DNA of 64,000 bases from Gammaproteobacteria bacterium Ga0077554 (GTDB taxonomy: Bacteria > Pseudomonadota > Gammaproteobacteria > Ga0077554 > Ga007554), in assembly GCA_001464585.1 (NCBI GenBank), contig LNFF01000032.1:1-64000 (forward strand). The letters are read 5' to 3'. The first letter of the stretch is position 1, and each line of letters starts with the position of its first letter. The notes under the pieces were generated by a model. The model saw only the letters and a program-made list of their open reading frames with translations. It did no database searches and was not told the origin of the DNA. A program made the position numbers and the translations under genes. Of the stretch, positions 1 to 64,000 are shown piece by piece.

Positions 1-67
1 TTCCCTCGTTTGTTTTCTCGCGTCTTCTTTTTCCATAGGCTATGGGACATGCCGCGCTCAGAAAAGT

Positions 68-466
68 TCACGGATAATTCGTGCCGAGTCTATAGGTATC
101 TGCACTGCTGTGGGGCATGTGCCCGGCCAGATGCCGGTAGGCGCTGCGTCCCAAGCCCACAAAATAACTGATGGACACACGGCGGCGCTGCGCGCGTAAT
201 GGAAACAGCCCGGCATGTAGCAGGCACAGATCACCTACATCACGTAGTTGGCCGCGCTGCACCTGCCCGACTTCGTGCAGGGCATGGAGATAGTCCAGTG
301 TCAGCACCCGCGCTGCCATGCCTTGCTCACCGGTAAAGCGCATCAAGAGAAACACCAGATAACTTTCCAAGTCTTCTTCAAGCTGGCAATGTGATGAAGA
401 TTCAGCCTCTTTCACGAGGTGTTGCCACTGTGCCACAGCGGTGGGCTGTAAAACCAGAGATTCCAT
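68..466 (-). CDS. Conserved hypothetical protein, possibly truncated
   Basis: A 132-residue soluble protein with no signal peptide or membrane segment. The leucine-rich N-terminal half (LESYLVFLLMRFT around residues 34-46) and the segment RRVSISYFVGLGRSAY near residue 95 resemble, from memory, a small gammaproteobacterial family of unknown function whose members are usually longer. After SSADTYR the frame ends within seven residues, while another frame continues open as RHELSVNFSE toward the window start, so a frameshift that cut off the C-terminus is possible. The neighbouring barrel gene is divergent. The function is not known, and the truncation rests on recalled family length. Confidence 0.6.
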   Translation of the reverse strand: MESLVLQPTAVAQWQHLVKEAESSSHCQLEEDLESYLVFLLMRFTGEQGMAARVLTLDYLHALHEVGQVQRGQLRDVGDLCLLHAGLFPLRAQRRRVSISYFVGLGRSAYRHLAGHMPHSSADTYRLGTNYP

Positions 467-584
467 GCACTTTCCCCTTAATTTCAGACCCTCTCCCTAA
501 AGATATCGGCAAGTTAGTCCGATGTTTTAAGTTGGGTACTAGTATATTTGAAGCGGGTTAAATCTCAGGGATGTGCTGAAAAAA

Positions 585-1616
585 ATGAAAAAGCGTGGCT
601 TTATCACAGTGTGGCCGGTACCTGTACCTGGATATATCATAGTCATGGTCATGGCAGGGTGCCTGGCACTGGCATGTGTCACGCCAGCATCCGCCGGGAA
701 TGTCCTAAAATCGGATCTGCAACATGCCCTGCTGGTGTCGCTGCTCGCAGCACTGCCCGCCGCCAAGGCTTCCACTGATATGCCGATGGATCTCTCGGTC
801 AGCCTCGGCTACCGTGAAGATAATCTGGACTGGAACATTGCGGGAGGAGGCGTTAATGTGTTATCCGAACTCTCATGGAAAAATCTGGCGATTGCCCAAG
901 CACAGGCCACCGCCAAACTCAACATCAAAAATGACTGGCGCATCCGCGCCGATCTGGGGTATGGAACAATCACCTCGGGCGCTAATCAAGATTCGGATTA
1001 CAACGGCAATAACCGCACCCTGGAATTTTCGCGCTCTAACAATAAAGCGGGCGGGAATGTAATTGATGCGAGTATCGGCATTGGCAAAACGCTGCGCCTC
1101 CTTGACCAAACCGTCGGGAAATTTATTTATGTCACGCCGTCTATTGGCTTGTCCGTGCATCAACAAAACCTCACCATAACAGAGGGCGTGCAAACCATTC
1201 CCGCGAGTGAGCCGATCGCCGGGCTGGCCAGCAGCTATGACGCTCAATGGCAAGGCCCGTGGATAGGGGTAGATGCGTTAATTGAAACTGGCAGGAATCT
1301 ATCCCTGACCGCCAGCGCGGAATATCATGTGGCAGACTATTCAGCAAAAGCCAACTGGAATTTACGTAACGACTTTGCTCATCCAGTCAGTTTCAAGCAT
1401 ACCGCAAAGGGGCAAGGCATTGTCGGATCTGTGGGTGTCTCCTATCCAGTGGCCCGAAGCTGGACGATGAATCTCATCCTGAAATACCATCAATGGTCTA
1501 CCCGCGCGGGCAGTGATCTGATTTATTTCTCTGACGGTTCGGTAGGTCGTACGCGCCTTAATACGGTCAATTGGGAATCTACTGCGTATAACCTGGAAAT
1601 TGTTCATCAATTTTAA
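585..1616 (+). CDS. Outer-membrane beta-barrel protein (omptin-like/Protochlamydia OMP type)
   Basis: About 343 residues. It has a long N-terminal leader (positive residues MKKR, then a hydrophobic stretch ending PASAG), followed by alternating polar/aromatic strands such as [20 protein letters not shown] and [10 protein letters not shown]. It ends in an aromatic residue (EIVHQF), the usual signature for Bam-dependent insertion. Repeated D/N-rich turns and the DNLDWN/ELSWKNL segments resemble the Protochlamydia outer-membrane-protein family related to omptins. I did not identify the omptin catalytic residues, so protease activity is not claimed. An ATG at 585 is chosen; a GTG at 573 is also in frame, but the nearest purine-rich stretch (CAGGG at 566) is too close to it. 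Confidence 0.65.
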
Positions 1617-1663
1617 GGGGCAATTCCAATTCTGCCGCCCTCCCTGCATACACGCCCTTCCAC

Positions 1664-1688
1664 CCGGTATACTTGACCGGTATACTTG
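1664..1688 (+). repeat. Tandem 13-bp repeat upstream of glyQ
   Basis: CCGGTATACTTG occurs twice with a period of 13 bp (1664-1675 and 1677-1688), starting 36 bp before the chosen glyQ start. Each copy contains TATACT, close to a sigma-70 -10 box. TTCCAC at 1658-1663 lies 17 bp before the second TATACT, so the repeat may carry the promoter. This is seen directly; the promoter role is inferred. Confidence 0.5.
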
Positions 1689-1723
1689 CGGCCACACTTT
1701 TGGGTTTGCACACAGGGTTTATT

Positions 1724-2653
1724 TTGAACAACACTCACAACACACCGATTGACGCTACCACCTTTCAGGGTTTGATTCTGGCGTTGCAAAACTATTGGGC
1801 TGCCCAGGGCTGCGTGCTATTGCAACCCTATGACATGGAAGTCGGCGCGGGCACGTTTCACCCCGCCACTTTTTTACGTGCGATTGGCCCCGAGCCATGG
1901 CGTGCCGCCTATGTGCAGCCTTCGCGCCGCCCGACCGACGGGCGTTACGGCGAAAATCCCAATCGCCTGCAACACTATTATCAGTTTCAGGTCATCATCA
2001 AACCTTCGCCGCTGGATATTCAGGAATTGTATTTAGGCTCGCTGAAAATGCTCGGCATTGATCCGCTGGTGCATGACATCCGCTTTGTGGAAGACAACTG
2101 GGAATCACCAACGCTGGGCGCCTGGGGTCTGGGTTGGGAAGTGTGGCTGAATGGCATGGAGGTAACGCAGTTCACTTATTTTCAGCAGGTGGGCGGGCTG
2201 GAATGCCAGCCAGTGACGGGTGAAATCACCTACGGCCTGGAGCGCATCGCCATGTACTTGCAGGGTGTGGAAAGCGTTTATGACTTGATCTGGGCACGCG
2301 GCCCGCAAGGCGTTGTAAGCTACGGCGATGTGTTTCATCAAAACGAAGTGGAGATGTCCACTTACAATTTTGAACATGCTGATGTTGCAGCGTTGTTTGG
2401 CTGGTTTGACACCTGTGAACGCGAGAGCAAAAAACTTATCGAAGTGGGCCTGCCGTTGCCTGCTTACGAAATGGTGCTCAAGGCATCGCACACCTTTAAT
2501 TTACTGGATGCGCGCCGCGCCATTTCTGTGACTGAGCGTCAGCGCTTTATTTTGCGCGTGCGCACTTTGGCGCGCGCCGTGGCCGAAGCTTATTACCAAC
2601 GCCGTGAGGCTCTGGGCTTTCCCATGGCAAAAGACAGCGGAGGTGCAGTATGA
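1724..2653 (+). CDS. glyQ: Glycyl-tRNA synthetase alpha subunit
   Basis: The alpha chain of the bacterial alpha2beta2 glycyl-tRNA synthetase, which charges tRNA-Gly and carries the class II aminoacylation core. The protein has the family blocks [52 protein letters not shown] and [14 protein letters not shown]. With a TTG start at 1724 it is 309 residues, close to the usual ~303. That TTG has ACAGGG six or seven bases upstream; the frame extends to an earlier TTG at 1673, but this adds a non-family leader. The stop overlaps the glyS start (ATGA), so the two are translationally coupled. Confidence 0.95.
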
Positions 2654-4752
2654 GCCTGCACCGCGACTTGCTGGTAGAAATCGGCACTGAAGAGCTGCCG
2701 CCCAAAGCATTAAAAAAATTGATGGATGCGTTTAGCAACGGCATTACCACAGGGCTTACCCAAGCGGGGCTGGAATACGGTGCCGTGCATCCCTATGCCA
2801 CGCCGCGCCGTTTAGCGCTGCATATCACCGCACTTTCCACTGCACAGCCCGACCGCGCCGTCGAGCGCCGTGGCCCGGCGCTGAATGCCGCATTTGATGA
2901 CAATGGCTTGCCCACTAAGGCGACGCAAGGCTTTGCGCGCTCCTGCGGTGTTGAAGTGGAGCAACTGGAAAAACTCGAAACCGACAAAGGCGCATGGCTG
3001 GTGTTTCGCTCCATGCAGGTCGGTCGCGCCACTACCGAACTATTGCCCGCCATCATCGAACAGTCGCTGGCGGCATTACCCATTCCCAAGCGCATGCGCT
3101 GGGGTTCATCGAGGGTTGAATTTGTGCGCCCGGTGCATTGGGTGGTGCTGTTGTTTGGCGATGACGTTGTTGACGCTGAAATTCTCGGTGTACGCGCCGG
3201 ACGCGAAACGCGCGGACATCGCTTTCATCATCCTGCTTCCCTGTATCTTGCCGAACCTGCGGCCTATGCGCCACTGCTGCAAACCGAAGGCCGCGTCATG
3301 CCCGACTTCGCCGCGCGGCGTGAAGCGATTCGCGCGCAGGTCATCGAAGCCGCCGTCACTTTTGGTGGCACAGCCGTGATTGACGATGCCTTGCTGGATG
3401 AGGTCACTGCGCTGGTGGAATGGCCCGTAGCACTGACAGGGCAATTCGAGAAACGCTTTCTGGACGTGCCGCAGGAAGCCTTGATTTCCACCATGAAAGG
3501 CAACCAAAAATACTTTCATGCAGTGGACAAAAGCGGCAAACTGCTGCCCTATTTCATCACTATTTCCAACATCGAAAGCCGCGACCCCGACAAAGTGCGC
3601 GAAGGCAATGAGCGCGTGATTCGTCCGCGCTTTACAGATGCCGCGTTTTTTTGGGAGCAGGATTGCAAGCATCCACTGCTCAGCCGTCTCGAAAAACTCA
3701 AGACAGTGGTGTTTGAAGAAAAGCTCGGCACACTCTACGACAAAACAATGCGCATTAAGCATCTGGCGGGCACGATCACTGAAATACTAGGTGACGCCCT
3801 ATTTTTCAAAGGCGCAAAAGAAAATGCCGAACGCGCCGCAGAACTTTGCAAATGCGACCTTTTAACTTCCATGGTCAGTGAGTTCCCCGAATTGCAGGGC
3901 ATCATGGGGCGTTATTATGCCAAGCGTGACGGTAAAGATTCACAAGTGGCGCAAGCCATCGAGGAACATTACCTGCCGCGTCATGCGGGCGACGCGCTAC
4001 CGCAATCCATCCCCGGCAAGATCGTGGCGATTGCTGATCGGCTGGATACGCTGGCTGGTATCTTCGCCATCGGCCAGCCACCCAGCGGCGATAAAGATCC
4101 TTATGCACTGCGTCGCGCAGCATTGGGTACATTGCGCATCATTATTGAAAGCACACCCAAGCTGGATCTGGATCTGCAAAAACTACTGATTACCGCTGTG
4201 GCAAACTTGCCTGATACACTGAAAAAAGACAGCGCTGCGCCGCAGGTGTTTGACTTCATGATGGAACGCTTGCGCGCTTACTATCATGAACAAGGCATTC
4301 GTCCTGATGTGTTTGAAGCGGTGCTGGCGAATCGTCCCCCGCGCCCCGCTGATTTCAATCAACGCATCCACGCCGTTACGGCGTTTCGCGCACTTCCAGA
4401 AGCGGAAAGCCTCGCGGCAGCGAACAAGCGTATTCGCAACATCCTCAACAAGACCAGCGAGACTGTACCCGATACAGTAAACGAAGCCCTGCTCAGCGAG
4501 CGAGCCGAACATGATCTCTTCAGGAAAATTACCGAATTGCACAGGGATATCACCGGGCTATTCGAACGCGGAAACTACGAAGGCGCCATGAAACTCCTCG
4601 CCAGCCTGCGCGAACCGGTCGACACTTTCTTCGACAAAGTCATGGTCATGGCAGAGGATAACGCATTACGCGCCAACCGCCTCGCGCTGCTGAAAAAACT
4701 TGGGGATTTGATGAATCACGTAGCGGATATTTCAAAATTGGCGGCGGCATAA
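2650..4752 (+). CDS. glyS: Glycyl-tRNA synthetase beta subunit
   Basis: The beta chain of glycyl-tRNA synthetase, needed for tRNA-Gly recognition with GlyQ. It is 700 residues, against about 690 in E. coli. Family landmarks are [16 protein letters not shown] at the N-terminus, [11 protein letters not shown] near residue 50, [14 protein letters not shown] near residue 420, and [28 protein letters not shown] near residue 465. The start codon overlaps the glyQ stop by four bases. In many relatives a heptose-phosphate phosphatase gene (gmhB) lies between glyS and the acyltransferase; here there is only an inverted repeat. Confidence 0.96.
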
Positions 4753-4784
4753 ACCGTAGGGTGCGCGCGGCGCACCCTACGGTT
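4752..4784. repeat. Perfect inverted repeat after glyS
   Basis: Two perfect 15-bp arms (AACCGTAGGGTGCGC and its complement) around a 3-bp loop begin at the last base of the glyS stop codon. There is no T-run, so this is not a standard intrinsic terminator. GTAGGGTGCGC hairpins are a common type of dispersed intergenic repeat. It may still act as an mRNA-stabilising or attenuating hairpin between glyS and plsC. Confidence 0.75.
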
Positions 4785-4806
4785 GTAATCAACCCGCCCC
4801 GGACAA

Positions 4807-5541
4807 ATGGACCACCCCATGCTCTTTTTCCGCTCCCTGCTTTTCTCACTCGGCATGATCACTTCAACGCTGCTGTTCGCGCCCCTGAGCATACTCACGT
4901 TTCCTTTGTCACTACCGCAACGCTATGCCTTCATCAGCCAATGGGCGCGTTTTAATTTGTGGTGGCTGGCGGTGACATGCAAACTGAACTATCTCGTCGA
5001 AGGCGCAGAAAACATTCCCGATCATCCCTGCGTGATCCTGTGCAAACATCAATCGGCATGGGAAACCCTGGCGTTGCAGATGATCTTTCCGCAGCAGGTA
5101 TGGGTGATCAAACGCGAGTTATTATGGGTGCCGCTGTTCGGCTGGGGACTGGCGATGCTCAAACCCATAGCCATTAATCGTGCGGCCGCGCGCCAAGCCT
5201 TGCGGCAACTTGTTGAGCAAGGCACACAGCGTCTCACGGAGGGTCTGTGGGTGGTAATTTTCCCCGAGGGTACGCGAGTCGCGCCTGGCGAAAGGCGCCC
5301 CTACGCGCCCGGAGGGGCGTTGCTGGCTCATCGCACGAGCCGCCCCGTGGTGCCCGTTGCCCATAATGCTGGCGAATTCTGGCCAAAAAAGGGTTTTTTG
5401 AAGCGGCCCGGAACCATACGCTTGGTTATCGGTCTACCCATTGCCACCACCGGGCGTCAGGCCAGCGAAATCAATACACTGGCTGAACAGTGGATTGAAA
5501 ACACCATGACCCAGATCAGTGATGGCGTGACCCCGAAATAA
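4807..5541 (+). CDS. plsC: 1-acyl-sn-glycerol-3-phosphate acyltransferase (PlsC family)
   Basis: A membrane-bound acyltransferase that adds the second acyl chain to lysophosphatidate in phospholipid synthesis. Of 244 residues, 7-35 form a hydrophobic membrane segment. Motif I is H81-x4-E86 (KHQSAWE), a Glu variant of the usual HX4D, and motif III is FPEGTR at 152-157. A second in-frame ATG is at 4819. The gene follows glyQ-glyS on the same strand, an arrangement common in gammaproteobacteria. The family assignment is secure; which acyltransferase paralogue it is cannot be told. Confidence 0.88.
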   Translation: MDHPMLFFRSLLFSLGMITSTLLFAPLSILTFPLSLPQRYAFISQWARFNLWWLAVTCKLNYLVEGAENIPDHPCVILCKHQSAWETLALQMIFPQQVWVIKRELLWVPLFGWGLAMLKPIAINRAAARQALRQLVEQGTQRLTEGLWVVIFPEGTRVAPGERRPYAPGGALLAHRTSRPVVPVAHNAGEFWPKKGFLKRPGTIRLVIGLPIATTGRQASEINTLAEQWIENTMTQISDGVTPK

Positions 5542-5642
5542 TAAGTTTAAATTTTTTGAACTAAAATCTCAAAATAATTTACTATCACCCCATAAATTCT
5601 TTGTGTAGCATGTTACTAATACTTCAAAAAGGTTAAATAATC

Positions 5643-6467
5643 ATGGATGAACTATTAGCCAACCCGGCCGTGCAAGCCGCTGGAGTGCCGTTTATCGCGG
5701 CCTTGGTGGTCGGCCTGCTGCTTCGGCCTGTCGGCTGGTATTGGGCGGGGCTGGCCGTGATTGCGGGCTTCTATGCCAGCGTATCGCTGATTACCGGCTT
5801 CGAATTCACACCGCTCACCAGCACCCGTAAACTGGTGCTGATTGGCATGTGCGCTGCCGCCGTGGGCTTGGCGATTGACTACCTGGCGGCGAAACCACGC
5901 CAGCTTTACCCATTGCTCGCCGTGCTTGGCGGCGGCACGGTGCTGTGGGTGATCTGGCCACCGCTGATGCGCATGGAAGGTGCGGCACTGTGGATGTATG
6001 GCGCAGGTAGCATCGCCTACGTAGTATGGATTTTATTAGCGCTCGAAGGCCTGCGTAACCGCGCCCTGCGCGCCGATGCCGCACTCATGTCACTCGCGCT
6101 AGGCACCGGCATTGCCGCACTGATGGGAGCATCCGCGCTGCTCGGCCAACTGGCCTCGGCACTGGCCGCAGCCACGGGTGCGTTTCTGTTACTGAGCATT
6201 TTCAAAAAGACGCTGCCGGTGGGTCTGCTCATGTTACTGCCAGCCGCTTTGCTGAGCGGGTTAATCGGCATCAGCGCCATGACGTATGCGAAACTGCCGT
6301 GGTATAGCCTGCTGGCACTGGCGACTATACCTTTGCTGGCACGAATACCACTGCCCCAAAAACTGCCCTTATGGGGTCAGGCCGCAGCACTGGTGGCATT
6401 GACTCTGCCTGCAGCGGCGGGCGCGATTTACCTGGTGTGGCGAGAAGCTGGCGCACCACCCATGTGA
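5643..6467 (+). CDS. Multispanning membrane protein of unknown function
   Basis: 274 residues, largely hydrophobic, with about eight to nine predicted membrane helices (for example PFIAALVVGLLLRPV, LVLIGMCAAAVGLAIDYLA, LMSLALGTGIAALMGASALL, WGQAAALVALTLPAAAGAIY). No catalytic or transport motif is recognised. The preceding 100 bases are AT-rich and probably carry the promoter. It lies between plsC and yceI on the same strand, but about 55 bp from yceI, which has its own strong ribosome binding site. Confidence 0.75.
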   Translation: MDELLANPAVQAAGVPFIAALVVGLLLRPVGWYWAGLAVIAGFYASVSLITGFEFTPLTSTRKLVLIGMCAAAVGLAIDYLAAKPRQLYPLLAVLGGGTVLWVIWPPLMRMEGAALWMYGAGSIAYVVWILLALEGLRNRALRADAALMSLALGTGIAALMGASALLGQLASALAAATGAFLLLSIFKKTLPVGLLMLLPAALLSGLIGISAMTYAKLPWYSLLALATIPLLARIPLPQKLPLWGQAAALVALTLPAAAGAIYLVWREAGAPPM

Positions 6468-6521
6468 CATCATAAATCATGTTTTAATTTTTAAAACCAC
6501 CAACCCAAGGAGAATACATTA

Positions 6522-7094
6522 ATGCGTAAATTAATACTTGCTGCTGCACTCACCGGCCTTTCTTTTTCGGCTTTTGCTGCGGAAACTTATACTATTGACC
6601 CAGATCATACCTATCCTCACTTCGCGATTAACCACCTGGGCTTTTCCACCATGCATGGCCGCTTCAACACTACCAAGGGCAAAATCGTGCTGGACAAGAC
6701 CGGCACCACCAGCGCCGTAGACATCATAATTGATGCCGCCTCTGTCGACACCGGCATGAAAAAACGTGACGATCACTTGCGTTCACCAGATTTCCTGAAT
6801 GCTGCCGAATTTCCAGAAATTACTTACAAATCCAGCAAAGTGACTTTCAGCGGCGCAAAAAAAGCCACCGTTGACGGCACGCTCACCCTTGCAGGTGTCA
6901 GCAAACCAGTGAAGCTGGACGTGCAAAGCATCAACTGCGGTATTCATCCGATGGATCCGAAAAAAGAAAAGTTCGTATGCGGCTTTGACGCCACCGCCAA
7001 AATCAAGCGTTCCGATTTCGGTGTAAAATTCGCATTACCCGCAGTTGGCGATGAGATGATCATATCGCTGGAAGTTGAAGGGGTACGCAATTAA
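6522..7094 (+). CDS. yceI: YceI-family periplasmic lipid-binding protein
   Basis: 190 residues with a clear signal peptide (MRKLILAAALTGLSFSAFAA). The mature part has the YceI pattern YTIDPDHTYPHFAINHLGFS, then FNTTKGKIVLD, then RDDHLRSPDFLNAAEFPEITYKS, ending in a lipocalin-like strand series. YceI proteins bind isoprenoid-type lipids in the periplasm. The ribosome site AAGGAG sits upstream of the ATG. E. coli YceI is 191 residues, so the length matches. Confidence 0.92.
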   Translation: MRKLILAAALTGLSFSAFAAETYTIDPDHTYPHFAINHLGFSTMHGRFNTTKGKIVLDKTGTTSAVDIIIDAASVDTGMKKRDDHLRSPDFLNAAEFPEITYKSSKVTFSGAKKATVDGTLTLAGVSKPVKLDVQSINCGIHPMDPKKEKFVCGFDATAKIKRSDFGVKFALPAVGDEMIISLEVEGVRN

Positions 7095-7101
7095 ATCCAT
7101 G

Positions 7102-7148
7102 CTCTTGCCAGCGGTGGCGGTGATCCGATCCGCCGCCGCTGGCAAGAG
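7102..7148 (+). terminator. Hairpin after yceI
   Basis: A 19-bp stem (CTCTTGCCAGCGGTGGCGG against its complement, one mismatch) with a 9-base loop begins 7 bp after the yceI stop. No strong T-run follows directly. It is a plausible terminator or 3' stabiliser for yceI. Confidence 0.6.
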
Positions 7149-7269
7149 ACTATCATTCACTCATCTTTTTACGGTTGGCGAATGCCAACAAACCCGATCT
7201 CCTTTTCTAATACAGCTTCTAATACAGCGGTATTGAAAATCTTTACAGCCTGCTGATTACCGGTGGCGC

Positions 7270-7521
7270 TTAAACGCCCACCGCAAAATTTTTACTGACA
7301 GTGGTGGAAGCCACTACACCCGAAGAAATACCTTCAAATACAATACCGATGCCAGGCAAAGGTGTATTATCGATACCTGCTCCCATAACCTGACCCCACT
7401 ACTTGGCTGTTAGCGATGGTAGCTTTGGCTGACGAATAGCCCAGACATGCGGATATTACTGCGGCGGCCAGCGTGAGCTTGTTTGAAGAATTGTATGTGT
7501 ATATCCGTGTCGCGCTTTCAT
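7270..7521 (-). pseudogene. Remnant of a small exported protein gene
   Basis: From an ATG at 7521 the minus strand encodes fragments in different frames that together read as one small secreted protein: an N-terminus MKARHGYTHT, a signal-like segment NKLTLAAAVISACLGYSSA in a second frame, then GAGIDNTPLPGIGIVFEG and SSGVVASTTVSKNFAVGV in a third frame, ending at a stop at 7270. At least two frameshifts are needed to join them. The GIGIV...S pattern resembles short Gly-rich exported proteins of unknown function. The rest of 7149-7650 shows nothing else I can support. Confidence 0.4.
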
Positions 7522-7650
7522 CTCAACACCCCTGATTAAAAAATGGTTGGTTTATGAAAAATACAAACCTTCGTGCCGGGGATTTTTTCCTGACCCGACA
7601 TATACACTACGTCGTGTTTTATAAAATGGATGTGGGTTTTTAAAAAATTA

Positions 7651-8772
7651 TCAGCGAGGATCAACGGGGGGAGCGTAGCTAGGGGTGGCGTAGTGGGAGG
7701 ATTTATCGTTAATTTCTGAAAAGAAAGCTAGAATACGTTCAGGAAGCCACGCATGCTTGCCGGGGAAAGATCCCGAAATAAAACCGACATGTCCTCCCTC
7801 ATCTGAAAATTCCAATGCCACCGAAGATGATACTTCTGCGGGGGCAGGCAAGGCGGCTTCAGGAAGAAACGGATCATTACGGGCATGGATGAGTAATGTA
7901 GGAATGCGAATATTGATTAAATGTGGCTTGCTGCTGGCTCTTGTCCAATAATCATCGGTATTTTTGAAACCGTGCAAGGGTGCAGTCACAAGATCATCAA
8001 ACCCTCTCAACGTCTTAACATCCTCCACGGCCTTCCCGTCAAAAAGCCCGGGGAATTGTTCCAGTTTATGCGCAGCTTTTTTCTTCAGGCTACGCAGGAA
8101 GTGATCCGTATAAAACTGGTTAAATCCACCCTGATCCAGTGTGTTGCCCACCGCCTGTAAATCCATGGCGGCTGAGACAGTTACAACTGCATCAATCACC
8201 TTGTCGGCATGCGCTCCTTGCTCCCCCACCCATTTCAATAAAGCGTTGCCACCCAATGAAACGCCAGTCGCAAATAAAGGGCTAGCGGGATATTGCGCGC
8301 GCAACCGGCGCAGAATCCAGTTAATCTCGGCGCTATCCCCCGCGAAATAGGCCCGTGGCAAACGATTTGGTTCACCACTGCAACCACGGAAATTTACGGC
8401 GATGCCACGCCAGCCCTTGCGTTGTAATCCATCCATGAGACTGAGCACATAATGTCTTTCGGAATTGCCTTCCAGTCCATGAAAAAATACCACCAGTGGG
8501 TTATCAGCCACGTTAATGTTGGTATTTTCTGGAGCCTCATTCTCAATATCACTCAGCCAATCCACATCAATGAAATCACCGTCGGGCGTTTCCCAACGCT
8601 CACGTTTATAATTAACCTGAGGAACAGCGGTAAACAGCGCAGAATAAATGGTTTGCAGATGTCCGCCCGGCAACCACCAGGGGGCATCATAGGGCTGCGC
8701 ATGTATCGGCATTGCCATTAGCATGAGGAACGTTACCAACAGGGCGGAAAATAGAGTATTGGGATTATTCAT
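7651..8772 (-). CDS. YheT-type alpha/beta hydrolase with predicted signal peptide
   Basis: 373 residues of the YheT/UPF0017 hydrolase family (esterase-like, natural substrate unknown). The family opening WWLPGGHLQTIYSA is near residue 32. The oxyanion region FFHGLEGNSERHY is near 97, the nucleophile elbow GVSLGG has Ser172, and the acid (HARNDPFLPE) and histidine (EGGHVGF) follow in the last third. Unusually, about 26 residues ending AMPIHAQ precede the family start and look like a cleavable signal peptide, which would place the enzyme in the periplasm; YheT homologues are normally cytoplasmic. Monocistronic, between two decayed loci. Confidence 0.85.
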   Translation of the reverse strand: MNNPNTLFSALLVTFLMLMAMPIHAQPYDAPWWLPGGHLQTIYSALFTAVPQVNYKRERWETPDGDFIDVDWLSDIENEAPENTNINVADNPLVVFFHGLEGNSERHYVLSLMDGLQRKGWRGIAVNFRGCSGEPNRLPRAYFAGDSAEINWILRRLRAQYPASPLFATGVSLGGNALLKWVGEQGAHADKVIDAVVTVSAAMDLQAVGNTLDQGGFNQFYTDHFLRSLKKKAAHKLEQFPGLFDGKAVEDVKTLRGFDDLVTAPLHGFKNTDDYWTRASSKPHLINIRIPTLLIHARNDPFLPEAALPAPAEVSSSVALEFSDEGGHVGFISGSFPGKHAWLPERILAFFSEINDKSSHYATPSYAPPVDPR

Positions 8773-8841
8773 TAATCTGACACCCTACACAAACAGTTTT
8801 ATGTCGAAGAATCTTTTCAGTAAGCAGATGCCGGTAAAAAC

Positions 8842-9008
8842 TTAGCGGCGCAACCAGTATGCAAGCGGTACATACACGATAACGATAGCCATCTGAGCTG
8901 CTTCCACTCCTACATTAAAAGCCACCAAGGCCAACCATAATGAGTTATTGGATCCAGCAGTGCGCTGGCTAAATCCATGCCGTGTATTAGACCAAAGATA
9001 AAGGCCAT
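8842..9008 (-). pseudogene. C-terminal remnant of a HupE/UreJ-type membrane protein
   Basis: The minus strand encodes FGLIHGMDLASALLDPITHYG in one frame and then LALVAFNVGVEAAQMAIVIVYVPLAYWLRR, ending at a stop, in another. Together they match the last membrane helices of HupE/UreJ_2 proteins (FGLIHGFGFA ... LLAFNLGVEAGQL), with a frameshift near 8935-8950. No N-terminal part is recognisable upstream. HupE proteins are thought to be nickel/cobalt permeases or accessory proteins of hydrogenase/urease loci; no such genes are in this window. Confidence 0.6.
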
Positions 9009-9349
9009 AATCCATCACTACCGCTGGAGCCAAGGAGCACGGACAACCCACATCGCTCGATACGAACAGGCGTCACCTTTTAGTGACATGCCCACTCGTA
9101 GGGCGAGAAAATTGTGGTGCTCAATGGGGGTTTGCGTATGGAAATGGTACGGGTTTACCGCAATACCCTACACACATCGCAACAGTTACAATGTCCCTGG
9201 TTTTAACCTATCTGTAATTCTCTTATGATTAATTAACCATGTGTATGAAGCCAAATGGACATTCGCTACGGCGTTCGGAGAAGAAATAGGCTAGCAGGCT
9301 TGCATCAAATATCCACGCCATACATAGCCCGATCACGCAGGAGGCCTAA
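9009..9349. other. Gap without recognisable gene
   Basis: About 340 bases between the HupE remnant and the trmO-like gene. No convincing coding frame is seen on either strand. The last 100 bases before 9350 presumably hold the trmO promoter. The upstream part may be further decayed HupE sequence, but I cannot align it. Confidence 0.4.
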
Positions 9350-9817
9350 ATGAATATCGCGTTCAACCCTATCGGAATTATTAATTCACCATTTGTGAAT
9401 TCCTGTCGTTCACCACGACAAGCACAGATTGAAGGAAAAAAAGGTAGCATAATTCTTAACGAAGAATATTGTGGGGGATTAGTCGGCCTCCAGGATTTTT
9501 CGCATATTATTGTTATCTATTATTTTCACAGGCAGGCCGAAATAAAATTAGAAGTAAAACCTTGCTTCGATCCCCATCAAGAGCACGGCATTTTTGCCAC
9601 TCGGTTTCCCGCACGCCCCAATCATATCGGCATCAGCGTTCTTAGCCTGACATCAATAAAAAGCAATATTCTATATTGCGCAGACGTTGATGTACTGGAT
9701 GGTACGCCGCTATTGGACATCAAACCTTATGTTAAATATTTTGACCAAATTGATAATCCTAAATGTGGCTGGTATGACAACATAGATTGGGCAACAATCA
9801 CGAGGCGAGCTTCTTAA
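9350..9817 (+). CDS. TrmO/TsaA-family tRNA (m6t6A37) methyltransferase-like protein
   Basis: 155 residues carrying the TsaA (UPF0066) domain. Landmarks are the opening FNPIGIINSPF, the SPRQAQIEG motif, GLQDFSHIIVIYYFH, the very conserved GIFATRFPARPNHIGIS, and DVLDGTPLLDIKPYVKYFD. TrmO uses SAM to N6-methylate t6A37 in tRNA-Thr. E. coli TrmO has an extra C-terminal domain (235 residues); this is the short form. AGGAGG lies five bases before the ATG. Composition is clearly more AT-rich than the neighbours, compatible with acquisition. Confidence 0.85.
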   Translation: MNIAFNPIGIINSPFVNSCRSPRQAQIEGKKGSIILNEEYCGGLVGLQDFSHIIVIYYFHRQAEIKLEVKPCFDPHQEHGIFATRFPARPNHIGISVLSLTSIKSNILYCADVDVLDGTPLLDIKPYVKYFDQIDNPKCGWYDNIDWATITRRAS

Positions 9818-9823
9818 GCATAC

Positions 9824-9854
9824 GATCCCCCACTGCGTTCGGGACGACAATAAA
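9824..9854 (-). repeat. Dispersed repeat, TGTC(A/G)TCCCGAAC family
   Basis: Read on the minus strand: TTTATTGTCGTCCCGAACGC followed by AGTGGGGGATC. The same unit occurs at 26661 and 50060 (TTTAYTGTCATCCCGAAC...GAGGGATCTTA). Confidence 0.6.
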
Positions 9855-9882
9855 CGCAGTAAGCTGGGGGGAATAAATAAAG

Positions 9883-9957
9883 AGATTGAACCGTAACGAG
9901 ATCGTAAACAGGTTCCAAGAGGTTGAAGATGTGTGGGAAACTTACGAAATATTCCGC
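9883..9957 (+). repeat. Single-arm copy of the GATTGAACCGTA repeat
   Basis: This stretch begins GATTGAACCGTAACGAGA and ends TTACGAAATATTCCGC. It aligns with the left arm of the large palindrome at 48803-49024 (GATTGAACCGTAGCGAGA ... TCACGAAAATATTCCGC). It lies between trmO and the ksgA stop. Confidence 0.55.
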
Positions 9958-9981
9958 AATCGTCGCACCGTTTCGTCATTT

Positions 9982-10758
9982 TTAGGTTAGAGCGTTGCTA
10001 AGCCTGGCAAACTGTTCGAGTGTCAGTGTTTCGGCACGCAAAGATGGGTCAATCCCCTGCGCACGAATTTGATCTTCGCTTAATAAGCCTTTCAAGGTGT
10101 TGCGCAAGGTTTTCCGCCGTTGCGAAAATGCCTGTTTGACGAGGGCAGCAAAACGGGTGGTGCTGGTCACCTGCACGCGCGGCTCAATATGCGGCACTAA
10201 ACGCACTACCATTGACTCCACTTTTGGGGCAGGTGAAAATGCATCCGGGCCCACTAAAAACAAAGGGTCAACATAGCAGTAATACTGAACCATGACGCTA
10301 AGTCTTCCATAGTCAGGGTCGCCCGGCGTGGCCGCCATGCGCTGCACGACTTCTTTTTGCAGCATGAAATGCATGTCTTGCACGCAACGCACTTTTTCCA
10401 GTACATGAAACAACAGCGGAGTTGAGATGTTGTAAGGTAAATTGCCCACCAGACGCAACGGTCGCCCATCTGTAGCAAGTGACGCAAAATCAAAACGCAG
10501 CACATCGGCGCTGTGGATATGTAACTCACCCAACCCCGCGCACGTCCTTTCCAGTAAGGGTATCAAATCACGATCCAGCTCGATAACATCAAGAGCGCCG
10601 GTTTCTTTCAGCAGATATTGGGTGAGTGCGCCCTTGCCAGGACCAATCTCAACGACATGCTGGCCCGGCTCAGGGCCCACCAGCGAAACAATATGCTGGA
10701 TGACACCCACGTCATGCAAAAAATTCTGGCCGAAACGTTTACGTGCGATATGGGGCAT
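9982..10758 (-). CDS. ksgA: 16S rRNA dimethyladenosine (A1518/A1519) transferase
   Basis: KsgA/RsmA dimethylates two adjacent adenosines near the 3' end of 16S rRNA late in 30S assembly. The family motifs are all present: ARKRFGQNFLHD at the start, VEIGPGKGALTQYLL (SAM motif I), LDVIELDRDL (acidic ribose-binding loop), NLPYNIS (catalytic NLPY) and the C-terminal SQRRKTLRNTLKG. I chose the ATG at 10758 (MPHIARKRF); an ATG at 10770 and a TTG at 10782 are also in frame. The gene follows the MoeA-like and Tim44-like genes on the same strand but is separated by a hairpin. Confidence 0.95.
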   Translation of the reverse strand: MPHIARKRFGQNFLHDVGVIQHIVSLVGPEPGQHVVEIGPGKGALTQYLLKETGALDVIELDRDLIPLLERTCAGLGELHIHSADVLRFDFASLATDGRPLRLVGNLPYNISTPLLFHVLEKVRCVQDMHFMLQKEVVQRMAATPGDPDYGRLSVMVQYYCYVDPLFLVGPDAFSPAPKVESMVVRLVPHIEPRVQVTSTTRFAALVKQAFSQRRKTLRNTLKGLLSEDQIRAQGIDPSLRAETLTLEQFARLSNALT

Positions 10759-10835
10759 AGGAAAAAGCATCAGGCGGGGCAATAGAACACGGTAAATCTG
10801 GCTTACCGCATCAGGTGCGTTAGAACAGGAACTGC

Positions 10836-10887
10836 AACCACAGAGAACACAGTGATTTTCTCTGTGATCCCTGCGTTCTCTGTGGTT
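10836..10887. repeat. Inverted repeat between Tim44-like gene and ksgA
   Basis: Perfect 13-bp arms (AACCACAGAGAAC / GTTCTCTGTGGTT) flank an inner half-palindrome (TTTTCTCTGTG). On the plus strand the right arm is followed by a T-rich tract, while the flanking genes are on the minus strand. CACAGAGAAC palindromes are a typical dispersed intergenic repeat, and its position could attenuate read-through into ksgA. Confidence 0.65.
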
Positions 10888-10918
10888 ATATTTTTTATTC
10901 TAACAACGGTTTGGGCGA

Positions 10919-11944
10919 TTAAGCCTCAATCTGCTGAATACCGTCCAGAAACCAGGTCGGCTGCGCGCTGCGTGTGGGGCGTGTGAAGTGCCACACTTCG
11001 CGTACTGAAGTCACCAGCTTTGCATCGTTGTCATCATCAAGAATACTGTCAGCATCAATTTCACGCATCAGCACGTCAAACAATACAGTGGCTTCAGTGT
11101 CGGCGCCGACTTCGCGCACTTCGAGTAACTCGCATTCTACTTTTAGTAATTCAGTGCGATTCTCCCCGCTACGTGCGCGGATCTGATCTTGCAGTTCGCC
11201 AAATACTTTATCGGTGGTGAACTGGCGCAGGTCGGCCAGATCACCTTCATCCCAGGCGTGTTGCAGGCGGCGGTACGCGGCGGTGGCGCCTTCTACAAAA
11301 CCGGCACTGTCAAACCCTTTGGGAATGACGCCCGGCGTGGGACGAAACGCCTCACCGCTTGATACGGCGTTGGACTCACTGGCGGGGCCTGGCGTTTTGT
11401 TTTTGAAAAGCAAATCAGTTTCAAACCCGGCGCTGCTGCGTTGCTGTTGCGAGACAGGCTTAGCGGTGTCCTCAGCCATGTCGGTGGGTGCGTAGTTGGC
11501 CGTTACAGGCTGTGCGTCGGACATCGCTGCACGCTTTCTCGAAGCAAATATTTTATACAACACAAAGGCGATCAAACCGAAGATCAGCACGTCCATGAAG
11601 TTGATGTTTTCAAACGCGCCGCCAAAGAATAATGCGCCGAGCAAGCCACCCAAAGCCAGCCCACCCAGCATGCCCATCATGCCACCTCGACCTGCCATGG
11701 CAGCGCGCTGACCCGCATTTTGCGTTTGCGCGGCAGATTGCTGCGTGCCGGAAGAATTAGAGTTTGCAGGTGCTGCCTGCTGGCGGTTTTGCGCGGGCTG
11801 ATTAAAGCTGTTTTTGCCGCCAAATGATTTACCGCCGCCCATGCGCTTGGCTTCGGCGACATCCATGACGCCAATGGACAAGACAATGGCAGCAACAAAT
11901 GCCAACATGGAACTGATGAAAATATTTGCGTGTAGTTTTTTCAT
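10919..11944 (-). CDS. Exported/membrane protein with Tim44-like domain
   Basis: 341 residues. A signal-like N-terminus (MKKLHANIFISSMLAFVAAIVL...AEA) is followed by a Gly/Gln/Asn-rich low-complexity linker (about residues 35-85), a Gly-rich membrane segment (MLGGLALGGLLGALFFGG), a second hydrophobic helix (MDVLIFGLIAFVLYKIFA), and a C-terminal Tim44-like fold from about residue 210 (FVEGATAAYRRLQHAWDEGDL ... EVWHFTRPTRSAQPTWFLDGIQ). Bacterial homologues are common in proteobacteria with no settled function. The ATG at 11944 has AGGAG eight bases upstream. It follows the MoeA-like gene by 38 bp and is probably co-transcribed with it. Confidence 0.85.
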   Translation of the reverse strand: MKKLHANIFISSMLAFVAAIVLSIGVMDVAEAKRMGGGKSFGGKNSFNQPAQNRQQAAPANSNSSGTQQSAAQTQNAGQRAAMAGRGGMMGMLGGLALGGLLGALFFGGAFENINFMDVLIFGLIAFVLYKIFASRKRAAMSDAQPVTANYAPTDMAEDTAKPVSQQQRSSAGFETDLLFKNKTPGPASESNAVSSGEAFRPTPGVIPKGFDSAGFVEGATAAYRRLQHAWDEGDLADLRQFTTDKVFGELQDQIRARSGENRTELLKVECELLEVREVGADTEATVLFDVLMREIDADSILDDDNDAKLVTSVREVWHFTRPTRSAQPTWFLDGIQQIEA

Positions 11945-11982
11945 TACTGTATCTCCTGACAAATTCAAGTCTAAATAAAAGA

Positions 11983-12984
11983 TTAACTATCCGCCGGCAA
12001 GGGCACTGCACGCCCCAACACGTGGTTAAGCGCGGCGACGCCAAACAGATTGAAACCGCGCAATGCTTCGGGGGGATGACCCGCGACACAGACCAGCGGC
12101 TTACCTTGTGCAACACCCATGATAAGCGGACGACCCGAACGCATCGGTACACCATCTACCAGCAGTTCGCCCAGCGCCTTCACCAAGTCAGAAATAAAGT
12201 CACGCCCACCCACCGCTGTGCCACCCGAAATCACCAGCATGTCAGCGTCTTGTAACGCTTTACGTGCGGCAACAACAAAACCATCAAAATCGTCTTTCAT
12301 GATACCACAAAACACCGGGGTAGCCCCTGCCTGGGTAATGGCCGCCGCCAGCATGATGGAATTGCTGTCGCGGATCGCGCCGGGGCGCATCGGGGCAGTG
12401 TAGGGAATGACTTCATCGCCCGACGCAAACACGGCCACTTTGGGAACGCGCGCTACCTCCACGCTATCAAGGCCGAGGCTGGCGATGGTGCCCACAGCCA
12501 GTGGATCAAGCACCACACCAGCGCTGAGCACAGTTGCGCCTTTTTTGATGTCGCAGCCCTGCTCTTCAATAAAAAAACGCGGCGGAAAGGGGCGCGTGAC
12601 GGCAAAGCTGTTACCTTGCTGTTTGGCTTCCCATAGGCGCACCACGGCCAACGCGCTGTCACTGACTATGCTGCCAGTGGAAACGCGCCAGCCCTGGCCG
12701 CGCGTCACTGGCGGACACTGGTTGTCGCCGGGCTTGATTTCACCCGCCACCGTGAATGATACGGGGTTGGTTTCGGAAGCCTCAGCAGTGTCGGCGGCAT
12801 TGACGAGGAAACCTTCCACAATCACGCGCGGATAGGGGGGTGAGTCCAACGGCGCCACCACATCGCCATATAAAGTACGACCCAGCGCCTGGGGTAGCGC
12901 GCAACACTCAGCACCCGCTGCACGAAACGGCAGCGCGTCAACAAATTTTTGCTGTGCTTCAACTAACGGTGATGCGTCTGTCAT
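11983..12984 (-). CDS. Divergent MoeA-like molybdopterin-binding protein
   Basis: 333 residues related to MoeA, which inserts molybdenum into molybdopterin. Shared regions are the N-terminal segment ALPQALGRTLYGDVVAPLDSPPYPR, the KVAVFASGDEVI block, RDSNSIMLAAAITQAGATPVFCGIMKDD, and the MoCF-like loop MLVISGGTAVGGRDF. It departs from true MoeA in two ways: the usual S-A-M-D-G active-site stretch reads VIVEGF, and the C-terminal domain IV is missing (the family is about 400 residues). It may therefore bind molybdopterin without canonical activity. It probably heads an operon with the Tim44-like gene. Confidence 0.75.
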   Translation of the reverse strand: MTDASPLVEAQQKFVDALPFRAAGAECCALPQALGRTLYGDVVAPLDSPPYPRVIVEGFLVNAADTAEASETNPVSFTVAGEIKPGDNQCPPVTRGQGWRVSTGSIVSDSALAVVRLWEAKQQGNSFAVTRPFPPRFFIEEQGCDIKKGATVLSAGVVLDPLAVGTIASLGLDSVEVARVPKVAVFASGDEVIPYTAPMRPGAIRDSNSIMLAAAITQAGATPVFCGIMKDDFDGFVVAARKALQDADMLVISGGTAVGGRDFISDLVKALGELLVDGVPMRSGRPLIMGVAQGKPLVCVAGHPPEALRGFNLFGVAALNHVLGRAVPLPADS

Positions 12985-13173
12985 AGTAGCCCTTATTCTG
13001 CATTGGATTGCTTAACAATACCGTAAAGTAATCAATATTGCACGAAACCCGGCGCGAAACACAAAAAAGGGTTCCATTTTTACGATTATAAATGCCTTAT
13101 ACTTAACAAGGGAATTGAAGAGGTTTATCCTATGCTTTCTCAAAATAACCACATAAATGTATGTGTCTATTAG

Positions 13174-13189
13174 TGTGATATAGTTCACA
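13174..13189. promoter_or_regulatory. Perfect CRP/Vfr-type operator
   Basis: TGTGATATAGTTCACA matches the TGTGA-N6-TCACA consensus exactly. It lies 62 bp before the ATG of the lytic transglycosylase gene (13251), a position suited to cAMP-dependent control. The rest of 12985-13250 is AT-rich intergenic DNA with no gene. Confidence 0.65.
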
Positions 13190-13250
13190 TCATTTTTAAT
13201 AAAAATGCGCTATAAAGAGGTTAAGAACAAAACAGGAAATGGAGTTGAGC

Positions 13251-14009
13251 ATGAAGGGTACCTCTATAAATTCGATCAAGATGCGAGGGCAAGGCGAAAA
13301 TGGGCGAAAAAGCGGAGTGTACACGGAGTACATGAGCATTTTGAGCCTGTTTTCAACGCGGCCATCGCAGCTTCAGCGAATTTATAGAGGTGCCCTGAAG
13401 TTCACAGCCGTATGTTTTATGATACTAACCAGCCTATGGATAGGATCAGCGCGTGCTGACCTTTACGCCTATACCGATGAAAATGGCATTCTGAATATCA
13501 CCAATGTGCCCAGCGTTGATTCACGCTATAAATTACTGCGCAAAGAAGATAATGGCCGCACCTGGAAAAGCTCCATTAACGCATTAAAACCAGGGACGCG
13601 GCGCACTCACAAAAAGACCGCTGGCCTGGATAATATTGTGCAGCAGGCGGCTCAAGCCTATAAGGTAGATGCCGCGCTGGTACATGCGGTAATCCACGCG
13701 GAGTCTAGCTTTAACCCCAATGCAGTCTCACCCAAAGGCGCATCGGGTCTGATGCAGTTGATGCCCGCCACCGCCCGCCGCTACGGTGTGCAGGATATTT
13801 TTGATCCAAAGCAGAATGTAGGTGCGGGCGTGCGTTACCTGAAAGACTTGCTGAAGATGTTTGATAACAACCCGCGCCTTGCCTTGGCGGCTTACAATGC
13901 GGGCGAGAACGCAGTCATCCGTTTTGGCGGCATTCCGCCCTATCCCGAAACCACGCAATACGTCAGCAAGGTATTGACCCTGCACACCCGCTATCGTAAA
14001 ACCAGTTAA
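13251..14009 (+). CDS. Lytic transglycosylase (DUF4124 + SLT domain) with in-frame MITE insertion
   Basis: A periplasmic murein-cleaving enzyme. After the leader there is a DUF4124 segment (DLYAYTDENGILNITNVP, residues 70-88), then an SLT goose-lysozyme domain with catalytic Glu151 (HAESSFNP), KGASGLMQLMPATARRYGV and AAYNAGENAV. Codons 2-49 are encoded by a 144-bp insertion (the MITE plus a target duplication). Removing it restores MKFTAVCFMILTSLWIGSARA, a textbook signal peptide preceded by GGAG six bases before the ATG. The insertion length is a multiple of three, so the frame stays open, but the signal sequence is now internal. A CTG at codon 49 could re-initiate. A CRP site lies upstream. 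Confidence 0.85.
   Translation: MKGTSINSIKMRGQGENGRKSGVYTEYMSILSLFSTRPSQLQRIYRGALKFTAVCFMILTSLWIGSARADLYAYTDENGILNITNVPSVDSRYKLLRKEDNGRTWKSSINALKPGTRRTHKKTAGLDNIVQQAAQAYKVDAALVHAVIHAESSFNPNAVSPKGASGLMQLMPATARRYGVQDIFDPKQNVGAGVRYLKDLLKMFDNNPRLALAAYNAGENAVIRFGGIPPYPETTQYVSKVLTLHTRYRKTS
13256..13395. mobile_element. MITE-like element inside the transglycosylase gene
   Basis: About 140 bp bounded by inverted repeats GGGTACCTCTATAAATTCG and (reversed) GGGCACCTCTATAAATTCG (18 of 19 match). TGAA flanks both sides (13252-13255 and 13396-13399), giving a 4-bp target duplication. It has no transposase of its own. The ends match those of the element at 34816-34944 (GGGCACTTCTATAAAT), so both were probably mobilised by the same enzyme. 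Confidence 0.8.
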
Positions 14010-14033
14010 CTCTCCCGCATGTGGAAGAGTCTT

Positions 14034-14534
14034 TCACACATAGCGCACACCCATCACTTCATACGTTACTGCACCCTGCGGGGTTTGCACGATCACTTCC
14101 TCATCCACACCTTTTTTTAACAAGGCGCGCGCCAGCGGTGAATCAATGCTAATACCGCCCTCGTGTAAATCCAGCTCATCCGGCCCGACCAGGCGATACA
14201 CCACCTCATGGCTTTTTACATCTGCCAGATGCACCCAGGCGCCGAAAAAAATGCGGCCTTGATCCTGCGGCGGCTCCCGCACCACCTGTAGATCAGGCAA
14301 ACGCTTTTGCAAATAACGCACACGCCGGTCAATCTCGCGCAATTCTTTCTTGCGATAAATATATTCCGCGTTCTCCGACCGGTCTCCCTCCGCCGCTGCC
14401 GCAGATAACGCTTGCACCACCTCGGCACGCCTTTTCCATAACGCTGCCAGCTCATCAAGTAAGTGCTGGTAACCTGTAGCGGTAATGTAAGGCGCGCTTT
14501 TTGGTTGGGGTGGGCGGTAATGTCCCATTCTCAT
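14034..14534 (-). CDS. greB: Transcription elongation factor GreB
   Basis: GreB rescues backtracked RNA polymerase by stimulating transcript cleavage. Of 166 residues, the N-terminal coiled coil has the basic opening [13 protein letters not shown] and the tip [20 protein letters not shown], in which the acidic residues reach the polymerase active site. The C-terminal FKBP-like domain includes [27 protein letters not shown]. The [19 protein letters not shown] segment favours GreB over GreA. GGAG lies eight bases before the ATG. It converges with the transglycosylase gene. Confidence 0.92.
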
Positions 14535-14664
14535 GCTCTAAACTCCGGCTAAAACTCCAGTTGGCTATTGATCAGCCACCTCTTTTCAGGATAATAGAAA
14601 AATTGTATGGCTACAAATATTCATCGTACAATACATATCACTCCATCAAACACCCAGAGACCCC

Positions 14665-15111
14665 ATGAACAACACCACTGCCACCAAAAAATCTCCTTTC
14701 ACCAAACTAATCACCATCTCTTTCGTGCTCGGCTTGGTGGCGCTGAGTGTTTGGATGCTACCGCGCGGTTTCAGCAATGATCTCACGCAAATTGGCAACG
14801 GAAAAAATATCGTGGTACACGTGCATGACCATGATCTGGTGAATAGCGCAGAATTGATGGATAATCTGAACAATATTCGCAATGAATATAAGGGCTTTGT
14901 TGAGTTTGTGGTAGCCGATCTGAAAATAGCGGAAGGCCAGGCCTTTGCCGCAGCTCATAATGTAGAGGCTGTAACGCTGGTATTTTTTGCGCCCGATGGG
15001 AAGCAATTAGGTATCGTGCAGGGCGTGCCTGACCTCAACACGCTTCGCCGCACCTTGAATCAGGCGTTTAATCTGAAAACAGAAAATCAACCCCAAGAGA
15101 TCGTTCCATAA
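14665..15111 (+). CDS. Membrane-anchored thioredoxin-fold protein without CXXC
   Basis: 148 residues. One N-terminal membrane anchor (LITISFVLGLVALSVWML, about residues 15-32) precedes a compact alpha/beta domain: NIVVHVHDHDL, then a helix, EFVVADLKIAEGQAFAAAHNV, TLVFFAPDGKQLGIVQGV, and a final helix. This order resembles a thioredoxin fold, but no CXXC redox pair is present, so disulfide chemistry is unlikely. The product probably faces the periplasm. It converges with the next gene with 5 bp between stops. Confidence 0.65.
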   Translation: MNNTTATKKSPFTKLITISFVLGLVALSVWMLPRGFSNDLTQIGNGKNIVVHVHDHDLVNSAELMDNLNNIRNEYKGFVEFVVADLKIAEGQAFAAAHNVEAVTLVFFAPDGKQLGIVQGVPDLNTLRRTLNQAFNLKTENQPQEIVP

Positions 15112-15116
15112 AAAGA

Positions 15117-15623
15117 TCACTGATACTTTCTCTCTTGATGTTGCAGCCAACCGTCAACATGGGAACCACGCGGATCGCGGTGCGTCCAATGCACCATACC
15201 ACCTTTCTCATTCCATTCATATTCACCATAAAATTGCACAGAATCACCTTCCCGAAGATTATTAATCTTGGGGGCAAGATCAATGTTATGCGCAACCAGG
15301 AGCATGTGGCCTGAAGATAATTTGAGTAAGAATTTTTGATGTCGGCTACCTCTATTGTCATCTGGCAGCAGCTTCGTGACAACGCCTTGGCCAGAAATCT
15401 GCACATTACTTTCATGGCTTGAGAATGCCTTGGCAATGACCGCATCGGACTTATCAGTATGTTGCCCCGAAATCGAGGGCGGCGCTTGATTGACAGCATT
15501 GGATTTACCAACATCTTGCTGTGAAGCTGGAAGCGGCGCCTCATTTACACCCACCTCAGATTGATTATTAAAAACTGTATAGCCAACAAATATAACCACT
15601 GCAACGAGCAATATTTTTTTCAT
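15117..15623 (-). CDS. Exported DUF3465-type protein
   Basis: 168 residues with an N-terminal membrane/signal segment (MKKILLVAVVIFVGYTVF) and a Ser/Ala/Gln-rich linker. The C-terminal beta domain contains GQGVVTKLLPDDNRGSRHQKF, LLVAHNIDLAPK, LREGDSVQFYGEYEWNEKGGMVHWTHRDPRG and DGWLQHQ. That pattern is the DUF3465 family, an OB-like fold of unknown role often found in competence- or nuclease-linked contexts. The linker holds two related short units (SQQDVGKSNAVNQ and SGQHTDKSDAVIA), suggesting internal duplication. Confidence 0.75.
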   Translation of the reverse strand: MKKILLVAVVIFVGYTVFNNQSEVGVNEAPLPASQQDVGKSNAVNQAPPSISGQHTDKSDAVIAKAFSSHESNVQISGQGVVTKLLPDDNRGSRHQKFLLKLSSGHMLLVAHNIDLAPKINNLREGDSVQFYGEYEWNEKGGMVHWTHRDPRGSHVDGWLQHQERKYQ

Positions 15624-15715
15624 GTCCGCACCTTCTAGCCTAAGCCGTGTTTTCCTTTACTTTTAACAAGGCTATCATCAAGCATTGAGAATTGTGGGTT
15701 GATTGAGCCAGTCAA

Positions 15716-16345
15716 CTAAATCTTCGCCACTAAATATACACCAACAGCAATCATTACACTGCCAGCGGCAATGTGTATTGCTTGGTTTGCCTTAGGGTTA
15801 ATCAGCAAGCCTACCCTGCCCGCCAGGTATGCGTAACCAAGCTTCACACCACCTACAGCTACTATGGCGATTGCTATAATGATGCCTGTGTCAAAATAAG
15901 ATATTGCGGATAAATCAAGAAAAGCAGGGAAGAAACCCAAATAGAACAAGATTGCTTTTTGATCGCCTAATGTAATAAATAATCCAGCCAGGAAGCTGGA
16001 CAGCAAAGAAGGCTCTATCATCTCCTCAGCCTTCACGGCCTTTGACCTTGACCTCCATACCTGTATTCCCAGCCAAATAAGATAAGCGCCACCAAGGTAT
16101 TTCACTAGAAAAAACAGGCTACCCATTGAATCAGCAAGAACCGCTAAACCCAAAATAGCCAGCAATATGAAAAAAATGTCGCCAACCACTATTCCCATGG
16201 TTGTAAAAACACCATGAATAAATCCATACGCGGCTGATCTTGTCGATACAGCCAAAACACTAACGCTGGGAATAAAGGCCAACACGACCATGGCGCCGAA
16301 CAATGCGGCCATACCGCTAAATGTCATGCTGCTTTGCATCAGCAC
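15716..16345 (-). CDS. LysE/RhtB-family amino-acid exporter
   Basis: 209 residues with six predicted membrane helices and the LysE pattern. The N-terminal helix reads FGAMVVLAFIPSVSVLAVSTRSAAYGFIHGVFTTMGIVVGD, and YLGGAYLIWLGIQVWRS follows near residue 90. The family usually has an initial G-P-x-x-x motif, here IPSVSVLAV. Such permeases export amino acids or their analogues; the substrate cannot be read from sequence. A terminator for the upstream gene lies just before it. Confidence 0.85.
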   Translation of the reverse strand: MLMQSSMTFSGMAALFGAMVVLAFIPSVSVLAVSTRSAAYGFIHGVFTTMGIVVGDIFFILLAILGLAVLADSMGSLFFLVKYLGGAYLIWLGIQVWRSRSKAVKAEEMIEPSLLSSFLAGLFITLGDQKAILFYLGFFPAFLDLSAISYFDTGIIIAIAIVAVGGVKLGYAYLAGRVGLLINPKANQAIHIAAGSVMIAVGVYLVAKI

Positions 16346-16371
16346 TCCAATCTACCCGACTTTTTTTGCGC

Positions 16372-16403
16372 AAAAAAAGAGGCAAGCCACTAAAGCTTGC
16401 CTC
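16372..16403 (-). terminator. Rho-independent terminator
   Basis: On the minus strand: GAGGCAAGC, a 7-base loop, GCTTGCCTC, then seven T. It lies downstream of the Gly-zipper gene at 16436-16798 and ends that transcript before the LysE-type gene. Confidence 0.9.
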
Positions 16404-16435
16404 TCTATGATGTCGCCTTTTAAAAGGACACGCTA

Positions 16436-16798
16436 TCAATCGTCATCATGATCCCGATGTTTATGTCCGTGCTTGTTTTTGTGTTTATGCTTATGTTTGT
16501 GCTGACCGCGATGTAAGCCACGGTCATGATGGCTATGGTCGTTATCATGCACAACCACAGCTTCTTTGTTAGATGAGTGCTTGCGAGTAGCGATTGCCGT
16601 GCCTGCAGCAGCGCCGATAGCACTGCCGACAATCGCACCATTGCGGTCCCCTGCAGCGGAACCGACTGCAGCACCCAGGCCACCGCCCAGCGCACCGCCG
16701 ATTACAGCATTGCCATCAACATCACCTGCGTAAGCGGGCACGCTCAAGAACAGGGGGGTGGCGAATGCCACGGTTACGGCTAATATAATATGTTTCAT
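16436..16798 (-). CDS. Glycine-zipper protein with His/Lys-rich tail
   Basis: 120 residues. A signal peptide (MKHIILAVTVAFATPLFLSVPAYA) is followed by a Gly-zipper membrane hairpin (GGALGGGLGAAVGSAAGDRNGAIVGSAIGAAAG is the region, residues about 34-66). The tail carries many histidines alternating with Lys/Asp (residues about 85-120), a plausible metal-binding surface. The role is likely structural or in envelope stress; the exact function is unknown. It is followed by a strong terminator, so probably monocistronic. Confidence 0.8.
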   Translation of the reverse strand: MKHIILAVTVAFATPLFLSVPAYAGDVDGNAVIGGALGGGLGAAVGSAAGDRNGAIVGSAIGAAAGTAIATRKHSSNKEAVVVHDNDHSHHDRGLHRGQHKHKHKHKNKHGHKHRDHDDD

Positions 16799-16849
16799 AG
16801 AGTCTCCCTTTGCATGGTTAGGAGCGTGCGCAACCAGCCCGAGGGATGA

Positions 16850-17509
16850 TTATTCACTGCTCATGTATATATTACCATAATAACTGGTTGCTTTCTGCCC
16901 AGAATTATCGGTATCCACCATCAGGGCGACAGCATCTATACTTTCGACATCTTTGCCAAAATATCGTTTTAAATCATCGCGCAAGTTGCGCTTATGCGTT
17001 ACCCAGGCGCCCACCTTGCTGTCGCCTGAATCCACGGCCACCATCACCACGTTTTCTGTATAGGCATTTGGCCAGGTGGCATTGGACGCACGTTCGGTGC
17101 TTGACCATACATAATTTACTGCTTCAGCTTTCCAGAATTTCAGCCCACCTGACATCACCACGTATAAGCGCGCCGGGTAGTCATCACCTTTTTTGGTGGT
17201 TTCATCCAGCCCTTTAAGAGTGCTATCAATCTTCCATGCCCAGTTTAGATAAGGCGTTTTGGTGAGGTCGATAATCATTCTTTTATGCAACGCGGACGCC
17301 GACGCGGCACTGCGCACCAGCAAGGCGCGTCCACCCTTTTTTCCGGGCGTGAATGCGTATTCTGTTTTGCCATTAAATACTTGCTCTTCCCAGCCGGTTT
17401 TATCACCCGCCGTAAAGTTACCCAACATCAGGGTGACGGGGGCGGCATTGACGCTGGTGAATGTACACCATAAACAGGCGGCGGCTACTATTAGGTATTT
17501 TTTATTCAC
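16850..17509 (-). CDS. Exported DUF3047-family protein
   Basis: 219 residues with a signal peptide (MNKKYLIVAAACLWCTFTSVNAAP). The DUF3047 pattern is evident: a lectin-like strand YLNWAWKID, then KKGDDYPARLYVVMSGG, LKFWKAEAVNYVWSS, and KRNLRDDLKRYFGKDVESIDAVALMVDTDNSGQKATSYYGNIY at the end. The family is periplasmic and of unknown function. Its start overlaps the nitroreductase stop by four bases, so the two are co-translated. Confidence 0.85.
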   Translation of the reverse strand: MNKKYLIVAAACLWCTFTSVNAAPVTLMLGNFTAGDKTGWEEQVFNGKTEYAFTPGKKGGRALLVRSAASASALHKRMIIDLTKTPYLNWAWKIDSTLKGLDETTKKGDDYPARLYVVMSGGLKFWKAEAVNYVWSSTERASNATWPNAYTENVVMVAVDSGDSKVGAWVTHKRNLRDDLKRYFGKDVESIDAVALMVDTDNSGQKATSYYGNIYMSSE

Positions 17510-18126
17510 GTAAAACCCTTATCAAGTGTTATCGGAGCTTCCCATTCATTTTCAAAAAAACATTCCCGCAAGGGACGACGCGTGCGTTGCGCCAGTTCGC
17601 GCAACTTCAGATCTTCAGTCAATGTTTCCGGCGCGGCAGGATAACCCACGGCGATCATCGCCATGCACCCATACTGCGCGGGAATGTTAAATGCGTGTCG
17701 TGTCTTGTCGGCATCAAACCCACCCATCTGATGCGCCATTAAACCCAGCGCCGTGGCTTGCAGGCTTAAATTTTCAGCCGCCGCGCCAGTGTCATATTCG
17801 CTCCAGCGATTGGGTTTACCGTTTTCACGAAACAATTTATTGGCGGTGGATAACAGCAATACCGGGGCGTTTTTTACCCATTGCTGATTAAATTCGCCCA
17901 GACAGGCAAAGGCTTTTTGCCATGCTGCGGCATCGGTATTTTTATCCCATACAATAAAGCGCCACGGCTCATCGCCGAAACACGACGGTGCCCAGCGCGC
18001 CGCTTCAAGCAACGCAATAATATGTTCACGGCCCACTGGCTTGTGCGCATCAAAGGCGCGGCCACTCCAGCGTTGCGCAATAATATCGTGAACTGGTACT
18101 TGTGTCACTGCCCGTTTGTCTGTCAT
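17506..18126 (-). CDS. Nitroreductase-family protein
   Basis: 206 residues of the FMN-dependent nitroreductase superfamily. The N-terminal RWSGRAFDAHKPVGREHIIALLEAARWAPS holds the FMN-contacting Arg/Ser cluster, followed by GDEPWRFIVWD and, near residue 118, AAAENLSLQATALGLMAHQMGG. Members reduce nitro- and quinone-type compounds or act in dehalogenation; the substrate is unknown. The DUF3047 gene overlaps its stop by four bases, and the pirin gene lies 19 bp upstream on the same strand, so the three may be one operon under the LysR regulator. Confidence 0.88.
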   Translation of the reverse strand: MTDKRAVTQVPVHDIIAQRWSGRAFDAHKPVGREHIIALLEAARWAPSCFGDEPWRFIVWDKNTDAAAWQKAFACLGEFNQQWVKNAPVLLLSTANKLFRENGKPNRWSEYDTGAAAENLSLQATALGLMAHQMGGFDADKTRHAFNIPAQYGCMAMIAVGYPAAPETLTEDLKLRELAQRTRRPLRECFFENEWEAPITLDKGFT

Positions 18127-18145
18127 TTCCTTATTCTCCTATGGG

Positions 18146-18901
18146 TTAGTCCTGCAGTAAATCAAATAATAAAACTTCCGCCGAACAGGGATGTTCAAGT
18201 GTCGTGTGAGGCAGGATGCCGGAAACGACTGCGCTGCTGTGCGTTAGCAATTCCAACGTTGGCTCGTCGATGATGCGCGCGCCATCACCGGTACTTAACA
18301 TGCGCCCGTTAAGTGTCACTTCACCGCGCGCCACATGCACATAAGCGCAGCGCTGCGCGGATAATTCATGCGTTACGCTATGTCCCGGATCAAGCACACT
18401 GGCATACACAAAAGCATCCTGGTAGATAGTCACTGAGCCGTGGCGCCCATCCGGCGATGCGATCAATTGTAAACGATTACGCTTTTGCTCTGCGGTAAAA
18501 TGTATTTGCTCATAGCTGGGCACGACATTAAGTTGATCAGGCACAATCCAAATCTGGAGAAAATGCAGTGGCTCGCTTCTGGAAGAATTATACTCGCTAT
18601 GCGTAATGCCCGTGCCCGCGCTCATGCGCTGCACATCACCGGGGTAAATGACAGAGCCATTCCCCATGCTGTCTTTATGCTCCAGACTCCCTTGCAATAC
18701 ATAGGTAATAATTTCCATGTCGCGGTGTCCGTGCGTGGGAAAACCGCCGCTCGCCGCCACCCGATCATCATTAATCACGCGCAGGCTGGAAAAGCCCATC
18801 TGCGCGGGGTCGTAATAGCTGGAAAAGGAAAAAGTGTGGTAGGTATCGAGCCAGCCGTGGTTGGCATGACCCCGTTCGTGGCTTTTGCGCAAGGTGATCA
18901 T
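18146..18901 (-). CDS. Pirin-family protein (YhhW-like) with a REP-like insert
   Basis: 251 residues of the bicupin pirin family; some members are quercetin dioxygenases. The N-terminal cupin holds the metal ligands in [17 protein letters not shown] (two His) and GITHSEYN (His and Glu). The family is about 231 residues. The extra length lies near the C-terminus, residues about 225-238 ([14 protein letters not shown]), just before the final strand EVLLFDLL, and is encoded by a dispersed 41-nt hairpin repeat. It is divergent from a LysR-type regulator, a common pairing. Confidence 0.88.
18189..18229 (+). repeat. Two-hairpin REP-like element, copy A (inside pirin gene)
   Basis: A 41-nt unit with core GAGGCAGGATGCCG. 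Nested stems are GTCGT/ACGAC outside and GGCA/TGCC with a GGA loop inside. The small upstream hairpin (GAACA/TGTTC) starts at 18184. It is read antisense within the pirin reading frame. Confidence 0.75.
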
Positions 18902-19008
18902 TTGGCGTTCTCCTTCAAAATTTCTGAATACTGTTTAAGTTATGATAAACTCAAACCTATAGTTATAAAACAGAATCATTTCGAACCACTCTTTCAGTAA
19001 ATTTGAAT

Positions 19009-19914
19009 ATGCGGCTCACTCTCGACGCTTTAGCAGTATTGGACGCCATCGCGCGCAAGGGCAGCTTTGCGGCGGCGGCAGAAGAGCTTTACCGTGTGCC
19101 CTCAGCCATTACGTATACCGTGAGCAAGCTGGAGCAGGATTTAAAAGTAGATTTGTTTGATCGCAGCGGACACCGCGCCAAACTTACGTCAGCCGGCGAG
19201 AAGTTGTTACAGGAAGGCCGCCACCTGCTGCGCGCCGCTCAAGAACTGGAACTCAGCGTAAAACGCGTGGCGACAGGCTGGGAAGCGGAACTGACCCTCG
19301 CGATGGACGATTTGATTCCACTTTCCAGAATATATCCTTTGGTTGCTGATTTTTATGCGGGAAATGTCGGCACGCAACTGCGTATCATCACCGAGGTGCT
19401 CGGTGGCTCATGGGAAGCACTGGCGGCAGGGCGCGCCGATTTAGTGATTGGCGCCAGTGGCGAAGGGCCGCCAGGCGGCGGCTATGCGACACGCTTGCTC
19501 GGCGACATGGAATTTGTGTTTGTAGTGCCACCCGGCCACCCGCTCGCCAGCGCAACCGCCCTCCTTACCAGCGAAGATATATTGCAACACCGCGCCATAG
19601 CCGTTGCCGACAGCTCACGCAACCTGCCACCGCGCACTTCGTATTTACTGACTGGGCAGGACGTGCTTACCGTGCCCTGCATGCGCACCAAACTGGAGGC
19701 ACACCGCCTGGGACTCGGAGTGGGGTTCGTGCCGCGCTCGTTAGTCGAAGATGACTTGCTCACCGGGCGGCTGATCATGAAAGAGGTCGCCTGCCCTGCC
19801 CCAGCACCGCGCCTGTTTATCGCCTGGCGCGGCGGTAACACTGGCAAGGCACTGGCGTGGTTTCTGGAGCGTTTGGAGGATGAGAAGCTGTTGGCCTGCT
19901 TGATGGGGCGGTAA
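19009..19914 (+). CDS. LysR-type transcriptional regulator
   Basis: 301 residues. The N-terminal winged helix-turn-helix (LDALAVLDAIARKGSFAAAAEELY RVPSAITYTVSKLEQDL, residues 3-45) is typical of LysR. The effector domain follows from about residue 85. The ATG at 19009 gives the canonical family N-terminus; an in-frame TTG two codons earlier (19003) is less likely. It is transcribed away from the pirin gene with about 107 bp between starts. That intergenic stretch holds TATAGTTATAAAA and TTAAGTTATGATAAA segments that could be LysR binding boxes, so pirin and the nitroreductase are its probable targets. Confidence 0.88.
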   Translation: MRLTLDALAVLDAIARKGSFAAAAEELYRVPSAITYTVSKLEQDLKVDLFDRSGHRAKLTSAGEKLLQEGRHLLRAAQELELSVKRVATGWEAELTLAMDDLIPLSRIYPLVADFYAGNVGTQLRIITEVLGGSWEALAAGRADLVIGASGEGPPGGGYATRLLGDMEFVFVVPPGHPLASATALLTSEDILQHRAIAVADSSRNLPPRTSYLLTGQDVLTVPCMRTKLEAHRLGLGVGFVPRSLVEDDLLTGRLIMKEVACPAPAPRLFIAWRGGNTGKALAWFLERLEDEKLLACLMGR

Positions 19915-19962
19915 TCTTCCATAACCCCAGATTATCCATCAAGCGAAATAGAGCACACACCG

Positions 19963-20021
19963 CCGTTCGTGGTGAGCTTGTCGAAACATGAACGGCCCTT
20001 CGACAGGCTCAGGGCGAACGG
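19963..20021. repeat. Palindromic repeat, TTCGACAGGCTCA family
   Basis: Arms CCGTTCGTGGTGAGCTTGTC and CTTCGACAGGCTCAGGGCGA face each other. A second copy is at 21303-21372. The two flank the TPR gene at 20176-21216. A weaker outer inverted repeat (CCCAGATT / AATCTGGG, about 19926 and 20040) surrounds this copy. Confidence 0.75.
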
Positions 20022-20175
20022 TTTTGGGGCGTGGGACAATCTGGGATAATATGAACGTATCCATAAAAATCGATATAATTAAAATCATCTATCACACGCT
20101 CAAATTCCAAGTACACTATTTTCAGAGAAAATATTGACGGGAACAACCGATGATCCAGACACAACGGGAGCGGGT

Positions 20176-21216
20176 ATGAAAAAAATCGTCACGGCCTTTT
20201 TGTGCGCGTTGCTGTTGTCGGCCTTGCCGGTGCTGGCGGCGCAACCGGATGCGTTGCCATCAGCAGCCAGCGAAACCTCCACCGCACACGCCCTACCGAC
20301 CGTCGGCGATGTATCCACCGACCTCAAACTTCAACAGCAAAAGCTCGAGTTTTTCAAAGAGCGTTTGCAGATTCAGGACGAGCGCATTGTCGATCTGGGA
20401 TTGATGATCGGGTTTTTCGGCATATTGGTCACGGCCGTAGTGCTGGTTGTCACTATTCGAGCCACCAGGGAGGCCGTGCATACCGCAAAAGAGGAAGCGC
20501 AAAAAGAATTCCAGCGCCAAGCGGAAAAGTATGTCGGGGAAACCCTCAGACCCATAGCGGAGAAAGAGATTGAAGACATCAAGAAGGCCGGAAACGATCA
20601 GATCAGAGCACTGGAAAAAACGCATCAAGAAACGCAGTCTCTGAATGAGAAACACCGGTCTTTGAATAAGGAGCAGGAAGAACGCCTCGCAAAATTCGCT
20701 GCCCGCACGCTCAATCAACCGTCGACCCCCGCACAGCAACGGGATATGGAAAACGCTGTTCAGGATCTCGCCTCTGTCCCGCCCAAGGATTACCGCTTCA
20801 AAGACTGGAACCTGCTGGGCATACAGGCCTTCGAGCAAGGAAAACCCGCCCTCGCCCTTGAATATTTCAGCAAGGCCGGGGAGATTGCCGAGACACCAGT
20901 GGATAAAGCGAGGGCACTGCTCAACAAGGGCATTACCCTCAGCCAATTGCAACGCAGCGAAGAGGAAATTGCCGCCTACGACGAAATGGTGAAACGCTAC
21001 GGCGACGCGCCCGAGGCGGCGCTGCGCGAACCGGTAGCGAAGGCGCTGGCCAACAAGGGCGTCACCCTCGGCCAACTGCAACGCAGCGAAGAGGCCATCG
21101 TCCTCTTCGACGAGGTGGTGAAACGCTACGGCGAGGCACCCGAGGCGGCGCTGCGTGAGCAGGTGGCGAAGGTGCGGGCTCTCAAGGATAAAATTCAATC
21201 TGATAGACCGGATTAA
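20176..21216 (+). CDS. Exported membrane protein with coiled coil and TPR-like repeats
   Basis: 346 residues. A signal peptide (MKKIVTAFLCALLLSALPVLAA) is followed by a membrane helix (LGLMIGFFGILVTAVVLVVTI, residues about 75-95), then a long charged coiled coil (TREAVHTAKEEAQKEF onward, about 97-185). The C-terminal TPR-like region has two near-identical units built on LNKGITLSQLQRSEE...YDEMVKRYGDAPEAALRE. The ATG at 20176 has GGAGCGGG just upstream. The function is unknown; a scaffold role is likely. The repeat unit is duplicated in DNA as well (about 20925-21050 and 21045-21170), so recombination could change copy number. Confidence 0.75.
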   Translation: MKKIVTAFLCALLLSALPVLAAQPDALPSAASETSTAHALPTVGDVSTDLKLQQQKLEFFKERLQIQDERIVDLGLMIGFFGILVTAVVLVVTIRATREAVHTAKEEAQKEFQRQAEKYVGETLRPIAEKEIEDIKKAGNDQIRALEKTHQETQSLNEKHRSLNKEQEERLAKFAARTLNQPSTPAQQRDMENAVQDLASVPPKDYRFKDWNLLGIQAFEQGKPALALEYFSKAGEIAETPVDKARALLNKGITLSQLQRSEEEIAAYDEMVKRYGDAPEAALREPVAKALANKGVTLGQLQRSEEAIVLFDEVVKRYGEAPEAALREQVAKVRALKDKIQSDRPD

Positions 21217-21232
21217 CACGGAACAGACCCTG

Positions 21233-21272
21233 ATGGCATTTTTCAACAGCCTATGACGCTGAAAAATGCCAT
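21233..21272 (+). terminator. Hairpin after the TPR gene
   Basis: Perfect 13-bp stem (ATGGCATTTTTCA / TGAAAAATGCCAT) with a 14-base loop, 17 bp after the stop. The tail is AT-rich rather than a pure T-run. Confidence 0.6.
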
Positions 21273-21279
21273 AATATAT

Positions 21280-21394
21280 GACTTACGCAAAACACCCTGC
21301 TTCCGTTCGCCCTGAGCCTGTCGAAGGGTTTTGGATGCGGGGCGGGTGGTTCGACAGGCTCACCACGAACGGGTATTTAAACTTTGCGTAAGTC
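21280..21394. mobile_element. MITE-like element with GACTTACGCAAA ends
   Basis: Terminal inverted repeats GACTTACGCAAA and TTTGCGTAAGTC enclose a copy of the TTCGACAGGCTCA palindromic repeat (21303-21372). It carries no coding sequence and lies about 40 bp before pyrC. Confidence 0.55.
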
Positions 21395-21435
21395 CTAAAT
21401 AACACTATCGTTTTTATTGCCATTGGATCATACCC

Positions 21436-22473
21436 GTGCAACACATCACCCTCACCCGCCCCGATGACTGGCATCTGCACCTGCGCGACGGTGCGGCGCT
21501 GGCGACGACCGTGCCGCACACTGCACGCAGTTTTGCGCGCGCCATTGTCATGCCTAATCTCAAACCACCGGTGACCACCACCGAGCTGGCGCTGGCGTAC
21601 CGGGCGCGGATTCTGGCCACGCTGCCCGTAGGCGTGTCTTTTGAACCGCTGATGACGTTGTATCTCACTGACAATACCCCGGCACAGGAAATCATCCGTG
21701 CCCGGCAGAGTGGCCAGGTGGCGGCAGTGAAGCTTTATCCCGCAGGCGCCACCACGCATTCCGATGCCGGCGTTACCGCGCTGGAAAAAACCTGGCCCGC
21801 ACTGGAGGCCATGCAGGAACACGGCGTACCGTTGCTCATCCACGGCGAAGTGACAGATGCCAACATCGACATCTTTGACCGCGAGCGTGTATTCATTGAA
21901 CGTCACCTGATTCCGCTGACCCAGCGCTTTCCGGCGTTACGCATCGTCTTCGAACACATCACCACTCAGGAGGCGGCAGATTTTGTAACGGCTGCATCGC
22001 CGAATGTGGCCGCGACAATTACCGCGCACCATTTGCTGCTGAATCGCAACGCGATGCTGGCAGGCGGTATACGCCCGCATTATTACTGCTTGCCGGTGCT
22101 TAAGCGTGAAACCCATCGCCTTGCACTAATAGCCGCCGCCACCAGTGGCAACCCGAAATTCTTTCTCGGCACCGACAGCGCACCGCACACCCGACCCACC
22201 AAAGAAACCAGTTGCGGCTGTGCGGGCATGTATACTGCTCATGCCGCCATTGAGCTGTATGCCGAAGCCTTTGAAGAAGCCGGTGCGCTGGACAAGCTGG
22301 AAGGGTTTGCGAGCTTCTTCGGGCCAGATTTTTATCGTTTGCCTCGCAATAGCGCACGTATTACCTTGCGCAAAAATGCCTGGCGCGTCCCTGACACTTA
22401 TACGCTTAACGACGACGTGTTAGTGCCATTCCGCGCCAATGAGAACATCGCCTGGACTCTGGATAATGACTGA
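21436..22473 (+). CDS. pyrC: Dihydroorotase
   Basis: Catalyses ring closure of carbamoyl-aspartate to dihydroorotate in pyrimidine synthesis. 345 residues, the E. coli PyrC class (348). The metal site is visible: DWHLHLRDG (two His), the carbamylated lysine in [27 protein letters not shown], and the catalytic Asp in LGTDSAPH. The start is GTG at 21436; there is no good alternative. The last 8 bp overlap the RNase T start, so pyrC-rnt form an operon. Confidence 0.95.
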
Positions 22474-23128
22474 GGACATCCTGACCACCGCTACCAAGCC
22501 TCCGTTTGCCCTGCGGTTTCGCGGCTTTCTACCCATTGTGGTGGATGTGGAAACAGCGGGATTTAACGCGCAAACCGATGCGTTACTGGAAATTGCCGCC
22601 GTGACCTTGCGCATGGATGAGGCGGGGCTGATACACCCCCATGAAACCCACGCCTGCCATGTGCAACCGTTTGCGGGGGCAAACCTGGAGGCTGCGGCGT
22701 TGGCGTTCACCGGCATTGATCCCTACCACCCATTTCGCCTCGCCAAAACCGAAGATGACGCATTACAAACCGTCTTCCACGCAGTACGCAAGGCGATCAA
22801 GGAACACGGCTGTACACGCGCCATATTGGTGGGTCATAATCCGTTTTTTGATCTGGGCTTTCTCAATGCCGCCGTCGCGCGCACCAAGATCAAGCGTAAC
22901 CCTTTCCATCCTTTCAGCACCTTCGATACCGCCACCCTGGGTGGTCTCGCCTATGGCCAGACCGTGCTGGCGCGGGCCGTGCAAGCGGCGGGGCTGGGTT
23001 GGAACAATGAAGAAGCGCATTCAGCTATTTATGATGCACAGAAAACGGCCCAACTGTTTTGTGCCGTGGTCAACCGTTGGCATACGCTGCAATCCCCGAA
23101 TTGCGCGCAGGCAATAGACACACCATAA
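22466..23128 (+). CDS. rnt: Ribonuclease T
   Basis: A DEDDh 3'-5' exonuclease that trims tRNA and 5S rRNA ends. 220 residues. Exo I is VVDVETAGF, with Asp and Glu; Exo II is [12 protein letters not shown]; Exo III is [17 protein letters not shown], with the general-base His. The RNase T-specific segment [26 protein letters not shown] is clear. The ATG at 22466 lies inside the end of pyrC (8-base overlap); an upstream in-frame start at 22439 is less likely. Confidence 0.93.
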
Positions 23129-23171
23129 AAGCATGAGACAATGACTGTTAACGCAACCGGCGGGAATTGAT

Positions 23172-24122
23172 ATGATTCGAAATGACCTCTCCATTCTTGT
23201 CGCTGACGACATGCCGCTCAGTTGCGAAACCATTCGTGTTGCGCTGATTAAAAACGGTTATCACAATATACGCACCACCAACACGGCCAACGAAGCGCTG
23301 ACATTACTCGCAGCCCACCCCGCCGACATAGTGCTGGCAGACTGGATCATGCCAGGCATGGATGGCCTGGAACTCACTGACCGCATCCGCCAGCAAGACG
23401 AAGAAAACAATCACTACACCTCGGTGATATTGTTCACCGCCAAAGAAGGCATCGAAAATCTGGAGATCGCTTTCGAGCGCGGCGTCGATGACTACCTGAC
23501 CAAACCCGTCAACGAACGCGAACTTATTGCCCGCATTCATGCCGCCGGTCGCATCGCCGCGCTGCAAAATTCCCTGCTGGGCATGACGCAAGATCTCACT
23601 GCCAGCAACCAGCAATTACAGGAAATGGCAACCACCGACCCCCTCACCGGGCTCAGCAACCGTCGCCATATGCAAACCCATTTGCAGGCACTGCTGGCGG
23701 AAACCGTCGCGCGCGGTGGTGCAATTTGTCTCTCAATTGTCGACATCGACCACTTTAAAAATATCAATGACACGCACGGCCATGCAATAGGTGATGAAGT
23801 GCTGGTGGCGTTTGCCAAGCGCCTGAACCGCGCCGTGCGCCCCACCGATACTGTAGTGCGCATGGGTGGAGAAGAGTTTGCCATCATCATGTATTACGCC
23901 GATGCCGCACGCATCAATCCCGATATTTTTGAACGCATCCGTTGCGCCTTGGGTCAACGCCCCATTAAAACCAGCGCTGGTGATTTAGCGGTGACGGCAT
24001 CGTTTGGCGTATGCGTCTCCACCGGTACAGACGCGACGCAATCTCCAGAAAGCCTGATTGAATGCGCCGACCGCAAGCTGTACCAAGCCAAATCAGAAGG
24101 CAGAAACCGCATTGTGTATTAG
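23172..24122 (+). CDS. Response regulator with GGDEF diguanylate cyclase domain
   Basis: 316 residues, a PleD/WspR-like arrangement. The receiver domain spans residues about 5-125, with the acidic pair ADD, the phospho-acceptor Asp in VLADWIMPGMDG, Thr in LFTAKE and Lys in LTKPV. A helical linker (about 126-155) leads into a GGDEF domain from DPLTGLSNRR to the end. The signature reads MGGEEF, an active variant. It should make cyclic di-GMP when phosphorylated. No partner kinase lies adjacent. I did not see a clear RxxD inhibitory site. Confidence 0.92.
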   Translation: MIRNDLSILVADDMPLSCETIRVALIKNGYHNIRTTNTANEALTLLAAHPADIVLADWIMPGMDGLELTDRIRQQDEENNHYTSVILFTAKEGIENLEIAFERGVDDYLTKPVNERELIARIHAAGRIAALQNSLLGMTQDLTASNQQLQEMATTDPLTGLSNRRHMQTHLQALLAETVARGGAICLSIVDIDHFKNINDTHGHAIGDEVLVAFAKRLNRAVRPTDTVVRMGGEEFAIIMYYADAARINPDIFERIRCALGQRPIKTSAGDLAVTASFGVCVSTGTDATQSPESLIECADRKLYQAKSEGRNRIVY

Positions 24123-24126
24123 CGGT

Positions 24127-26151
24127 ATGACAAGATGTCTATGGATTTTTCTTGCCGCTTGCCTCGCACTCACCACATCACCGCTGGCATGGTCTGCCCC
24201 CCATATCTCAGGAAAACCCGAACCTTTCATTAGCAAACCTGGTTTGCCATTTCACCAGCGCGCACTCGCGCAAAATCGCGCAAGAGCGCTTGCGCCTGCA
24301 ACCTACCCTGCCACCGTAAAAGTGCTGTTTTTACGCGTGGATTTTCCCGTAGATACCAACGTCACCACCACTGGCAGTGGCGTATGGGCAGACCCATCTT
24401 ATGCCCACGCGGGCGATGCTGATTATTGGGTCAATAAAAACCGCCTCGCCATGATTAACTATTACGCCGAAGTGTCCTATGGCAAACTGACCCTTGATAT
24501 TACTGTCTCACCGACCATTTATCGTTTACCAAAAACCATGGCGCAGTATGGCAACGAAACACCTGCGTATCTTGAAAACCTGATCTTCGACAGCGTGACA
24601 GCAGCCGATGCAACCACTGATTTTGCCGCCTATGACGCCATCATGATCATTCATGCGGGCGCAGGTGAAGAAACTGACATCAGCAACAATACACCTGGCG
24701 ATATATGGTCACTGCATTATGCGGACGCAAGCATCAGCACGGGCGACAGCCCAGGCGCCCCACCATTAAAGGTTGATGGCATCTCCATTACCGAAGCGCT
24801 CATCATGTCGCAAACCGGCACGCAGGACGGTGACACGGTTGACCCGCTGGGTATCTATGTACATGAATTTGGCCACTGGCTGGGCCTACCCGATCTGTAT
24901 AGCACATCACTCGCGCCAGACTGGGATGGCATCGGTGTCTGGGGACTCATGGGCGGCGGCATTTATACCAAAGGCGCAGATGGCATTACTGGCAGCGCCC
25001 CGGCGCATCTGGAAGCATGGAGCAAGGTCTATCTTAAATGGGTTGTGCCACAAACATTTTCCACTGACACCGATCCCGGCATGCAAACCTTAACAACAGT
25101 TGAAACCAATGAAGCCCTGTTCAAATTACCAGCCAGCCCAACCACACCCACACAATATTATTTGCTGGAAAATCGCCGTAAAAGTGGGTTTGATACAGGC
25201 CTGCCCGGTGAAGGGTTATTAATCTGGCTGGTCGATGAATTGGCGATTGCCGAAGGCATACCCAACAATACCGTAAACAATAATCGCGCCCGACCCGGCA
25301 TCAAGCTAATTGAAGCCGACGGCGACAACGCATTGCATACTTTTGGTGGCGATGATGGCAGCGGCGGCGACCCGTTTCCCGGCCAAACCGGTAACGCACA
25401 CTTCACACCACGCACCGTACCCGCCGCCATACCTCCTGATGGAAATGCCTGGGTCTATATTAAAAATATCAGCGTGGACGCGCTGAGCAATGTGGCACTT
25501 ACGCTTGAGTTCGCTCCAGCGGCACCCACCAATGTTACCGCCACACTTAATGGAACAGGGACAAGCTTGCAGTGGAACGCGCCTTCCGCAACCGATCTGG
25601 CTTTTTATAGCGTGTATAAAAACGGGGTATTGCTAAGCACTGTAAATCTTTCCACATATAGCGACGTGTCTGTTGCAGCCGGAGACACCTATCACGTGAC
25701 TGCCACAGATGCCAATGGCAACGAAAGCGCGCGCTCACTTCAGGTTACGCCGATACCGGCGATCGTCCCACAGAAAGATAAACGCTGCTTCATTGCAACC
25801 GCCGCCTATGGCTCGTATCAGGCACCTTACGTAACCTTGCTGCGGGAATTCCGCGATGATTACCTGCTCCCTCACGCCTTCGGCACCGCGCTGGTAAATT
25901 TTTATTACGCCGTCAGTCCACCCATCGCGCAGTTTATTGCGCAGCATGAAAGCATCAAAGCCATGGTGAGAGTGTTGCTGCTGCCATGCATTGCGCTGGC
26001 ATTCTTTTTTGTGAAACTGGGTGCGGGAGGTAAACTGGTGGTGGTACTAATCGGGGTGATGATGGGATTGGCAGGGCATCAAGGACTGAAAAAAGCCCGT
26101 CACAAGATCAGATTAAAGCGCAACAGCTACCTGTGGTTGAGAGATACTTAA
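24127..26151 (+). CDS. Secreted M6-type metalloprotease with CFI-box C-terminal domain
   Basis: 674 residues. A signal peptide (MTRCLWIFLAACLALTTSPLAWSA) precedes an immune-inhibitor-A-like (M6) protease domain with the zinc site H246-E247-F-G-H250 followed by WLGLPDLY, where a third ligand is expected. Around residue 460 a fibronectin-like module follows (PTNVTATLNGTGTSLQWNAP). The last 120 residues begin C554-F-I-A-T-A-A-Y-G-S, hold the helix RDDYLLPHAFGTALVNFYYAVSPP, and end with two hydrophobic segments and a basic tail. The same ending occurs in the protein at 46111-48762. The ATG is five bases after the GGDEF gene stop. Confidence 0.88.
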   Translation: MTRCLWIFLAACLALTTSPLAWSAPHISGKPEPFISKPGLPFHQRALAQNRARALAPATYPATVKVLFLRVDFPVDTNVTTTGSGVWADPSYAHAGDADYWVNKNRLAMINYYAEVSYGKLTLDITVSPTIYRLPKTMAQYGNETPAYLENLIFDSVTAADATTDFAAYDAIMIIHAGAGEETDISNNTPGDIWSLHYADASISTGDSPGAPPLKVDGISITEALIMSQTGTQDGDTVDPLGIYVHEFGHWLGLPDLYSTSLAPDWDGIGVWGLMGGGIYTKGADGITGSAPAHLEAWSKVYLKWVVPQTFSTDTDPGMQTLTTVETNEALFKLPASPTTPTQYYLLENRRKSGFDTGLPGEGLLIWLVDELAIAEGIPNNTVNNNRARPGIKLIEADGDNALHTFGGDDGSGGDPFPGQTGNAHFTPRTVPAAIPPDGNAWVYIKNISVDALSNVALTLEFAPAAPTNVTATLNGTGTSLQWNAPSATDLAFYSVYKNGVLLSTVNLSTYSDVSVAAGDTYHVTATDANGNESARSLQVTPIPAIVPQKDKRCFIATAAYGSYQAPYVTLLREFRDDYLLPHAFGTALVNFYYAVSPPIAQFIAQHESIKAMVRVLLLPCIALAFFFVKLGAGGKLVVVLIGVMMGLAGHQGLKKARHKIRLKRNSYLWLRDT

Positions 26152-26165
26152 GATGTACCCGCCTG

Positions 26166-26268
26166 TGTCATTTCGACCAACGGGAGAAATCCTGGAAGAT
26201 CTCTCAAAGATCCCTCACCTTCGTTCGAGACTCGAGACAAGGATTTCTCCCGTTGGTCGAAATGACAG
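26166..26268. repeat. Palindromic repeat, TGTCATTTCGACC family, copy 1
   Basis: TGTCATTTCGACCAACGGGA and the inverted GGTCGAAATGACA form long arms around AGATCTCTCAAAGATC. Related copies are at 39444, 44099 and 55237, with short forms at 32721, 41324 and 52120. It sits between convergent genes. Confidence 0.85.
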
Positions 26269-26276
26269 CGCTCTAT

Positions 26277-26609
26277 TTAAGACGCCGCCGACTTCTTCGC
26301 CTTGACTTCATCCACCATTTTCTGCAACTCACCGCGCTCATACAATTCCAGCGTGATGTCGCAGCCACCAATTAATTCGCCATTGACATACACTTGAGGA
26401 AACGTGGGCCAATTGGCGTAGCGCGGCAGATTTTCAAAAATGTCGGGGTTTGCCAGTACGTTAACAAAGGCAAAGTCAGCATCACAGGCCTTGAGCGCCT
26501 GTGCCGTACGGCTGGAAAAACCACACTGCGGCAATTGGGGGGTGCCTTTCATGTAAAGAATAATCGGGTTACTTTTGACCTGTTCATCAATAACTTTCAA
26601 AATATCCAT
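26277..26609 (-). CDS. grxD: Monothiol glutaredoxin (Grx4 type)
   Basis: 110 residues. The CGFS active site is in PQCGFSSRTAQAL, with YMKGTPQLP before it and WPTFPQVYVNGELIGGCDITLELYERGEL after it, the glutathione-binding TFPQ and GG-CD motifs. Grx4 proteins carry a 2Fe-2S cluster with BolA partners and take part in iron-sulfur trafficking. E. coli Grx4 is 115 residues. No SD stronger than GAGGT is present. Likely monocistronic. Confidence 0.95.
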   Translation of the reverse strand: MDILKVIDEQVKSNPIILYMKGTPQLPQCGFSSRTAQALKACDADFAFVNVLANPDIFENLPRYANWPTFPQVYVNGELIGGCDITLELYERGELQKMVDEVKAKKSAAS

Positions 26610-26660
26610 TGGGTTACCTCATCTTAAATCTCTTTGAACCAAATTCCCCGCCGCATACGG

Positions 26661-26725
26661 CGTTTATTGTCATCCCGAACTGCGGTGAGGGATCTTAAGA
26701 TTCCTCGCTATGCTCGGAATGACAA
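26661..26725 (+). repeat. Dispersed repeat, TGTCATCCCGAAC family
   Basis: Begins GGCGTTTATTGTCATCCCGA and ends GCTCGGAATGACA, an imperfect inverted repeat. Related copies are at 9824 and 50060. Confidence 0.65.
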
Positions 26726-26781
26726 GGGTACAGATAGACGGAGAGTTTACCTGTAAATTCCACATAAAAAAAGCAGGTACT

Positions 26782-28566
26782 TTATGAGGGTATTTCATCT
26801 ACATTAAGCTGCAACCAGCATTCCAGCAAAGCCAAGTGCCATAATTTGCTGCCCTGTAAAGGGGTTAGGTATTGCTCTGGCGCGGCCAGCAGCTTGTCTA
26901 TATGGCTATTCTGGAACAACTCGCGGCGGCGGCAAGCCTCGGAGCCAAGCACAGTGCGCATAAATTCCAGAAACGGCCCACGCACATATTTCAGCGCCGG
27001 CACCGGGAAATAGCCTTTGGGCCGGTCGATAATCGCATCGGGCAACAACCCCCGGGCAATCGCCTTGAGGGGGTGCTTACCGCCTTCCCTGAGTTTAAGC
27101 TCCGGTGGCATATGTGCCGCAAGCTCGACAACATGATGATCCAGAAACGGAACCCGTGCTTCCAGCCCCCAGGCCATGGTCATGTTATCTACCCGTTTCA
27201 CAGGATCGTCGACGATCAGCATCGTCACATCCATGCGCAGCACGCGATCCAGAAAAGTGTCGGCCTGCGGCTGGGCGAGCAAGCTGGCGACCCGCGCCGA
27301 GGTATGATCTGCGCCGTGATAACGCCTCGCCACCGTTTCCAGAAATTCAGCATGGGAACGATCGAAATAGTGTTTGCGAAAGCGCTCCAGATCCGTACCT
27401 GTTTCGGCCTGCATCAACGGATACCAGAAATAACCGGCAAACACTTCATCCGCCCCCTGCCCGCTTTGCACCACCTTTACCTCACGCGACACGCGTTCGG
27501 CCAGCAGGTAAAACGCCACTGCATCCTGCGCCACCATCGGCTCAGACATGGCGCGTATCGCTTCGGGCAACCGCTGCAGAATCGCGTCGTTGGGAATGCT
27601 GTATTTGTGATGGCGCGTAGCATATCGCTGCACCACTTGATCAGAATATTCAAACTCACTGCCACGTTCTTCGGGCTGATCTTCAAACCCCACCGAAAAA
27701 GTGCGCAGATCGTCCACGCCCGCCTCCGCCAGCAACGCCACCAGCAAGCTGGAATCCAGGCCACCGGACAGCAACACACCCACCGGCACATCAGCCGCAC
27801 TCAAGTGGCTTTTTACCGCGTTACGCAGTGCATCATGTGTGGCGTTAATCCACTCCGTCTCACTCTTGGGTTGCGCAGGACGCGTGGCATCAAGCCGCCA
27901 ATAAGTATTGGATTGCGTAACGCCCGCCGCATTAATTGTCATAGTGGTCGCGGGCGGTAATTTGCGCACGCCATTTAAAATAGTGTGTGGCGCAGGCACC
28001 ACCGCGTGCAATGTAAGCTGATAATGCAGCGCCACCGGATCAATCGACGTATCGACGCCACCCGCCGCCAGCAACGCCTGCAGCGTAGATGCAAAACGCA
28101 AGTGGGTTGCAGTGCGCGTGTAATACAAGGGCTTAATACCCAGCCGGTCACGCGCCAGAAACAAATGTTGTTTACGCACATCCCAGATGGCAAAGGCAAA
28201 CATGCCGTCCAGATGATCTACACACTGCTCACCCCAGGCCGCGTAAGCCTTGATAATAACTTCAGTATCACCCTCAGAAAAAAACTGATACCCCAACCCT
28301 TGCAGCTCGGCACGCAACGCACGGTAGTTATAGATGGTGCCATTAAATACCACCGTCAACTCCAGCGCGTTGTCGATCATCGGCTGATTGGCGCGTTCCG
28401 ACAAATCAATAATCGACAAGCGCCGATGCCCCAACGCAATCGGCCCGGCAACATAGCAACCCTCACTATCAGGCCCGCGCCGCGCCAACGCCGCCAGCAT
28501 ACGCGCCAGCGCCACCTGATCCGGCACGCCACCGTCAAAACGCAATTCACCACTGATACCGCACAT
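26782..28566 (-). CDS. Asparagine-synthase-family amidotransferase (N-acetylglutaminylglutamine amidotransferase type)
   Basis: 594 residues. A class II glutamine amidotransferase domain begins MCGISGELRFDGGVPD, so Cys2 is exposed as the nucleophile after Met removal. It includes RRGPDSEG, LGHRRLSIIDLSERANQPM and VFNGTIYNYR. The synthetase domain has the ATP PP-loop VLLSGGLDSSLLVALL and SGQGADEVFAGY. The N-terminal wording and overall length match the subfamily (TIGR03104) that amidates N-acetylglutaminylglutamine, an osmoprotectant dipeptide, better than AsnB. The usual ATP-grasp/GNAT partner gene is not in this window. The ATG at 28566 is 11 bp after vapC. Confidence 0.8.
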   Translation of the reverse strand: MCGISGELRFDGGVPDQVALARMLAALARRGPDSEGCYVAGPIALGHRRLSIIDLSERANQPMIDNALELTVVFNGTIYNYRALRAELQGLGYQFFSEGDTEVIIKAYAAWGEQCVDHLDGMFAFAIWDVRKQHLFLARDRLGIKPLYYTRTATHLRFASTLQALLAAGGVDTSIDPVALHYQLTLHAVVPAPHTILNGVRKLPPATTMTINAAGVTQSNTYWRLDATRPAQPKSETEWINATHDALRNAVKSHLSAADVPVGVLLSGGLDSSLLVALLAEAGVDDLRTFSVGFEDQPEERGSEFEYSDQVVQRYATRHHKYSIPNDAILQRLPEAIRAMSEPMVAQDAVAFYLLAERVSREVKVVQSGQGADEVFAGYFWYPLMQAETGTDLERFRKHYFDRSHAEFLETVARRYHGADHTSARVASLLAQPQADTFLDRVLRMDVTMLIVDDPVKRVDNMTMAWGLEARVPFLDHHVVELAAHMPPELKLREGGKHPLKAIARGLLPDAIIDRPKGYFPVPALKYVRGPFLEFMRTVLGSEACRRRELFQNSHIDKLLAAPEQYLTPLQGSKLWHLALLECWLQLNVDEIPS

Positions 28567-28577
28567 CACATGATTCC

Positions 28578-28976
28578 TCACACCCAATTGTCTAATCTAA
28601 GCCCCGGAACCCGCTCAAACTCTTTCAAGTTATTCGTAATCAACACCAGCCCCAACGCCCGCGCATGTCCGGCTATCATCAAGTCATAAGGCCCAATTGA
28701 TTTGCCTGCCTTAGCCAACTCGGCCCTGAGCTGACCAAAATGTGCAGCCGCTTTTTCATCAAACGGCATCACATCCAGACGAGCAGCTAATCCCTCTATT
28801 ACGGAAAGATTCCTCTCGACCTGGGATGATTTCTCGGCTCCGTAGATTAATTCTCCCAGAGTAACCGAAGAGATGCACATCTGCCCTTCATGCAGGGTAA
28901 ACGCCTCCCGTACTTTCTCGGGGCGATTCTTGATTGTATAGATCATCATGTTGGTATCAAGCATATACTTCAGCAC
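28578..28976 (-). CDS. vapC: VapC toxin, PIN-domain ribonuclease (MvpA type)
   Basis: 132 residues. PIN-domain acidic residues are in YMLDTNMMIY (Asp7), GELIYGAEKS (Glu), PYDLMIAGHA (Asp) and TNNLKEFERV (the last, near a conserved Asn). The closest recalled relatives are enteric VapC/MvpA, which cleave initiator tRNA-fMet in the anticodon stem. A GTG start at 28976 gives the family N-terminus MLKYMLDTN. A TTG at 28982 would overlap the vapB stop. It is co-transcribed with vapB upstream. Confidence 0.92.
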   Translation of the reverse strand: MLKYMLDTNMMIYTIKNRPEKVREAFTLHEGQMCISSVTLGELIYGAEKSSQVERNLSVIEGLAARLDVMPFDEKAAAHFGQLRAELAKAGKSIGPYDLMIAGHARALGLVLITNNLKEFERVPGLRLDNWV

Positions 28977-28978
28977 AA

Positions 28979-29215
28979 TCAAAATCCCTCGCGTTCCTGG
29001 TCGGCGGGCTGTTCGCGCTGCACCATAAAATCCTCTGTTACCCCATCCCCCTCAAACCAGCTATCCCATGCACCCCCTGCCGGTGTAATAAGGCGCGTAT
29101 TGCCGATCGCCACGATATCCACCGCCTGGATGTTTTCTGGCAACGCCACTGACTTGGGGAGCCGAACCGCCTGACTGCGGTTGCTTTTGAACACTTTTGT
29201 ATGTGCAATTGCCAT
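28979..29215 (-). CDS. vapB: VapB antitoxin, AbrB-like
   Basis: 78 residues. The N-terminal swapped-hairpin DNA-binding domain reads KVFKSNRSQAVRLPKSVALPENIQAVDIVAIG, with the R-S-Q-A-V-R-L-P signature of VapB/MvpT. The tail is the toxin-neutralising segment (WDSWFEGDGVTEDFMVQRE). The stop codon is 2 bases upstream of the vapC GTG. Antitoxin-toxin order is standard, and the pair probably autoregulates. Confidence 0.93.
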   Translation of the reverse strand: MAIAHTKVFKSNRSQAVRLPKSVALPENIQAVDIVAIGNTRLITPAGGAWDSWFEGDGVTEDFMVQREQPADQEREGF

Positions 29216-29249
29216 ATCAACACCTCGTATATCCCGAACCTGTATCCAA

Positions 29250-29555
29250 TTATAGCTGCTTCGATGGATATGTCAACTGTATATCCCCCTGTGTGGGCAG
29301 TGACATATTCAGATCAACGCAAGCCGTACACTCCAAACATTCATTACCAAAAAGTGGCAGCTTCGCACGCTGAACCACGCCAAGCCGATCGGCGCAGGAA
29401 AGCAGCACCAACCGCTTAAACAGCTCTTCCCATGCGCGCTCGCCACCAGACATGTTCTCGCGTCGCCAATGCAGGCGTTCCTCACCCGTCACCGCGTCAA
29501 TTAATGTCAATGAAGGTGCGCCGCGTTCCAATCGAGCATCAATTATATATGCCAT
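29250..29555 (-). CDS. Small hypothetical protein with CLECTAC motif
   Basis: 101 residues, no signal peptide. It opens with a beta-rich segment (MAYIIDARLERGAPSLTLIDAVTGEERLHW), followed by ERAWEELFKRLVLLSCADRL and a C-terminal Cys pair in LFGNECLECTACVDL. The cysteines could bind metal or an Fe-S centre, but this is speculative. AGGAGG lies seven bases before the ATG at 29555, which makes the start firm. It is divergent from sodB, sharing a Fur-like operator region. Confidence 0.6.
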   Translation of the reverse strand: MAYIIDARLERGAPSLTLIDAVTGEERLHWRRENMSGGERAWEELFKRLVLLSCADRLGVVQRAKLPLFGNECLECTACVDLNMSLPTQGDIQLTYPSKQL

Positions 29556-29634
29556 CACCTTTCCTCCTCGATAATTTCCGTATATCTCCCATGCCAAGCG
29601 TGGTAAACCACCGGGCATCGCACCACAATATATT

Positions 29635-29653
29635 AATGAGAATGATTCTTATT
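29635..29653. promoter_or_regulatory. Fur-box-like operator
   Basis: AATGAGAATGATTCTTATT contains overlapping GATAAT-like hexamers in opposite orientation (AATGAGAATGATTCTTAT against the 19-bp Fur consensus). It lies in the divergent region between the small Cys protein (29555) and sodB (29816), fitting iron control of an iron superoxide dismutase locus. Confidence 0.6.
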
Positions 29654-29763
29654 TGCAATTAAAATAATCTACTCGCTATTATTATGTGTTTAACCAAAAC
29701 CACGCGCTTCTGGCCTCGGGAGCAGCGCCTGACACCTTGCAATAACACCCCCACTCACTTAGA

Positions 29764-29780
29764 CTTATTCTCAAAATAAG
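29764..29780. promoter_or_regulatory. Palindrome upstream of sodB
   Basis: CTTATT-CTCAA-AATAAG, a perfect 6-bp inverted repeat 35 bp before the sodB ATG. It resembles a second, weaker Fur-type site or a promoter-overlapping operator. The role is inferred. Confidence 0.4.
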
Positions 29781-29815
29781 CATCCTCACACCATCGGACA
29801 TTCAAGGAGAACACC

Positions 29816-30397
29816 ATGCCGCATACACTGCCCGAATTGCCCTACGCCAAAACTGCTTTGGCTCCCCACATTTCAGCCGAAACGCTGGAATACCATTATG
29901 GCAAGCATCATCAGACCTACGTCACGAATCTGAATAACCTGATTCCAGGCACCGAATTTGAAAAAATGTCGCTGGAAGAGATCGTTATGAAGTCTTCTGG
30001 CGGTATTTTCAACAATGCGGCGCAAATCTGGAACCATACCTTTTACTGGCACAGCCTCAGCCCTCAAGGCGGCGGCGCGCCGACGGGTGCGCTGGGTGAT
30101 GCGATCAACAAGGCGTTTGGCTCGTTTGAAGAGTTCAAAAAGGCCTTCACCCAAACTGCCCTCACTACTTTCGGCTCAGGCTGGGCGTGGCTGGTGAAAA
30201 ACAAGGATGGCTCGCTGGCGATTGTCAGCACCAGCAATGCCGCCTGCCCGCTCACCGCCGGCCAGAAGCCCCTGCTCACCTGCGACGTGTGGGAACACGC
30301 CTATTACGTGGATTACCGTAACGCCCGTGCTAACTACGTCACTGCGTTCTGGAACCTCGTGAACTGGGACTTTGCCGCGAAAAACCTGGCAGCATAA
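29816..30397 (+). CDS. sodB: Iron superoxide dismutase
   Basis: 193 residues of the Fe/Mn-SOD family. Metal ligands are His near 27 in [13 protein letters not shown], His in [11 protein letters not shown], and Asp/His in [14 protein letters not shown]. The [12 protein letters not shown] and GSGWAWLV segments favour the Fe type. It lacks a signal peptide, so it is cytoplasmic and dismutates superoxide. AAGGAG precedes the ATG. Fur-like sites lie upstream and a strong terminator follows. Confidence 0.95.
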
Positions 30398-30416
30398 GGT
30401 TCGCGTCACCTTAACG

Positions 30417-30449
30417 CCTAACTTTGGTGTTTACTATGCCAAAGTTAGG
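30417..30449. repeat. Inverted repeat after sodB
   Basis: An 11-bp stem (CCTAACTTTGG / CCAAAGTTAGG) with an 11-base loop, 20 bp after the sodB stop, upstream of the main terminator. Confidence 0.6.
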
Positions 30450-30477
30450 GGTTAATATTATCGTTTGGCATTTCACT

Positions 30478-30508
30478 GGCAGTCCTTTGGACTGCCTTTT
30501 GTTTTTTT
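30478..30508 (+). terminator. Rho-independent terminator between sodB and argD
   Basis: GGCAGTCC, a TTT loop, GGACTGCC, then TTTTGTTTTTTT. A textbook intrinsic terminator for sodB, 36 bp before the argD start. Confidence 0.92.
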
Positions 30509-30543
30509 GGGATGGATGGTACAAACACATGCCGGAGTCACTC

Positions 30544-31722
30544 ATGAATACCTACGGTCGTCAGCCCGTGACCTTTGAACGGGGCGCAGGCGCTTGGCTG
30601 TGGGATACGCAAAACAATAAATATCTGGATGCCTTCAGTGGCGTTGCGGTGTGCGGACTGGGGCACGCTCATCCCGCTGTCACGGCGGCGATTTGCCAGC
30701 AGGCCGGACGATTGGTGCATACCTCCAACCATTTCGGCATCGCCCTGCAGGAAGAGCTGGGCGCGCAACTCACGCGCATCGCAGGCATGGACAAGGTATT
30801 TTTTGGCAACTCCGGCGCTGAAGCCAACGAAGCGGCAATTAAAATCGCACGCCTGCACGGCCACCGCCGTGGCATTGCCACACCGACCATTATTGTTGCC
30901 GAAAACAGCTTTCACGGCCGCACGCTGGCCACGCTCACCGCCACCGGTAACCGCAAGATCCAGGCGGGCTTCGAACCGCTGGTGCAAGGTTTCGTACGCG
31001 TGCCGTATAACGATCTCGAAGCGATGCGCACCGTAGCGCGCAACAGCGCGAATATTGTGGCGGTGTTAGTCGAACCAGTGCAGGGCGAAGGCGGCGTACA
31101 CATTCCGGCAGATGATTATCTGGCGGGCGTGCGCGCCTTGTGTGATGAACACGGCTGGCTGATGATGCTCGATGAAATTCAAACCGGCATGGGCCGCACC
31201 GGGCGCTGGTTTGCTTATCAACATACCAATGCTATCCCGGACGTGATTACCGTTGCCAAGGCACTGGGTAACGGCGTGCCGATTGGCGCGTGTCTGGCGC
31301 GCGGTGAGGCGGCTGAGATGTTGCAGCCTGGTTCGCACGGCTCTACTTTTGGTGGCAATCCGCTGGCGTGTGCGGCCGCGCTGGCGGTGATCACCACCAT
31401 CGAACAGGAAAAACTGGTGGCGCGCGCCGCTGCATTGGGCGAGCGATTACTCAGCGGCTTGAATCATGCCTTGCGCGATTGCAAACACGTTACCGCGATA
31501 CGCGGCAAGGGTTTGATGATCGGCGTGGAACTCAATCGCCCGTGTGCAGCGCTGATTCACACGGCGCGCGCGCGCGGCCTGCTGATTAATGTCACCGCTG
31601 AGCGCGTGATTCGCCTGCTGCCGCCACTCACCCTCAGCGATGCTGAAGCCGATCTGATTATCGAAGGTGTTGCGGCAGTCGTGCGCGACTTTGCCAATAG
31701 CGAAACTGCTGGCGCCGCTTAG
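30544..31722 (+). CDS. argD: Acetylornithine aminotransferase
   Basis: A PLP enzyme of arginine synthesis that converts N-acetylglutamate semialdehyde to N-acetylornithine. 392 residues. Landmarks are FFGNSGAEANEAAIKIAR, FHGRT, PVQGEGGVHI, MLDEIQTGMGRTG, and the PLP lysine in ITVAKALGNGVPIGA. The ATG at 30544 has GGAG six bases upstream. An open frame reaches back to 30424 through the terminator and is not family-like. argF follows. Confidence 0.94.
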   Translation: MNTYGRQPVTFERGAGAWLWDTQNNKYLDAFSGVAVCGLGHAHPAVTAAICQQAGRLVHTSNHFGIALQEELGAQLTRIAGMDKVFFGNSGAEANEAAIKIARLHGHRRGIATPTIIVAENSFHGRTLATLTATGNRKIQAGFEPLVQGFVRVPYNDLEAMRTVARNSANIVAVLVEPVQGEGGVHIPADDYLAGVRALCDEHGWLMMLDEIQTGMGRTGRWFAYQHTNAIPDVITVAKALGNGVPIGACLARGEAAEMLQPGSHGSTFGGNPLACAAALAVITTIEQEKLVARAAALGERLLSGLNHALRDCKHVTAIRGKGLMIGVELNRPCAALIHTARARGLLINVTAERVIRLLPPLTLSDAEADLIIEGVAAVVRDFANSETAGAA

Positions 31723-31730
31723 CTTTATTA

Positions 31731-31773
31731 AACGCGCCATCGCGCTGAAATTGAACGTGCCATCGCACTGAAA
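31731..31773 (+). repeat. Duplicated argF segment in the argD-argF spacer
   Basis: Two copies of a ~20-nt unit (AACGCGCCATCGCGCTGAAA at 31731-31750 and GAACGTGCCATCGCACTGAA from 31753). Both match argF codons 22-28 (31857-31877, reading ERAIALK). The copies differ at two positions. Confidence 0.8.
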
Positions 31774-31793
31774 CGGAACGGAACAGCACACCC

Positions 31794-32702
31794 ATGGCAT
31801 TACGTCATTTTCTTACACTCATGGATTTAAGCCCCGCCGAGTTGCGCGGCCTGGTCGAACGCGCCATCGCGCTGAAAAAAATGCGCAATGCGAACGTACT
31901 TTATGAACCCCTGAAAAATAAAGTGCTGGGCATGGTGTTTGAAAAATCCTCTACCCGCACCCGCGTGTCATTTGAAACCGCCATGGCGCACTTCGGCGGC
32001 AGTTCCATTTTTCTGTCACCACGCGACACGCAACTTGGTCGTGGCGAGCCGGTGGAAGACACGGCGCGGGTGTTATCCAGCATGGTCGATGTCATCATGA
32101 TCCGCACATACGCGCACGACATCGTCGAACGCTTCGCTGCATACTCACGCGTGCCGGTGATTAATGCGCTCACCGATCAATGGCACCCCTGCCAGTTACT
32201 CGCAGACATGCAAACCTGGGTTGAACAGCGCGGCGACATCGCGGGCAAAACAGTGGCGTGGATCGGCGATGGCAACAACATGTGCAACACCTACATCAGC
32301 GCCGCAGGGCAGTTTGATTTTCATCTGCGCATCGCCTGTCCCAAAGGTTACGAACCCGATCAAAATATCCTGCAAAGCGGCGGCGCACACGTAACGCTGG
32401 CGAGTGATGCCCGCGCAGCCGCGAAAAACGCTGACTTGATTGTCACCGACACCTGGACCAGCATGGGCTGGGAAGAAGAACAGGAAAAACGCCTGCGTGA
32501 TTTCGCTGCTTACCAGGTCAACGCAGAAATCATCGCTCATGCCAATCCCGATGCCCTGTTCATGCACTGCCTGCCCGCGCATCGCGGCGAAGAAGTCAGC
32601 GCGGACGTGATCGACGGCGCGCAAAGCGTGGTGTGGGATGAAGCAGAAAATCGCCTGCACGCACAAAAAGCCTTGCTGGAATTGTTGCTCGTGAAACAGT
32701 GA
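31794..32702 (+). CDS. argF: Ornithine carbamoyltransferase
   Basis: Converts ornithine and carbamoyl phosphate to citrulline. 302 residues. Carbamoyl-phosphate binding is by [15 protein letters not shown], with [11 protein letters not shown] and the ornithine loop near [11 protein letters not shown], then [12 protein letters not shown]. It follows argD by 71 bp on the same strand. The spacer holds two near-copies of its own codons 22-28. Confidence 0.95.
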
Positions 32703-32720
32703 GCCTGGGTCGCAGCGCGC

Positions 32721-32749
32721 TGTCATTTCTCGCTACGCCCGAAATGACA
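32721..32749. repeat. Short TGTCATTTC...GAAATGACA repeat
   Basis: A short form of the TGTCATTTCG palindrome family located directly between argF and the ABC transporter gene. Confidence 0.7.
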
Positions 32750-32772
32750 TGGAACAGAGATTTCTAACAAAA

Positions 32773-33831
32773 ATGACCCCCCTGCTGGAAATCAAGAATA
32801 TCGAATGCCGTTACGACAGCCACACCGTCGTGCATGATCTTTCCCTGCACTTGAATCCCGGTACGCTGGCGTGTCTGCTGGGCCCGAGCGGTTGCGGTAA
32901 AACGACGGTGCTGCGTGCTATCGCCGGTTTTGAGCCTGTTTATAAGGGCGAAATAGTGTTGCGCGGCCAAAGTGTGTCACGCAACAATTACGCGGTGCCG
33001 CCCGAACAACGCCGCCTGGGCATGGTGTTCCAGGATTACGCACTGTTTCCGCACCTGGATGTTGAGAGCAACATTGGCTTTGGCCTGCGCAAACAAACTA
33101 AAGATGCACGGAGAAAAACTGTGCTGCAATTATTGGAGCTAGTAGGCTTGGGTGGCCTGGAAAAACGCTACTCGCATGAGTTGTCTGGTGGCCAGCAGCA
33201 ACGCGTTGCCCTGGCGCGCGCCCTGGCGGCGCAGCCCGATTTAATTCTTATGGACGAGCCGTTTTCAAATCTGGATATTGAACTGCGCGAACGGCTGGGA
33301 CTGGAAGTGCGCGACATTCTTAAAAGCCAGAACATTGCCGCGATTCTGGTAACGCATGACCAGCAAGAGGCATTTGCGCTGGGTGATGTGGTGGGCATCA
33401 TGAACCAGGGAAATATTTTACAGTGGGATACGCCGTTTAATCTTTACCATGAACCGGTCAACCGCTTTGTCGCAGACTTTATTGGTCAAGGGGTATTTTT
33501 ACCCGGCACGCTGGTAACACCTGATGCAGTAGAAACCGATGTCGGCATTATTCGCGGCGACCGCGCCTATTTATGGCCCGTAGGATCTGAAGTGGATGTG
33601 TTATTGCGCCCAGATGATGTGGTGACCGATGAGAGCAGCGCGTTACGCGGCGAGGTCATCAACAAAGCCTTCAAAGGCGCGTCCATCATGTACACATTAA
33701 AGCTGGCGAGCGGCAACAAAGTGCTGGCATTATTTCCCAGCCATCACGACCATGTAATTGGTGAACATGTCGGGATTCGCATCGACGCTGATCATTTGAT
33801 TAGCTTTCTGTCGCAGCGGGAAGCGCGCTAA
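32773..33831 (+). CDS. ABC transporter ATP-binding protein (FbpC/PotA-like)
   Basis: 352 residues. The ATPase part has Walker [10 protein letters not shown], the Q-loop [10 protein letters not shown], the signature LSGGQQQR, Walker [13 protein letters not shown] and the H-loop THD. The C-terminal third (from about residue 240) is a TOBE-type regulatory domain, as in ferric-iron (FbpC), polyamine (PotA) and similar importers. No permease or binding protein is adjacent, so the substrate is unknown. I chose the ATG at 32773 (MTPLLEIKN); an upstream ATG at 32749 arises from the repeat. Its end overlaps the convergent lipA by 32 bp. Confidence 0.85.
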
Positions 33832-34780
33832 CCGCCTGCAAATCCGCATGATACGATGACCTCACCATCGGCCCGCTGGCGACATTAACAAAACCCAGTG
33901 CGCGGCCCACGTCAGCCAGCTCATCAAACTCCTGCGGCGTTACATAACGCGCTACCGGCAAGTGATGCTGGCTAGGTTGCAGATATTGCCCCAGGGTCAG
34001 CATGTCGCAACCATGGGCGCGCAAATCAACCATCACTTGTTGCACTTCCTCCAGTGTTTCACCCAAACCCAGCATCACACCTGATTTAGTGGGTAGTGTC
34101 GGGTGCTGTTGCTTGAAACGCTTCAGCAGCGCCAACGACCACGCATAGTCAGAACCAGGGCGCGCTTGCTTGTAGAGACGCGGCACGGTTTCGAGGTTGT
34201 GGTTAAACACATCCGGCGGATTATTATTTAATATCTCCAGCGCCACATCCATGCGGCCGCGAAAATCCGGCACCAGAATTTCCAGCTTGGTGTGCGGCGC
34301 ATGTTGCCGTATCGCCTGAATGCAGGCGGCAAAATGCGCCGCACCGCCATCGCGCAAATCGTCACGGTCTACCGAAGTTACCACTACATATTTCAGCCCC
34401 ATCGCGGCAATGGTACGCGCCAGATTTTCCGGTTCGTCGGCATCCAGCGCGTTAGGCTTGCCATGCGCCACGTCGCAAAATGGGCAGCGCCGCGTGCAGA
34501 TGTTGCCCATGATCATGAAGGTGGCGGTGCCATGTCCGAAGCATTCGCCGAGATTAGGGCACGATGCCTCTTCACACACCGTGTGCAGCTTGTGTTCGCG
34601 CAACACGGTTTTGAGCCGCACAACCTGGGGGCTATTCGGCGAACGCGCGCGTATCCATGCTGGCTTGCGCAATGGCGTCACCGCAGGCACCACTTTCACG
34701 GGAATGCGCGATACCTTGGACTGACCCTTGAGAGGATTGGGCGCCTGCACTGGAATGTCATCATTGTTGAATATAGTCAT
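33800..34780 (-). CDS. lipA: Lipoyl synthase
   Basis: A radical-SAM enzyme that inserts sulfur into octanoyl groups to make lipoate. 326 residues. The auxiliary cluster motif is C-x4-C-x5-C in [16 protein letters not shown], and the radical-SAM motif is C-x3-C-x2-C in [30 protein letters not shown] and [11 protein letters not shown] also match. lipB lies upstream on the same strand, 163 bp away, with a MITE between. The C-terminus overlaps the convergent ABC gene by 32 bp. Confidence 0.97.
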
Positions 34781-34815
34781 AGGTGCAATTATACCATTGA
34801 ATTTCCTAATCTATA

Positions 34816-34944
34816 GGGCACTTCTATAAATGCGTCATTCCCGCGCAGGCGGGAATCCAGTTTTCTAAAGCAGATGATAAATCAATAACTTCTGGATTCC
34901 CGCCTGCGCGGGAATGACGGGAATTTGAATTTATAGAAGTGCCC
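34816..34944. mobile_element. MITE-like element between lipB and lipA
   Basis: 129 bp bounded by GGGCACTTCTATAAAT and its inverse ATTTATAGAAGTGCCC. TATA duplications flank it (34812-34815, 34945-34948). Inside sits a common dispersed inverted repeat (TCATTCCCGCGCAGGCGGGA and complement). The last base is the G of the lipB stop codon TAG. The ends match the element at 13256. Confidence 0.8.
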
Positions 34945-35615
34945 TATAAAAGGCGCTGTTGCAGACATGCCAGCAAGGCCGCACTGACATCCGTCAGACT
35001 ATCTGCCACCCCTTCATCACACACCTGCGCAACCTCAAGCCCCGCATAACCGCAGGGATTGATACGCTGGAAGGGCACCAGATCCATGGCTACATTGAGG
35101 CTCAGGCCATGATAGCTGCATCCGTGGCGTACCCGCAGCCCGAGGGCGGCGATTTTCCTGCCCTGCACATAGACTCCGGGCGCATCGCGGCGGGTGTGGG
35201 CGGCAATGCCGTAGCTGGTCAGCAGGTCAATAACCGCCTGTTCCAGAAGACCCACCAACTGCCGCACCCCCCAACCTCGGCGGCGCAGGTCAATCAGCAC
35301 ATAGACCACAATCTGGCCGGGCCCGTGATAGGTTACCTGTCCACCACGATCCGTTTGCACCAGCGGAATATCGCCCACATCGAGCAGATGCTCGGGCTTG
35401 CCGTTCATTCCCTGGGTGTACACTGGCGCGTGCTCAACCAGCCACAACTCATCGGCCGTTATTGCAGTGCGCGCCGCAGTAAATTCCTGCATGGCACGCC
35501 ATACCGGCTCATAGTCGCAATACCCCAAGGCACGGACGTTTAAGGGTAATATCAAGGGTTTCTCACTTCGCTCTATATCTGTATGTTTTAAACTCAAAAT
35601 ATCATTTTGGGGCAT
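34944..35615 (-). CDS. lipB: Lipoyl(octanoyl) transferase
   Basis: Moves octanoate from acyl carrier protein to lipoyl domains. 223 residues. Landmarks are [44 protein letters not shown] (the HGPGQ loop), a lysine in [23 protein letters not shown], and [14 protein letters not shown], with the catalytic Cys in NPCG. A MITE abuts the stop codon; removing it would still leave TAG, so the protein is not altered. Confidence 0.95.
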
Positions 35616-35711
35616 TGTAAACAGGATCTATCATGAAAATCACCTGATTTTAACAAAAAAATGCCTTCAATCAGGTTTTGATACCCGTTTTACCCTAATA
35701 TAGACCCTATA

Positions 35712-36140
35712 ATGATGGAAATTATTAACCAAAGTGGGCTATGGGGGTTATTTTTAAGCTCTTTTTTGGGTTCGACGCTGCTACCCGGAGGATCTGAGGT
35801 AATCCTGGCGCTGTTAGCGGCTAACGGCGAGCATGATAATGCGACGCTGTTAGGAGTAGCCACCCTGGGTAATACACTGGGAGGCATGAGCTCGTGGCTG
35901 ATCGGCCGGATGATTGCGTGGCGCTATCCCACGCAAAAGATTACCCAGCCACAGCGCTTGCGTGCAATACAGCGCATGCAAAAATGGGGTAGTCCATTGC
36001 TGCTGCTCTCCTGGTTACCCATTGTAGGCGACCCCCTGTGTGTGGCGGCGGGGTGGTTGCGCATCCATGGGGGGCTTGCGCTGATTTTTATTGCGGCGGG
36101 CAAAGCGGCACGGTATACAGTGATTTTGTTATTTTTATAA
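35712..36140 (+). CDS. YqaA-like DedA/SNARE-associated membrane protein
   Basis: 142 residues with about four hydrophobic segments. The YqaA/VTT pattern is seen in GLFLSSFLGSTLLPGGSEVILALL, LGNTLGGMSSWLIGRM, and RLRAIQRMQKWGSPLLLLSWLPIVGDPLCVAAGWLRI. YqaA proteins are small relatives of DedA, implicated in membrane homeostasis. The function here is unknown. It is a single gene, with its nearest neighbours on the minus strand. Confidence 0.85.
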   Translation: MMEIINQSGLWGLFLSSFLGSTLLPGGSEVILALLAANGEHDNATLLGVATLGNTLGGMSSWLIGRMIAWRYPTQKITQPQRLRAIQRMQKWGSPLLLLSWLPIVGDPLCVAAGWLRIHGGLALIFIAAGKAARYTVILLFL

Positions 36141-36180
36141 TCCTGAAGAAGCTATTGGATCGTGGAGGACGCGCAGGCTC

Positions 36181-37263
36181 CTAGTTTTTCACCAGCAGCT
36201 TTTTGTCAGGCAAGCTATCCAACCCCGCCTTGAGTACGCTGGCATTAATGCCGTATTGCCCGAGAATAAAAGCGGCGGCAGAGCTGCGCCGCGCCGCTTC
36301 GCAATAACAGATATAGCTTTGCGCCTTATCAAGTTCTTTGATGCGCTGATGTAATTCCTGAATGGGAATGTTGATCGACCCCGGCAAGTGGCCATGCGCA
36401 AACTCGGACGGCGTTCGCACATCCAGCCCCCGCGCACCCTCGCTGAGTGTTGCTTGCAGTTCGCTGTGCTTTACCCAGTGCAGCGTTGGCTCGTTGAGCA
36501 AGCGCACAAAGTCGGTCTTCGCCAGACGCAATAATACGCCGTCAGTGACCATGGACACGCTGGCATTACGCGGCTGCTCAGAAAGCAGTGCTGCCTCACC
36601 AAAGCCACTACCGGCACTGAGTTCGGTGAGCTCGATGGATTCGTCCTCGCCTTCAGTCACCCGTGTCACCAATGCCGTGCCTTCGTTGAGCATGTAAAAA
36701 TAATCACCCGCATCCCCTTGGCGAATAATCAAGTCACCGACATTGACGCGAATGGGTTCGAGGCTGTCCAGCAATTGTTCGATATTGGCGGGGGGAAGAT
36801 GACGGAACGTCGGCGAGCGATACATTTTTTGCACCCACTGGCTTTTATCAATGTTAATCACTCCTTCCACGCTCATGATAATTTCCGGTTCACGGCGCAT
36901 AAACTGATCCCACACCATCATGGTTTCAACCAGGTCAGAGTTCAGACGAATCACCTCGGCTTCAGTAAGCGTGGTGGCGGTGATACGGCGCGGTTGATCT
37001 GTGGCAATGGGGTGTAAATTCGCGTTATCTTCCTCGAAGTTCGCACTGATTACAGTGTTGTCCGCGCCATTCCCAGAGGTCAGCTCGACTTCACCCCGCA
37101 ACAGGTACAGCATGGTGAAATCTTCATCGCCCTGGCGAAACAGACAGGTGCCAGGCGCGCATTTTTCAATCTTGCTGTACATCAAAATATACTCTAGCTG
37201 CTCTGGGGCGAGCGATGCCACTGGCTCGAGACGTTTCAGCAAGGCAATATCCATTATACTCAT
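36181..37263 (-). CDS. Tandem cyclic-nucleotide-binding domains fused to rhodanese
   Basis: 360 residues. Two cNMP-binding domains run from about 10-130 (GTCLFRQGDEDFTMLYLLRGEVEL) and 150-260 (DLIIRQGDAGDYFYMLNEGTALV ... GSGFGEAALLSEQPRNASV). A rhodanese domain follows (about 270-355) with the active Cys in YCEAARRSSAA and the entry motif GLDVRTPSEFAHGHLPGSINIP. The first cNMP domain lacks a clear phosphate-binding cassette (the F-G-E-...-R-x-A region), while the second has it. This suggests a nucleotide-gated sulfur-transfer or sensor protein. Co-transcribed with the DUF2905 gene upstream. Confidence 0.88.
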   Translation of the reverse strand: MSIMDIALLKRLEPVASLAPEQLEYILMYSKIEKCAPGTCLFRQGDEDFTMLYLLRGEVELTSGNGADNTVISANFEEDNANLHPIATDQPRRITATTLTEAEVIRLNSDLVETMMVWDQFMRREPEIIMSVEGVINIDKSQWVQKMYRSPTFRHLPPANIEQLLDSLEPIRVNVGDLIIRQGDAGDYFYMLNEGTALVTRVTEGEDESIELTELSAGSGFGEAALLSEQPRNASVSMVTDGVLLRLAKTDFVRLLNEPTLHWVKHSELQATLSEGARGLDVRTPSEFAHGHLPGSINIPIQELHQRIKELDKAQSYICYCEAARRSSAAAFILGQYGINASVLKAGLDSLPDKKLLVKN

Positions 37264-37265
37264 AA

Positions 37266-37466
37266 TCACTTCCTGAACAGCCAGAACAACAATGTGATGA
37301 CGATACTAACAATAATAGAAGTGGTAATGGGGAAATAAAAACGAAAGTTTTCGCGCTCCAGGGCGATGTCCCCCGGCAAGCGGCCTAAGCCTGATTTCTG
37401 CAACCACGGCCAGAGTAGGCCCAATATCACCAGGACGATGCCGATAATGATGAGGGTACGGCTCAT
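37266..37466 (-). CDS. DUF2905 small membrane protein
   Basis: 66 residues, a typical DUF2905 protein: N-terminal helix MSRTLIIIGIVLVILGLLWPWL, a loop GLGRLPGDIALERENFRFYFPI, and a second helix TSIIVSIVITLLFWLFRK. The function is unknown. It is encoded two bases before the start of the cNMP/rhodanese gene, so the two are an operon. Confidence 0.9.
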   Translation of the reverse strand: MSRTLIIIGIVLVILGLLWPWLQKSGLGRLPGDIALERENFRFYFPITTSIIVSIVITLLFWLFRK

Positions 37467-37494
37467 GGTGCCTCCTTACAATAACCGAATGCCA

Positions 37495-39375
37495 TTACGC
37501 AGGCGCCAGTGCCTCACTGACTTCCAGCCATTGGTCTTCGATCTGCTGTAATTGTTCCACAACCTGCGCCTGTTTTGCGACAGTTTCTTTCAGCCGCGTG
37601 GTATTTTCAGGCTGATAACTGGCGGCATCTGCCAGCCAGGTCTCCAATACAGTTTTTTCTTCATGCAAACGGCTGAGCTGTTTTTCAATCTCAACCAGAC
37701 GTTTTTCCAGCAGACGGCGCTGTTGGGTTAACAGCCGCGCTTGTGCCTTGGCATCAACTGTAGGTGACGTAGTTTTAGGTGTGGGCTTGGCGAGATTTTG
37801 CGATGCATTCTGGGTCTGACTTAGCCAGACGCGGTAATCTTCCAGATCACCATCAAAGGCTGTAACACGGCCATCTGCTACCAGCACCAACCGATCCGCC
37901 AGAGTGCGCAGCAGGTAGCGATCATGCGACACCACCACTACAGCGCCTTGATATTCCTGCAGGGCAAGGGTCAACGCATCGCGCATGTCGAGATCAAGGT
38001 GGTTGGTAGGCTCGTCGAGCAGCAATAGATGGGGACGTTGCCAGGCCAGCAGCGCCAACACCAAACGCGCCTTTTCACCGCCGGAAAACGGCGCAACCAA
38101 CCGCAGCGCGTCATCACCGACAAAGCCGAATCCACCGAGAAAACTGCGCATCTCCTGTTCGGTGGCGGCCTGCGAGTCAACCTGTTGAATGTGCTGCAAG
38201 GCATTCTGCGCGGGATTCAATTGCTCAAGCTGGTGTTGCGCGAAATAACCGATACGCAAATTCTGCCCTTCAATGCGCTGGCCGTTCAACACGGATAGCT
38301 CACCTGCCAATAGTTTGATGAGTGTGGATTTACCCGCGCCGTTGCGCCCCAGGATGCCGAGCCGTTCACCCGGCTCGAGTATCAGTTTGATCTGCTTCAG
38401 CACGACCACATCATTGTAGCCAGCATCCGCTTCATCCAGACGCAATAACGGCGAGGGATATTTGGCAGGTTCGCGGAAGCTGAACTGAAACGGTGAATCA
38501 ACATGCGCGGCAGCAATCACCGTCATGCGATCCAGCGCTTTCAAACGGCTTTGCGCCTGGCGCGCCTTGCTGGCCTTGGCGCGAAAGCGTGCGACGAAAT
38601 CCTCCATGTGCGCAATTTCACGCTGCTGTTTTTCATAGGAACCTTGCTGCAAAGCCAGACGTTCGGCGCGCTGCCGCTCAAATTGCGCGTAATTACCGCT
38701 GTATAAAGTGATCGTACGATGTTCGAAGTGGGCAATGGTGTCCACCACATTATCCAGAAAATCGCGGTCATGCGAAATCAGCAATAACGTACCGGGATAA
38801 CTGAGCAGCCATTGCTCCAGCCATAACACCGTGTCAAGATCGAGGTGGTTGGTAGGTTCATCGAGCAACAACAAATCAGAACGGCATATCAGCGCCTTGG
38901 CAAGATTAAGCCGCATGCGCCATCCGCCCGAGAAAGACTGCACGGGCCGGGTGTGATCCGGCACGGCAAAACCCAGCCCACTGAGCAACTGCGCAACGCG
39001 CGCCCGCACCGTGTAGCCACCACAATTTTCATAGCGGGCATACAGCGCGGCAATGAGTTTGCCGTTATCTGTCTCCAGTTCGAGTTGCGCTTCGATGTCG
39101 CGTAATTCGGCGTCGCCATCAATAACATAGTCAATGGCGGGGCGATCCAGCGTCGCAATTTCCTGGGCAACATGCGCAATGGTAAGGCGTGGTGGAATAT
39201 CAAGATCACCACTGTCAGTATGAATCTCACCGCGCAGCAACGCAAACAGGCTGGACTTGCCCGTGCCATTGGCGCCAGTAATACCCACCTTTTGGCCGGC
39301 ATAAATAATCAGCGACACATCGTCCAGCAACACCCGGTTGCCACGGCGTAATGAAGCATTGCGTAAGGTAATCAT
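37495..39375 (-). CDS. yheS: ABC-F family ATPase YheS
   Basis: A cytoplasmic ribosome-associated ABC-F protein with two ATPase modules and no membrane domain. 626 residues. Walker A motifs are GANGTGKSS and GRNGAGKST; signatures are SFSGGWRMR and PFSGGEKAR; Walker B motifs are LLLLDEPTNHLDLD in both. The linker EKQQREIAHMEDFVARFRAKASKARQAQSRLK is typical. The C-terminus carries a coiled coil (LLTQQRRLLEKRLVEIEKQLSRL). Wording and length match E. coli YheS (637). Confidence 0.92.
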   Translation of the reverse strand: MITLRNASLRRGNRVLLDDVSLIIYAGQKVGITGANGTGKSSLFALLRGEIHTDSGDLDIPPRLTIAHVAQEIATLDRPAIDYVIDGDAELRDIEAQLELETDNGKLIAALYARYENCGGYTVRARVAQLLSGLGFAVPDHTRPVQSFSGGWRMRLNLAKALICRSDLLLLDEPTNHLDLDTVLWLEQWLLSYPGTLLLISHDRDFLDNVVDTIAHFEHRTITLYSGNYAQFERQRAERLALQQGSYEKQQREIAHMEDFVARFRAKASKARQAQSRLKALDRMTVIAAAHVDSPFQFSFREPAKYPSPLLRLDEADAGYNDVVVLKQIKLILEPGERLGILGRNGAGKSTLIKLLAGELSVLNGQRIEGQNLRIGYFAQHQLEQLNPAQNALQHIQQVDSQAATEQEMRSFLGGFGFVGDDALRLVAPFSGGEKARLVLALLAWQRPHLLLLDEPTNHLDLDMRDALTLALQEYQGAVVVVSHDRYLLRTLADRLVLVADGRVTAFDGDLEDYRVWLSQTQNASQNLAKPTPKTTSPTVDAKAQARLLTQQRRLLEKRLVEIEKQLSRLHEEKTVLETWLADAASYQPENTTRLKETVAKQAQVVEQLQQIEDQWLEVSEALAPA

Positions 39376-39443
39376 AGCGGCAAGTTTATCAGCTATGGCT
39401 TGTGTGTGAGCAAGAATTCAAGGAACTTCTGATATGTGCTGGC

Positions 39444-39572
39444 TGTCATTTCGACCGCAGGGAGAAATCCTTGTCTCGAACGAATGTGAGGAGATCTTTG
39501 ATGTTGTTTGACCGTTTCAATGTTTGCCATTATTGACCATGGGCAAGATTTCTCGCTTCGCTCGAAATGACA
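39444..39572. repeat. Palindromic repeat, TGTCATTTCGACC family, copy 2
   Basis: Begins TGTCATTTCGACCGCAGGGA and ends GCTCGAAATGACA; 129 bp. The rest of the 39376-39593 gap has no gene. Confidence 0.8.
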
Positions 39573-39593
39573 CACATTCAGAGTTTAATTAAA

Positions 39594-40358
39594 TCAGCTC
39601 ACCATAGCGAGTAACATACCCAACAGCGCCAGCATCCAGACAATAATTGCACCCGCCGGAAGATCAAAGAAGGCCGATAATGCCAATCCAGCGGCATAAC
39701 CCATACCTCCCAGCGCGTATCCCAGCACTAATCGTAGTGGCGCTTTTTTATAGCCGCGTGTTGCCAATGCGGGAATAATCAGGCTGGCGAACACCAGATA
39801 CACGCCCACCAGTTGCACCGAAGCGGTGACGATGACGGCAAACAGCATATAAAACCCCAGACTACCGAGACGTTCACGCGTGCCAAACCACAACGCCAGC
39901 ACCACGGCATAAAGCACCGCCACCGGCACCAGATCGGAGGGGATCACCCACAGAATTTGCCCCACCAGCAGATCTTTGAGGTGCTCACCGCCGTGCGGGT
40001 CATTGCTGATCAGCACCACCGCCCCGGTAGCCGCCAGCACAAATAACACGCCGATCAGCGCCTCTTGTATCTGCGGCCAGCGCCGTTCGCTCCAGCTTAA
40101 CAACAACGCGCCGAGCATGGCGGTGCTGACCGCAGCAACCTGCGTCTGCCAGCCCTGCGCCTCCCATCCCAGTGCACTGGCGACAATCACGCCCAGCCCA
40201 GCCAGTTGGGCGATGGCGAGGTCAACGAAAATGATGCCGCGCGCCAGCACCTGCTGGCCCAACGGCACATGGGTGGCGAGTATCAGCAGCCCGGCTAACC
40301 ACGCCGGGCCCAAGATACTCCAATCCAGCATACTCCAGTCCAAAGCAGTAAAGTTCAC
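39594..40358 (-). CDS. ZnuB-like metal ABC transporter permease
   Basis: 254 residues, about eight membrane helices, of the ABC-3 family (zinc/manganese importers). Family segments are HVPLGQQVLARGIIFVDLAIAQLAGLGV, EALIGVLFVLAATGAVV, VQLVGVYLVFASLIIPALA and GYALGGMGYAAGLALSAFFDLPAGAIIV. The GTG at 40358 overlaps the ZnuA-like gene stop by four bases. A longer open frame reaching 40484 is out of frame with znuA and is not real. No ATPase gene is adjacent. Confidence 0.88.
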   Translation of the reverse strand: MNFTALDWSMLDWSILGPAWLAGLLILATHVPLGQQVLARGIIFVDLAIAQLAGLGVIVASALGWEAQGWQTQVAAVSTAMLGALLLSWSERRWPQIQEALIGVLFVLAATGAVVLISNDPHGGEHLKDLLVGQILWVIPSDLVPVAVLYAVVLALWFGTRERLGSLGFYMLFAVIVTASVQLVGVYLVFASLIIPALATRGYKKAPLRLVLGYALGGMGYAAGLALSAFFDLPAGAIIVWMLALLGMLLAMVS

Positions 40359-41263
40359 TTCACGGCCTTCAGCAAACGCTGCAGGGTATCGTCGAACAGG
40401 CTGAACAAGTCCTGCGCCTCGGCCGTGCCACCCACGGTAAAAGGCAACTCCACCACCGGGATATTGGCCCGGCCGGCCAGCCACGCCGAAGCGCGTCCCC
40501 CTTGATAGGCGGCATGAATCACCATTTTTGCCGGTTGCCGCTGTAACTGCGCCAGCACAGTACTCAAATGGGCGCTGCTGGGCTCAATGCCAGGCTTGGG
40601 TTCCAGCGTCGCGATCTCGCGCAAACCCAACCAGTTGCTCAGATAGGGAAAACCCCGGTGCTGCACCACGATAGCCACACCCTTGAGCGGCGCCGCCAGT
40701 TTTTCCCAACGCTGCATGGCCGTGTTCCACTTGGCGGAAAAGGCGGCGTGGCGCGCCTGGTAAGCGGCGGCATGAGTGGAATCAACCTCACCTAACCGCT
40801 TGCTGAGTGCCTCCGCCACCCGGGCGATATTACGCGGATCCGTCTGGATATGGGGATTGCCCGCCGCATGAACATCCCCCTCGCTGCGATCCAGGCGCGT
40901 CGGGATTTCCAGCTTGGCCACAACACTGGCGGCCTCGAAATATCCCGGCGTACCGGGCTGCACGCGGGGATTGCCAGCCTGCCGCAACAGCAGCGGCAAC
41001 CATCCGGCCTCAAGATCAGCACCGGTGCATACCAGCATGTCAGCCCGCCTGACCTGGGCGATGAGGCTGGGGCGAGCTTCAATCAGGTGCGGGTCTTGCA
41101 GGCCAGTGGTCGCAGTATAAACAACCACATCTTCACCACCAATCTCCCTTGCCAGCGCACCCCATTCCGGCTCACAGGCCATCACCTGCAATGCCGCCCG
41201 TGCCTCGTTTATTCCGGACTGACCCAATATCAACAATAAACACACACCTATGATCTTTTTCAT
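40355..41263 (-). CDS. ZnuA-like periplasmic metal-binding protein
   Basis: 302 residues with signal peptide MKKIIGVCLLLILGQSGINEARA. Substrate-binding family A1 landmarks are EWGALAREIGGEDV, DPHLIEARPSLI (first metal His), AGNPHIQTDP (second His), QHRGFPYLSNWLGL (third His) and ELPFTVGG near the end. The His-rich loop of E. coli ZnuA is missing. Zinc is the likely substrate by family; manganese or another metal is possible. It overlaps the permease by four bases. Confidence 0.88.
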   Translation of the reverse strand: MKKIIGVCLLLILGQSGINEARAALQVMACEPEWGALAREIGGEDVVVYTATTGLQDPHLIEARPSLIAQVRRADMLVCTGADLEAGWLPLLLRQAGNPRVQPGTPGYFEAASVVAKLEIPTRLDRSEGDVHAAGNPHIQTDPRNIARVAEALSKRLGEVDSTHAAAYQARHAAFSAKWNTAMQRWEKLAAPLKGVAIVVQHRGFPYLSNWLGLREIATLEPKPGIEPSSAHLSTVLAQLQRQPAKMVIHAAYQGGRASAWLAGRANIPVVELPFTVGGTAEAQDLFSLFDDTLQRLLKAVK

Positions 41264-41323
41264 GTCGATTTCCTATTGCCGTTTTTAGATTTAGCCAATT
41301 TTTTAAGAGTCCATAATTTCAGT

Positions 41324-41352
41324 TGTCATTTCTCACTTCGTTCGAAATGACA
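41324..41352. repeat. Short TGTCATTTCTC...GAAATGACA repeat
   Basis: Short member of the TGTCATTTCG family between the ZnuA-like gene and the outer-membrane barrel gene. Confidence 0.65.
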
Positions 41353-41361
41353 TACCCGAAC

Positions 41362-42609
41362 CTAAAATTGATGTCCACCGTGTGCGCCGAGGCTGAGCTG
41401 ATACTGCGCATATACCTGATGATCGACGTTGCTTGACCGCGACTGATCGGCGTTGTATTGCAGCCGGAAGCGGCTGAATGGGCTTTTGGCAAACTCCAGA
41501 ATGGCGCTGGCCCGTGACGGGCTGTAATCAAGATCAGCGAGTGCGCCGCTGGCGTCATTCAATTCATGTGTCGCCAACACGTCATAGCGCAGTCCTGCCC
41601 GCCAGCGCGGTATGAACTGATATACACCCTGCAGATACGCGCCGGATTGCCGGGCACGGTAATCGCCGCTGATGCCGGAGACTGCCCCACTCATTGAACC
41701 ATCGTCTTCACGTCGAAAATACTCGCCCTGGATCACGGCATTCCTGAGCCTGGGATTGCCATTGGGCGCCCACTTCCAGATAAAGTCCGCCGTCCACAAC
41801 CGACTATCGCCGCTGAATCGATCCGGCAGATCTGCAGCGATGTCGCCCGACTCACGACCACGTGGAGCGGCGTTCAGCAAAGCTCCCCCCACGCGCCAAC
41901 TCTGGCTCACGCCCACATCGCCGCCAATATGGGCGAACAGGCTGTACGCACCGACGCCGTTTTTCTCATTACCGCCGGCCACGAAACCACTGCCTTTTAA
42001 TATCTCGCCGCCCAGTTCGATAAAGGTTTCCGTCGGCGCGATCCAGCGCACCTGCAGGCCGTCGTCGCCATACTGAAAATTCAGAAATGCGCGATAGACC
42101 AGCGGCTCATCAATGAAGTCCCACGCGTGCGGGTGTTTCTGGTTAATCGCGCCGATCCCGGAGAAGAACCGCCCGCCCTTTACTGTCACACCATGACCCA
42201 GACTGGTGGTTTGAAAATAAACCTCTTCCAGCGCGACCGTGTTGTCGGGATTAATGATCAGTGCCATCGCCCCGTACAGATCAGGGTCGATATTGGCGCC
42301 CAGATGCAACTCGGTCGGGCTGATGCCGAAACCCCGTTGGCCGGGACTGGCCGCATCGCCCACGGCAAACCCGGGTAGAGCATACGTCGCTGGATCCTGC
42401 GACAAATGGGTGTAGGTTCCCGACAAAATTAACGAAATGGCAGGATTAAAGGCATTGGCCGAAAGGGCTGCAGTTGGATCCTGAGCGGCAGCGGCGGATG
42501 TGATAGCCGCCATCGACGCAGCCGCAATCATATGCCGTACACGGATGTACCAATGCTGCGGGCGCAGGACGCGCAGGGGCAGCCCCATTAAAACAAGGTG
42601 ATGTTTCAT
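41362..42609 (-). CDS. Outer-membrane porin-like protein in metal-uptake cluster
   Basis: 415 residues. A long leader ends AAITSAAAAQDP. The mature part is a beta-barrel with alternating strands (ISLILSGTYTHL, TELHLGANIDPDLYGAMALII, LYGAM...EEVYFQT, KGGRFFSGIG, FLNFQYGDDGLQVRWIAP), ending in F (GAHGGHQF). The FFSGIGAINQKHPHAWDFIDEPL loop is His-rich. It is encoded upstream of ZnuA/ZnuB-like genes on the same strand and probably supplies the same metal across the outer membrane; this is inference. GGAG lies upstream of the ATG at 42609. Confidence 0.75.
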   Translation of the reverse strand: MKHHLVLMGLPLRVLRPQHWYIRVRHMIAAASMAAITSAAAAQDPTAALSANAFNPAISLILSGTYTHLSQDPATYALPGFAVGDAASPGQRGFGISPTELHLGANIDPDLYGAMALIINPDNTVALEEVYFQTTSLGHGVTVKGGRFFSGIGAINQKHPHAWDFIDEPLVYRAFLNFQYGDDGLQVRWIAPTETFIELGGEILKGSGFVAGGNEKNGVGAYSLFAHIGGDVGVSQSWRVGGALLNAAPRGRESGDIAADLPDRFSGDSRLWTADFIWKWAPNGNPRLRNAVIQGEYFRREDDGSMSGAVSGISGDYRARQSGAYLQGVYQFIPRWRAGLRYDVLATHELNDASGALADLDYSPSRASAILEFAKSPFSRFRLQYNADQSRSSNVDHQVYAQYQLSLGAHGGHQF

Positions 42610-42679
42610 AGCATTCTCCACGAAATAGATGACCGGCAGGGCTAACCCCGCCAGCGATATTACACAAACAACTATTTTT

Positions 42680-43093
42680 TTAAGCGTGGAGAAAGAAAGG
42701 CGGGGCGCGGGCGAAAAAACCGGTGATAATCCGTGAACTCAACAGACCCACAACGGCCGAAAAGGCAATGCTATCCTGCCCATGAACAATGACGGGAGGG
42801 TTATCTTTACTGATGGGGGTGCTACCCAGATGCTGCGCCGTCAGGCACAGGTGACACAGCGTCTTGGATGCGTGCGATTCATGCGATTGATGGTCAATTT
42901 GATGCGCAATCAGCACAAATTGCGCAAACAGCAGTGCTACCGCCACCAGAATGGCGTACTTTTGCCGGGCAGAACGCCCAAGTGCGGTGAGCGGTCGCTC
43001 CCGGCATCGTGCGATGTCCATGAATGGACGAGTGCCATGCGCGCAGGATGCGCTGGAGCGGCCGATCAAAAGGGTGCGTAATCTGTGCATCAT
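42680..43093 (-). CDS. DUF2946-like His/Cys protein
   Basis: 137 residues, start uncertain (ATG at 43093; another at 43021). A membrane helix (YAILVAVALLFAQFVLIAHQ) precedes a short metal-binding-like segment QIDHQSHESHASKTLCHLCLTAQHL with His repeats and CxxC. This layout resembles DUF2946/CopL-type proteins of metal-regulated loci. It is the first gene of the minus-strand cluster leading into the barrel, ZnuA-like and ZnuB-like genes. Confidence 0.65.
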   Translation of the reverse strand: MMHRLRTLLIGRSSASCAHGTRPFMDIARCRERPLTALGRSARQKYAILVAVALLFAQFVLIAHQIDHQSHESHASKTLCHLCLTAQHLGSTPISKDNPPVIVHGQDSIAFSAVVGLLSSRIITGFFARAPPFFLHA

Positions 43094-43173
43094 TCAATTA
43101 AAAACAGGTTAAGTCATGCTAAACTGTACGCGATTACTGTGCCTATAACAAGACCTCCAGCGCCACATCCCTA

Positions 43174-44073
43174 ATGACCCTACCTCTCTCAATCATTAGA
43201 GCATTACAACATGCCACGCAACGCCTTGTAGCCGCACAGGAAAGAGCGATAGCGAAAGGTTCTGCAAATGCCGACCCCACAGTCGCACGCCTGGATGCCG
43301 AAGCCCTGTTGAGCTTTGTTATGAACTGCACGCGCAGCCATCTGCACACTTGGCCAGAACGCGTGCTGAACGACGCCCAGGCGCAACTGTTTAACATATT
43401 GATAACGCGACGTGCTGCCGGAGAACCGGTCGCGTATCTCACTGGCCACCGCGAATTCTGGTCGATGACGCTGGAAGTCACACCCGATACCCTGATCCCG
43501 CGCCCCGAAACCGAATTGCTGGTGGAACTTGCGCTGCAACGCATCCCCGCAGACAGTGCATGGCGCATACTTGATTTAGGCACCGGCTCGGGCGCTATCG
43601 CACTTGCCATTGCCCGTGAACGTCCCCATTGCCACGTGATCGCCACCGATCGTTCCCCCGCCGCCCTGTCTGTGGCGCGCCGTAATGCAGCAACACTCAG
43701 CATTACCAACATTGAATTTCGCGCGGGTGACTGGTTTGCGCCGTTGCAAGGGGATGAGTTTCATGTGATCGTCTCAAACCCACCCTATGTCAGCACGCTG
43801 GATCCGCGGCTGGTTCAAACCAGCATTCGTTTTGAGCCACTCAGCGCCCTGGCATCTGGCGTCGATGGACTGAGTGACATCCGCACGATGGCAGCAACCG
43901 CCCGCCAGCACCTGATCAACAAGGGCTGGCTACTGCTGGAACATGGCCATGACCAGGGCCACGCCGTGGCGCAGATACTGCACGACTACGGCTATCAAGA
44001 GGTGGGCCATCATCAAGACATTGCGGGCCTGGATCGTGTCAGTCACGGGCGTTGGGGTTATAAAAACCGCTGA
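43174..44073 (+). CDS. prmC: Peptide chain release factor N5-glutamine methyltransferase
   Basis: PrmC/HemK methylates the GGQ glutamine of RF1/RF2 with SAM. 299 residues. The N-terminal helical domain covers about 1-90. The SAM site is ILDLGTGSGAIALAIA, the active site is VSNPPYVS, and IPRPETELLVELAL and LLLEHGHDQG also match. It is monocistronic here; in E. coli prfA lies upstream. Confidence 0.95.
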   Translation: MTLPLSIIRALQHATQRLVAAQERAIAKGSANADPTVARLDAEALLSFVMNCTRSHLHTWPERVLNDAQAQLFNILITRRAAGEPVAYLTGHREFWSMTLEVTPDTLIPRPETELLVELALQRIPADSAWRILDLGTGSGAIALAIARERPHCHVIATDRSPAALSVARRNAATLSITNIEFRAGDWFAPLQGDEFHVIVSNPPYVSTLDPRLVQTSIRFEPLSALASGVDGLSDIRTMAATARQHLINKGWLLLEHGHDQGHAVAQILHDYGYQEVGHHQDIAGLDRVSHGRWGYKNR

Positions 44074-44098
44074 CGGGGATCGTGGGCTCCTATTCCGC

Positions 44099-44182
44099 TG
44101 TCATTTCGACCAACGGGAGAAATCCTTGTCTCGAATGAAGGTGTGAGATCTCCACGGATTTCTCCCGTTGGTCGAAATGACA
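44099..44182. repeat. Palindromic repeat, TGTCATTTCGACC family, copy 3
   Basis: TGTCATTTCGACCAACGGGA ... GTTGGTCGAAATGACA, with AGATCT near the centre. Almost identical in arms to the copy at 26166. Confidence 0.85.
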
Positions 44183-44267
44183 TCCCCCTCGTTCCGTTGA
44201 CGTAAAATGTACCCGGCGTCATGAGGTAGCAAGTTAAAACTTTATCTGACCGGGTCAATAACACCCA

Positions 44268-45482
44268 TTACAAACGCCGCCGCTGATCCTGAAACGTAAA
44301 CCCCAGCAGCGGCACATCAACACCACGCGTCAGCGCCATCACCTTAAACAGCTCACCCATTTCACTCGGCAGCGTGAGTTTTTTCACTTGCTGCGCCAAC
44401 ACCAGATGCTGCCGCACATCAGCCTGATCAGATGCCACCGCCATTTCACTCAGGCCGCTACTTAATAAAAAATACGCCTGCGTGGTAAACCCCGCCACCG
44501 CCAGCCCCATCTCACTGGCTACTTCAGCCAGCGCCGTAAAATCAACATGCGCGGTAATATCCTGCAACCCCGGCAAAATCAACGGATCAGGGTGCGCGCG
44601 ATGACGGTAATGACACATCAACGTGCCAGCGCTGCGCTGCGCATGATAATATTCATGGCGCGGAAAACCGTAATCAATCAGCAGCACCATCCCACGCGTT
44701 AACAGCGCGGCAATACTACGCAGCCAATCCTCGGCCGCCAGATTGATCTCTGAGATATAGCCCGGCACGAACTTGCCTTGCTCATCTACCAGCGTAACAA
44801 TGCGCTCCGCCAATCGCGCATCGCTTAATGGGCCGTCACACCAGACAAACCGCCCGTCGTCCCATGCCACATAACGCTCATACAGCTCAGGAGCGGCCAC
44901 GCGAAATATATGGATCGGGATGGCATCCAGCAATTCATTGGCGAGCACCACCCCCTGAAACCCGGCAGCAGGCAGCGTATCCAGCGTATCGATCCAGCGC
45001 ACCCTTTCCGCCAGATGCGGCACCCGCACCGCCACCGTTTGCTGCTGGCGTTGCCGCAGATCAGCGCTCACCTCCAGAATAAAATAATGCTCCGGCAGGC
45101 AACCCAGCGTCTCCAGTTCGGCCAGCACATCCGCCGCCATCACCCCCGACCCCGCGCCCACCTCCAGAATATCGCCACCGCCCAAATGCCCCAACACCTG
45201 CTGACACTGCCGCGCCACACAGCGTGAAAACAGCGGCGACAACTCCGGCGCCGTCACAAAATCCCCGGCTTCACCCAGCTTGTGCGCCCCGGCGCTGTAA
45301 TAGCCCAAACCAGGCGCATACAGCGCCAACGCCATATACCGGGCAAAGCTAATCTGCCCGCCACTGGCTGCGATCTCATCACAGATCAGCGCGCACAGCC
45401 GGTCGCTGTGCGCCTGGGCGGCAGTATCCGGGGCGGGTAAGTTATTAACATCTGGAAACGTCACGGCATGACGACCTGGCAA
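44268..45482 (-). CDS. MidA/NDUFAF7-family SAM-dependent methyltransferase
   Basis: 404 residues of the DUF185 family. In mitochondria the homologue dimethylates an arginine of NDUFS2 during complex I assembly. Conserved blocks are ISFARYMALALYAPGLGYYSAG, GDFVTAPELSPLF, LEVGAGSGVMAADVL, VLANELLDAIPIH and LIDYGFPRHEYYHAQRSAGTLMCHYRHRAHPDPLILPGLQDITAHVDF. The start is a TTG at 45482 or a GTG six codons in; the choice is uncertain. Confidence 0.9.
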   Translation of the reverse strand: MPGRHAVTFPDVNNLPAPDTAAQAHSDRLCALICDEIAASGGQISFARYMALALYAPGLGYYSAGAHKLGEAGDFVTAPELSPLFSRCVARQCQQVLGHLGGGDILEVGAGSGVMAADVLAELETLGCLPEHYFILEVSADLRQRQQQTVAVRVPHLAERVRWIDTLDTLPAAGFQGVVLANELLDAIPIHIFRVAAPELYERYVAWDDGRFVWCDGPLSDARLAERIVTLVDEQGKFVPGYISEINLAAEDWLRSIAALLTRGMVLLIDYGFPRHEYYHAQRSAGTLMCHYRHRAHPDPLILPGLQDITAHVDFTALAEVASEMGLAVAGFTTQAYFLLSSGLSEMAVASDQADVRQHLVLAQQVKKLTLPSEMGELFKVMALTRGVDVPLLGFTFQDQRRRL

Positions 45483-45646
45483 TAATGAATCATCTCAAAT
45501 AATCCTCACTCCATGTTTCTGAGCTTCCGAGATCGTGGTTCAATGGCTTTTTTCAGAGGTTATCGCCCGCAAACTGCGCCGCCTCAAGTCCCGCCAGCAA
45601 GTGGCCGCTATTTATTTATACACAACCCCACACAAGATACCCGCAT

Positions 45647-46114
45647 ATGAAATACCGCACTTTAATAACACTAATATTTTGTTCTTCAAGTATTTTTCTG
45701 GCGCAGGCGCAGGCGTATGCGGAAAGCGTCTATAAATGGGTTGATGCTCAAGGCAATATCCATTATGGCGACCGTCCACAAAATAATCCAGCGCAAACAT
45801 TATACGTCCCTCCGCCACCCCCGGTTGATGCGGCGTCGCAACAACGTCTGGAAGCATTAAAAAAACAGGGCAAGGATAACGAACGCAAGAAAGAGGCGAC
45901 TGCCAAGGCAGAGGCGATCCCTGATTCAAATAAAGAGGTGGCGAAAAGAAACTGTTCTACCGCTAAAGAAAATCTGGCTCAACTGGAAACCGCAGGCACT
46001 TTTTTGGTTGAAACAGACAAGGATGGCAATCAACGCTTAATTTCATCGGAAGAACGCAGCAAAAAGGCCGAAGCCATGAGCAAGGAAATTGAACGCTGGT
46101 GCAACTGGACTTAG
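45647..46114 (+). CDS. Secreted DUF4124-domain protein
   Basis: 155 residues. A signal peptide ([25 protein letters not shown]) precedes a DUF4124 domain ([20 protein letters not shown], residues 26-45), a proline-rich turn, and a long charged helical coil ([22 protein letters not shown]). There are Cys residues near 105 and 152. The function is unknown. It converges with the large HAF/BNR gene with a four-base overlap. Confidence 0.8.
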
Positions 46115-48762
46115 ATTCCTTGCATTACCCTCGCGCGGCTACGACGCCAGCGGCTGATGCCACCCACCACTAGCACCATCATCACCAATACCATCACTGG
46201 ATATTTCACTGCATACACCACCGGTGTCAATAATAGCCGTGTCATCACACGGGCGCTGTCATGCTGCGTGATAAACGCGGCAAGCGGCGGTGATGCCTGG
46301 TAATACCATTCGACAAACGTGCGGCCTGGGGCGTTTGTCAGCAAATATTCATCCCTGAAATGACGCAAGGTCTGCACCTGTGGATCGAGAAATGAGCCAT
46401 ACGCGGCGGTGGCAATAAAACACTTGTCGGTTTTTGCTTCCACAGCAGAAGTGTTATCAGAAAATGCTGGATCCGACTCATTAGCCACCACCCGTGCGAC
46501 ATTGTTCAACGATACGTCCGGCGCATCGGGTGAGACAATAATGGTTATTTTGCGGCTCTTACCCGCCGCCAGACTGTCCAGTCGGCAGGTGAGCGTAACA
46601 CTGTCAGTATTGGTGCAGGGAGCACCCTGGGCGGTGCGAAACACCACATCTTTGGGCAACCAATCAGTTAGCAGAATGGATGTTGCAGTGTCAGGACCAT
46701 TATTGGTGACGGTAATCGAGTAGTTGACGGGCACAAACTGCTGATACGGCGGTGCAGGCAGGCTCTTGACCAGGGTCAGTTGCGCCGTAGGTATGCCGGC
46801 TGTCGGGGTTAGCAGAAAACCATGCGATACTCCATTCAGATCACCCCAACCGACAATCTGACCCGCGTTGTTAATGGCGGTGGCGTTGCGCAATGCCCAA
46901 CCCGTTCCAGTGGGAATCAGGGCATTCAAGTCTTGCATATTGTTAGTGGGAGTCCAACTCGTACTTACCGTATCAGTAAAGCGGAACATGCCGCTCAGCG
47001 TACCCACGTAGAGCGTTGGCGGGGCTGTTGGGGTTACCGCAAAGGCTACAGCATCAAGATTGGTCAGGCCAGTTTTGGTGACCTTCTCCCAGTTGTCACC
47101 GCCGTCGATGGTTTTGTAGATGCCATCGCCAGCAAGTGCGGCATAGAGAGTGCCAGGGGCAGCGGCATGAAACCGCAAACGTCGGATATTGCGTGCCGCA
47201 GGCAGGTCTTTAGACCCTGTACCGCTGGCGGCTGTCCATAGGAAAGGGCTTGCGGTACTGACAGTTTTAAATACGCCTGCCGAGGTGCCTACATACACCG
47301 CCGTAGGCGTGACGTCGACCGCTGTGATAGCCGCCTCCGTTGGAATCCCTGAACCCAGGATACTACCCCAGGTTGCCCCACCATCGTTACTGAAAAAAAT
47401 GTTGTTATTAGTGATTGCATATACAAACGGGGAGCCAGCAATTCCTCTGATTTCATCAATCACTACCGGCGAGCTGCTCGGGCTGCTGTCGAGATTCCAG
47501 GATCCGCCACCGTTGGTGGTGCGATGTACCCCTACGTTCGTGCCGGCCAGCACCTCGGTTGTGCCACTCCCAACCACGGCCAGCGTTCTTATCGCCCGCA
47601 CCCTCTCAACGGCGGGGCTGACGGTATTGTCGGTGTAGGTCAGCCCGGTATTGACCGCTGTCCAGTTCGCACCGCCATCAACCGTCTTGAATACCCCGGT
47701 CGCCGTACCTGCATAAACAATCAACGGATCGCTGGTAGTAGCTAATGCCGTGATTCTCTGCTCGGTGAGCCCGTTACTGCGCGATGCAATGGTGATGCCG
47801 CCATCGCCGCTGCGATAAACACCGGTGGAGGTGCCCAGATAAAGATGCGTGAGATTTCCCGCAAGCGCCATAACGTCGGTGGCCTTGCGGTCATGAAAAA
47901 AAGCGCGGGTGCTGTTATCGGCCGCTACAGAATAACCCACTACATACCCAGCGTTATTTATATCATGGGCCACGCTGCCCACATCAGCGCCCACCGTACC
48001 CAGATCCTGCATGCCAGTAGCGCCTGTCACCGGCACCCACACAAACGCACGTTTACTGTTGGCTGAAACGGGCTGCCGGGACACCCATCCCACGACGTTG
48101 TTGGCATCATTCACCGCGCTGGCTTCGCTATCAGTGAAACCCGTTAATGTGCCCAGATTGGTGATGTTATTGGTGCCATACAAGGCCCTGAACCCTATAA
48201 ATGCACCACTGGCATTTTGGGCAGCACCCACCACAGAACCCATATTATTAATACCATTCGCCCTACTTTCCGCGCCGCCAAACGTCGGCAGCGAAAGCAT
48301 GCTTTGGTTTTGCAGGTTATACACAAAACCAAGGCGCTGCCCATTAAATAAAGCGGTACCGGCAATATGATCAAACTCGCTGACATCACTTGCCTCAGTG
48401 GCGATGGGATCAAAGTTACTTAACGTGGCGCCGGGCGCACGCAGGAAAGCGCGGCTCTGGACACCATCAATAAAGTTGTAGCCTACCGATAAACCGCTGC
48501 TATTTACCGCATTGGCTTGGCTTTCCAGGCTTGATGAAGAAAGCGGCTGGAACGCCCCTGCGGCTCCGACAAAACCGACAAAGGGCGATGCGTTTTCGTT
48601 CCTCCCGGCAATAATGCCATTATTGCTGATATCGTAAGGGCGAATATTGGCGCCCAGATCGGTAATGGCATAGTTTGCGCTGCCGGGTATTGCAACACAC
48701 AACAATACCGTGCCCAGAAAAGGCCGGAAACGCCATTGAAATCCATCCAGAGAGATACGCAT
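46111..48762 (-). CDS. Large secreted HAF/BNR-propeller/DUF11 protein with CFI-box terminus
   Basis: 883 residues. Signal peptide [22 protein letters not shown], then HAF repeats to about residue 285 (for example [59 protein letters not shown]). BNR/Ycf48-like propeller blades of the form [19 protein letters not shown] follow (about 300-620), then another HAF unit ([20 protein letters not shown], about 640), a DUF11 domain ([15 protein letters not shown] ... [21 protein letters not shown], about 665-775), and a C-terminal domain starting at Cys781 ([10 protein letters not shown]) with a hydrophobic helix and basic tail. The HAF repeat array is split by the propeller. Confidence 0.85.
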
Positions 48763-48802
48763 AGCAAAAATTCTCGTTGGCTATAATGAACAGGCTTTAA
48801 CC

Positions 48803-49024
48803 TAAAAGCGGCGATTGAACCGTAGCGAGAAGGACTAAGATGCTGAAAATGTGCGAGAAAGTCACGAAAATATTCCGCCGCACATGGATGTGCAAGTGTC
48901 GTGGGAGGCAGGATGCCGTGAACGACCGCAGCCGTAGCACGGCTACGGTGAGGACAGATTTCGTGAGTTTCTCGCGCAGATTCAGTATATTAGACATTCG
49001 CAGTAGGTTCCAATCGCCGTTTTT
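48803..49024. repeat. Long imperfect palindrome with a nested REP-like element
   Basis: The left arm starts AAAAGCGGCGATTGAACC. The right arm read inversely starts AAAACGGCGATTGGAACC. The arms continue in parallel for about 70 bp (TGCTGAAAATGTGCGAGAAA versus TACTGAATCTGCGCGAGAAA). The centre holds REP-like copy B and a CCGTAGCACGGCTACGG hairpin. The end abuts the speE stop codon. A single-arm copy is at 9883. Confidence 0.7.
48886..48926 (+). repeat. Two-hairpin REP-like element, copy B
   Basis: Same 41-nt unit as at 18189, 58963 and 62137, with stems GTCGT/ACGAC and GGCA/TGCC. The upstream hairpin is GCACAT/ATGTGC. It lies in an intergenic palindrome. Confidence 0.75.
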
Positions 49025-49892
49025 AAGTTTGACGCGCCATAAATTCAGGCAATGCCATTGCTGCCCGGTGAATAGCGGCGTTGTAGTACAGCGTCTTGAA
49101 CGACTTGCGTGCGGCGTCTTGCTCGCGGAAACCAGTGCGCACTGCATCTTTATCAAGGCCACCCACACCCTTGCTCGCCAGCGTGGCAGACCACCATCCC
49201 GAAGGATAACTGCACTGTGGGAAGTTCAGTGTGAGGGTACTGTCAAAACCGGCGAGGCGCATGGCGCTGTGCATGTCGTTGATAATTTTTTGATGAAATA
49301 AGGGGGATTCGCTTTGCTGCACGATCAGTCCGCCAGCACGTAATGCGCGGTGGCAACTGCGGAAAAACGCCTCTGAAAATAATCCTTCGGCCGGGCCCAC
49401 CGGGTCAGTGCTGTCAACAATGATAATGTCATAGCTACCCGGCGCGGCATCGGCAACCCACTTGATGCCGTCATCAAAATACAATTCGGCACGCGGATCG
49501 CTGTTGGAATCCACCAGGTCAGGAAAATGCAATTCAGCGGCGCGCGTCACACCTTCGTCAATGTCTACCTGCTGGGCCTGCACGACCCCCGGATGCTTGA
49601 GCACTTCGCGCAAGGTACCGCAATCACCGCCGCCAATAATCAGCACATTTTTAGGATCGGGGTGAGTAAACAACACCGGGTGGGACATCATTTCATGATA
49701 AATGAAATTATCGCGGTCGGTTACCATCACCAATCCGTCGATGGTCATCAAGGTGCCAAAGCCTTCGGTTTCATACACTTCGATACGCTGGTAAGGCGTT
49801 TGCACATCATGCAGCTTCTCTTTAACTTTCAATGAGAAAGCAGCGCCATCAGCGGGGTAGATTTCGGTATACCAATTTTTGTCCAGTGTCAT
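49023..49892 (-). CDS. speE: Spermidine synthase
   Basis: Transfers an aminopropyl group from decarboxylated SAM to putrescine. 289 residues. Landmarks are YQRIEVYETEGFGTLMTIDGLVMVTDRDNFIYHEM, LIIGGGDCGTLREVLKH, VDIDEGVTR, YDIIIVDSTDPVGPA and the active Asp in DDGIKWVADA. It is divergent from speA, so polyamine synthesis genes share one region. There is no speD in the window. Confidence 0.95.
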   Translation of the reverse strand: MTLDKNWYTEIYPADGAAFSLKVKEKLHDVQTPYQRIEVYETEGFGTLMTIDGLVMVTDRDNFIYHEMMSHPVLFTHPDPKNVLIIGGGDCGTLREVLKHPGVVQAQQVDIDEGVTRAAELHFPDLVDSNSDPRAELYFDDGIKWVADAAPGSYDIIIVDSTDPVGPAEGLFSEAFFRSCHRALRAGGLIVQQSESPLFHQKIINDMHSAMRLAGFDSTLTLNFPQCSYPSGWWSATLASKGVGGLDKDAVRTGFREQDAARKSFKTLYYNAAIHRAAMALPEFMARQT

Positions 49893-50059
49893 AGTGTAGA
49901 GTCCATAGCAAAGTAGGGAGATAACAAAATTATAGCCCTTTTAGTTTCCTTCTGGGCGCAAATCTTCCATAATCCTGAAAACGGCAGTTGAGGATGGTTA
50001 TCTGGCTGATTTTATTTTAATCCCTTCGGGCTCAGGCTGCTCGCTACGCTCTCCCCGTC

Positions 50060-50102
50060 GCTTGCGGCGTTTACTGTCATCCCGAACGTAGAGAGGGATC
50101 TT
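50060..50102 (+). repeat. Dispersed repeat, TGTCATCCCGAAC family
   Basis: GCTTGCGGCGTTTACTGTCA followed by TCCCGAACGTAGAGAGGGAT. Related to the copies at 9824 and 26661. The rest of 49893-50190 is the speE/speA divergent region, with nothing else recognised. Confidence 0.6.
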
Positions 50103-50190
50103 ATATTCAACCTTATTGATCACCCCCCTCAGGGTCTTGAACAGCGTTTTCCGGTTACTTCACATTCATCACCTTACTAAATGGATTCTC

Positions 50191-52074
50191 ATGACCACCT
50201 GGACTATAGAAAACGCACGCGATACCTATAACATTGCCCACTGGAGCGGCGGCTACTTTGACGTAAACTCGCAGGGCCACGTCACCGCCCGGCCAGACCG
50301 CAAACACGCCGGCATCGACATGTACCAGTTAACGCAGGAGATTCGCCAGGCGGGTCTGTCTTTGCCGACATTGGTGCGCTTTACCGACATCCTCCATGAC
50401 CGGGTTGATACGCTGTGTAACGCCTTTACGCAGGCAATGGCGGCCGATGATTACCAGGCGCGCTTTACGGCGGTCTACCCCATCAAGGTCAATCAGCAGC
50501 GTAGCGTAGTGGAACAGATTATTGCCAGTGGCGGCGAGCGCGTGGGCCTGGAAGCGGGCAGCAAGCCCGAATTGCTGGCGGTGCTGGCGCTGGTCACGCC
50601 CAATGGCGGCACGGTGGTGTGCAATGGCTATAAAGACCGCGAATACATTCGCCTGGCGCTGATCGGTAAACAGATTGGCCACCGCGTTTACATTGTGGTG
50701 GAAAAACTCTCGGAGCTGGAGTTGATTCTGCAAGAAGCGCGTAGCCTGAACATTAAACCCTTGTTGGGTATACGCGTGCGACTGGCCTCGATCGGTGCGG
50801 GCAAATGGCAAAACACCGGCGGCGAAAAATCCAAATTTGGCCTGTCTGCTATGCAGGTGTTAGACGTAGTGGAACGCCTGCGTGCCGCAGACATGCTGGA
50901 CTCGTTGCAATTACTGCACTTTCATCTGGGCTCGCAAATTGCCAATATCCGTGACATTCAAAACGGCATGCGCGAAGCGGCACGCTATTACGCAGAGCTA
51001 CATCGTCTCGGCGCGGCCATCAAGTGCGTGGATGTCGGCGGCGGACTGGGCGTGGATTATGAAGGCACGCGCTCACGCAGTTTTTGCTCGATGAATTATA
51101 GCGTGGAAGAATACGCCAATAACGTAGTGCATGCGCTGTGGGAAACCTGCACCGCGCAAGATTTACCGCATCCCGACATCATCACCGAATCAGGGCGCGC
51201 CATGACGGCACATCACGCCGTATTAATTACCAACGTCACCGACATTGACCGCATTCCCGACGGCACTGCGCTCAGCGCGCCCCACGCGAATGAGCCGCTG
51301 ATCATCCAGGATTTATGGCTGGGCCTAAGCAACCTGTCAGCACGCTCCGCGCTGGAAGCCTACCACGATGCCCAGCATTGGCTGGCCGAAGTGCAAGCGA
51401 TGTATACCCATGGCGTGTTGACGCTGGAGCAACGCTCGCAGGCCGAGCAGATTTATTTTGCCACCTGCCACAAGGTGCGCACGCTGTTGCAACCCAGCGC
51501 CAAATCCCATCGTGAAGCGCTGGATGAACTCAACGAAAAACTTGCCGACAAATATTTCTGCAATTTTTCACTGTTTCAATCCATGCCCGATGCGTGGGCA
51601 ATTGATCAGATTTTTCCGGTAATACCCCTGCATCGTCTCGACGAACAACCGACACGACGCGCATTGATTGAAGACCTGACCTGCGATTCCGATGGTTGCA
51701 TAGACCACTATGTCGATCGCGAGGGCGTGGAAAGTACGCTGCCAGTACACAGCTATCAACCGGGAGACACTTATCTACTGGGAATTTTCCTGATCGGCGC
51801 GTACCAGGAAATTCTCGGCGACATGCACAACCTGTTTGGCGACACCGACTCAATCAACGTAGAACTCACTGCACAAGGCGGCTATAAACTCACACAGGCA
51901 CAACGTGGCGACACCGTCGAAACCGTATTACGCTACGTAAATTTCGATGCCGCCGATCTGCTGGCAGCGTATCGCACTAAAATCAATAATGCGCCGCTTA
52001 CCGCCGAACAACGCAGCGCTTATCTGGAAGAGCTTGCCGCGGGACTGGAAGGGTATACTTATCTGGAGGAATAG
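50191..52074 (+). CDS. speA: Biosynthetic arginine decarboxylase
   Basis: Converts arginine to agmatine with PLP, the first step of the agmatine route to putrescine. 627 residues; E. coli SpeA is 658 or less by mature form. Key regions are RFTAVYPIKVNQQRSVVEQI (PLP lysine), VDVGGGLGVDYEGT, IITESGRAMTAHHAVLI, DLTCDSDGCIDHYV (catalytic Cys region) and GAYQEILGDMHNLFGD. The ATG at 50191 gives the family N-terminus (MTTWTIENARDTYNIAHWS); an upstream open stretch from 50116 is not family-like. speB is not seen in this window. Confidence 0.95.
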   Translation: MTTWTIENARDTYNIAHWSGGYFDVNSQGHVTARPDRKHAGIDMYQLTQEIRQAGLSLPTLVRFTDILHDRVDTLCNAFTQAMAADDYQARFTAVYPIKVNQQRSVVEQIIASGGERVGLEAGSKPELLAVLALVTPNGGTVVCNGYKDREYIRLALIGKQIGHRVYIVVEKLSELELILQEARSLNIKPLLGIRVRLASIGAGKWQNTGGEKSKFGLSAMQVLDVVERLRAADMLDSLQLLHFHLGSQIANIRDIQNGMREAARYYAELHRLGAAIKCVDVGGGLGVDYEGTRSRSFCSMNYSVEEYANNVVHALWETCTAQDLPHPDIITESGRAMTAHHAVLITNVTDIDRIPDGTALSAPHANEPLIIQDLWLGLSNLSARSALEAYHDAQHWLAEVQAMYTHGVLTLEQRSQAEQIYFATCHKVRTLLQPSAKSHREALDELNEKLADKYFCNFSLFQSMPDAWAIDQIFPVIPLHRLDEQPTRRALIEDLTCDSDGCIDHYVDREGVESTLPVHSYQPGDTYLLGIFLIGAYQEILGDMHNLFGDTDSINVELTAQGGYKLTQAQRGDTVETVLRYVNFDAADLLAAYRTKINNAPLTAEQRSAYLEELAAGLEGYTYLEE

Positions 52075-52119
52075 GGGCGTGATGTTACGGGTTAATGCAT
52101 CCATGATGTACGGCATCAT

Positions 52120-52145
52120 TGTCATTTCGAGCGCAGCGAGAAATT
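52120..52145 (+). repeat. Half copy of the TGTCATTTCG repeat
   Basis: TGTCATTTCGAGCGCAGCGA followed by GAAATT, one arm only, after speA. Confidence 0.6.
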
Positions 52146-52291
52146 TGTAGCCCCTCTAATAGATGTCTACGCCGGGAGCCATGCATGAATCAGGCTGCAT
52201 AAACAAATATTCCTGAGAAAATGATTGGATAGTATTGACAGAGAAATAATTACACACCAGATCGATATAAAGAAAGGCGGAGTCCGACTAC

Positions 52292-52903
52292 ATGATTCTC
52301 GTAACAGGTTTTGGCCCATACCAAGAACCGATAAATTCTTCTGGCGTATTAGTGCATTCGTTGAAGCGCGATCTTCCCGAAGAACTTGTTCCTTTGAAAC
52401 AGAAGCTGGCTTTTGAGGTCATTAGCTGCGATGACTCCTCGAGAGAAGCTGAGCATCAGGGTCTTGAGACGCAACTTGAAGAATTGCTGAAGAAATACGA
52501 ACCTGCGTTATGTATTCATACAGGACAGGCTCCACCCTATAATAAAATTACAATCGAAAAAATCGCAACCAATTCCTTTATGCAGGAGATCATTGATCCA
52601 GTCCGACCGGTTGCGTACTGGTCAAACTTGCCAGGCACAGATGCCCTGAAAACTGTGTTGGAAAATCAAAACATTCCAGCGGACTACTCATTCTACTGCG
52701 GACAGCATTTGTGCAATCACATCCTTTATTCAAGTCTACATTTCGCGGAACGTTTCCACCTTTCCCATAAAGCCGGGTTCGTACATATCCCTTTATTGCC
52801 GGAACAGGTCATAAAGGAATACCGTGATTCACCTTACATCTCATTAGAGATGTCGAGAAAAGCGCTCACGCTTATCATCAACCATATTGCCGAAACGCAG
52901 TAA
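52292..52903 (+). CDS. pcp: Pyroglutamyl-peptidase I-like protein (C15 family)
   Basis: 203 residues. The opening ILVTGFGPYQEPINSSG matches the C15 GFGPF motif. The catalytic Cys is in FYCGQHLCNHILY (family V-C-N context) and the catalytic His in AGFVHIPLLPEQ. The usual Glu segment (around residue 80) is divergent: HTGQAPPYNKITIEKIA. It removes N-terminal pyroglutamate from peptides. The gene is visibly more AT-rich than its neighbours, consistent with lateral acquisition. It is alone between repeats. Confidence 0.82.
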   Translation: MILVTGFGPYQEPINSSGVLVHSLKRDLPEELVPLKQKLAFEVISCDDSSREAEHQGLETQLEELLKKYEPALCIHTGQAPPYNKITIEKIATNSFMQEIIDPVRPVAYWSNLPGTDALKTVLENQNIPADYSFYCGQHLCNHILYSSLHFAERFHLSHKAGFVHIPLLPEQVIKEYRDSPYISLEMSRKALTLIINHIAETQ

Positions 52904-52932
52904 GTTGGGCGGGTAATGGGGCAAGCTGAACG

Positions 52933-53099
52933 GTAGGTTGACGCTGAGCCTGCGAGCCCAACATCTCACTCGCGGAATGAGCTTGCTTTTTTGCCATCTG
53001 TCGTGAGAATCCGACTTTATCAGCGGCTCGCATAGCGGATAATCCGTAGCGGCACGCCAGTCGATGATGTTGGGCTTCGCAGGCTCAGCGCCAACCTAC
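52933..53099. repeat. Inverted repeat of the GTAGGTTG...CAACCTAC type
   Basis: The outer arms GTAGGTTGACGCTGAGCCTG and CAGGCTCAGCGCCAACCTAC enclose about 165 bp. They carry the GCCCAACATC / GATGTTGGGC pair. It sits between the peptidase and the convergent sensor-kinase gene and holds no coding frame of note. Confidence 0.75.
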
Positions 53100-53130
53100 T
53101 CCACAACTACTGTCTTCGAAATGACACCCC

Positions 53131-54492
53131 TCAAACACCCGGCAAGCGCACCAATAAACGCATCCCGCCCAGCGTTTCGCTGGTGCCAATTTCCAGCGCG
53201 CCATCATAAACGCGCAGAATGTCCTGCACGACGGCCATACCAATGCCGTGCCCGCTGATGCTTTCATCAGCGCGTGCTCCGCGTTGCAGTACGCGATCAG
53301 CATCCTCGATGGGAATGCCCGGGCCATCATCTTCGACGCTTAACAACAAGCCTGCGCGACGGTGCAGCACATCGGCCACCGGGCGCGCGTTGATAATAAT
53401 GGTGTGCCTGCACCACTTGTAGGCGTTATCGGTGAGATTGCCGAGGAATTCCATGAGATCGCTTTCATCACCATAAAACACCGCGTCATCTTCGATTTCA
53501 ATGCGGCAATCCACGCCTTTGTCGGCATAGACTTTATTCAACGATGCCACGATGCGTTGCGCGACTTCGGCAACCGAGACGGGAGCGGATAATGCAGTGC
53601 GCCCTGATGCGGCGGCGCGCTGTAACTGGTATTCAACAATCTGATTCATGCGATCAACCTGTTCCTGTACGGTGCGGCGCAGCTCTTCAATCGAACCTTC
53701 TTTTTCCACTGAATTACGCACTACCGCAAGTGGCGTCTTTAAGCTATGAGCTAAATCACCCAGCGTATGACGATAGCGCTCGAGCTGCTCCTGACCACCG
53801 CGAATCAGGGTGTTGAGGTTGTCCGTCAAGCCACTCAACTCTTGAGGATAGTGGCCCTGCAGTTGTGTGGCGCGCCCCGCTTCAATCGCCGCCAGATCAA
53901 TCGCTACACGCCGCAATGGCGCAAGACTCCAGCGCAAAATAGTGCCCTGCACCGCCAATAGCAACAAGGCTACGCCGCCCAACCAGCCCCACAAACTGCG
54001 CCTGAAACTATTTATTTGCACATCCAGGCTACTCAAATTCCGTGCAACACTGAAGGTAAAATCACGCGCCTTGCCTTTTACTTTCCACGACAAGCCCAAG
54101 CTTAAGGCATACAGCGGCGTTCCATCGGAGGCAGTCAGGCGCTCAAAATGCGTAGCGCCCATTTTTAATCCTGTTGAAAATGGTATGGTAATATCCGCCA
54201 TGGAAGGAGAGCGCAAAATTTGTTTGCCGTCATGGGATGAAATCTGACCATAGATACCTGATCCGGTTGTTGCAAAGCCGGTTTCAGGCATCTCGTTGGA
54301 TACGACCATGGCGCCCGCTTTATTTAACTCTGAAGCGGCGAGCAGCGCATAGATGTGCCCCTGGAGCCGATCACGCATTGCCGCTTCTGCGCTGTCACGA
54401 AATGCCTTGTCAAGCGTGAAGCCGGTGAGCCCAAGAAAACTCGTCAACACCAGACTGCCGGCAAGGAGTAATCGCGTGCTGAGTGATAACAT
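53131..54492 (-). CDS. PhoQ-like sensor histidine kinase
   Basis: 453 residues. An N-terminal helix (LLLAGSLVLTSFLGLTGF) and a second (LWGWLGGVALLLLAVQGTIL) bracket a periplasmic sensor region of about 155 residues. HAMP, then the DHp helix with the phospho-His in LGDLAHSLKTPLAVVRN, then the ATPase domain with the N box NLTDNAYKW, G1 VEDDGPGIP and G2 GHGIGMAVVQDIL. The start ATG shares one base with the response regulator stop (TAATG). PhoQ senses Mg2+, pH and cationic peptides; here the stimulus is unknown. Confidence 0.88.
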   Translation of the reverse strand: MLSLSTRLLLAGSLVLTSFLGLTGFTLDKAFRDSAEAAMRDRLQGHIYALLAASELNKAGAMVVSNEMPETGFATTGSGIYGQISSHDGKQILRSPSMADITIPFSTGLKMGATHFERLTASDGTPLYALSLGLSWKVKGKARDFTFSVARNLSSLDVQINSFRRSLWGWLGGVALLLLAVQGTILRWSLAPLRRVAIDLAAIEAGRATQLQGHYPQELSGLTDNLNTLIRGGQEQLERYRHTLGDLAHSLKTPLAVVRNSVEKEGSIEELRRTVQEQVDRMNQIVEYQLQRAAASGRTALSAPVSVAEVAQRIVASLNKVYADKGVDCRIEIEDDAVFYGDESDLMEFLGNLTDNAYKWCRHTIIINARPVADVLHRRAGLLLSVEDDGPGIPIEDADRVLQRGARADESISGHGIGMAVVQDILRVYDGALEIGTSETLGGMRLLVRLPGV

Positions 54493-55172
54493 TATTGGCT
54501 GCGTTCAAGCGTGAAACGATAACCTCTGCCACGCAGGGTTTCAATAGGATGCACGTCATTGCCGGGGTCAAGTTTGCGTCTCAAGCGGCCCACCAGCACT
54601 TCAAGTACATTGCTGTCCCGGTCAAAATCCTGATCATAGAGATGTTCGGTAAGCTCGGCCTTGGAAATAACCTCGCCGTTATGCAGCATCAAGTATTCAA
54701 GTAAATTATATTCATACGCAGTGAGATCCACCTGCACGCCGTTGACGCTCACTTGCTGTGTTACGGTATCCAGTGCGACGGGGGCACAGCGTAATATCGG
54801 CTGCGACCATCCCGCTGCGCGACGCAATAACACTTTGAGGCGCGCCAGCAACTCTTCCATATGAAAAGGCTTGACGAGATAATCATCGCCACCGGCTTCC
54901 AGGCCTTCGACCTTTTCCTGCCAGCGACCGCGTGCGGTAAGAATCAGGATAGGAAAAGTTTTACCTGCGGCACGCAGCCGCTGAATTAACTCGATACCCG
55001 ACAGTTTTGGCAAACCCAAATCTATCACGGCTACGTCAAAGGGAAATTCTGATCCCAGATACAACCCTTCTTCACCGTCAGTCGCCACATCCACCGCGTA
55101 GCTTTCTTCGCTGAAGCGGCTTACCAATTGCTCGCGCAACGGCGCTTCATCTTCAACAATCAATACACGCAT
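54492..55172 (-). CDS. PhoP-like response regulator
   Basis: 226 residues, OmpR/PhoB class. The receiver domain has the acidic cluster VEDEAPL, the phospho-Asp in VAVIDLGLPKLSG, Thr in LILTARGR and Lys in YLVKPFHMEEL. The DNA-binding domain has YEYNLLEYLMLHNGEVISKAELTEHLYDQDFDRDSNVLEVLVGRLRRKL, the winged helix. Identity words match enterobacterial PhoP/QseB. It partners the kinase encoded downstream. A strong repeat lies upstream of the start. Confidence 0.92.
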   Translation of the reverse strand: MRVLIVEDEAPLREQLVSRFSEESYAVDVATDGEEGLYLGSEFPFDVAVIDLGLPKLSGIELIQRLRAAGKTFPILILTARGRWQEKVEGLEAGGDDYLVKPFHMEELLARLKVLLRRAAGWSQPILRCAPVALDTVTQQVSVNGVQVDLTAYEYNLLEYLMLHNGEVISKAELTEHLYDQDFDRDSNVLEVLVGRLRRKLDPGNDVHPIETLRGRGYRFTLERSQ

Positions 55173-55236
55173 ATTGTAATCTTTGGTTAGTTTTCCATAA
55201 TACTTGTCGCCCCGGAAATGCTGGATAAATTCGAGG

Positions 55237-55327
55237 TGTCATTTCGACCGCAGGGAGAAATCTTTGTCTCGAGTCTCGAACGAAGGTGAGAGATCTTTCA
55301 GGATTTCTCCCGCTGGTCGAAATGACA
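55237..55327. repeat. Palindromic repeat, TGTCATTTCGACC family, copy 4
   Basis: TGTCATTTCGACCGCAGGGA ... CTGGTCGAAATGACA. It lies upstream of the response regulator start. Confidence 0.8.
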
Positions 55328-55435
55328 GTCTGAATTTCCCTTAATGATACGACATACCCGTTAATATCCATATAGCCAGAAAACTAACTTTTATTTTTCA
55401 TGGGGTTAAACGCGCCCCGTCACAGCCCCCCCGGC

Positions 55436-56041
55436 TCAATGATCCGGGGTTACAGCGACATTAACCCGAATGCGTGATCCCGGATGGTAATCCGTGCGGG
55501 TGACAAAAGTCTGGCCGCGGTACCGATATGTAACACGATAACCGATTATGCGCTCATCATTATCATAGCGTGTGGTATTGCTGCAACGCTGACTCACCGT
55601 CGTGGCCACGGGTTGTGTATCGTTACCGCCAATGTCATGACCAATCGACGCGCCGACCAGCGCACCGATGAGTTTAGCGGTATCGCCATTGCCCTGCCGA
55701 TCAATTTGATGGCCGACGACGCCACCCAGAACGCCACCCAGAATCATCGCGCCTGCTGCGTTGTGACGCGTGCGCCCACCTTGCGAGGGCGACGATACGC
55801 GCTCATCCCAGCATTGCTGCTGCGTATAGGGTCTACGCGAAACGGCGATAATCGGATCGACATCCAGGACTTTTGCGTAGGTGGCATGATCTTGATGATA
55901 ACCATGATTTTCGTAATGCCGCTGATAACGATACTCTCTACGATCATCATGGTCATCGTCATCATCTCTTGCCATAACATTCGATGACATGATCAAGGAT
56001 GACAGTGTAACGCCTAAAACAAACAACGCAGATCTTTTCAT
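55436..56041 (-). CDS. Exported glycine-zipper 2TM protein
   Basis: 201 residues. Signal peptide MKRSALFVLGVTLSSLIMSSNVMA, then an Asp/His-rich stretch (DDDDDHDDRREYRYQRHY), then AKVLDVDPIIAVSRRPYTQQQCWDE. The Gly-zipper 2TM/17-kDa-surface-antigen segment AMILGGVLGGVVGHQIDRQGNG, GALVGASIGHDIG follows, and a C-terminal beta domain ends RGQTFVTRTDYHPGSRIRVNV. This is the SlyB/Rick_17kDa-like envelope family, of structural role. Confidence 0.85.
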   Translation of the reverse strand: MKRSALFVLGVTLSSLIMSSNVMARDDDDDHDDRREYRYQRHYENHGYHQDHATYAKVLDVDPIIAVSRRPYTQQQCWDERVSSPSQGGRTRHNAAGAMILGGVLGGVVGHQIDRQGNGDTAKLIGALVGASIGHDIGGNDTQPVATTVSQRCSNTTRYDNDERIIGYRVTYRYRGQTFVTRTDYHPGSRIRVNVAVTPDH

Positions 56042-56228
56042 TGTGAATCCCTCCTGAAAGCCTAACCCTGAAACTGACGCAAAATCATTTGAGTACGATC
56101 ATAGGGTACGCCAAGCAGGCTGAACACATGCTGAATCACCCAGGAAAAACAAGGCGGGGAGAAAACGCGATTTTGGCGGGATGTATCGCGTCATTCGCTG
56201 CCCCTCCGTGGACAGGAAAGACACGCAT
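56042..56228. other. Gap without recognised gene
   Basis: Between the Gly-zipper gene start and the cytochrome c terminator. No gene or clear repeat is seen; it presumably holds the Gly-zipper promoter. Confidence 0.4.
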
Positions 56229-56273
56229 AAAAAAACCCTCTCCACCTTCGAAAAAATTCGGTGATGGAGAGGG
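56229..56273 (-). terminator. Rho-independent terminator of the cytochrome c gene
   Basis: On the minus strand: CCCTCTCCA, a 20-base loop, TGGAGAGGG, then seven T. It lies 67 bp after the cytochrome stop. Confidence 0.85.
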
Positions 56274-56339
56274 TTAGGAGCAGCTATTAAATTCCAGCGC
56301 CGTTAGGCTTTAGAACTTAACCGTGTCGTTATGAGTGGC

Positions 56340-56666
56340 TTACTTGGCCAGACCCAAAACGAAGTCTACCAGCTTACCGATGTTTTCATCGGAAACGCGT
56401 GGGGAGTAGGGAGGCATTGGTACGCCACCGGTTACTTCGGTCCAGTTACCCTTACCGCCAGCCTTTACTTTGCCAATCAAGTCAGCCTTGGCAGCGGCAT
56501 TACCCTTATACTTCTTGGATACGTCCATCCAGGCTGGGCCGACAACTTTCTTGTCTACACTATGGCAAGCCAGGCAACCGCTGGCCTTGGCCAGTTCGAG
56601 GTCTGCAAAAGAAGGCATGGCAACAACTGACAGGGCAGCGCCCAGAACAAGTGCTTTAACTTTCAT
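56340..56666 (-). CDS. Periplasmic class I cytochrome c (c-551/c-552 type)
   Basis: 108 residues. Signal peptide MKVKALVLGAALSVVAMPSFA. The heme site is CLACH, and the distal axial Met is in VPMPPYSPRVSDENI. Overall wording is that of small monoheme electron carriers (KVVGPAWMDVSKKYKG). It carries electrons between periplasmic dehydrogenases and terminal oxidases or reductases. It lies downstream of the glcF gene on the same strand, with a MITE between. Confidence 0.93.
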   Translation of the reverse strand: MKVKALVLGAALSVVAMPSFADLELAKASGCLACHSVDKKVVGPAWMDVSKKYKGNAAAKADLIGKVKAGGKGNWTEVTGGVPMPPYSPRVSDENIGKLVDFVLGLAK

Positions 56667-56806
56667 TATTTTCTCCTTAACTTACTTAACAATATTAAAG
56701 AGGGAAACATCCCACCCTCTCTCATTCCGCCAGGTTCTCTTCCAGCTTGGCTACAGATTACACCCGTCAAGCTGAACCAAAGCTGAATGAAAAAAGCCGG
56801 TATTTA

Positions 56807-56963
56807 GGGCCTGTGAGGAAATAACTTGGGCATTTGGCCGCTGGATTGGGAGGCGATGCTAGGCGCGAAGCGCGCCGTGTGGCAAGCCACACAAGCGGTT
56901 TGCAACAACGCAGCGCGCCCAAGACCGGCGAGTCAAATGCCCAAGTTATTTTCGAACAGACCC
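56807..56963. mobile_element. MITE-like element between glcF and cytochrome c
   Basis: 157 bp with imperfect terminal inverted repeats GGGCCTGTGAGGAAATAACT and GGGTCTGTTCGAAAATAACT (inverted). The flanking TTA (56804-56806, 56964-56966) fits a 3-bp TNA target duplication, as in IS5-family groups. No coding capacity. It begins three bases after the glcF stop. Confidence 0.75.
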
Positions 56964-56968
56964 TTAGG

Positions 56969-58192
56969 TCATAAAATGTCCATAAATTCAATCCAATGCC
57001 GCACCGGCACGCTGGACTGACTTTGCAGATGGGTAAGGCATCCTATATTTGCCGTGGCGATCGCCGCTGGCACGCCGGATTGCAACGCATTCAACTTGTT
57101 GCGCAGCAATTGCTGGGAAAGGCCTTTTTGCAGTATGGCATACGTGCCTGCCGAGCCGCAACACAGATGCGCGTCCGGCACCGGGGTAAGCTCAAAGCCG
57201 GCGGTTATCAGGATTTTTTCCACCACGCCCGGCAACTGCTGCGCATGTTGTAAGCTGCAGGGGGAGTGAAAGGCAATTTTTTGTTTTTGATTTGCTGATG
57301 CCAGAGCCGACAAATCTTCCATCGCCACAATCTCGCTCAGATCCCGGCACAAGGCCGACACGCGCGCGGCCTTTTCTGCATAGGCAGGATCGTGCTGCAA
57401 AATATGGCCGTAATCTTTCACCAGCGTCCCGCAGCCGCTGGCGGTCATGACGATGGCTTCAATGCCACTCTGAATATGCGGCCACCAGGCATCAATATTA
57501 CGCCGCATGAAATCCAGGGCTTCATCATGCGCATTAAGATGATAACTGACGGCACCACAGCAACCCGCTTTATCTGCGCGTAGCAATGAAATGCCGAGGC
57601 GATCCAGCACGCGTGCCGCAGCCACATTAATATTCGGCGCGATGGCTGGCTGCACACAACCTTCCAGCACCAGCATGCGTCGCGCATGACGGGCTCCCGG
57701 CCATACAGGCCGCCATGCTGATACGAGTTGGCGGGGCGGCAACGAGTGCCGCAATGTTGCCGGCAATAGCGGACGCATAAATTGACCCAGCCGCAGTAAT
57801 GACGCAAAGCGTTGCGGGTGCGGGATCATCATGCGTAGCACTTTGCGCACCACACGCTCGCGCCATGGCCGCTGCACCTGCTGCTCGGCCACTACACGCC
57901 CGATATCCACGAGTCGACCGTATTCAACCCCCGAGGGACACGTGGTTTCGCAGGCACGGCACGTCAGGCAACGATCCAAATGTACCTGGGTCTTGCGCGT
58001 CACTGCATTGCCTTCGAGCATTTCCTTGATGAGATAAATGCGTCCGCGCGGCCCGTCCAGTTCATCGCCCAGCAACTGATAGGTGGGGCACGTGGCGGTG
58101 CAGAAACCGCAATGCACGCAGGTGCGCAAAATGCTCTCGGCCTCCTGGCCGTGCGCGGTATTTTTTATGGCATTAGTGAGTTGGGTTTGCAT
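56969..58192 (-). CDS. glcF: Glycolate oxidase iron-sulfur subunit
   Basis: 407 residues. Two ferredoxin-type clusters are near the N-terminus (CVHCGFCTATCPTY and CLTCRACETTCPSGV). Two CCG cysteine-rich domains follow (AGCCGAVSYHLN near 215; LCCGSAGTYAIL near 350). With GlcD and GlcE it oxidises glycolate to glyoxylate and passes electrons to the membrane. A GST gene, 9 bp upstream, separates it from glcE. Confidence 0.94.
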   Translation of the reverse strand: MQTQLTNAIKNTAHGQEAESILRTCVHCGFCTATCPTYQLLGDELDGPRGRIYLIKEMLEGNAVTRKTQVHLDRCLTCRACETTCPSGVEYGRLVDIGRVVAEQQVQRPWRERVVRKVLRMMIPHPQRFASLLRLGQFMRPLLPATLRHSLPPRQLVSAWRPVWPGARHARRMLVLEGCVQPAIAPNINVAAARVLDRLGISLLRADKAGCCGAVSYHLNAHDEALDFMRRNIDAWWPHIQSGIEAIVMTASGCGTLVKDYGHILQHDPAYAEKAARVSALCRDLSEIVAMEDLSALASANQKQKIAFHSPCSLQHAQQLPGVVEKILITAGFELTPVPDAHLCCGSAGTYAILQKGLSQQLLRNKLNALQSGVPAAIATANIGCLTHLQSQSSVPVRHWIEFMDIL

Positions 58193-58201
58193 TATTTCAG
58201 G

Positions 58202-58852
58202 TTAGTGCTCGTATTGTTCGATTATTTCTTTTTCGGCACGCGCCGCCGCATACCACTCCTGCATGGCGGGGAGCGCTTGCACGGCTTGCACATACGCGGC
58301 GGACACATTATCAAGTTGCACATCATAGGTGATAAATCGCGTTGTTACCGGGGCGTACATCGCATCCGCAATAGAAAACTGTCCGAATAAAAATGGGCCT
58401 TTTTTGCCAAAACGCGCACGGCAGTCGTTCCATAGTTGCTGAATACGGTCGATGTCTTCCTGCACACCGGACGCACGGCCTTTACCAGGGAAAACCTTTC
58501 GGCAATTCATCGTCATATTCTTGCGCAGATCAGTAAATCCGGAATGCATTTCCGCGCTCACTGAACGGGCTACGGCGCGTGCATCTTTATTGCTGGGCCA
58601 TAACAGATGATCAGGAAAACTCTCTGCCAGATATTCACAAATCGCCAATGAATCCCAGATAGCAAGATCGCCATCACGTAACGCAGGAACCTTACCGGAA
58701 GGTGAATAGGAAAGAATACTATCCCAATCGCTACTGTATAGCGGGATGCGTATTTCATTGAATGGGATTCCAGCGTGCTTCAATAGCAACCATGGACGCA
58801 ACGACCAGGATGAATAATTTTTATTGCCGATAATCAGTGTCAGTTCGTTCAT
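58202..58852 (-). CDS. Glutathione S-transferase family protein
   Basis: 216 residues with an N-terminal thioredoxin-fold domain (LTLIIGNKNYSSWSLRPWLLLKHAG, GKVPALRDGDLAIWDSLAICEYLAE) and an alpha-helical C-terminal domain (from about 90). AGGAG lies six bases before the ATG at 58852. It sits between glcE (203 bp upstream) and glcF (9 bp downstream) on the same strand. A role in detoxifying glyoxylate-related aldehydes or carrying glutathione adducts is possible, but inferred. Confidence 0.88.
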   Translation of the reverse strand: MNELTLIIGNKNYSSWSLRPWLLLKHAGIPFNEIRIPLYSSDWDSILSYSPSGKVPALRDGDLAIWDSLAICEYLAESFPDHLLWPSNKDARAVARSVSAEMHSGFTDLRKNMTMNCRKVFPGKGRASGVQEDIDRIQQLWNDCRARFGKKGPFLFGQFSIADAMYAPVTTRFITYDVQLDNVSAAYVQAVQALPAMQEWYAAARAEKEIIEQYEH

Positions 58853-58962
58853 CTCACTCTCCTGTTGATGGCGCATGAAACAATGTATTGTGTTGCTACG
58901 CGTCGTGCATGGATGGCGGTTCCTGCGCATCCCTGCGCTCACCGTACTTGGGCATCCTGCCC

Positions 58963-59002
58963 GGCGCACAAGTGCCGCGAGAGGCAGGATGCCGGAAGCG
59001 GC
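58963..59002 (+). repeat. Two-hairpin REP-like element, copy C
   Basis: Same unit as at 18189, with outer stem GCCGC/GCGGC and inner GGCA/TGCC. A short GGGCA-TCC-TGCCC hairpin precedes it. It lies in the glcE-gst gap. Confidence 0.75.
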
Positions 59003-59054
59003 CAACGCTTGGTGGGCTTGGAGCCCACCCTACATTTGGCACCCATTTTACGAA

Positions 59055-60137
59055 TTACCAATCCGCATACATTCGTCCGCGATTGAGAATGCCGTGGGGG
59101 TCAAACTCTGCTTTGAGGCGTTGGTGCAATGCCATTAATGCGGGAGACAGTGGATGGAATATTTGCCCTTGTGGCCCTTGTAAACCGCTACCGCGAAACA
59201 GTGTTGCATGCCCTTTTGCGGCAGCCACTCTTTCACGCACTGCTTCACTCGCCATTGACGTTTTCAACCAGCGTTGCGCGCCACCCCACTCTATCAACCA
59301 GGAACCCGATATATCAATGAGCGGTGTAGCAGGGGGCACGGAGATACGCCATAGTGATGAATCACCCTGAAAAAACACATGCGCATGGTCGCGCACACTC
59401 GACCATAGCGCATCACTCTCCGCCAAAGATTCACCACCCAGATTCCTGCACGCTTCTGACAAACCTGCGTGGCTCCCCGACAAGCGTATATAGAGTTGTC
59501 CGTCAGCAAACATTGCCGCAGACAACGGTAATGACTGGCCTGCCCAGGCATTCATGCGGCGTATCGCTTCCTGCACGTCGCAGGAAAAAACCTGGGTTTT
59601 TTCTGACTCGGCTTTGGGCAGGACTTTCAGGGAAATTTCCAGCAGCACACCTAATGTGCCCAACGCGCCCACCATCAGGCGCGACACATCAAATCCCGCG
59701 ACATTTTTCATCACCTGCCCGCCAAATTTCAGGATCTCACCCTTACCGGTCAGCACTTTCACACCCAGCACAACATCGCGTACACTGCCTGCATAGGGTC
59801 GGCGCGGCCCGGAAAAACCACAGGCGATCGTGCCGCCTAGCGTGTCTTCAGCCTGTGCGCCAAAATACGGCGGCTCGAAGGGTAACATCTGCCCCTGTGT
59901 CGCCAGCAGCGCCTCGATTTCAGCAAGTGATGAGCCAGCGCGCGCGGTGATAACTAATTCTGTAGGCTCATAGCTGATCACCCCGCAATGACCCGCAACT
60001 GATAGTGGCTCGCTTACATCGGCGCGGCCATAGAAGGCTTTTGTATTTCGACCAACGATTCGCATGGGAATATGTTGTGCAATGGCATCCAGCACTTTTT
60101 CCTGTAGCACAGAACTGATGTCAGCATTAGCGGCCAT
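59055..60137 (-). CDS. glcE: Glycolate oxidase FAD-binding subunit
   Basis: 360 residues. The FAD-binding part includes LAEIEALLATQGQMLPFEPPYFGAQAEDTLGGTIACGFSGPRRPYAGSVRDVVLGVKVLTGKGE. The C-terminal domain ends FDPHGILNRGRMYADW. It forms the glycolate oxidase with GlcD and GlcF. Its ATG shares one base with the glcD stop (TGATG), so it is tightly coupled. Confidence 0.94.
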   Translation of the reverse strand: MAANADISSVLQEKVLDAIAQHIPMRIVGRNTKAFYGRADVSEPLSVAGHCGVISYEPTELVITARAGSSLAEIEALLATQGQMLPFEPPYFGAQAEDTLGGTIACGFSGPRRPYAGSVRDVVLGVKVLTGKGEILKFGGQVMKNVAGFDVSRLMVGALGTLGVLLEISLKVLPKAESEKTQVFSCDVQEAIRRMNAWAGQSLPLSAAMFADGQLYIRLSGSHAGLSEACRNLGGESLAESDALWSSVRDHAHVFFQGDSSLWRISVPPATPLIDISGSWLIEWGGAQRWLKTSMASEAVRERVAAAKGHATLFRGSGLQGPQGQIFHPLSPALMALHQRLKAEFDPHGILNRGRMYADW

Positions 60138-61606
60138 CAGAAACGCTCCAGCCCAGGAAAAGGCAGCGCACCTTTATGCACATGCATGGCGCCGAATTCC
60201 GCGCAACGATGCAGTGTCGGCACGGCCTTGCCGGGATTGAGCAAACCTTGCGGATCAAACGCGTGCTTTACCGCATGGAACTGCGCCAATTCCTGCGGCG
60301 CGAATTGCACACACATTTGTCCAATTTTCTCTACGCCTACACCATGTTCGCCAGTGATCGTACCGCCTACTGCAATACACAGCTCAAGGATTTTTCCGCC
60401 GAATTCCTCGGTGCGCTCCAGCTCGCCAGGTTTGTTCGCATCATAAAGAATCAGTGGATGCAAATTACCGTCACCAGCATGAAATACATTGGCAACCGGC
60501 AACTGATATTCAGCGGAAAGTTCCGCGATACGCTTCAATACTTCGGGTAAGCGCTTGCGTGGAATGGTGCCATCCATGCAGTAATAATCAGGCGACAACC
60601 GTCCTACCGCAGGAAATGCGGCCTTGCGGCCCGCCCAGAATTTCAGGCGCTCGGCATCATCACGTGCGGTGCGCACTTGCGTTGCACCCGCCACTTGCAA
60701 CAATTCACGCACCCGCAAAATCTGCTCGGAGACTTCTTCATTGGTACCATCCAATTCACACAACAAGATGGCGGCGGCATCAACCGGATAACCGGCATGC
60801 ACGAACGCTTCAGCAGCGCGGATTGCCGGGTTGTCCATCATTTCCAATCCTCCAGGAATGATTCCGGCGCTAATGATGTCCCCCACCGCCGCACCCGCTT
60901 TGACTACATCATCAAACGCCGCCAGCACCACTTGCGCACGCTCGGGCTTTGGTAATAACTTCACGGTGACTTCTACAATCACGCCCAGTAAACCTTCCGA
61001 ACCTGTCATCAATGCCAGTAGATCATAGCCCGGCGAATCAAGCGTCGCGCCGCCGATTTCAAGCAATTCGCCGTCCATCGCCAACACTTTTAAACCCAAC
61101 ACATTATGCACGGTGAGGCCATACTTCAAGCAATGCACGCCACCGGAATTTTCCGCAACATTACCGCCGATAGTGCAGGCGATCTGTGATGATGGATCAG
61201 GCGCATAATACAAACCATAGGGCGCGGCAGCCTGCGAGATAGCAAGATTTCTCACACCGGGCTGCACACGCGCGATACGGTTCGCGGTATCAATTTCCAG
61301 AATGCACATGAATTTCGCAAGACTCAGCAGCACGCCATTTTTCAGCGGCAATGCACCACCGGATAAACCCGTGCCCGCGCCACGCGCCACGACCGGCACC
61401 TGCATTTTGTAACATACACGCAAGATCGCTTGCACCTGTTCAATGGTATGCGGCAAGCACACGATCATCGGCAATTCACGATAGGCAGACAGGCCATCAC
61501 ACTCGTAAGGGCGCAGATCTTCGGTTTCGCAGAGGACTGCATCGGCAGGGAGGATGCGGTGCAATGCGGCCAGTAATGTTTGCTTGTCAAAGGATAGCAT
61601 TGTCAT
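60137..61606 (-). CDS. glcD: Glycolate oxidase catalytic FAD subunit
   Basis: 489 residues, FAD-linked oxidase of the D-lactate/glycolate type. The FAD fold includes VVARGAGTGLSGGALPLKNGVLLSLAKF, IGGNVAENSGGVHCLKYGLT, and LMTGSEGLLGVIVEVTVKLLPKP. The C-terminal metal/active-site motif is VFHAGDGNLHP, with GTITGEHGVGVEK near 415. It oxidises glycolate (and perhaps D-lactate) to glyoxylate. Its start is 6 bp after the kinase stop. Confidence 0.95.
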   Translation of the reverse strand: MTMLSFDKQTLLAALHRILPADAVLCETEDLRPYECDGLSAYRELPMIVCLPHTIEQVQAILRVCYKMQVPVVARGAGTGLSGGALPLKNGVLLSLAKFMCILEIDTANRIARVQPGVRNLAISQAAAPYGLYYAPDPSSQIACTIGGNVAENSGGVHCLKYGLTVHNVLGLKVLAMDGELLEIGGATLDSPGYDLLALMTGSEGLLGVIVEVTVKLLPKPERAQVVLAAFDDVVKAGAAVGDIISAGIIPGGLEMMDNPAIRAAEAFVHAGYPVDAAAILLCELDGTNEEVSEQILRVRELLQVAGATQVRTARDDAERLKFWAGRKAAFPAVGRLSPDYYCMDGTIPRKRLPEVLKRIAELSAEYQLPVANVFHAGDGNLHPLILYDANKPGELERTEEFGGKILELCIAVGGTITGEHGVGVEKIGQMCVQFAPQELAQFHAVKHAFDPQGLLNPGKAVPTLHRCAEFGAMHVHKGALPFPGLERF

Positions 61607-61612
61607 GGCGAA

Positions 61613-62971
61613 TCAATGCTGGGAAAAGCGCCGATACACCAACGCCAGCGCATCATCATCGCCCACGTTACCGGGGAAAATCACCACAGGCAATTCGGGA
61701 AAGCGCGGATGATCGGCGGGGCAACGCACGACTGACACACCGGGAGCCACCTGGCCAAGCACGCGCGCCGCGCGCAAGGCAAGGCCGCTGCTGAGCATGT
61801 CATTGGAGGTGATGCCACCCTTGCCGATCAGAAAACCCAGATCTTGCGGCAGGTTGCGGATCACATCCATGAGCAGTGCGGACACCGCTTCACCGAACGC
61901 CAGGCGTGCGGCTTGATCAGCAAACTGCACTTCGCCACGGCTGGTATAAACAACGGATGTTTTACCCATAGCAAAGACAACTTCGGCCTGATGTAATACA
62001 GTTTTCAATACCTGCCCAGGCTGTTCTGTAATTTTCCGCACATCCACCTCAATACCTACCACGCCTGGCTCTTGTAACAAGCGCGCAAGTTGGCGGCTGC
62101 TCTTTTCAACATGCGAACCGACAATCACTGCACCGGGTCGCTTCCGGCATCCTGCCTCCCGCGACACTAGCACATCCTTGTGCGTCGCACGCGCACCGCG
62201 CGTAAAGCGGCCCATCGCTTCCGCAGGCACAGGCTGCGGCGGCAGATTGGCCAGCGCCTTCACCAGGCTGGCGGCGCTGCGAAACAGAAAGCGTTTGCCT
62301 TGTGCGGCCGCCGCACGCACGTCTGCCGTGAAACGCGCCAGATCCTCATAATTTTCGGCATCGACAACACCGCACTGATTTTCTTGCAGCACCAACAATC
62401 TGCTCAACACGCCGTTACGGATATCCTCCAGTAAAAAACGCTCAACGCTGTGCGCGGCAATGCGACCCTGGGTTTTTTCGGCAACATAATCCGGTAAAAA
62501 ACTATGGCTATAACCAAACACTGAATCGCGCGCGAATTCAGTTTCATGCACGGGCACATCCACGCCATTAACTTTCAGATAATGAATGCTGTCACGCGTG
62601 ACGCGCCCGCCTTCAAAAAAAGCGGGCACCAGAAAGTGTGCGTCAAATGGGCCTAATTCCTCAGCAATAACATCGGTTTCTACGGGATAATGACCACGCA
62701 ACGTGGAATCAGAACGGCTCACCAATACCGGGTTAATGGCCGTCGTTTTCAGGGCGATTTTCAGGTTATGGCACACTTCACGCGTGACATCCGCCGCGCA
62801 CGCCGCATCCATGCCACGGGTATTGGTAAGCACGAAGAACAGCGGTGCGGCATCAGTCAATGCTTCTTTAAGCGTGGCCACATCCCAGCGCGTCAGTAGT
62901 AAACAGCCGTGAACCGTCTGTGAACCGGTGGGGTCGTCGTCGAGGACGATGATTTTGGTGGTATTGGTCAT
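61613..62971 (-). CDS. Four-carbon acid sugar kinase (DUF1537 family) with REP-like insert
   Basis: 452 residues. The DUF1537 N-domain begins KIIVLDDDPTGSQTVHG and has LVSRSDSTLRGHYPVE. The C-terminal nucleotide domain has AVIVGSHVEKSSRQLARL, FLIGKGGITSNDMLSSGLAL and VVIFPGNVGDDDAL. Known relatives (OtnK, DtnK) phosphorylate tetronate-type acids; this substrate is unknown. Residues about 266-278 (VLVSREAGCRKRP, just before AVIVGSHV) are encoded by a REP-like repeat and have no clear counterpart in the family. GGAGG is six bases before the ATG. Confidence 0.85.
   Translation of the reverse strand: MTNTTKIIVLDDDPTGSQTVHGCLLLTRWDVATLKEALTDAAPLFFVLTNTRGMDAACAADVTREVCHNLKIALKTTAINPVLVSRSDSTLRGHYPVETDVIAEELGPFDAHFLVPAFFEGGRVTRDSIHYLKVNGVDVPVHETEFARDSVFGYSHSFLPDYVAEKTQGRIAAHSVERFLLEDIRNGVLSRLLVLQENQCGVVDAENYEDLARFTADVRAAAAQGKRFLFRSAASLVKALANLPPQPVPAEAMGRFTRGARATHKDVLVSREAGCRKRPGAVIVGSHVEKSSRQLARLLQEPGVVGIEVDVRKITEQPGQVLKTVLHQAEVVFAMGKTSVVYTSRGEVQFADQAARLAFGEAVSALLMDVIRNLPQDLGFLIGKGGITSNDMLSSGLALRAARVLGQVAPGVSVVRCPADHPRFPELPVVIFPGNVGDDDALALVYRRFSQH
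62137..62177 (-). repeat. Two-hairpin REP-like element, copy D (inside DUF1537 kinase)
   Basis: On the minus strand: outer stem GTCGC/GCGAC, inner GGCA/TGCC, core GAGGCAGGATGCCG, upstream hairpin GCACA/TGTGC. It is read sense within the kinase reading frame (DVLVSREAGCRKRP). Confidence 0.75.
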
Positions 62972-62983
62972 GCTATACCTCCC

Positions 62984-63017
62984 TTTCCCCCGCTCCCGCG
63001 TGCGGGAGAGGGGGAAA
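62984..63017. repeat. Inverted repeat between the phosphoketolase-like and kinase genes
   Basis: 16-bp arms TTTCCCCCGCTCCCGC / GCGGGAGAGGGGGAAA with one mismatch and a 2-base loop, 13 bp before the kinase ATG. It could affect kinase translation or act as a weak internal terminator. Confidence 0.6.
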
Positions 63018-63029
63018 TTGGTCGTTAAA

Positions 63030-64000
63030 TTAGACAGCCACCAACTCCTGCGCGCGACGCGCCAGATTATCACCTGTTAAACCATTAAAACCCATAATCT
63101 CCGCGGGCGATGCGGTGGTCTCGCCGCGTTTCCAGGCAAACACATCGCGTTTAGCGGCGCGTGCGCGCAGCATGACAGGCTCCAATGTTGCACTTGGGCC
63201 ACCGCTTACGCCCAGTAATACATCGCCATCAAACAGGGCATTGAAGTGGTCATCATCAAGAAACTGATTGTCTGCCTCGGCACAGGTGTCCCACGCTACA
63301 TCGGTGGGGCGATACAGGCGGCGCGGATTAACTACGGCAACAATCTTTACACCAAAGCCAGCCGCTTTCAATTTCTCGGCGGCTTCAAATACCGGCAGCA
63401 GAATCATGTCACCCACCACCGCGAAGACTACTGTTTTCGCACCTTTATGCTCCAACAAAGTAATCGCCCCGTCAGCCAATGCACAGCGACTTTGTTCCAG
63501 TGTAGTGCGCACCGGCAACGGGCTTTTCGATGCAGTAATAACGATGCCCTTGTTGAATGTTTCCAATGCCCACGCATACGCCACTTGAATCATGTTGGCG
63601 TCCACCGGGAACAGCGGGAATATATTGCCATTACGCATCATGGCCGCGAAATACGCTTCAATTTCCGGGCGCTGGTGTGTCCAGCCATTGCGCCCCTGCT
63701 CTAACGCACCCGCCGTAAACAATGTGACGGTGCTGGGGGTCTTGCGGCGTAGCTCGGCCATGGCCTGCGTTACGGTTTGCCAGATCGGCAAGCCGTTAAT
63801 GGCAAAACTTTCATACGAACACCACAGGCTGCGCCCGCCAAACAAAGACAGCGCGACGGCGAGGCCCGCACACGCATCTTCATTGAGCGGCTCATACACC
63901 TGACCATGCGGCGCTTGATGATACAGCGCATCTTCGGTGGGATGGCGAATCTTTAACGCTTCGTTGATGTTGCCTATCGCTGACGCTTCATTACCATCGG
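63030..64000 (-). CDS. Phosphoketolase-like protein, C-terminal part (cut by window end)
   Basis: At least 323 residues, open through the window edge (IRHPTEDALYHQAPHGQVYEPLNED continues upstream). Family words are CSYESFAINGLPIWQTVTQAMA, NGWTHQRPEIEAYFAAM, FPVDANMIQVAYAWALET and VKIVAVVNPRRLYRP, which match the C-terminal half of xylulose/fructose-6-phosphate phosphoketolases (NGFxHQ, PPDANxxL, VVNVVDLMRL). It is divergent from classic XFP, so the substrate is uncertain. The enzyme would split ketose phosphates to acetyl phosphate plus an aldose phosphate. It is the first visible gene of the kinase-glcDE cluster. Confidence 0.75.
   Translation of the reverse strand, partial: DGNEASAIGNINEALKIRHPTEDALYHQAPHGQVYEPLNEDACAGLAVALSLFGGRSLWCSYESFAINGLPIWQTVTQAMAELRRKTPSTVTLFTAGALEQGRNGWTHQRPEIEAYFAAMMRNGNIFPLFPVDANMIQVAYAWALETFNKGIVITASKSPLPVRTTLEQSRCALADGAITLLEHKGAKTVVFAVVGDMILLPVFEAAEKLKAAGFGVKIVAVVNPRRLYRPTDVAWDTCAEADNQFLDDDHFNALFDGDVLLGVSGGPSATLEPVMLRARAAKRDVFAWKRGETTASPAEIMGFNGLTGDNLARRAQELVAV

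Follow-up and report, generated by a model that had tools for sequence, protein, structure and literature searches.

Rickettsia is the best-known source of palindromic sequences inserted in frame into protein-coding genes, and its small populations could account for their persistence there. The classic case is that of the Rickettsia palindromic elements (RPE-1 and others; Ogata 2000, 2002), whose length in R. conorii is about 150 bp according to PMC10969869. A second comparison is offered by the GTAG/CGTC-tagged REPs described by Di Nocera 2013 (PMC3733652), most of which are intergenic, some copies being intragenic in O. terrae, R. conorii, Thauera, Thioalkalivibrio and others, with REP-decorated ORFs in several species. 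Intragenic REPs are already known; what sets the element described here apart is its length, its architecture, its host range and the high share of its copies that lie in coding sequence. An exact-sequence literature search returned nothing relevant to it.

The window, that is, the whole stretch of DNA analysed, covers 64,000 nucleotides of contig LNFF01000032.1 from Gammaproteobacteria bacterium Ga0077554, and near its end a kinase gene carries the copy from which this study starts:

61616–62971, minus strand: host gene, a two-domain DUF1537 kinase with SBD_N (PF07005) and NBD_C (PF17042), identified by Pfam and Foldseek and assessed by dN/dS.
62137–62187, minus strand: the 51-nt hairpin element within the kinase gene, 17 codons long (covariance-model match of 79.5 bits; empty site in sister species G002, net +51 nt).
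62138–62188, minus strand: the inserted codons, residues 262–278, ATHKDVLVSREAGCRKR (protein alignment with homologues; residue numbering).

The kinase ORF encodes 452 aa, with SBD_N at residues 7–240 and NBD_C at residues 281–442, and the Foldseek matches of its structural model are the DUF1537 structures 4xgj, 5dmh, 1yzy and 3dqq. The reading frame passes through the element in its coding sense as ...GAR-ATHKDVLVSREAGCRKR-PGAVIVGSHV, and the inserted residues sit between the two Pfam domains. In a protein alignment of homologues, mostly 60–84% identical and some of them one gene fetched twice, the ATHKDVLVSREAGCRKR peptide was missing from all other than the window's own locus and most showed a clean 17-residue gap opposite it, ruling out a general DUF1537 segment. 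At the DNA level the same-genus sister G002 has a base-exact empty site, GGCGCACG/ACCTGGTGCG, in place of the 51 nt. At the insertion point a few homologues contain 4 additional, unrelated residues and the sister G001 contains 11, so this linker tolerates changes in length. Residues 261–275 fall below a pLDDT of 50 in an AlphaFold model with a mean of 85.1, flanked by a helix (250–256) and a strand (281–284); the insert most likely forms a disordered loop where the two domains meet, in keeping with its tolerance. The kinase has a dN/dS of about 0.1 against the sister species, and this, with its intact motifs, rules out a dead gene as the reason for the kept frame; we infer that the insert is translated and that the kinase is still active.

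The initial annotation had proposed a REP-like element, its copy D at 62127–62188, inserted in frame at residues of about 262–280 and comparable in kind to the Rickettsia elements. The repeat is indeed there and occupies the residues estimated, but the span given overshot it by about 10 bases at one end, and the label "REP-like" fits a real repeat poorly in that it has two hairpins, not one palindrome, and does not avoid genes. The insertion itself was borne out by the gap in relatives and the empty site in G002, homologues with the same residues and no repeat were not seen, and the surface loop that had been raised as a question corresponds to the low-confidence segment between the two domains.

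Further copies that had been listed for the window were recovered as well:

18179–18229, plus strand: full-length copy, read in frame in an ORF of the minus strand close to the C-terminal end, encoding a 17-residue peptide (covariance-model match).
48876–48926, plus strand: full-length copy, through which a convincing ORF was not found (BLAST, covariance model, ORF check).
58967–59003, plus strand: partial copy (element positions 16–52), adjoining a second, related 51-nt type upstream of a glutathione-S-transferase-like ORF.

Beyond the window, BLAST gave 43 matches to the element in the same genome, the next best at 94% identity, and covariance model R1 found at least 135 copies at E<=0.01, ruling out a chance repeat. 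The same model counted 137 copies in G002, 41 in G001, 17–64 in other family members and 1 in G004, all these counts being lower bounds, with 150 candidates scored per genome. The element is mostly genic: among 62 copies (near-full-length best matches sampled locus by locus from draft genomes, with our own ORF-based gene calls), 39 lie in frame inside ORFs, 6 are placed at ORF ends and the other 17 are either intergenic or unclear, putting 45/62 within ORFs or at their ends. "Inside" here required at least 20 open codons on both sides, and hexamer coding scores were taken from the flanks only. Host genes named by NCBIfam include pheT, hflD, kdsD, queE, ygfZ, rimO, gpsA, an amiC-like amidase, a family-4 uracil-DNA glycosylase, smc, cysE, waaA, alr, ispE, argA, purH and aroQ; in some of them, for instance kdsD, waaA and udg, the element sits close to an end of the gene or is intermixed with repeats of other kinds. 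When orthologues from G001, G002, G003, G006 and G007 were aligned, clean insertions were seen in conserved genes, with a net gain of exactly 51 nt in clean single cases and 69 nt in an aroQ variant, and the host genes are under purifying selection (dN/dS about 0.03–0.2). The window genome and G002 have copies in common in a methyltransferase-like gene, smc, cysE and one unnamed gene; most others are unshared, and since most insertions are lineage-specific the family has been active since the sister species split.

These many further in-frame insertions justify the comparison with the Rickettsia elements. Both are short hairpin repeats lying in frame in unrelated housekeeping genes and adding a peptide, with empty sites in relatives in the present case, whereas the element differs from RPEs by description in its 51 nt as against about 150 bp, its two hairpins, its use of four frames and both orientations, and its occurrence in Gammaproteobacteria. 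The best reading of this comparison is that it would work like an RPE without being one. With the tagged REPs it has in common dispersed hairpin repeats, some genic copies and tolerated insertions, but it is mostly inside genes and forms a fixed 17-codon unit. Of the two tags, which stand unpaired at one end of the hairpin, GTAG is absent from the element consensus, the termini being CG(C/A)C and GCGAC; the reverse strand ends in CGTCG in about a third of copies, with one base of CGTC within the stem.

Matches at E<=1e-6 were present in 32 of 229 sampled Gammaproteobacteria (about 14%), in 29 genera. In-frame copies outside the genus lie in what we take, by sequence recognition, to be ValRS and MurD genes, with one copy in a presumed AspRS gene of the sister G001. 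In one Lonsdalea populi plasmid a DNA primase gene contains, in frame, a divergent copy whose stems differ and whose loops, CAGGGATG and CAGGATG, are identical. Apart from this single plasmid match, phages and E. coli genomes gave no element match and viral contigs no exact match to a 39-base core pattern, by which an origin from phage or E. coli was ruled out.

The consensus, CG(C/A)CGCACANGGATGTGCWAGTGTCGCGGGAGGCAGGATGCCGGAAGCGAC, forms two hairpins, located in the kinase copy as follows:

62170–62183, minus strand: hairpin 1, GCACA-AGGA-TGTGC, with a loop of C-ANGGAN-G type (folds; compensatory changes over 36 copies; loop table).
62137–62165, minus strand: hairpin 2, with a GTCGC/GCGAC outer stem, purine internal loops, a GGCA-GGA-TGCC inner stem and a CAGGATG loop (folds; covariation; loop table).

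Hairpin 1 can be drawn as 5 bp with an NGGA loop, but a C-G-closed ANGGAN hexaloop is the more accurate description, because A9 is invariant and its partner is not; hairpin 2 has a 5-bp outer and a 4-bp inner stem and a GGA loop. Fold z-scores of the element are -2.6 as RNA and -3.2 as DNA. Over 36 copies, 96.6% of cells are paired, a figure that favours the model because the structure was derived from one of those copies, whereas the double changes (7 pairs changed on both sides, in 42 cells) are unaffected by this; none of 500 shuffles reached any of the measures and slid controls were far lower. G-T pairs outnumber A-C pairs by 14 to 4, an excess suggesting that it is the strand as written that is structured. 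The hairpin 1 loop is ANGGAN in 35/36 copies and C-G-closed in 33/36, with the A and GGA fixed and both N positions variable, and that of hairpin 2 is CAGGATG in 34/36. An Rfam search with the element gave no match, and a known RNA family was ruled out on that basis.

Mobile elements of the IS200/IS605 type insert as a single strand, leaving no target duplication, next to a short target that is fixed in sequence and lies 5' of the element. Comparison of empty and filled sites revealed no target duplication, and the flanks of the 62 copies show a weak preference for C at -4 and T at -2 (C-N-T-N) 5' of the element and a 3' C in 55/62, a pattern that resembles single-strand insertion of this kind. 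IS200/IS605 derivatives and RAYT/REP systems likewise have terminal hairpins, no target duplication, a short flank preference and one structured strand, but here no element-flanked transposase gene was found: none of the 20 Y1 loci scanned was flanked by complete elements, so that a flanking RAYT gene was rejected as the source, and an autonomous form of the element was not found. Y1_Tnp genes occur in G000 and all through the family, and in 19/20 element-positive as compared to 10/20 element-negative genomes (Fisher p=0.003, uncorrected for genome size or ancestry), and from these observations we infer a Y1 transposase as the mobiliser.

Our preferred reading, to which we give a probability of roughly 80%, is that this is a non-autonomous mobile element built on hairpins, which genes tolerate and which an IS200/IS605-like Y1 transposase probably moves in trans. 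The 51-nt unit would fold as single-stranded DNA (or RNA) into its two hairpins and most likely move as a single strand, with a Y1 transposase (IS200/IS605, RAYT-like) acting in trans, and would insert without target duplication next to the weak C-N-T-N on its 5' side and C on its 3' side. Insertion into a gene would then add 17 residues instead of causing a frameshift, as the unit is 17 codons long and free of stops in most frames, and copies falling in linkers or surface loops, such as the inter-domain linker of the kinase, would be retained by the host.

The constancy of the loops also allows a regulatory interpretation, in which the element is a mobile CsrA/RsmA-binding RNA module whose sense transcript would display a pair of GGA hairpins, so that host mRNAs come under Csr control or CsrA is titrated. 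For CsrA/RsmE, SELEX has given the consensus RUACARGGAUGU and NMR a stem-borne ANGGAN motif, AGGAN being a weaker form (PMC7652899, PMC4005645). Both near-invariant loops match this published consensus and remain constant while the stems vary as far away as other families and the Lonsdalea plasmid. CsrA is encoded once in each of 8 family genomes, and the G-T excess fits a single structured strand. Like hairpins of the CsrB/RsmZ type, the element presents ANGGAN and AGGAN loops on C-G-closed stems, but it is dispersed in coding genes in both orientations, is not an sRNA gene and drew a blank in Rfam. Genic copies, moreover, are unbiased in orientation (22 sense, 17 antisense, p=0.52), and hairpins read by a transposase would have fixed loops just the same. 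A CsrA role is possible, but as the explanation of the element we think it unlikely. Slightly more doubtful still is its boldest form, a selfish RNA-binding site that packs two putative CsrA/RsmA-binding hairpins into 51 nt and spreads in frame, decorating proteins as it goes, with sense copies wiring or titrating Csr genome-wide.

The encoded peptide might itself have been selected, as a useful linker or interaction segment. Two frames hold 29 of the 39 internal copies (ASVAGGRMPEA-like in 16, VASGILPPATLVHPC-like in 13), and frame use overall (16, 13, 6, 4, 0, 0) stays uneven after weighting for openness (chi-square p=3e-5). Yet the copies, which lie in unrelated proteins, make use of at least four frames and of both orientations, most insertions are missing in sister species, and the weeding out of badly tolerated frames is a simpler account of the bias; we consider selection of the peptide very improbable. 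Our reading of the frame bias is random insertion followed by loss of such frames, to which a codon-phase preference of the target could add. Element copies are open in all six frames in 42% of cases as compared to 14% of dinucleotide shuffles, and it is the length of exactly 17 codons and the lack of stops in most frames that would make the element tolerable in genes. An assembly error as the origin of the pattern, or loss by the relatives of an ancestral segment, may be dismissed, draft status (44 contigs) of the window genome notwithstanding, since the pattern recurs across many contigs and several species and all outgroups are without the segment.

For this bacterium, then, mobile DNA appears to be routinely written into housekeeping protein genes, and in-frame insertion on a large scale extends to Gammaproteobacteria with genomes of 2–3 Mb and base-exact empty sites in sisters. 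Those empty sites and the dozens of natural cases make it possible to measure how well enzymes tolerate a standard insertion of 17 residues, the CsrA-like loops provide a testable link from mobile DNA to a global RNA regulator, and annotation pipelines will misread the inserted segments as real protein features.

Comparison of copies between genomes yielded several smaller observations. The orthologous smc copies of G000 and G002 (L199 1692–1742 and L028 1498–1548) differ in hairpin 1, where both partners of one pair have changed in a compensatory way (GCAC/GTGC versus GTAC/GTAC), a hint of constraint in place or of conversion between copies. At one shared site (L004 about 1501–1551, L225 1206–1262) hairpin 1 of the G002 copy is replaced by a longer version, GGGGAAGGGTTCTGC, in frame. 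A Y1 transposase-like ORF of G002 (L145 about 1680–1766, G002:C43) contains a partial element copy or copies.

The sister kinases have also been hit repeatedly. The G002 gene, in which the window's copy is missing, has an inverted copy of the element some 44 codons downstream (AVAPGILPPATLVHPCTS) and, near residue 197, a 51-nt repeat of a second type with related architecture (SGGSSCASLHPLHLGILP). As we read the sequence, the 11 residues found in G001 resemble what is left of this second type, at the very linker that holds the window's insertion. One kinase gene thus shows about four in-frame events among three sister species. The second type has the two-hairpin plan of the first with the GGA loops in swapped order (GGGCAGGATGCCC, then TGCAGGGATGCA); it is found at L031 3563–3613 (minus strand), at about 58920–58971 in the window and in frame in the G002 kinase, and often abuts the first type.

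Two further features of the window may be recorded. A second dispersed inverted-repeat family, TGTCATTTCGACC...GGGAGAAATCCT and complement, occurs at 26166–26274, 39442–39579, 44097–44189 and 55235–55334, with arms of about 28–41 nt and 24–70 nt between them. The gene order at 56969–63998 (glcF-like iron-sulfur protein, glutathione-S-transferase-like, glcE-like, glcD-like oxidase, DUF1537 kinase, C-terminal part of a phosphoketolase-like protein; names, the kinase excepted, by sequence reading) suggests an operon for a glycolate or sugar-acid pathway.
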